12,625 nucleotides of DNA from Clostridiales bacterium (GTDB taxonomy: Bacteria > Bacillota > Clostridia > Oscillospirales > Oscillospiraceae). The notes beneath the pieces were generated by a model. It searched no databases. It saw nothing but the letters and a program-made list of their open reading frames with translations, and was not told the DNA's origin. Below, piece by piece: positions 1-12,625 of this stretch (position 1 is the stretch's first letter; every line of letters starts with the position of its first letter). A program made the position numbers and the translations under genes. The stretch is from contig PITX01000014.1 in NCBI GenBank assembly GCA_017577345.1, positions 1 through 12,625 on the forward strand, written 5' to 3'.

Positions 1-23
1 GCTTTTTTCTTCCAATTCCATGC

Positions 24-52
24 TTGATTTTCAACCGCTCTCCTGTTATAAT
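24..52 (+). promoter_or_regulatory. Sigma-A-type promoter of the broken tRNA-Ser
   Basis: TTGATT (24-29) and TATAAT (47-52) are separated by exactly 17 bases, which predicts a transcription start near position 59. That is about 12 bases before the first base of the tRNA-Ser fragment at 71. The near-consensus boxes and their distance to a tRNA 5' end suggest the original promoter of the host tRNA gene. The -10 box lies in an AT-rich loop between short arms TCCTG (41-45) and CAGGA (56-60), which may be chance. Confidence 0.6.
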
Positions 53-70
53 AATCAGGACTTTGGACAT

Positions 71-111
71 GGAGAGGTATCGAAGTGGTCATAACGGGGC
101 TGACTCGAAAT
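71..111 (+). pseudogene. 5' half of a tRNA-Ser(CGA) gene, cut after the anticodon loop
   Basis: The stretch reads as a class II tRNA-Ser up to the anticodon loop: acceptor 5' strand GGAGAGG (71-77), a D arm with the GTGGTC core, anticodon 5' stem CTGA, and loop CTCGAAA with anticodon CGA at 106-108. The 3' side of the anticodon stem should read TCAG but reads TAGA. No T arm or acceptor 3' strand (CCTCTCC) follows. The gene therefore breaks off in or just after the anticodon loop. It keeps a good promoter, so it looks like a formerly functional chromosomal gene. The simplest explanation is an integration event whose crossover lies in the anticodon loop, with the 3' half at the far end of the element, outside this window. 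A deletion could give the same picture. Confidence 0.65.
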
Positions 112-144
112 AGAAGACCGCTTTGGTCATTTCCTCCATCGAAC

Positions 145-175
145 AAGTCCGTACTATAGGGCTTTTAGGGGGTTC
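145..175 (+). repeat. Imperfect direct repeat, left copy
   Basis: AAGTC, then about ten variable bases, then GGCTTTTAGGGGGTTC (160-175). The same pattern, with 15 of 16 bases matching in the second block, recurs at 475-506 on the other side of the intact tRNA-Ser. GGGGGTTC also resembles the start of a tRNA T arm, but the expected continuation GAATCCC is absent. It could be an integrase-binding repeat or a decayed tRNA fragment. Confidence 0.45.
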
Positions 176-212
176 ATATTCCACAATTTCCTAGTTTTCT
201 TGCCTGTTTTTC

Positions 213-241
213 TTGCATTTGGTCACAGCACGGATTACAGT
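213..241 (+). promoter_or_regulatory. Candidate promoter of the intact tRNA-Ser
   Basis: TTGCAT (213-218) and TACAGT (236-241) are 17 bases apart, which predicts initiation at about 248, a few bases before the mature tRNA 5' end at 252. Each box matches consensus at four of six positions. Spacing and placement are better than the boxes themselves. Read-through from the promoter at 24-52 is an alternative source of the transcript. Confidence 0.4.
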
Positions 242-251
242 TAAGATATAC

Positions 252-339
252 GGAGAGTTGTCCGAGTGGTCGAAGGTGCAGCACTCGAAATGCTGTGTGG
301 GGCAACCCACCTAGGGTTCGAATCCCTAACTCTCCGCCA
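252..339 (+). tRNA. tRNA-Ser (anticodon CGA), complete
   Basis: This is a complete class II serine tRNA reading UCG codons. The acceptor arm is GGAGAGT (252-258) with ACTCTCC (329-335), seven pairs, followed by discriminator G336 and an encoded CCA (337-339). The anticodon stem is CAGCA/TGCTG (279-283 with 291-295) around loop CTCGAAA, with CGA at 286-288. The long variable arm (about 296-312) and the T-arm TTCGAAT are present. A terminator follows immediately. It shares its anticodon and the string ACTCGAAAT with the broken tRNA-Ser 180 bases upstream, yet differs from it in the D arm (TCCGAGTGGTCGAAGG against TCGAAGTGGTCATAACGG), so it is not a simple duplicate. The integrase gene starts the next coding region and is convergent, as is common beside a tRNA attachment site. 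Confidence 0.95.
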
Positions 340-380
340 AAAAGTCCAGTAAACTCAAGGGGTTTCTGGACTTTTTCTTT
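339..380 (+). terminator. Rho-independent terminator of the tRNA-Ser
   Basis: An 11-base perfect stem, AAAAAGTCCAG (339-349) with CTGGACTTTTT (366-376), is extended by an inner stem AAACTC/GGGTTT (351-356 with 360-365). It runs into a T-rich tail to 380. It starts in the CCA end, so it terminates the tRNA transcript directly. Confidence 0.85.
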
Positions 381-474
381 TTCTCGGCGAGGTGCTGCTC
401 TTGCGCAAAATACGGCAAAATCGGCTCGTTTTCAACTGTTTTTTGCACGTTTGTTAGAACTGTCACTGTCTGAA

Positions 475-506
475 AAGTCTTATATATCAAGGCTTTTCGG
501 GGGTTC
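475..506 (+). repeat. Imperfect direct repeat, right copy
   Basis: Second copy of the pattern at 145-175: AAGTC at 475-479 and GGCTTTTCGGGGGTTC at 491-506. The two copies bracket the intact tRNA-Ser at a distance of about 330 bases. It overlaps the hairpin at 486-517 and lies between the two TTGTTAGAACTG repeats. Confidence 0.45.
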
Positions 507-517
507 CTTGATTTTTT
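486..517 (+). terminator. Second terminator-like hairpin upstream of the int 3' end
   Basis: ATCAAGG (486-492) pairs with CCTTGAT (506-512), followed by six T's (512-517). This would stop plus-strand transcription from the tRNA side before it runs antisense into int. No T tract follows in the minus direction, so it is a poor terminator for int itself. Confidence 0.5.
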
Positions 518-530
518 GTTAGAACTGAGT

Positions 531-1715
531 TTACCAGCCCTGACTTTTGGTTTCCGGAAGCGTCAGAACATTGTCCATTACGTTTGCAGAAGTGATCTTC
601 GATTTGTAGTCCAGATGACTGTAAATATTCGCCGTTGTGCTGATGTCGCTGTGGCCGAGCCATTCCTGGATCTGCTTCATCGGAACATCATTGGCAAGCA
701 GCAGCGAAGCGCAGCTGTGCCGGAGATCGTGAAAACGGATGTGCCGCAGACCGTTTCTCTTCAAAATCTTGCTGAAGTTCTCCGTGACCGCATCCGGACT
801 GAAGATCGTTCCCATAGCGTCCACAAAGATATAACTGTCGTAGTCGTAGTTATAACAGTTTCCGCAGACACGCTTGTTTTCCTTCTGCTGCTCTTTCAGT
901 TCCAGAAGCTTTTCTCTGAAATGTCCTACCAACGGAAGCGAACGTAAACTTGATTTTGTTTTGGCGCGGTCCTCGCTGATGATCACAGATTTGCCGTCTA
1001 CCATTGTCTCAGTTACAATATGCCTGATGGTGATGGTATCTCGCTCAAAGTCGATCGCGTCCCATCTCAGGCCAAGCGCTTCACTTCGTCTCAGCCCGTA
1101 AAATGCGGTCATCTGGATCAGCAAGGAATACGGATGATCCTTCGTCACTTCAAAAAGCTTCTCCAGCTCATCCAGCCGGTAGTAATCGGCAATATATTTC
1201 TGCTTTTTCGGACGCTCCACCTTGTCAGCGGGATTGAACGGAATGAGGTCCATTTTTACGGCATATTTCAGAGCTTTATGGATATTTGCATGCTCGTGAA
1301 TTACTGAGTTGGCGGAAATGGTTTTCAGCTCATGCAGATAAAAGCTCTGAATATGCTTGGCCTGAAGACCGCCGAGTGTGAGGCCTGTATCGCGAAAATA
1401 CGGTACGATCTTTCCCTTCACCGTCTGCGTGTAGGATGAAAAAGTCGTCTTTTCCACGGAGCCGCGAATGATCTCCAGCCACGTTTCCATGTAATCGGCA
1501 AACAGCATATCTGCGGAAAGATCCTCGGTTTTGTTGTTTTCCGGCGGTACGAAGCTTTTTCTCACATCCATCAACATTTTCTCGGCGCGTTTTTTGTTTT
1601 TCTTTGCGGGAAGTCCTGTCGGGATCCACGGCTGCTTTCGCTTGCCGTCGGAGTCTCTGTAACTCAGGACCATATAGTAATAGTCGTTTTTAATTTGCAG
1701 GTGTCCTGCTACCAT
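531..1715 (-). CDS. int: Site-specific tyrosine recombinase (integrase)
   Basis: A 394-residue phage/ICE-type tyrosine integrase that would integrate and excise the element. An N-terminal arm-binding region (about residues 1-60) is followed by a SAM-like core-binding domain (about 70-170) and the catalytic domain (180-385). All catalytic residues are visible: R209 in YGLRRSE, K254 in KTKSS, H329-x-x-R332 in HDLRH, H355 in LGHSD and nucleophile Y365 in NIYSHL. A CxxC pair (C284, C287) lies in the catalytic domain. An ATG 29 codons upstream is possible, but AAAGGAGG sits 8 bases before the ATG at 1715, and the upstream stretch overlaps a hairpin and a promoter, so 1715 is preferred. The gene ends about 190 bases from the intact tRNA-Ser, the usual place for an integrase that uses a tRNA site. 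Confidence 0.93.
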   Translation of the reverse strand: MVAGHLQIKNDYYYMVLSYRDSDGKRKQPWIPTGLPAKKNKKRAEKMLMDVRKSFVPPENNKTEDLSADMLFADYMETWLEIIRGSVEKTTFSSYTQTVKGKIVPYFRDTGLTLGGLQAKHIQSFYLHELKTISANSVIHEHANIHKALKYAVKMDLIPFNPADKVERPKKQKYIADYYRLDELEKLFEVTKDHPYSLLIQMTAFYGLRRSEALGLRWDAIDFERDTITIRHIVTETMVDGKSVIISEDRAKTKSSLRSLPLVGHFREKLLELKEQQKENKRVCGNCYNYDYDSYIFVDAMGTIFSPDAVTENFSKILKRNGLRHIRFHDLRHSCASLLLANDVPMKQIQEWLGHSDISTTANIYSHLDYKSKITSANVMDNVLTLPETKSQGW

Positions 1716-1747
1716 AAGCTTTACCTCCTTTGTTGATAGCAAAAAGA

Positions 1748-1798
1748 ACGGGCACCCTTTCGGACCGTAATCATTATATGGCCTACCGGGATGCCCGT
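1748..1798 (-). terminator. Terminator hairpin insulating int from the upstream operon
   Basis: On the minus strand ACGGGCATCC (1798-1789) pairs with GGGTGCCCGT (1757-1748), ten pairs including one G-U, followed by TTCTTTTT. The loop is about 31 bases. Transcripts entering from the xis/parB/mob operon should stop here. The candidate int promoter lies inside the hairpin, so a transcript started there lacks the first arm and should escape. Confidence 0.6.
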
Positions 1799-1802
1799 CC
1801 AA
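1773..1802 (-). promoter_or_regulatory. Candidate promoter of int
   Basis: On the minus strand TTGGAC (1802-1797) and a perfect TATAAT (1778-1773) are 18 bases apart. Initiation would fall near 1766, about 50 bases before the int ATG at 1715 and its AAAGGAGG site. The -35 box coincides with the first arm of the hairpin at 1748-1798. Confidence 0.6.
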
Positions 1803-1829
1803 TGTGCTATTTCAGTTCAAATGTGTTTT

Positions 1830-2060
1830 TTACGCTGTCGCTCCGGAATTACCCGCTGAAAGTGCATACCTGATCACGTTGACCTTCGGAACACGGTATG
1901 CGTTACCAATCTTGATGCCGGGGATATATCCGTCATTGATCAATGCGTAAGCCAGATGACGGCTGATCTTCAGCATAGACTGCACCTGCGCCACGTTTAC
2001 GATATCCGGGTACTCAGTAAACATCACCTCGTACAATGCCTGAATCTCAGCCTTAGTCAT
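1830..2060 (-). CDS. xis: Excisionase-like helix-turn-helix protein
   Basis: A 76-residue basic DNA-binding protein of the excisionase/MerR-like winged-helix type. Residues about 18-65 carry the pattern of an HTH (VAQVQSMLKISRHLAYALI), a turn with GYIPGIKIG and then YRVPKVNVIRY, typical of excision directionality factors and 'helix-turn-helix domain, excisionase family' proteins. A start at 2078 gives six more residues, but GGAGGTG lies 7 bases before the ATG at 2060, so 2060 is preferred. This start overlaps the end of the upstream acidic-protein gene by eight bases (ATGACTAA), indicating translational coupling. It sits directly upstream of int, separated by a terminator and the int promoter. 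The family is fairly clear; the exact role (excision or repression) is inferred from context. Confidence 0.75.
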   Translation of the reverse strand: MTKAEIQALYEVMFTEYPDIVNVAQVQSMLKISRHLAYALINDGYIPGIKIGNAYRVPKVNVIRYALSAGNSGATA

Positions 2061-2535
2061 CCGCACCACCTCCGTCATCGTCTAACAGGTGGTCGAGCAG
2101 GTCGTTGAATGTTTTCTCGCTGTTCACCGGCTCGAGCCAAAGCCCGTCCTCGTCCTCCTCATCATCGTCCCGGTCGTCATCCCAGTCATCGTCCCAATCG
2201 TCGTCGAGATCCTCCTCGTCATCAGATTCCACGCTCATGGCAACGCGCGGTGCAAGGTCGTCGAACACCCGTTCGATTTTATTGTGGAGGCCTGCGGTGA
2301 CATAGCCGATTTCTCTCCAGTCGAGAGCAAAGGTCAGCTCATGGTCAAATTCGTCCGTAAAAGACGCAGCCATGCTTCCGTTGCTGAAGGCAGTCCCATC
2401 CTTGAGACATTCGTTGTAGTCCGTGAGCAGCATTTCCACGAGCATACTGCCCGGCAGCGAAAAATCGTTGATCATCCGGTCAAGCTCGGCCATTCTGCCT
2501 GCGTTCATCCTGTTTACTTCAATTTTGATACTCAT
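2053..2535 (-). CDS. Hypothetical protein with an Asp/Glu-rich segment
   Basis: A 160-residue protein that I do not recognise. Residues 1-100 look like a folded, mostly helical and beta mixed domain starting MSIKIEVNRM. Residues 104-130 are almost entirely Asp and Glu, with a DDDW-DDDW-DDDR-DDD four-residue repeat that is visible in the DNA as imperfect 12-base repeats. A short tail ending DDDGGGADD follows. The ribosome site AAGGGGA is 7 bases before the ATG. It lies 20 bases after the ParB-like gene and overlaps the Xis-like gene by eight bases, so it belongs to the same operon. Strong negative charge next to DNA-binding proteins suggests a DNA mimic or a partner that masks a basic protein, but that is a guess. 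The Asp stretch may also be just a flexible linker. Confidence 0.8.
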   Translation of the reverse strand: MSIKIEVNRMNAGRMAELDRMINDFSLPGSMLVEMLLTDYNECLKDGTAFSNGSMAASFTDEFDHELTFALDWREIGYVTAGLHNKIERVFDDLAPRVAMSVESDDEEDLDDDWDDDWDDDRDDDEEDEDGLWLEPVNSEKTFNDLLDHLLDDDGGGADD

Positions 2536-2555
2536 AATTATTTCCCCTTTCAGAA

Positions 2556-3491
2556 TCAGCGGGCGTCGCGATTGCTGCGCTGACGCTCCAGATATTGTTT
2601 GTAATATTCCATGGCCTTGACGATCGTCTCGGTCATCTGTTTCATAGAAGTTTCCGGACGGAAATAGCTGCGAAGCGATTCCATCGGAACCTTTACGTAC
2701 TCTACTTGATTTCCCTTGACTTCCGACATCAGGTGCAGCATCCCTTCTTCGGTCATCATGCCTTCTTCACTCATACGGCGCAGGCGCTGTGCCTGCGACA
2801 GCGAGGGTGTCACCTCATCGCTCTCCATCAGCGAAAGAAGACTCTCCTGTTCGGACGGCGGCAGATAGGAAAGCTCTACTGCCGGTGTCAGGGCGATTTT
2901 TCCGTCATCCACCATTTGGAGGATCGCGGGGATCAGATTGGTCAGACGGATGTAACGCTGGATTTGATTACGGCTATCGGGTGCATCCTCTGCCAAAGAA
3001 TCAATACTTTTTAATTGGTGACCAACTTGGTCACCATTTCCTTTTCTGCCGGGAGAACGCTTGATTGCCTCATATTTCATCTTATAGGCAAATGCCTTTT
3101 CAGACGGCAGGATATGCTCTCTCTGCAGATTGCTGTCTACCATCGTGATGACGGCTTCTTCATCCGTCAGATCGCGGATGATCACCGGCATCGTTTCCAT
3201 ACCGAGCGCCTTGCAGGCGGCAAGCCGTCTGTGCCCGGCGATCAGCTCATAGCCGTCCTCCTTCGGACGTGCCAGTGCGGGCACAAGCACTCCGGTCTCG
3301 GAGATACTGTGCATCAGTTGGGTCATCTCCTCATCATTTTTCACCTTGAACGGGTGGTTGTGAAACGGTACAAGCTTTGACAGCTCGATTTCCTCTACTT
3401 TCGGTTTTTTCTTGTCTGCCCGTTCCTCGGAACTCATAAACAGCTCCTCGTAGCCGGTCAGGCCGAGATCGATCTTTTTCGGTTCTTTCAT
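2556..3491 (-). CDS. parB: ParB/RepB/Spo0J-family protein
   Basis: A 311-residue ParB-type protein that would bind DNA for partition or regulation of the element. It shows the N-terminal ParB/sulfiredoxin-like domain: VEEIELSKLVPFHNHPF (32-48), GYELIAGHRRLAACKALG (80-97, nucleotide-binding box) and NLQREHILPSEKAFAY (121-136). A central HTH region (about 163-225) and a C-terminal helical part with basic residues follow. AAGGAGG is 7 bases before the ATG. It is 21 bases downstream of the relaxase and 20 bases upstream of the acidic protein. No ParA is seen in the window; the only P-loop ATPase is RepA-like. It may act without ParA, as a transcriptional regulator, or with the host ParA. Family assignment is firm, role less so. 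Confidence 0.88.
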   Translation of the reverse strand: MKEPKKIDLGLTGYEELFMSSEERADKKKPKVEEIELSKLVPFHNHPFKVKNDEEMTQLMHSISETGVLVPALARPKEDGYELIAGHRRLAACKALGMETMPVIIRDLTDEEAVITMVDSNLQREHILPSEKAFAYKMKYEAIKRSPGRKGNGDQVGHQLKSIDSLAEDAPDSRNQIQRYIRLTNLIPAILQMVDDGKIALTPAVELSYLPPSEQESLLSLMESDEVTPSLSQAQRLRRMSEEGMMTEEGMLHLMSEVKGNQVEYVKVPMESLRSYFRPETSMKQMTETIVKAMEYYKQYLERQRSNRDAR

Positions 3492-3512
3492 TCTATTTCC
3501 TCCTTTTTGTTT

Positions 3513-4973
3513 TTATCGATCTTGCCACTCTCCTTTGATCTGCACATTGTGCAGTACGTTTTTCTGCTGCTCCGACAGGGACGGATCGGCTTCGATTAGC
3601 GTCTCATACTCGCATTCAAGCAGCTCTTTGATTTTCGGATTGTCATCCAGAATGTTCTGTGCCGTCTTCACCTCCTTTCGCAGTCCTTCAATGACCGTCG
3701 TGCAGTCGGCACACAGGCGCTTCAGCTTCTCCCGTTCAGTAGGCTCTCTGCAGTTGCGCTGCTTATTGCGGATCTTGTTTCGGTCAGCAATGAAGCCTTG
3801 CATCTTTTCCTCCGTCGTTTCCAGAAAGCGCTGAACATCCTCCGGGGTCTTGAAGCTTTCTCTGCCTGCCAGCGTCAGCTCTGCCGTATAACGGTCGAGC
3901 TTTCGCAGAGCTTCACGGCATTCGGGAGAAAGCGGCTTTTGATACTCGTTCTCCAACGGCTCCAGGCCGAGGATCACGCTGAAGCAGCGAAGCACGATAG
4001 TGATGCCGGAGACTCTGGTCATTTGAAAATAGAAATCCCGTCTGCGGCGGTGTGTTTCCGCTTCAGACGGGTTCATCCCCTTATTTCGCCAGCTTCCGGA
4101 GTGCTGTGCCATAAACTCCCGATAACCGTAAAACGCCTCGTCATTGTATCGGTTTTCTTCCATCCGGCACTCAATGGCTGTCCTGTCATAGTCCGCTCCG
4201 AGCCGGAAGGTACGCAGACATTTCTTTGACCGCAGTGAACGGATCGTCGGATACTTCCTGCCGTAATTCGGCTCGACGATATAGCCGAGCTTTCGCATCA
4301 CGCGGACAAGCTGTTCCCAGTCGACTGCCATTGACAGTCCCTCGTCCAACGCCTCGCGCATCAGGTTGTAGCGTGTCGGTTCCCCGTTCTTTTCGGCAAA
4401 GTAGACCGAACGCGCCGTCTTGTGCCGCTGTGGATCCTCGATGACGGACAGGTTATGCTCTCTGCAGAGACGGTCGGAGGTATCCCGCATTTTGTAATAG
4501 AGTGCCTTCTTTGCCGGCAGCCGCTGTCCGTCCCACATGCCGATGTTGTTCACGACAAAGTGGTTGTGGTAGGTGCCGGTGTTGAAATGCGTGGTGATCA
4601 GCATCTGGTACTTATTTCCCCAGAGCTCCTTTGCAAGCTCGACACCGATCCTGTGACAGTCCTCCGCAGAAACCTCGCCCGGCTTAAAGGACTGGTAGGC
4701 GTGATATGCAACGATCCCGCCGGTCTTTCCGTAGCGGCGTTTGACTGCATCCATTTCCTCTGCGGCTGTTTCCGCGCTGCAGTTGAGTGCCGTGACTGCA
4801 AAGCGGCTTTCATCGGAGAACTGTGTCTTTCCTTTGTCGGCTGCATAGGCAACGGCGCTTCTCAGTCCGTGCATCGACCGGACGGTTTCGTAGTCTGTCT
4901 TCTCCGGATTCATACAGTACGCCAGTGACCGGGCGACATTGTCATGGATCGGCCAGATCTTCGTGACTGCCAT
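3513..4973 (-). CDS. mobA: MOBP-type relaxase (mobilization nuclease)
   Basis: A 486-residue relaxase of the VirD2/MobA (MOBP) type that would nick oriT and lead the strand into a recipient. Motif I is SLAYCMNPEKT with the likely catalytic Tyr19. The metal-binding motif III is seen as H129 with HNHFVVNN (H136, H138), and HAYQSF with H91 is also typical. The C-terminal half (about 280-486) is helical and charged, of the length common in mobilizable elements. GGAGGGG lies upstream of the ATG at 4973. The start overlaps the end of mobC by 32 bases, so the two are coupled. No coupling protein or type IV secretion gene is present in the window, so this part encodes mobilization rather than self-transfer. 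Confidence 0.92.
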   Translation of the reverse strand: MAVTKIWPIHDNVARSLAYCMNPEKTDYETVRSMHGLRSAVAYAADKGKTQFSDESRFAVTALNCSAETAAEEMDAVKRRYGKTGGIVAYHAYQSFKPGEVSAEDCHRIGVELAKELWGNKYQMLITTHFNTGTYHNHFVVNNIGMWDGQRLPAKKALYYKMRDTSDRLCREHNLSVIEDPQRHKTARSVYFAEKNGEPTRYNLMREALDEGLSMAVDWEQLVRVMRKLGYIVEPNYGRKYPTIRSLRSKKCLRTFRLGADYDRTAIECRMEENRYNDEAFYGYREFMAQHSGSWRNKGMNPSEAETHRRRRDFYFQMTRVSGITIVLRCFSVILGLEPLENEYQKPLSPECREALRKLDRYTAELTLAGRESFKTPEDVQRFLETTEEKMQGFIADRNKIRNKQRNCREPTEREKLKRLCADCTTVIEGLRKEVKTAQNILDDNPKIKELLECEYETLIEADPSLSEQQKNVLHNVQIKGEWQDR

Positions 4974-5253
4974 CCGACATCACCCCTCCGAAACAATAAA
5001 ACTTCAGAATGTTCTGCATCAGTCTGCAAAGCCGCCGGACCGTCTGCGGATCGTCTGCCTTGCTGCTCGTCTGTTCGAGCAGGCCGTAGATCTCGGCAAG
5101 CTCCTTCTGCGGCGGTGGCTGCGGTGTCCCCTCCAGAGCGCAGACGCGGAGGTATTCCGACAGACTCATATTTGCCTTTTTTGCTTTCCTTCGGATCGTG
5201 CTTTTCTCGCTGTTGAAGACACGAACATTGATCGATTCCGTTCTGTTTCTCAT
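4942..5253 (-). CDS. mobC: MobC-like relaxosome accessory protein
   Basis: A 103-residue protein with an N-terminal ribbon-helix-helix (about residues 7-42: INVRVFNSEKSTIRRKAKK, then MSLSEYLRVCALEG), followed by a helical C-terminal part. This matches the MobC/plasmid mobilization relaxosome family, which binds oriT and aids strand opening for the relaxase. The open frame extends upstream to 5334, but GAGGAGG sits 6 bases before the ATG at 5253, and the extra N-terminus (Pro/Arg-rich) looks like translated intergenic DNA. It overlaps the relaxase start by 32 bases. Its position between the putative oriT spacer and the relaxase is the usual one. Confidence 0.85.
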   Translation of the reverse strand: MRNRTESINVRVFNSEKSTIRRKAKKANMSLSEYLRVCALEGTPQPPPQKELAEIYGLLEQTSSKADDPQTVRRLCRLMQNILKFYCFGGVMSDGSHEDLADP

Positions 5254-5453
5254 AGCATTCCTCCTCTCACAAAACGGGGTTACAGGGGCCGGCCCCTTTC
5301 GCGGCAGCGTCCGCGTGGGAATTTGGCAACACAAATTCCATGCTCGCTATCCTTACGGATATGCGCTTTCTCCGACCCTTCTGCGTTTGTGCCAAAGTGG
5401 CGCAATTTTCTTCGGCTACTCTGTGTTTTTGTGCCAAAAACGGGCATTTTGGC
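5254..5453. other. Putative oriT-containing spacer
   Basis: A 200-base non-coding stretch between repA and mobC, rich in symmetry: GGGGCCGGCCCC palindrome (5285-5296), a perfect 8-base inverted repeat GGAATTTG/CAAATTCC (5318-5325, 5332-5339) with a six-base loop, and a TATCC/GGATA hairpin (about 5348-5361). Clustered inverted repeats next to mobC are what an origin of transfer looks like. No nic-site consensus could be assigned with confidence, so oriT is an inference from position and structure. Confidence 0.5.
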
Positions 5454-5460
5454 TCAAAAC
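5386..5460. repeat. Iteron-like TTTGTGCCAAA repeats
   Basis: TTTGTGCCAAA occurs at 5386-5396 and, with longer flanks, at 5428-5438, exactly 42 bases apart (four helical turns). A related copy in inverse orientation (TTTTGAGCCAAAA on the minus strand) lies at about 5447-5459, overlapping the repA stop. They could bind MobC, the relaxase, a ParB-like protein or RepA. Confidence 0.5.
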
Positions 5461-6587
5461 GGGAAGTCCGGGTCGTCTTCCGTCACAAGCGGAAATGACG
5501 ATTGTGACGGTTGTGACGATTGATCCGGGGGCGACTCCTTATCGTCATTCTCCGCCTTTAGTGACGCAAGTATCTCGCTCCTCGAAACACCGTCATCATC
5601 GTCATCATCGTCACGCAGCGTCAGACAGATCGTCCGTGCGGCAGCAGTCTTGCGGTACTCATAGGTGATCCCCATTGGCGCAAGCACGGTGCTGTAATAG
5701 CGTGTCAGATATCTGCTTGCGATGTTCGGTCTGAGGTCATCGATCTCCAGAGCATCCAGAAGATCCGAGGTAGTCCCGTGAAACTCCCGGTGCAGCAGAA
5801 GGAAGTCGACCACCTGAAAAATAAATTCCGGTACCCGTTCCGTTTTCGGCTCGTACGGAGAGTTGTCCTCTATGACATGCCACGTCACGCCTTCCATCTC
5901 CAGAAACAGCTTCTTTTCTTCGATGTCGCGTCCGGTGATGCTGAAGGTGGCTTTGCCGCTGAAGCGGTCAACCTTCCGAAGGACCATACAGGTATCTGCC
6001 ACGCCCATGATCCCGGTCGAGCCGGTGATGTCGTTGAAGATGTTTCCGTTGTCCCGTTCCTTTCGGGTGTGATGTACGATGACGATGCAGATGCCGTGAT
6101 TGTCTGCGATCTTTTTCAGCGAGGACAGATCTTTGTAGTCCTGCGCGTAGGCATTGACCTTTGCCGAAACATTGTCACGAACCATCTGTAGAGTGTCGAT
6201 GAAGATCAGCCCTGTTCCCGGATGCTCCTTCAGGATCGTTTCGATCTGGTCCTCCAGCTCCTGTCCGAGTCTGCCGCAGGAGAAGCCGAACAGAAGATTC
6301 TCCGGCGGGTCCTCCTCGATCAGATCCTGCATACGCTGCTGGACGCGCCACTCGCGATCCTCCAAAGCCAGATACACGACATCCGTTTTGTGTGTCGGAC
6401 AGCCCCACACTGGCTCGCCTCTGCTGATCTGCAGGCAGAACCAGAGCACAAGCCAGCTTTTGCCGATTTTGGAGTCGCCTGCCAGAATCGCCAGACCGTC
6501 TGAAAGAATGCCGTCAATCAGCTGCTTCGGATGATTGAGCGGCTTATAGTACAGGGTCTCCGCATCGATCAGCGGTATTTTTCCCAT
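5454..6587 (-). CDS. repA: RepA-like RecA-fold helicase/ATPase
   Basis: A 377-residue RecA/KaiC-fold ATPase resembling the hexameric RepA helicases of mobilizable plasmids (RSF1010 type). Walker A is GDSKIGKS (37-44), Walker B is GLIFIDT (126-132), VIVHHTRK (169-176) fits the sensor region and GSTGIMGVAD (189-198) is typical of the family. Residues 215-320 include a probable winged-helix part. The C-terminus is low-complexity and acidic: seven consecutive Asp around residue 330, then Ser/Gln/Pro. GGGAGG is 9 bases before the ATG. It would unwind DNA for replication of the excised element; this is inferred. Upstream lie a hairpin (6622-6658) and a copy of a duplicated regulatory segment (6677-6760). 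Its 3' end overlaps the TTTGTGCCAAA repeats. Confidence 0.85.
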   Translation of the reverse strand: MGKIPLIDAETLYYKPLNHPKQLIDGILSDGLAILAGDSKIGKSWLVLWFCLQISRGEPVWGCPTHKTDVVYLALEDREWRVQQRMQDLIEEDPPENLLFGFSCGRLGQELEDQIETILKEHPGTGLIFIDTLQMVRDNVSAKVNAYAQDYKDLSSLKKIADNHGICIVIVHHTRKERDNGNIFNDITGSTGIMGVADTCMVLRKVDRFSGKATFSITGRDIEEKKLFLEMEGVTWHVIEDNSPYEPKTERVPEFIFQVVDFLLLHREFHGTTSDLLDALEIDDLRPNIASRYLTRYYSTVLAPMGITYEYRKTAAARTICLTLRDDDDDDDGVSRSEILASLKAENDDKESPPDQSSQPSQSSFPLVTEDDPDFPF

Positions 6588-6621
6588 GTTTTTTCACCTC
6601 CCTTCTCATGGTAAAAATAAG

Positions 6622-6658
6622 AAAGTGCCTGTCCCTCATCGGCAAGGGCAGGCACTTT
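6622..6658 (-). terminator. Terminator/attenuator hairpin in the repA leader
   Basis: AAAGTGCCTG (6622-6631) pairs with CAGGCACTTT (6649-6658), with a further CCCT/AGGG inside. On the minus strand it is followed by a U-rich stretch (CTTATTTTTA). It lies 35 bases upstream of the repA ATG. It would stop transcripts from the second parB-like gene. If repA is transcribed from the repeat at 6677-6760, it would act as an attenuator. Confidence 0.6.
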
Positions 6659-6676
6659 TCGTTTCAAGGGGATCTC

Positions 6677-6760
6677 CGCAACCCCCTCTACTTATATAAT
6701 GCAGGAATTTTCGATTTTTGTATCAAATGTCCTTACAACTCGAAAACGATAATCTTACAA
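6677..6760. repeat. Duplicated regulatory segment, copy A (upstream of repA)
   Basis: Positions 6677-6729 are identical to 7959-8011 (53 bases), and the match continues to 6760 with only two differences. The segment holds a TATATAAT stretch and two CTTACAA heptamers 22 bases apart (6732-6738, 6754-6760). Both copies are followed, in the minus direction, by a similar hairpin and then a gene start, here repA. No clear -35/-10 pair with good spacing was found on the minus strand. Confidence 0.8.
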
Positions 6761-6794
6761 GCAGCGCGATGAAGATAATCATTCAAATATGTAT

Positions 6795-7880
6795 CTACTC
6801 GCGGAGTCCAAGCAGATACTCAGTCACGACTTCAAGCGACTGGAGGAGCTGCTGCTTTTCCTCCTCCAAAAGTTCTGGAAAATCAGTACAGTACGCCTCA
6901 CAGGCTTTCTGAAATTTTTCTCCCTTCTCTCGGATAATCTCAAGAGCAAGAGACCGTTTACCTTTTCTTTTCAGTTCTTTCTGTGTTGCGAAAACTTCTT
7001 CAACCCTTGCGGTGACCTCTTCTTTTGGAAGATCTGCCCATTCCCCGATCACACTATGGGGCGGCAAGTAGCCACCTTCAAAAAGCTTCTGATGCGCACC
7101 GGGGCAGGCGGCTTCGGCGGCTTCGATCCCTTTTGTGAACTTGATTGCGCGTTCTTGCTTTGTTTCGATGGGATCAGATTCATCCTCCCGTCGGGCTTTT
7201 TCCTGTATTTCTTCCCGTATCCTGAAGATTTCTGCAACCTTTGCAGCAAGTTCCTCTTTGGGAAGCTTTGGCCATCTGGCGATTTCTTCTCTTGGCGGCA
7301 GATAGCCGCCGTGCAAAAGTTCCCATTTCACACCCGGGCAGGCGGCTTCAGCGGCTTCGATTCCTTTTGTGAACTTTAATGCACGGTTAACGGAAGCACT
7401 ACTGATGCCAAATTCTTTAGCAACTTTTTCGCATGTTTTTCTTTTTTCCTGTAAGTTCTCACTCTGACAACTTACAGCTCTGGTGCATCCATTTCCGCGA
7501 AATCCGTCGGAAGCCCCCCAAGTTTGTTTTTCCAATGCATACCGCATGCCAATTAAATATACCAACTGTTTAGGTGTTAAGTTTCGGCGTCCCACCTGGT
7601 TCTTACATATCCATGCAATTGCCTCGGCCCGGGTTGGCAATGTTACTTCCTGAATGTGGTACTCTAGTTCCGGATGCTTTAGAATGATCTGCCGTCTGTG
7701 ATGACCGTCGATCAGTATATTATTCCATACGACAAGCGGACTTGTGACCGCGCCGTCAGACAGGATGTTTTGCTCCAACTGCGAAAACTCGTCTTCGGTC
7801 AGCGGAGGGCATACCTTTTCGAACTCCGGGTCGATGATAATGCTTTTCAGTTGTTTGATTCTTTCTTCTGTTTCGTTCAT
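6795..7880 (-). CDS. Second ParB-like protein with an internal duplication
   Basis: A 361-residue protein with a ParB-type N-terminal domain: EEFSQ-like region, VTSPLVVWNNILIDGHHRRQIILKH (about 45-69, the ParB box) and NQVGRRNLTPKQLVYLIG (about 94-111). An HTH follows (CEKVAKEFGISSASVNRAL, about 150-168). After it, a 53-residue block starting ALKFTKGIEAAEAACPG (167-219) is repeated as AIKFTKGIEAAEAACPG (245-297). The C-terminus is helical and Lys/Glu-rich. AAAGGA is 7 bases before the ATG. It shares little with the ParB-like protein at 2556-3491 beyond the fold. The gene is flanked by the two copies of the duplicated regulatory segment. Such proteins are found on plasmids and elements as DNA-binding maintenance or regulatory factors; its exact role is unknown. 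Confidence 0.82.
   Translation of the reverse strand: MNETEERIKQLKSIIIDPEFEKVCPPLTEDEFSQLEQNILSDGAVTSPLVVWNNILIDGHHRRQIILKHPELEYHIQEVTLPTRAEAIAWICKNQVGRRNLTPKQLVYLIGMRYALEKQTWGASDGFRGNGCTRAVSCQSENLQEKRKTCEKVAKEFGISSASVNRALKFTKGIEAAEAACPGVKWELLHGGYLPPREEIARWPKLPKEELAAKVAEIFRIREEIQEKARREDESDPIETKQERAIKFTKGIEAAEAACPGAHQKLFEGGYLPPHSVIGEWADLPKEEVTARVEEVFATQKELKRKGKRSLALEIIREKGEKFQKACEAYCTDFPELLEEEKQQLLQSLEVVTEYLLGLRE
6990..7382 (-). repeat. Internal duplication in the parB-like gene
   Basis: Codons 167-219 (7382-7224) and 245-297 (7148-6990) encode the same block, 78 residues apart. The first 17 residues differ at only one position (ALKF/AIKF), with GGYLPP and LPKEE also kept. The DNA is still similar in the same places, so the duplication is fairly recent or under strong constraint. 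Confidence 0.8.
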
Positions 7881-7907
7881 TATTCTTTCCTTTCATATTT
7901 CAGAGTG

Positions 7908-7940
7908 AAGTGCCTGTCCCCTCGGCTAGGACAGACACTT
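7908..7940. promoter_or_regulatory. Leader hairpin upstream of the second parB-like gene
   Basis: AAGTGCCTGTCC (7908-7919) pairs with GGACAGACACTT (7929-7940) with one mismatch. It corresponds to the hairpin at 6622-6658 before repA but has no U-rich tail on the minus strand, so it is less likely to terminate. It lies 28 bases before the start codon at 7880. Confidence 0.55.
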
Positions 7941-7958
7941 TGTGTCAGAAGGGTATCC

Positions 7959-8042
7959 CGCAACCCCCTCTACTTATATAATGCAGGAATTTTCGATTTT
8001 TGTATCAAATGACCTTACAACTCAAAAACGATAATCTTACAA
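7959..8042. repeat. Duplicated regulatory segment, copy B (upstream of the second parB-like gene)
   Basis: Second copy of 6677-6760, differing at two positions. CTTACAA heptamers lie at 8014-8020 and 8036-8042, again 22 bases apart. Here the segment separates divergent genes, parB-like (minus) and the DUF6076-like gene (plus), so it may serve both. A plus-strand TATAAT at 7977-7982 lacks a good -35 box. Confidence 0.8.
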
Positions 8043-8049
8043 TCTGACT

Positions 8050-9330
8050 ATGCCACTTTTTCTGTCCCGATTATCGTACTTATATGTTCTTATAATTAGG
8101 TCATCCGATAGGAGAAAAATCAGAAAGGATGTGGTCGCGACGGTACGGTTTGAAGGTTTGTTTGAGGTAGAATATAAGGACAGTAAGGTTTGTTTCGGCA
8201 GCAGCGAACAACCGGCAGGCTCTTTTGTCATTTCGCTGCTGAATCAGAACGACCGGGATCAGCTGTGGCATCGCTTTCTGCTTCTGAGTGACAGTGCCGT
8301 GCACCGCGTTAGGGACGAGCTTGCACACGGCTATGTGAACTGCGGGCATTTCGTTTCTGCAGGAGATGCCGCCGCACGGGCATTTGCACAGCTTACGGAG
8401 CTTCTGCCGATTTCGGAGGAGGATGCAAAGCGCGGAGCGCAGATGATCAGAGACCTGTTCTGTATTGAAAACGCGGCGGTGCTTCAAGAATATTTCCGAA
8501 AGCGGGCAGAGCTGTCCCTGCTCTCTCCCGAAGCAGTCGCTGATGGGGATGCGTTTGCAAAGTTCATCCCGGACAGTGCTTTCTTTGACGAGGCAGAAGA
8601 ACTGCGCAAAGAGGTTGTCAGAATACTGAAGTTCACGGATCAGCTGCCGTCGGATATCGAGGATGTCTGCAACAGGCTGGATGAATTCGTTTCCATCACC
8701 GCTTTGGAAGCAGATAAAAAAGAGGAAGAAGGCCTGCTATGGGAGGAACCCGTTCCGCAGGTCGTGCATTATGACAAGAAGCATCTTTTGCCGTACGCTT
8801 TGCAGGCATTTGAGGGGGTTCCGTTTTCGGTCATTCAGTGCCATTCCTTCATCCGGCATGACAAGGACGGCAGTCCTGTCTTTGCAAAGCGCATCAGCTT
8901 TGACAGGCTGTTTGACCTGATCGCAAACGATTTCTTTGAGGGTCTGCATTGCGGACATTATCCGCGGCGCTGTGCCGTCTGCGGAAAGGTTTTTCTGATG
9001 TGTGATGCGACAAGGCAGAAGTATTGCAATAGTCCTGCGTCGATAAAGGTCCGGGGAAAAATCCTCACCTGTAAACTGTATGCGGCAGCTATGGGCAAAA
9101 AGGAACGAGCAAAGGATGACCCTGTGGTGCGCGTCTATGATCGGATTTGCCAGTACATATACACCGCAAAAAGCCGCAAACAGCTCACGGCTTCCGATGA
9201 GGAGGCCTTCTGCAGGCACGCAGCACAGTTGAAGGAAAAAGTCAGGCGTGACAGCTCCTATTCGTTTGAAGCTTACACGGCTGATATGGCTGCTCTGGTC
9301 GCGAAAGTGAAACGGAGGATGAACGGTTGA
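8050..9330 (+). CDS. DUF6076-like protein with a cysteine cluster
   Basis: A long protein (426 residues from the ATG at 8050) that resembles the Firmicutes proteins annotated DUF6076; this is from memory and unverified. The N-terminal and middle parts are helical with no enzymatic motif I recognise. Near residue 308 a cysteine cluster RRCAVCGKVF (C308, C311), C318, C326 and C341 suggests a zinc-binding treble-clef or ribbon. The C-terminus is basic and helical. The start is uncertain: the ATG at 8050 has no ribosome site, and a GTG at 8131 is preceded by AGGAG and GAAAGGA at awkward spacings. The N-terminal 27 residues may therefore be untranslated. It overlaps the sigma-factor gene by TTGA, so the two are coupled and probably work together, for example as a regulator and sigma pair. 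No function is established. Confidence 0.75.
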   Translation: MPLFLSRLSYLYVLIIRSSDRRKIRKDVVATVRFEGLFEVEYKDSKVCFGSSEQPAGSFVISLLNQNDRDQLWHRFLLLSDSAVHRVRDELAHGYVNCGHFVSAGDAAARAFAQLTELLPISEEDAKRGAQMIRDLFCIENAAVLQEYFRKRAELSLLSPEAVADGDAFAKFIPDSAFFDEAEELRKEVVRILKFTDQLPSDIEDVCNRLDEFVSITALEADKKEEEGLLWEEPVPQVVHYDKKHLLPYALQAFEGVPFSVIQCHSFIRHDKDGSPVFAKRISFDRLFDLIANDFFEGLHCGHYPRRCAVCGKVFLMCDATRQKYCNSPASIKVRGKILTCKLYAAAMGKKERAKDDPVVRVYDRICQYIYTAKSRKQLTASDEEAFCRHAAQLKEKVRRDSSYSFEAYTADMAALVAKVKRRMNG

Positions 9331-10223
9331 AGGATTGGGAAGCTGATCTGAAGCGGTACCGCATTCTCCCCGCACCGCCGAAGATGCCGCTGCAGGAATA
9401 TATTGAACGCTGTCTTTCCGAAAAGGACAGCCAATACTTTGACTGGTTTCTGAACGCTTATGAGCGCAAGCTCAATAAGATCATCTCCGGCATTGTTCAG
9501 CGATACGCGATGTGCGGACACTTTGAGGATCTGAAGCAGTCGTATATCATCGGCATCTGGAATGCGCTTGCCGTCTACGATCCGTCGCGCGGCGTACCGT
9601 TTGAAAAGTTTATGAGGGCCTATTGCAACAGCGAGATCGACGAATATGTACGCACGATGCGCACCGGCTACACCGTCCCGAAAAAGAGCGAATACACAGA
9701 CCTCAAGAAAGTGATCCGGCTCTACCGCGAGTATGGGGAGAAAAGCGATCCTGAGACACTTGAAAGGATCCACGCCCAGACCGGCGTCAGCACGGACACG
9801 CTCAAAGAAATGCTTGTCGGAGCGCTGCGCAACGAGCACCCGCTGGAGCTGCAGGATGACGAATATGACGAGGACGGAGAAAACGATCCGTCGGTCTTTG
9901 AAGAACGCATTCCTGATTATTCGTCAGACCCGATGTGTGTCTGGCTGGAGCATCAGAAGGCGGATGCCGTATTCGGAGCCTTTTGCTCACTTTCAGTACG
10001 TGAACAGATGACTGTCTCAAAACGGCTGAACATCTGTCCGGACTGTCTCGATGTGCGTGAGCCGGTGACGGATGAATACGGGTCTGTTTCGTTCCGTGAA
10101 CGGGAGCGTTATCAGAAGTTCGAGGACATCGCGCTGGAGTTCGGTGAACGCCGCAGCACCGTGCAGCGTGTATTTCATGGTGCGATTGAAAAGATGCGAA
10201 AGCAGATCCTCAACGGCATGTGA
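9327..10223 (+). CDS. Sigma-70-family RNA polymerase sigma factor
   Basis: A 298-residue sigma-like protein. Region 2 is clear: a helical stretch ending in FEDLKQSYIIGIWNALAVYD (about 66-85), then RGVPFEKFMRAYCNSEIDEYVR (88-109). A middle part carries a region-3-like helix pair (about 118-165), then an acidic linker. Region 4 is the HTH EDIALEFGERRSTVQRVFHG (266-285) with a basic end. A CPDC pair sits just before region 4. The start is TTG at 9327, with GGAGG 8 bases upstream; it shares TTGA with the stop of the preceding gene. Proteins of this kind occur in Firmicutes integrative elements and may direct element promoters such as the duplicated segments here, which is inference. It could also be a sigma-like regulator rather than a true sigma factor. 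Confidence 0.82.
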   Translation: MKDWEADLKRYRILPAPPKMPLQEYIERCLSEKDSQYFDWFLNAYERKLNKIISGIVQRYAMCGHFEDLKQSYIIGIWNALAVYDPSRGVPFEKFMRAYCNSEIDEYVRTMRTGYTVPKKSEYTDLKKVIRLYREYGEKSDPETLERIHAQTGVSTDTLKEMLVGALRNEHPLELQDDEYDEDGENDPSVFEERIPDYSSDPMCVWLEHQKADAVFGAFCSLSVREQMTVSKRLNICPDCLDVREPVTDEYGSVSFRERERYQKFEDIALEFGERRSTVQRVFHGAIEKMRKQILNGM

Positions 10224-10252
10224 TTGCAAAATGCCTTATTATCTGGTATTCT
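10224..10252 (+). promoter_or_regulatory. Candidate promoter for the small gene and the acetyltransferase
   Basis: TTGCAA (10224-10229) and TATTCT (10247-10252) are 17 bases apart, and TG at 10244-10245 gives an extended -10. It lies just after the sigma-factor stop and 30 bases before the next start, so the downstream genes could be expressed independently. Confidence 0.5.
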
Positions 10253-10281
10253 GTTATTACAGATTTTGAGGCGGTGATTTT

Positions 10282-10467
10282 ATGGAGACGGAATATGATG
10301 AATGGGCAGGGCTCACACCGGAGGAAAAGAAACGCAAGCTATATGAGAAGCAGAAAGCACTTTTGGACACATTCCTTGCGCACCACGCGATTTCGCAGAA
10401 ACAGTACGATAAGAGTCTCGGTGATCTGACCGAAAGGATGGGATACAGAGAGACCCCTTTTCATTGA
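10282..10467 (+). CDS. Small hypothetical protein (61 residues)
   Basis: A soluble, charged 61-residue protein starting METEYDEWAGLTPEEKKR, with two predicted helices and a SHOCT-like short C-terminal motif (AISQKQYDKSLGDL). Similar small proteins follow sigma factors in Firmicutes elements; this is recalled, not searched. GAGGCGGTGA precedes the ATG. It is 58 bases after the sigma gene and 14 bases before the acetyltransferase. SHOCT-like short segments are often involved in oligomerisation, but no function is assigned. Confidence 0.75.
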   Translation: METEYDEWAGLTPEEKKRKLYEKQKALLDTFLAHHAISQKQYDKSLGDLTERMGYRETPFH

Positions 10468-10481
10468 TTTTTGGAGAGCAC

Positions 10482-10931
10482 ATGAAGAAAAATGAGATTT
10501 TTATAAGAAAATTTCAGTTGTCTGATTTGAACGAGCTATATAACGTTTTGTCAGACCCGGAGGTTATGAGGTACGTTGAATCTCCATATTCATTGGAACA
10601 AACAAAAGACTTCCTTATCCGTGCAGGACTATGTGAGGTACCCCTTGTTTTCGCCGCAGAAAAAGACGGTAAGTTCATCGGCTATGTCATCTTTCATGAA
10701 TATGATGCGGATTCTTATGAGCTTGGTTGGGTTCTTGATAAAAAATACTGGGGAAAGGGATATGCAACGATAATCACCAAAAATATAATCGCAAAAGCGT
10801 GTGAAATGAAAAAGGATCTGGTGATCGAATGTGTCCCTGAGCAGGAGAAAACAAAGCACCTTGCCCTCGCAAACGGATTTACCTATATCGGAAATATTGA
10901 CAATCTTGATGTGTTCAAGCTGAAAATATAG
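10482..10931 (+). CDS. GNAT-family N-acetyltransferase
   Basis: A 149-residue acetyl-CoA-dependent acetyltransferase. The N-terminal part IRKFQLSDLNELYNVLSD (8-25) fits the RimJ/RimL-like GNAT fold, and motif A is ELGWVLDKKYWGKGYAT (80-96), where GKGYAT binds the acetyl-CoA pyrophosphate. ALANGFTYIG near the end matches the closing GNAT beta-strand. The substrate is unknown: a ribosomal or other protein, a small metabolite, or an antibiotic-like compound are possible. The ATG at 10482 is chosen over 10464 because GGAG lies 5 bases upstream. Codons are more AT-rich than in the neighbouring genes, suggesting separate acquisition as cargo. The candidate promoter at 10224 may drive it with the small gene. 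Confidence 0.85.
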   Translation: MKKNEIFIRKFQLSDLNELYNVLSDPEVMRYVESPYSLEQTKDFLIRAGLCEVPLVFAAEKDGKFIGYVIFHEYDADSYELGWVLDKKYWGKGYATIITKNIIAKACEMKKDLVIECVPEQEKTKHLALANGFTYIGNIDNLDVFKLKI

Positions 10932-11001
10932 GTCAGCTTGAAGCGGAAAACCTCAGTTTGATACTGTCAGAAGCAAACATCGGCGGAGGAGGATAACAAA
11001 T

Positions 11002-11038
11002 AATCCGGTAAGTGCTCAATTTGAGCACTTACCGGATT
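11002..11038. terminator. Long perfect inverted repeat between convergent genes
   Basis: Arms of 18 bases, AATCCGGTAAGTGCTCAA (11002-11019) and its exact complement (11021-11038), are separated by a single T. It lies between the convergent acetyltransferase and lipoprotein genes and would act as a bidirectional terminator, although the T tails are short. An alternative is a protein-binding palindrome. Confidence 0.7.
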
Positions 11039-11052
11039 TGTGTATTGATTAT

Positions 11053-11775
11053 TCAGCTCAGAACATAGATCCAATAGACATCCCCGCGATCGGCATCGGT
11101 GTACCGGTACTCGATATAGACGCGGATTGGGATTTTGGAGACCATATAATTCGGGTTGTTGGGGTATTGCTCGTGCTGATACTGCATCCATTCATAGGTA
11201 GCATCTACACATTGTTTCACCCGATCATTCAGATACGCCTGACCGCCGTACTTAACGATTGCGCGGTCTGATTGCTCATCCGGCGGCCAGTAGCTCGCGC
11301 CTGCCGGTGTGATGGAGTAGTTGATTTGATACCCCAGGCTTTGAGCATAGGCATTGCCGTAGTCCATTGCCGCCTGTATGCTGTACGCCTTTTCCAGTTC
11401 TGCAGGCTCGGTTTCCGTGGGTGCCGGTTCGGTAGGTTCAGGTTCTGTCGGTACCGGCTCCGTCGGTTGCGGTTGTGTGGGCGTCGGCTCGGTTTCCGTC
11501 GGTGGGGTTTCACTTTCCGTAGGTGTCGGCTCCTCCGGTTTTACTTTCTTCTTCAGCGAGGACTTCGGGCCGGTGATCTTCGGGATCGGTCTGGTCGGTT
11601 TCTGCACGCTGCCGCAGACTGCGGCAGGCTTTTCTTTTTCAGCGTGTTCTGTTTCGGCAGTCGTGACAACGGCTGCCTTTTGCTTTCTTTCAGCCTGTAC
11701 GGCAGCTTCTGCGCGGACACAGCCGGTCAGTCCGGCAAGAATCAGACAAAGCAGCAGACAAGTGATTTTCTTCAT
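11053..11775 (-). CDS. Predicted lipoprotein with a Pro/Thr/Glu-rich linker
   Basis: A 240-residue secreted lipoprotein. A signal peptide with a hydrophobic core (5-17) ends in the lipobox LTGC, giving lipidated Cys19, so it should be anchored on the outside of the membrane. A charged stretch (20-80) leads to a linker of Thr-Glu-Pro repeats (81-127) that spans or extends from the wall. A small C-terminal domain (130-240) holds many aromatic residues and no motif I recognise. GGGAGGG is 7 bases before the ATG. It begins 15 bases after the TnpV-like stop, so the two share a transcript. Possible roles include surface display, exclusion or inhibition of a partner; none is shown by the sequence. 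Confidence 0.85.
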   Translation of the reverse strand: MKKITCLLLCLILAGLTGCVRAEAAVQAERKQKAAVVTTAETEHAEKEKPAAVCGSVQKPTRPIPKITGPKSSLKKKVKPEEPTPTESETPPTETEPTPTQPQPTEPVPTEPEPTEPAPTETEPAELEKAYSIQAAMDYGNAYAQSLGYQINYSITPAGASYWPPDEQSDRAIVKYGGQAYLNDRVKQCVDATYEWMQYQHEQYPNNPNYMVSKIPIRVYIEYRYTDADRGDVYWIYVLS

Positions 11776-11790
11776 TTTGATACCCTCCCT

Positions 11791-12153
11791 TTACACATAG
11801 ATCAGTTCGGCGAATACGACTTCTTCTGCGCGGCTTCGGATGCTATTCATGCGGCGCACCCACTCCATCTGATCGGCAGCTTTCAGCGTTTCCGTGACCT
11901 GCTCTCTTGCCGCCATTTCCGTTACAAGCTGAAAAAGCATTTCCTCTGCGCTGCGGTCAACCTCCTCCAGATGAGCGTTCAGTTCTCCGGTCACCAGCAG
12001 CCCGGTATAGATGCCGTTCCGCTGCTCTCGCAGATACGCTTCACGGCGTTTTCCCCATACGCCGACCTTCGGTGCCTCCGGCACTTCCAGCTCCGGCAGC
12101 AGATAATCTCCGACCTGCCTGTAGGTCAGGCCATTTTCAAAAGTCTTATTCAT
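11791..12153 (-). CDS. tnpV: TnpV-family transposon-encoded protein
   Basis: A 120-residue protein matching the TnpV family of Firmicutes mobile elements: GLTYRQVGDYLLPEL (8-22), a KVGVWGKRREAYLREQRNGIYTGLL-like centre (29-53, described by its WGKRR core), and the characteristic end LKAADQMEWVRRMNSIRSRA (90-109) with ELIYV. TnpV proteins accompany transposons and resistance elements; their function is unknown. AGGGAGGTG lies 8 bases before the ATG. No transposase is visible next to it, so it is either a relic or a co-opted accessory gene. It probably shares the promoter at 12180-12208 with the lipoprotein. Confidence 0.88.
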   Translation of the reverse strand: MNKTFENGLTYRQVGDYLLPELEVPEAPKVGVWGKRREAYLREQRNGIYTGLLVTGELNAHLEEVDRSAEEMLFQLVTEMAAREQVTETLKAADQMEWVRRMNSIRSRAEEVVFAELIYV

Positions 12154-12179
12154 AAAGCAAGCACCTCCCTTGCGCCTTC

Positions 12180-12208
12180 ATAGTACAAGAGAGGTGTGCT
12201 TTTGTCGA
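12180..12208 (-). promoter_or_regulatory. Candidate promoter of tnpV and the lipoprotein gene
   Basis: On the minus strand TCGACA (12208-12203) and TACTAT (12185-12180) are 17 bases apart. Initiation near 12173 would leave a short leader before the AGGGAGGTG site and the tnpV ATG at 12153. Confidence 0.5.
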
Positions 12209-12283
12209 ATGTGTGAAATGGAATTCTACAGACTTGACAAATTGCAAGGGTGTTAATTGCTTATCAAAGATCAATACTGCCTT

Positions 12284-12625
12284 TTATGCCACTTCGTTAT
12301 CCGTCCACATTTCACACTGGCTGATAACGGTGTCGATTGCGTCTTCGTACTGTTCCGGAGGATACTTGTACTTTTTCAGCAGTCGTTTCACCATCTTCCT
12401 CATGGTGGCGCGGGCCGTTTCTTTTTTCTGCCAATCGATCGTCCTGTTCTTGCGGAGCATTTCCGTAAGTTCCTTTGTCATTTGCACCAAGGTGTCGTTT
12501 TCATAGAAATCCTTAATGGCTGCCGGTTTGGTGAGAGCATCATAGAATGCCAGCTCTTCCTGCGACAAACCGAGGGAATCGCCAGCTTTGCATGCTGCGG
12601 CGATCTGCTCGGCTGCCTCCAGAAG
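12284..12625 (-). CDS. hsdR: Type I restriction subunit R, C-terminal end (partial)
   Basis: The reading frame is open from the stop at 12284 to the right edge, so about 113 C-terminal residues of a larger protein are seen and the 5' part lies outside the window. The segment LSQEELAFYDALTKP, then IKDFYENDTLVQMTKELTEM, then DWQKKETARATMRKMVKRLL and KYKYPPEQ matches the C-terminal helical domain of HsdR, the motor and nuclease subunit of type I restriction-modification systems, which contacts the methylase core. The internal TTG at 12568 is not a start. Its hsdS and hsdM partners would be expected further right. The system would be defence cargo of the element. No clear terminator follows in 12209-12283. 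Confidence 0.85.
   Translation of the reverse strand, partial: LLEAAEQIAAACKAGDSLGLSQEELAFYDALTKPAAIKDFYENDTLVQMTKELTEMLRKNRTIDWQKKETARATMRKMVKRLLKKYKYPPEQYEDAIDTVISQCEMWTDNEVA

Follow-up and report, generated by a model that had tools for sequence, protein, structure and literature searches.

A tRNA-Ser(CGA) gene split in its anticodon loop beside a complete one: putative integrative elements that carry a replacement for the tRNA gene they break

How a mobile element comes to be lodged in a tRNA gene that it appears to have left broken is the question raised by the window analysed here, which is the whole of a 12,625-nucleotide contig (C50) from a clostridial genome assembly (G000) in 331 contigs. 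According to the accessible parts of earlier accounts, integration restores or spares its target (PMC4383910, PMC8371274, PMC5704250), and ordinary restoring cases have been reported (PMC3119063, PMC3202238, in the text available). Mending of the gene by attP is a standard reason for regarding tRNA genes as safe sites, a rule that the elements described below appear to break. From the left, the window holds a promoter with a tRNA-Ser(CGA) 5' half, a 140-bp stretch of different sequence, an entire tRNA-Ser(CGA) gene, a hairpin and an integrase gene, int.

The promoter of the split gene lies at 24..52 on the + strand (TTGATT-17-TATAAT, with TG ahead of the second hexamer, 10/12 matches and a sigma-70 score of 10.8). 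The 5' half, which is the host side of attL, occupies 71..110 (+) and ends with the anticodon loop CTCGAAA (104-110), as judged from an ARAGORN join and from stem pairs; tRNA character stops right after ACTCGAAAT (103..111, +), the crossover core common to both junctions, which measures 10 bp when the G at 102 is included. The stretch between the core and the carried tRNA (112..251, +) is assigned to the left end of the element by comparison with the left ends of relatives. No tRNA 3' half was found in it after the core, and ARAGORN called nothing in the left piece alone. The complete tRNA-Ser(CGA), the putative replacement gene, lies at 252..339 (+), scores 51.4 bits with Rfam, is the sole complete tRNA-Ser(cga) called there by ARAGORN and is the only intact tRNA-Ser(CGA) among the pattern matches in its own genome. 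A terminator-like hairpin at 341..376 (+), 3' of this gene, was read by eye; its long loop exceeds the limits of the scan, which did not report it. The initial annotation had described the succession of a promoter-bearing broken half, an intact tRNA of the same anticodon and int, and had held the two tRNA sequences not to be simple copies. The succession is confirmed by ARAGORN, Rfam and the promoter scan; the D arm and also the stems differ, so that the left half and the 252-339 gene are indeed not copies of each other. Chance is a poor explanation for the arrangement, since most of the relatives examined likewise have a broken half ahead of a full gene.

A search of the same genome returned one tRNA-Ser(CGA) 3' half, on contig C230 (L011), starting at about position 3576 and followed by a hairpin similar to the terminator-like one of the window. 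Joined to the left half, it gives an 89-nt tRNA-Ser(cga) in ARAGORN, with neither side called alone; the acceptor pairs are 7/7 and the anticodon-stem pairs 5/5, and the two junctions have in common GACTCGAAAT, 10 bp around the anticodon loop. As the C230 half and the left half make a complete tRNA and their junctions share just these 10 bp, the gene at 252-339 is best regarded as carried by the element. The initial annotation had named a right junction duplicating the 3' end of the 252-339 tRNA as evidence against its own proposal, namely that the element integrates in the anticodon loop, breaks the host gene and brings in a replacement. No second copy of that 3' end was found in the genome, where the best other match to the 252-339 tRNA is the C230 half itself (82%), and the proposal gains support from the missing 3' half beside what appears to be the other element end, from the shared core and from the stem pairing. 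Its alternative, an old scar with the intact tRNA as the true attB, fails, the C230 fragment being cognate to the left half.

In L011, we assign the sequence ahead of the core to the right end of the element because the 16-mer TTTTCTTGCCTGTTTT of the window (195-210) is present there in inverted orientation (L011 3410-3425). Repeat comparison gives, at 195..216 (+) of the window, a pair of TTCTTGC copies at a distance of 13 bp, which are candidate integrase sites of the arm type. A 7-base tandem repeat with the same 13-bp spacing, starting about 85 bases past the core, is present in the left end of all five elements tested, and the same lineage-specific motif also occurs in their right ends; the repeats would thus be arm sites of the integrase, as expected of such sites, an argument drawn only from the 16-mer and the fixed tandem spacing. 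Shared 8-mers of the attP arms were dropped as evidence, at least one inverted 8-mer being present in 55-80 of 200 shuffles. C50 and C230 are separate contigs of a fragmented metagenome assembly, and we infer their linkage from the cognate halves and the shared arm repeats. On the 3' side of the tRNA half in L011 is a broken integrase frame, 65% identical to the int product of the window over 137 residues and, like int in the window, less than 200 bp from the tRNA end. From this remnant it appears that an older element had probably brought in the gene now split, as its own carried tRNA.

A contig from human faeces that is recorded as a phage (MT836946.1, L267) has the order sequence unlike tRNA, core, left end, complete tRNA and int, with the left end of the element directly after its right end and joined to it at the core. 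Its 1876-bp match to an integrated locus (L087), 99.9% identical, breaks off three bases short of CTCGAAA; upstream of the loop, a tRNA 5' half is present in L087 and absent from L267. No terminal repeat was found in the MT836946.1 record, and the junction is read here as the attP of a circle or of tandem copies, an attP which, as read, is shown to hold no tRNA fragment. Moreover, at seven loci one kind of left end stands behind seven differing tRNA 5' halves with a mean identity of 54%, which places the boundary of the element at the anticodon loop. At another locus (L064), 639 bases from int, the core appears to link the right end of one element with the left end of a second in a tandem junction, and this right end is 93% like that of G004 over 241 bp.

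Cognate halves are not confined to the genome of the window. In 21 genomes searched with a pattern that other T-arm spellings would escape, seven cognate pairs rebuild tRNA-Ser(CGA) in six genomes (that of the window, G013, G005, G006, G004 and, twice, G012); in the remaining carriers, 3' halves were sought just for the Leu and Ser(UGA) cases. Acceptor and anticodon stems pair 7+5 in six of the seven and 7+4 in the other, whose mismatch is also present in the intact gene of L084. When the halves were joined 7 x 7, all against all, the cognate join scored highest in its own row, with a single tie that involves two almost identical genes. ARAGORN also accepted 19 of the 42 wrong joins, and its acceptance alone is therefore no proof of cognacy. 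The core common to both junctions is 8-10 bp long in all seven pairs, and the three pairs that lie on single contigs enclose elements of about 19.8 kb (G013), 16.6 kb (G005) and 26.0 kb (G006). Faecalibacterium longum (G012) has, on the left, 5'A and 5'B followed by intact C and int. On its contig C32 the order is 3'B, then an integrase gene (42% identical), a stretch of about 13 kb and 3'A; as far as the order of these pieces can tell, two nested levels are shown in the predicted arrangement, on separate contigs. G003 was rejected as a single-contig nested case, the 3' half (C34:134614) being cognate to neither 5' half of the array. The region concerned (L193/L192, C34:134614-152545) holds two 5' halves and an intact tRNA, with the non-cognate 3' half 18 kb off, and the mismatch suggests recombination between att sites of different elements.

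The frequency of the arrangement was assessed by a scan of genome contigs, which gave 265 integrase relatives, and the best 80 of the 265 were used. In 67 of these 80 loci, an exact-loop search finds tRNA-Ser(CGA) intact at no more than 1 kb from int; it misses carried tRNAs with a TTCGAAA loop (L039, L043, L063), which ARAGORN finds; the latter program calls a tRNA-Ser(CGA) within the 3 kb examined in 70/80 and none in 10/80. One or more broken 5' halves lie upstream in 60/80 loci, half and intact tRNA occur together in 55/80, and the spacing from the nearest half to the intact gene is mostly 179-218 bp, loop to loop. Two or three 5' halves are present at 17 of the 80 loci, as serial nesting predicts. 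No 5' half was found in 20/80 by the exact-loop half search, and 13 of these 20 have more than 1 kb of sequence past int, so that truncation at contig ends is not their explanation, which may lie in decay or another history. The two methods of half detection disagree on some loci, and L059, counted as half-less by one, has a half by the other. Single contigs of three genomes show the same architecture: the named strains G005 (Gemmiger formicilis An812) and G006 (Gemmiger gallinarum DSM 109015), and G013 (Clostridiales NK3B98), the record of which bears no MAG label. A search for relatives in IMG/VR gave 36 pattern matches, and none was confirmed by tblastn.

Other tRNA genes are targeted as well. 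Integrases matching at E <= 1e-95 were found in 33 of 300 genomes of the family (39 matches), and 27 new loci were analysed, of which 24 have a tRNA beside int and 22 have halves; these loci (L204-L230) are not independent of L013-L092, some carrying the same sequences. The targets include tRNA-Ser(UGA) at L224, tRNA-Leu(CAA) at L218, L221, L222 and L227, and tRNA-Leu(UAA) at L228 and, in the genus of the window, at L162/L163. The loops of the carried tRNAs of the clade fit YTYRAAA, and the targeted tRNAs (Ser CGA/UGA, Leu UAA/CAA) read UYR codons. Wherever a half was detected, a step that used the loop of the carried tRNA, the carried anticodon is the same as the split one, for four anticodons. 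Decoding of UUA and UCA needs tRNA-Leu(UAA) and tRNA-Ser(UGA), respectively. The cognate 3' half of tRNA-Leu(UAA) was found in G026, G036 and G230 and that of tRNA-Ser(UGA) in G078, and in each no intact copy other than the carried one was matched, in a search that copies with unusual spelling could escape. Two further loci were noted: at L252 (G184 C1:213170-213408) a tRNA-Leu(UAA) cut in the T loop is followed by a full tRNA-Leu(UAA) and int, and at L288 (G036 C23:23719-23773) a tRNA-Leu(CAA) 3' half marks a further split tRNA gene in the genus. In a tree of 102 integrases, which omits 22 near-duplicate or same-genome rows and matches shorter than 230 residues and has some unsure joins among long outer branches, all 63 half-bearing rows fall within one clade of 88 (support 100/96). 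Beside seven distant integrases at other tRNAs (Ala, Leu CAG, Gln, Tyr, Val) no halves were found, these seven not being all independent (L164/L172 are near-identical and L165/L174 share a tRNA). With halves confined to one clade and none beside these controls, replacement looks like a derived habit of a single integrase clade.

An uninterrupted gene in relatives without the element, to which the initial annotation had pointed as a check, does exist: tRNA-Ser(CGA) is uninterrupted in 10 of 16 further genomes from the genus, and up to 1.5 kb of sequence on each side of these genes yielded no such integrase, the contig of G030 ending just after the tRNA. At least two of the ten, G026 and G036, bear fossils of an older event, with a fossil 5' half containing an insertion of about 110 bp in its D loop upstream of the uninterrupted tRNA; the tRNA of G036 has the 5' half of a carried tRNA (L017). 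Given the fossil half upstream and the carried type of 5' half, the element in these genomes seems to have decayed and left its own tRNA behind. The insertion, present in fossil halves L186 and L190 and by eye also in L016 and L018, is similar across several genomes and looks like a small repeat element. In G021, G022, G028 and G029 a common gene lies upstream of the tRNA. Among 50 carrier genomes, the sole retained intact tRNA-Ser(CGA) match adjoins int in 40, four have more than one match, four have a match away from int and two have none. This count used 50 of the 80 loci and a pattern blind to TTCGAAA-loop carried tRNAs; 6 of 58 pattern matches were dropped by eye as not tRNA-like, and one retained row (G009, C97) may be non-intact.

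It is therefore considered very probable that these are split-and-replace elements, in which the target is cut in the anticodon loop, both halves are kept and a full gene of the same anticodon is carried. The matching junctions show recombination between attP and the 7-bp anticodon loop of the tRNA-Ser(CGA) gene, presumably by the tyrosine integrase; with no mending 3' half in attP the target is split, as the finding of both halves shows. The complete gene some 150 bp inside the left end would then take over, a role suggested by its position and by its being the only intact copy found. It would probably be transcribed by read-through from the promoter of the broken half, with subsequent RNase P cleavage and 3' trimming. 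Carrying the same loop, it could be split in turn by the next element, and in such serial splitting 5' halves would pile up on the left and 3' halves, then older int genes, on the right, the layout seen in G012 and, in outline, in the genome of the window. The host may in consequence depend on the carried tRNA.

Where the carried tRNA finds its promoter is less certain. Positions 1-540 of the window contain three promoter-like sites against a shuffle mean of 0.5, and the + strand has just two, which overlap and stand ahead of the left half. The promoter that the initial annotation had assigned to the intact tRNA itself is unsupported, as the scan finds none there and the 63 distinct sequences upstream of intact carried tRNAs, rated with an E. 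coli-like sigma-70 matrix that may not suit the host, score no better than shuffles (mean 4.85 vs 5.27, 8% exceeding the 95th percentile). Upstream of the outermost halves (59 distinct sequences) the mean is 8.75 vs 4.70 when shuffled, with 58% exceeding the shuffled 95th percentile; upstream of inner halves (n=20) it is 4.51 vs 4.92, with 5% exceeding it. A simpler mismatch count gave 4.95 vs 4.98 for 66 intact tRNAs and, for 78 halves with outer and inner pooled, the small difference of 4.78 vs 5.11. As the promoter signal sits before the outermost half, read-through from a captured host promoter is suggested, and the simplest reading would be a carried tRNA that has no promoter of its own and lives on that of the host. 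That replacement holds but the carried tRNA is served by its own promoter, weak or missed by the matrix, is a possible but rather doubtful reading in the face of these scores. A marginal TTGCAT-17-TACAGT (score 6.4) does precede the intact tRNA of the window, a read-through transcript would be several hundred bases long in arrays, and a terminator-like hairpin stands in 49 of 55 spacers, though also in 67% of shuffles, so that spacer terminators insulating the carried tRNA are no more than a possibility.

A different objection is that the left half is an unrelated older scar and that 252-339 is the host attB, restored by attP in the manner of a conventional element. The position of int, immediately 3' of an intact tRNA and directed towards it, is that of ordinary tDNA islands, and distant integrases in the genus do adjoin an intact tRNA without a broken half; such a history is nevertheless very improbable here, as no second fragment of 252-339 was found, the C230 half pairs fully with the left half, the one kind of left end is shared behind seven different 5' halves, and L267 and L087 diverge at the upstream loop and not at the intact tRNA. 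The fragmented state of the metagenome bin, with its 331 contigs, invites the suspicion of an assembly artefact, which is hardly credible given the single-contig examples in G005, G006 and G013. UCG can be read by tRNA-Ser(UGA), so tRNA-Ser(CGA) may be dispensable, and the carried tRNA might serve another purpose, such as resistance to anticodon nucleases or codon supply, its closeness to the loop being a by-product of attP evolution. Phages are described, in the accessible text of PMC10264068, as carrying altered tRNAs against tRNA-cutting defences. However, the identity of carried and split anticodons across four anticodons wherever a half was detected, and the splitting of Leu(UAA) and Ser(UGA) genes with the carried copy the sole intact one matched, make another purpose improbable, and replacement of the broken gene by the carried one is the reading retained.

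Tycheposons, to which the initial annotation likened the element, use the ordinary logic of restoring the target. The likeness stands for the tRNA border and the tyrosine recombinase; the accessible description (PMC10872708) mentions no splitting of a host tRNA with replacement. tDNA islands (Islander, Williams) likewise have a tyrosine integrase, a crossover subsite in the anticodon loop, int beside the tRNA gene and tandem arrays; in the available parts of PMC4383910, an attP fragment restores their target and leaves an intact gene and a displaced fragment. Here too a tyrosine integrase appears to act within a tRNA gene, but the displaced fragment is cognate to the left half and not to the intact tRNA beside int, no target-restoring tRNA fragment was found in window 112-251 or in the L267 attP, and a full, diverged gene replaces a target of which both halves survive. 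Integrative mobilizable elements (IMEs) similarly possess int, a MobA/VirD2-like relaxase, a NikA-like protein and variable cargo, and their accretion with decayed elements is known; in the portion of PMC5704250 available, their target is undisrupted and one repeat includes one target end, whereas here it is disrupted and replaced. Separate 5' and 3' halves in one genome also characterise archaeal split tRNA genes, whose pieces are transcribed and trans-spliced (PMC3218864, as far as accessible); in the present case the full gene exists as well, and the halves have the look of remnants. No description of a replacement-type element was found in the literature searched, which was accessible in part and lay mostly outside subscription journals, and a prior description is possible.

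A broader reading, held with moderate confidence, is that this clade of gut-bacterial elements takes over the promoter of a host tRNA and puts a gene of its own in the place of the discarded one, among class II tRNAs that read UYR codons, that each newcomer supplants the tRNA of its predecessor, that many Clostridia lineages have come to rely on mobile DNA for an essential decoder, and that fossil halves record the invasions. Supply of the whole gene would be an alternative solution to the problem of integrating in a tRNA gene, with only about 8-10 bp of identity needed from the host. This may explain a wide host range and the spread of one kind of element across families without matching the tRNA of each host. 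Needed tRNAs would become a trait of mobile DNA, with the reading of serine and leucine codons passing from element to element, and successive invasions could be read from the rows of broken halves. Programs that detect islands by an intact tRNA and the displaced fragment belonging to it can be expected to overlook such elements or to place them wrongly.

The gene content identifies the window as the putative left end of an integrative mobilizable element. All of the genes listed here lie on the - strand, beginning with int (531..1715; Phage_integrase 1.5e-28, with a SAM-like N-terminus), a tyrosine recombinase gene whose 3' end faces the carried tRNA; its frame is readable from 1802, and the alignments of many relatives begin near the ATG at 1715. 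It is followed by genes for an excisionase-like HTH protein (1830..2078; HTH_17, with an excisionase-family NCBIfam match below cut-off), a ParB-family protein (2556..3491, profile matches), a MobA/VirD2-like relaxase (3513..4973; PF03432 4.5e-35), a NikA-like mobilization accessory protein (4942..5334, profile match) and an AAA_25 ATPase (5454..6587, profile match), the last of which is RepA-like in our own reading. The window thus has the integrase, excisionase-like, relaxase and mobilization genes looked for in IMEs, and no complete conjugation machinery was found among the ORFs searched in this left part of the element. A relaxase is also present in the G005 element, and none was found among ten G013 proteins scanned, from the int-distal part. 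A second ParB-like protein and a sigma-factor-like protein are encoded at 6795-7880 and 9327-10223 of the window. The cargo is not constant, with phosphonate-type ABC transporter genes in L125 (G005) and, in L123 (G013), genes for Schlafen/AlbA, cytosine methylase, SNF2, Mrr and Fic proteins. By eye, a GGTCCGAAAGGGTGC-type stretch is present upstream of int (window 1741-1800) and again upstream of the HTH gene of the right end (L011 3327-3345), and may be a shared regulatory site.
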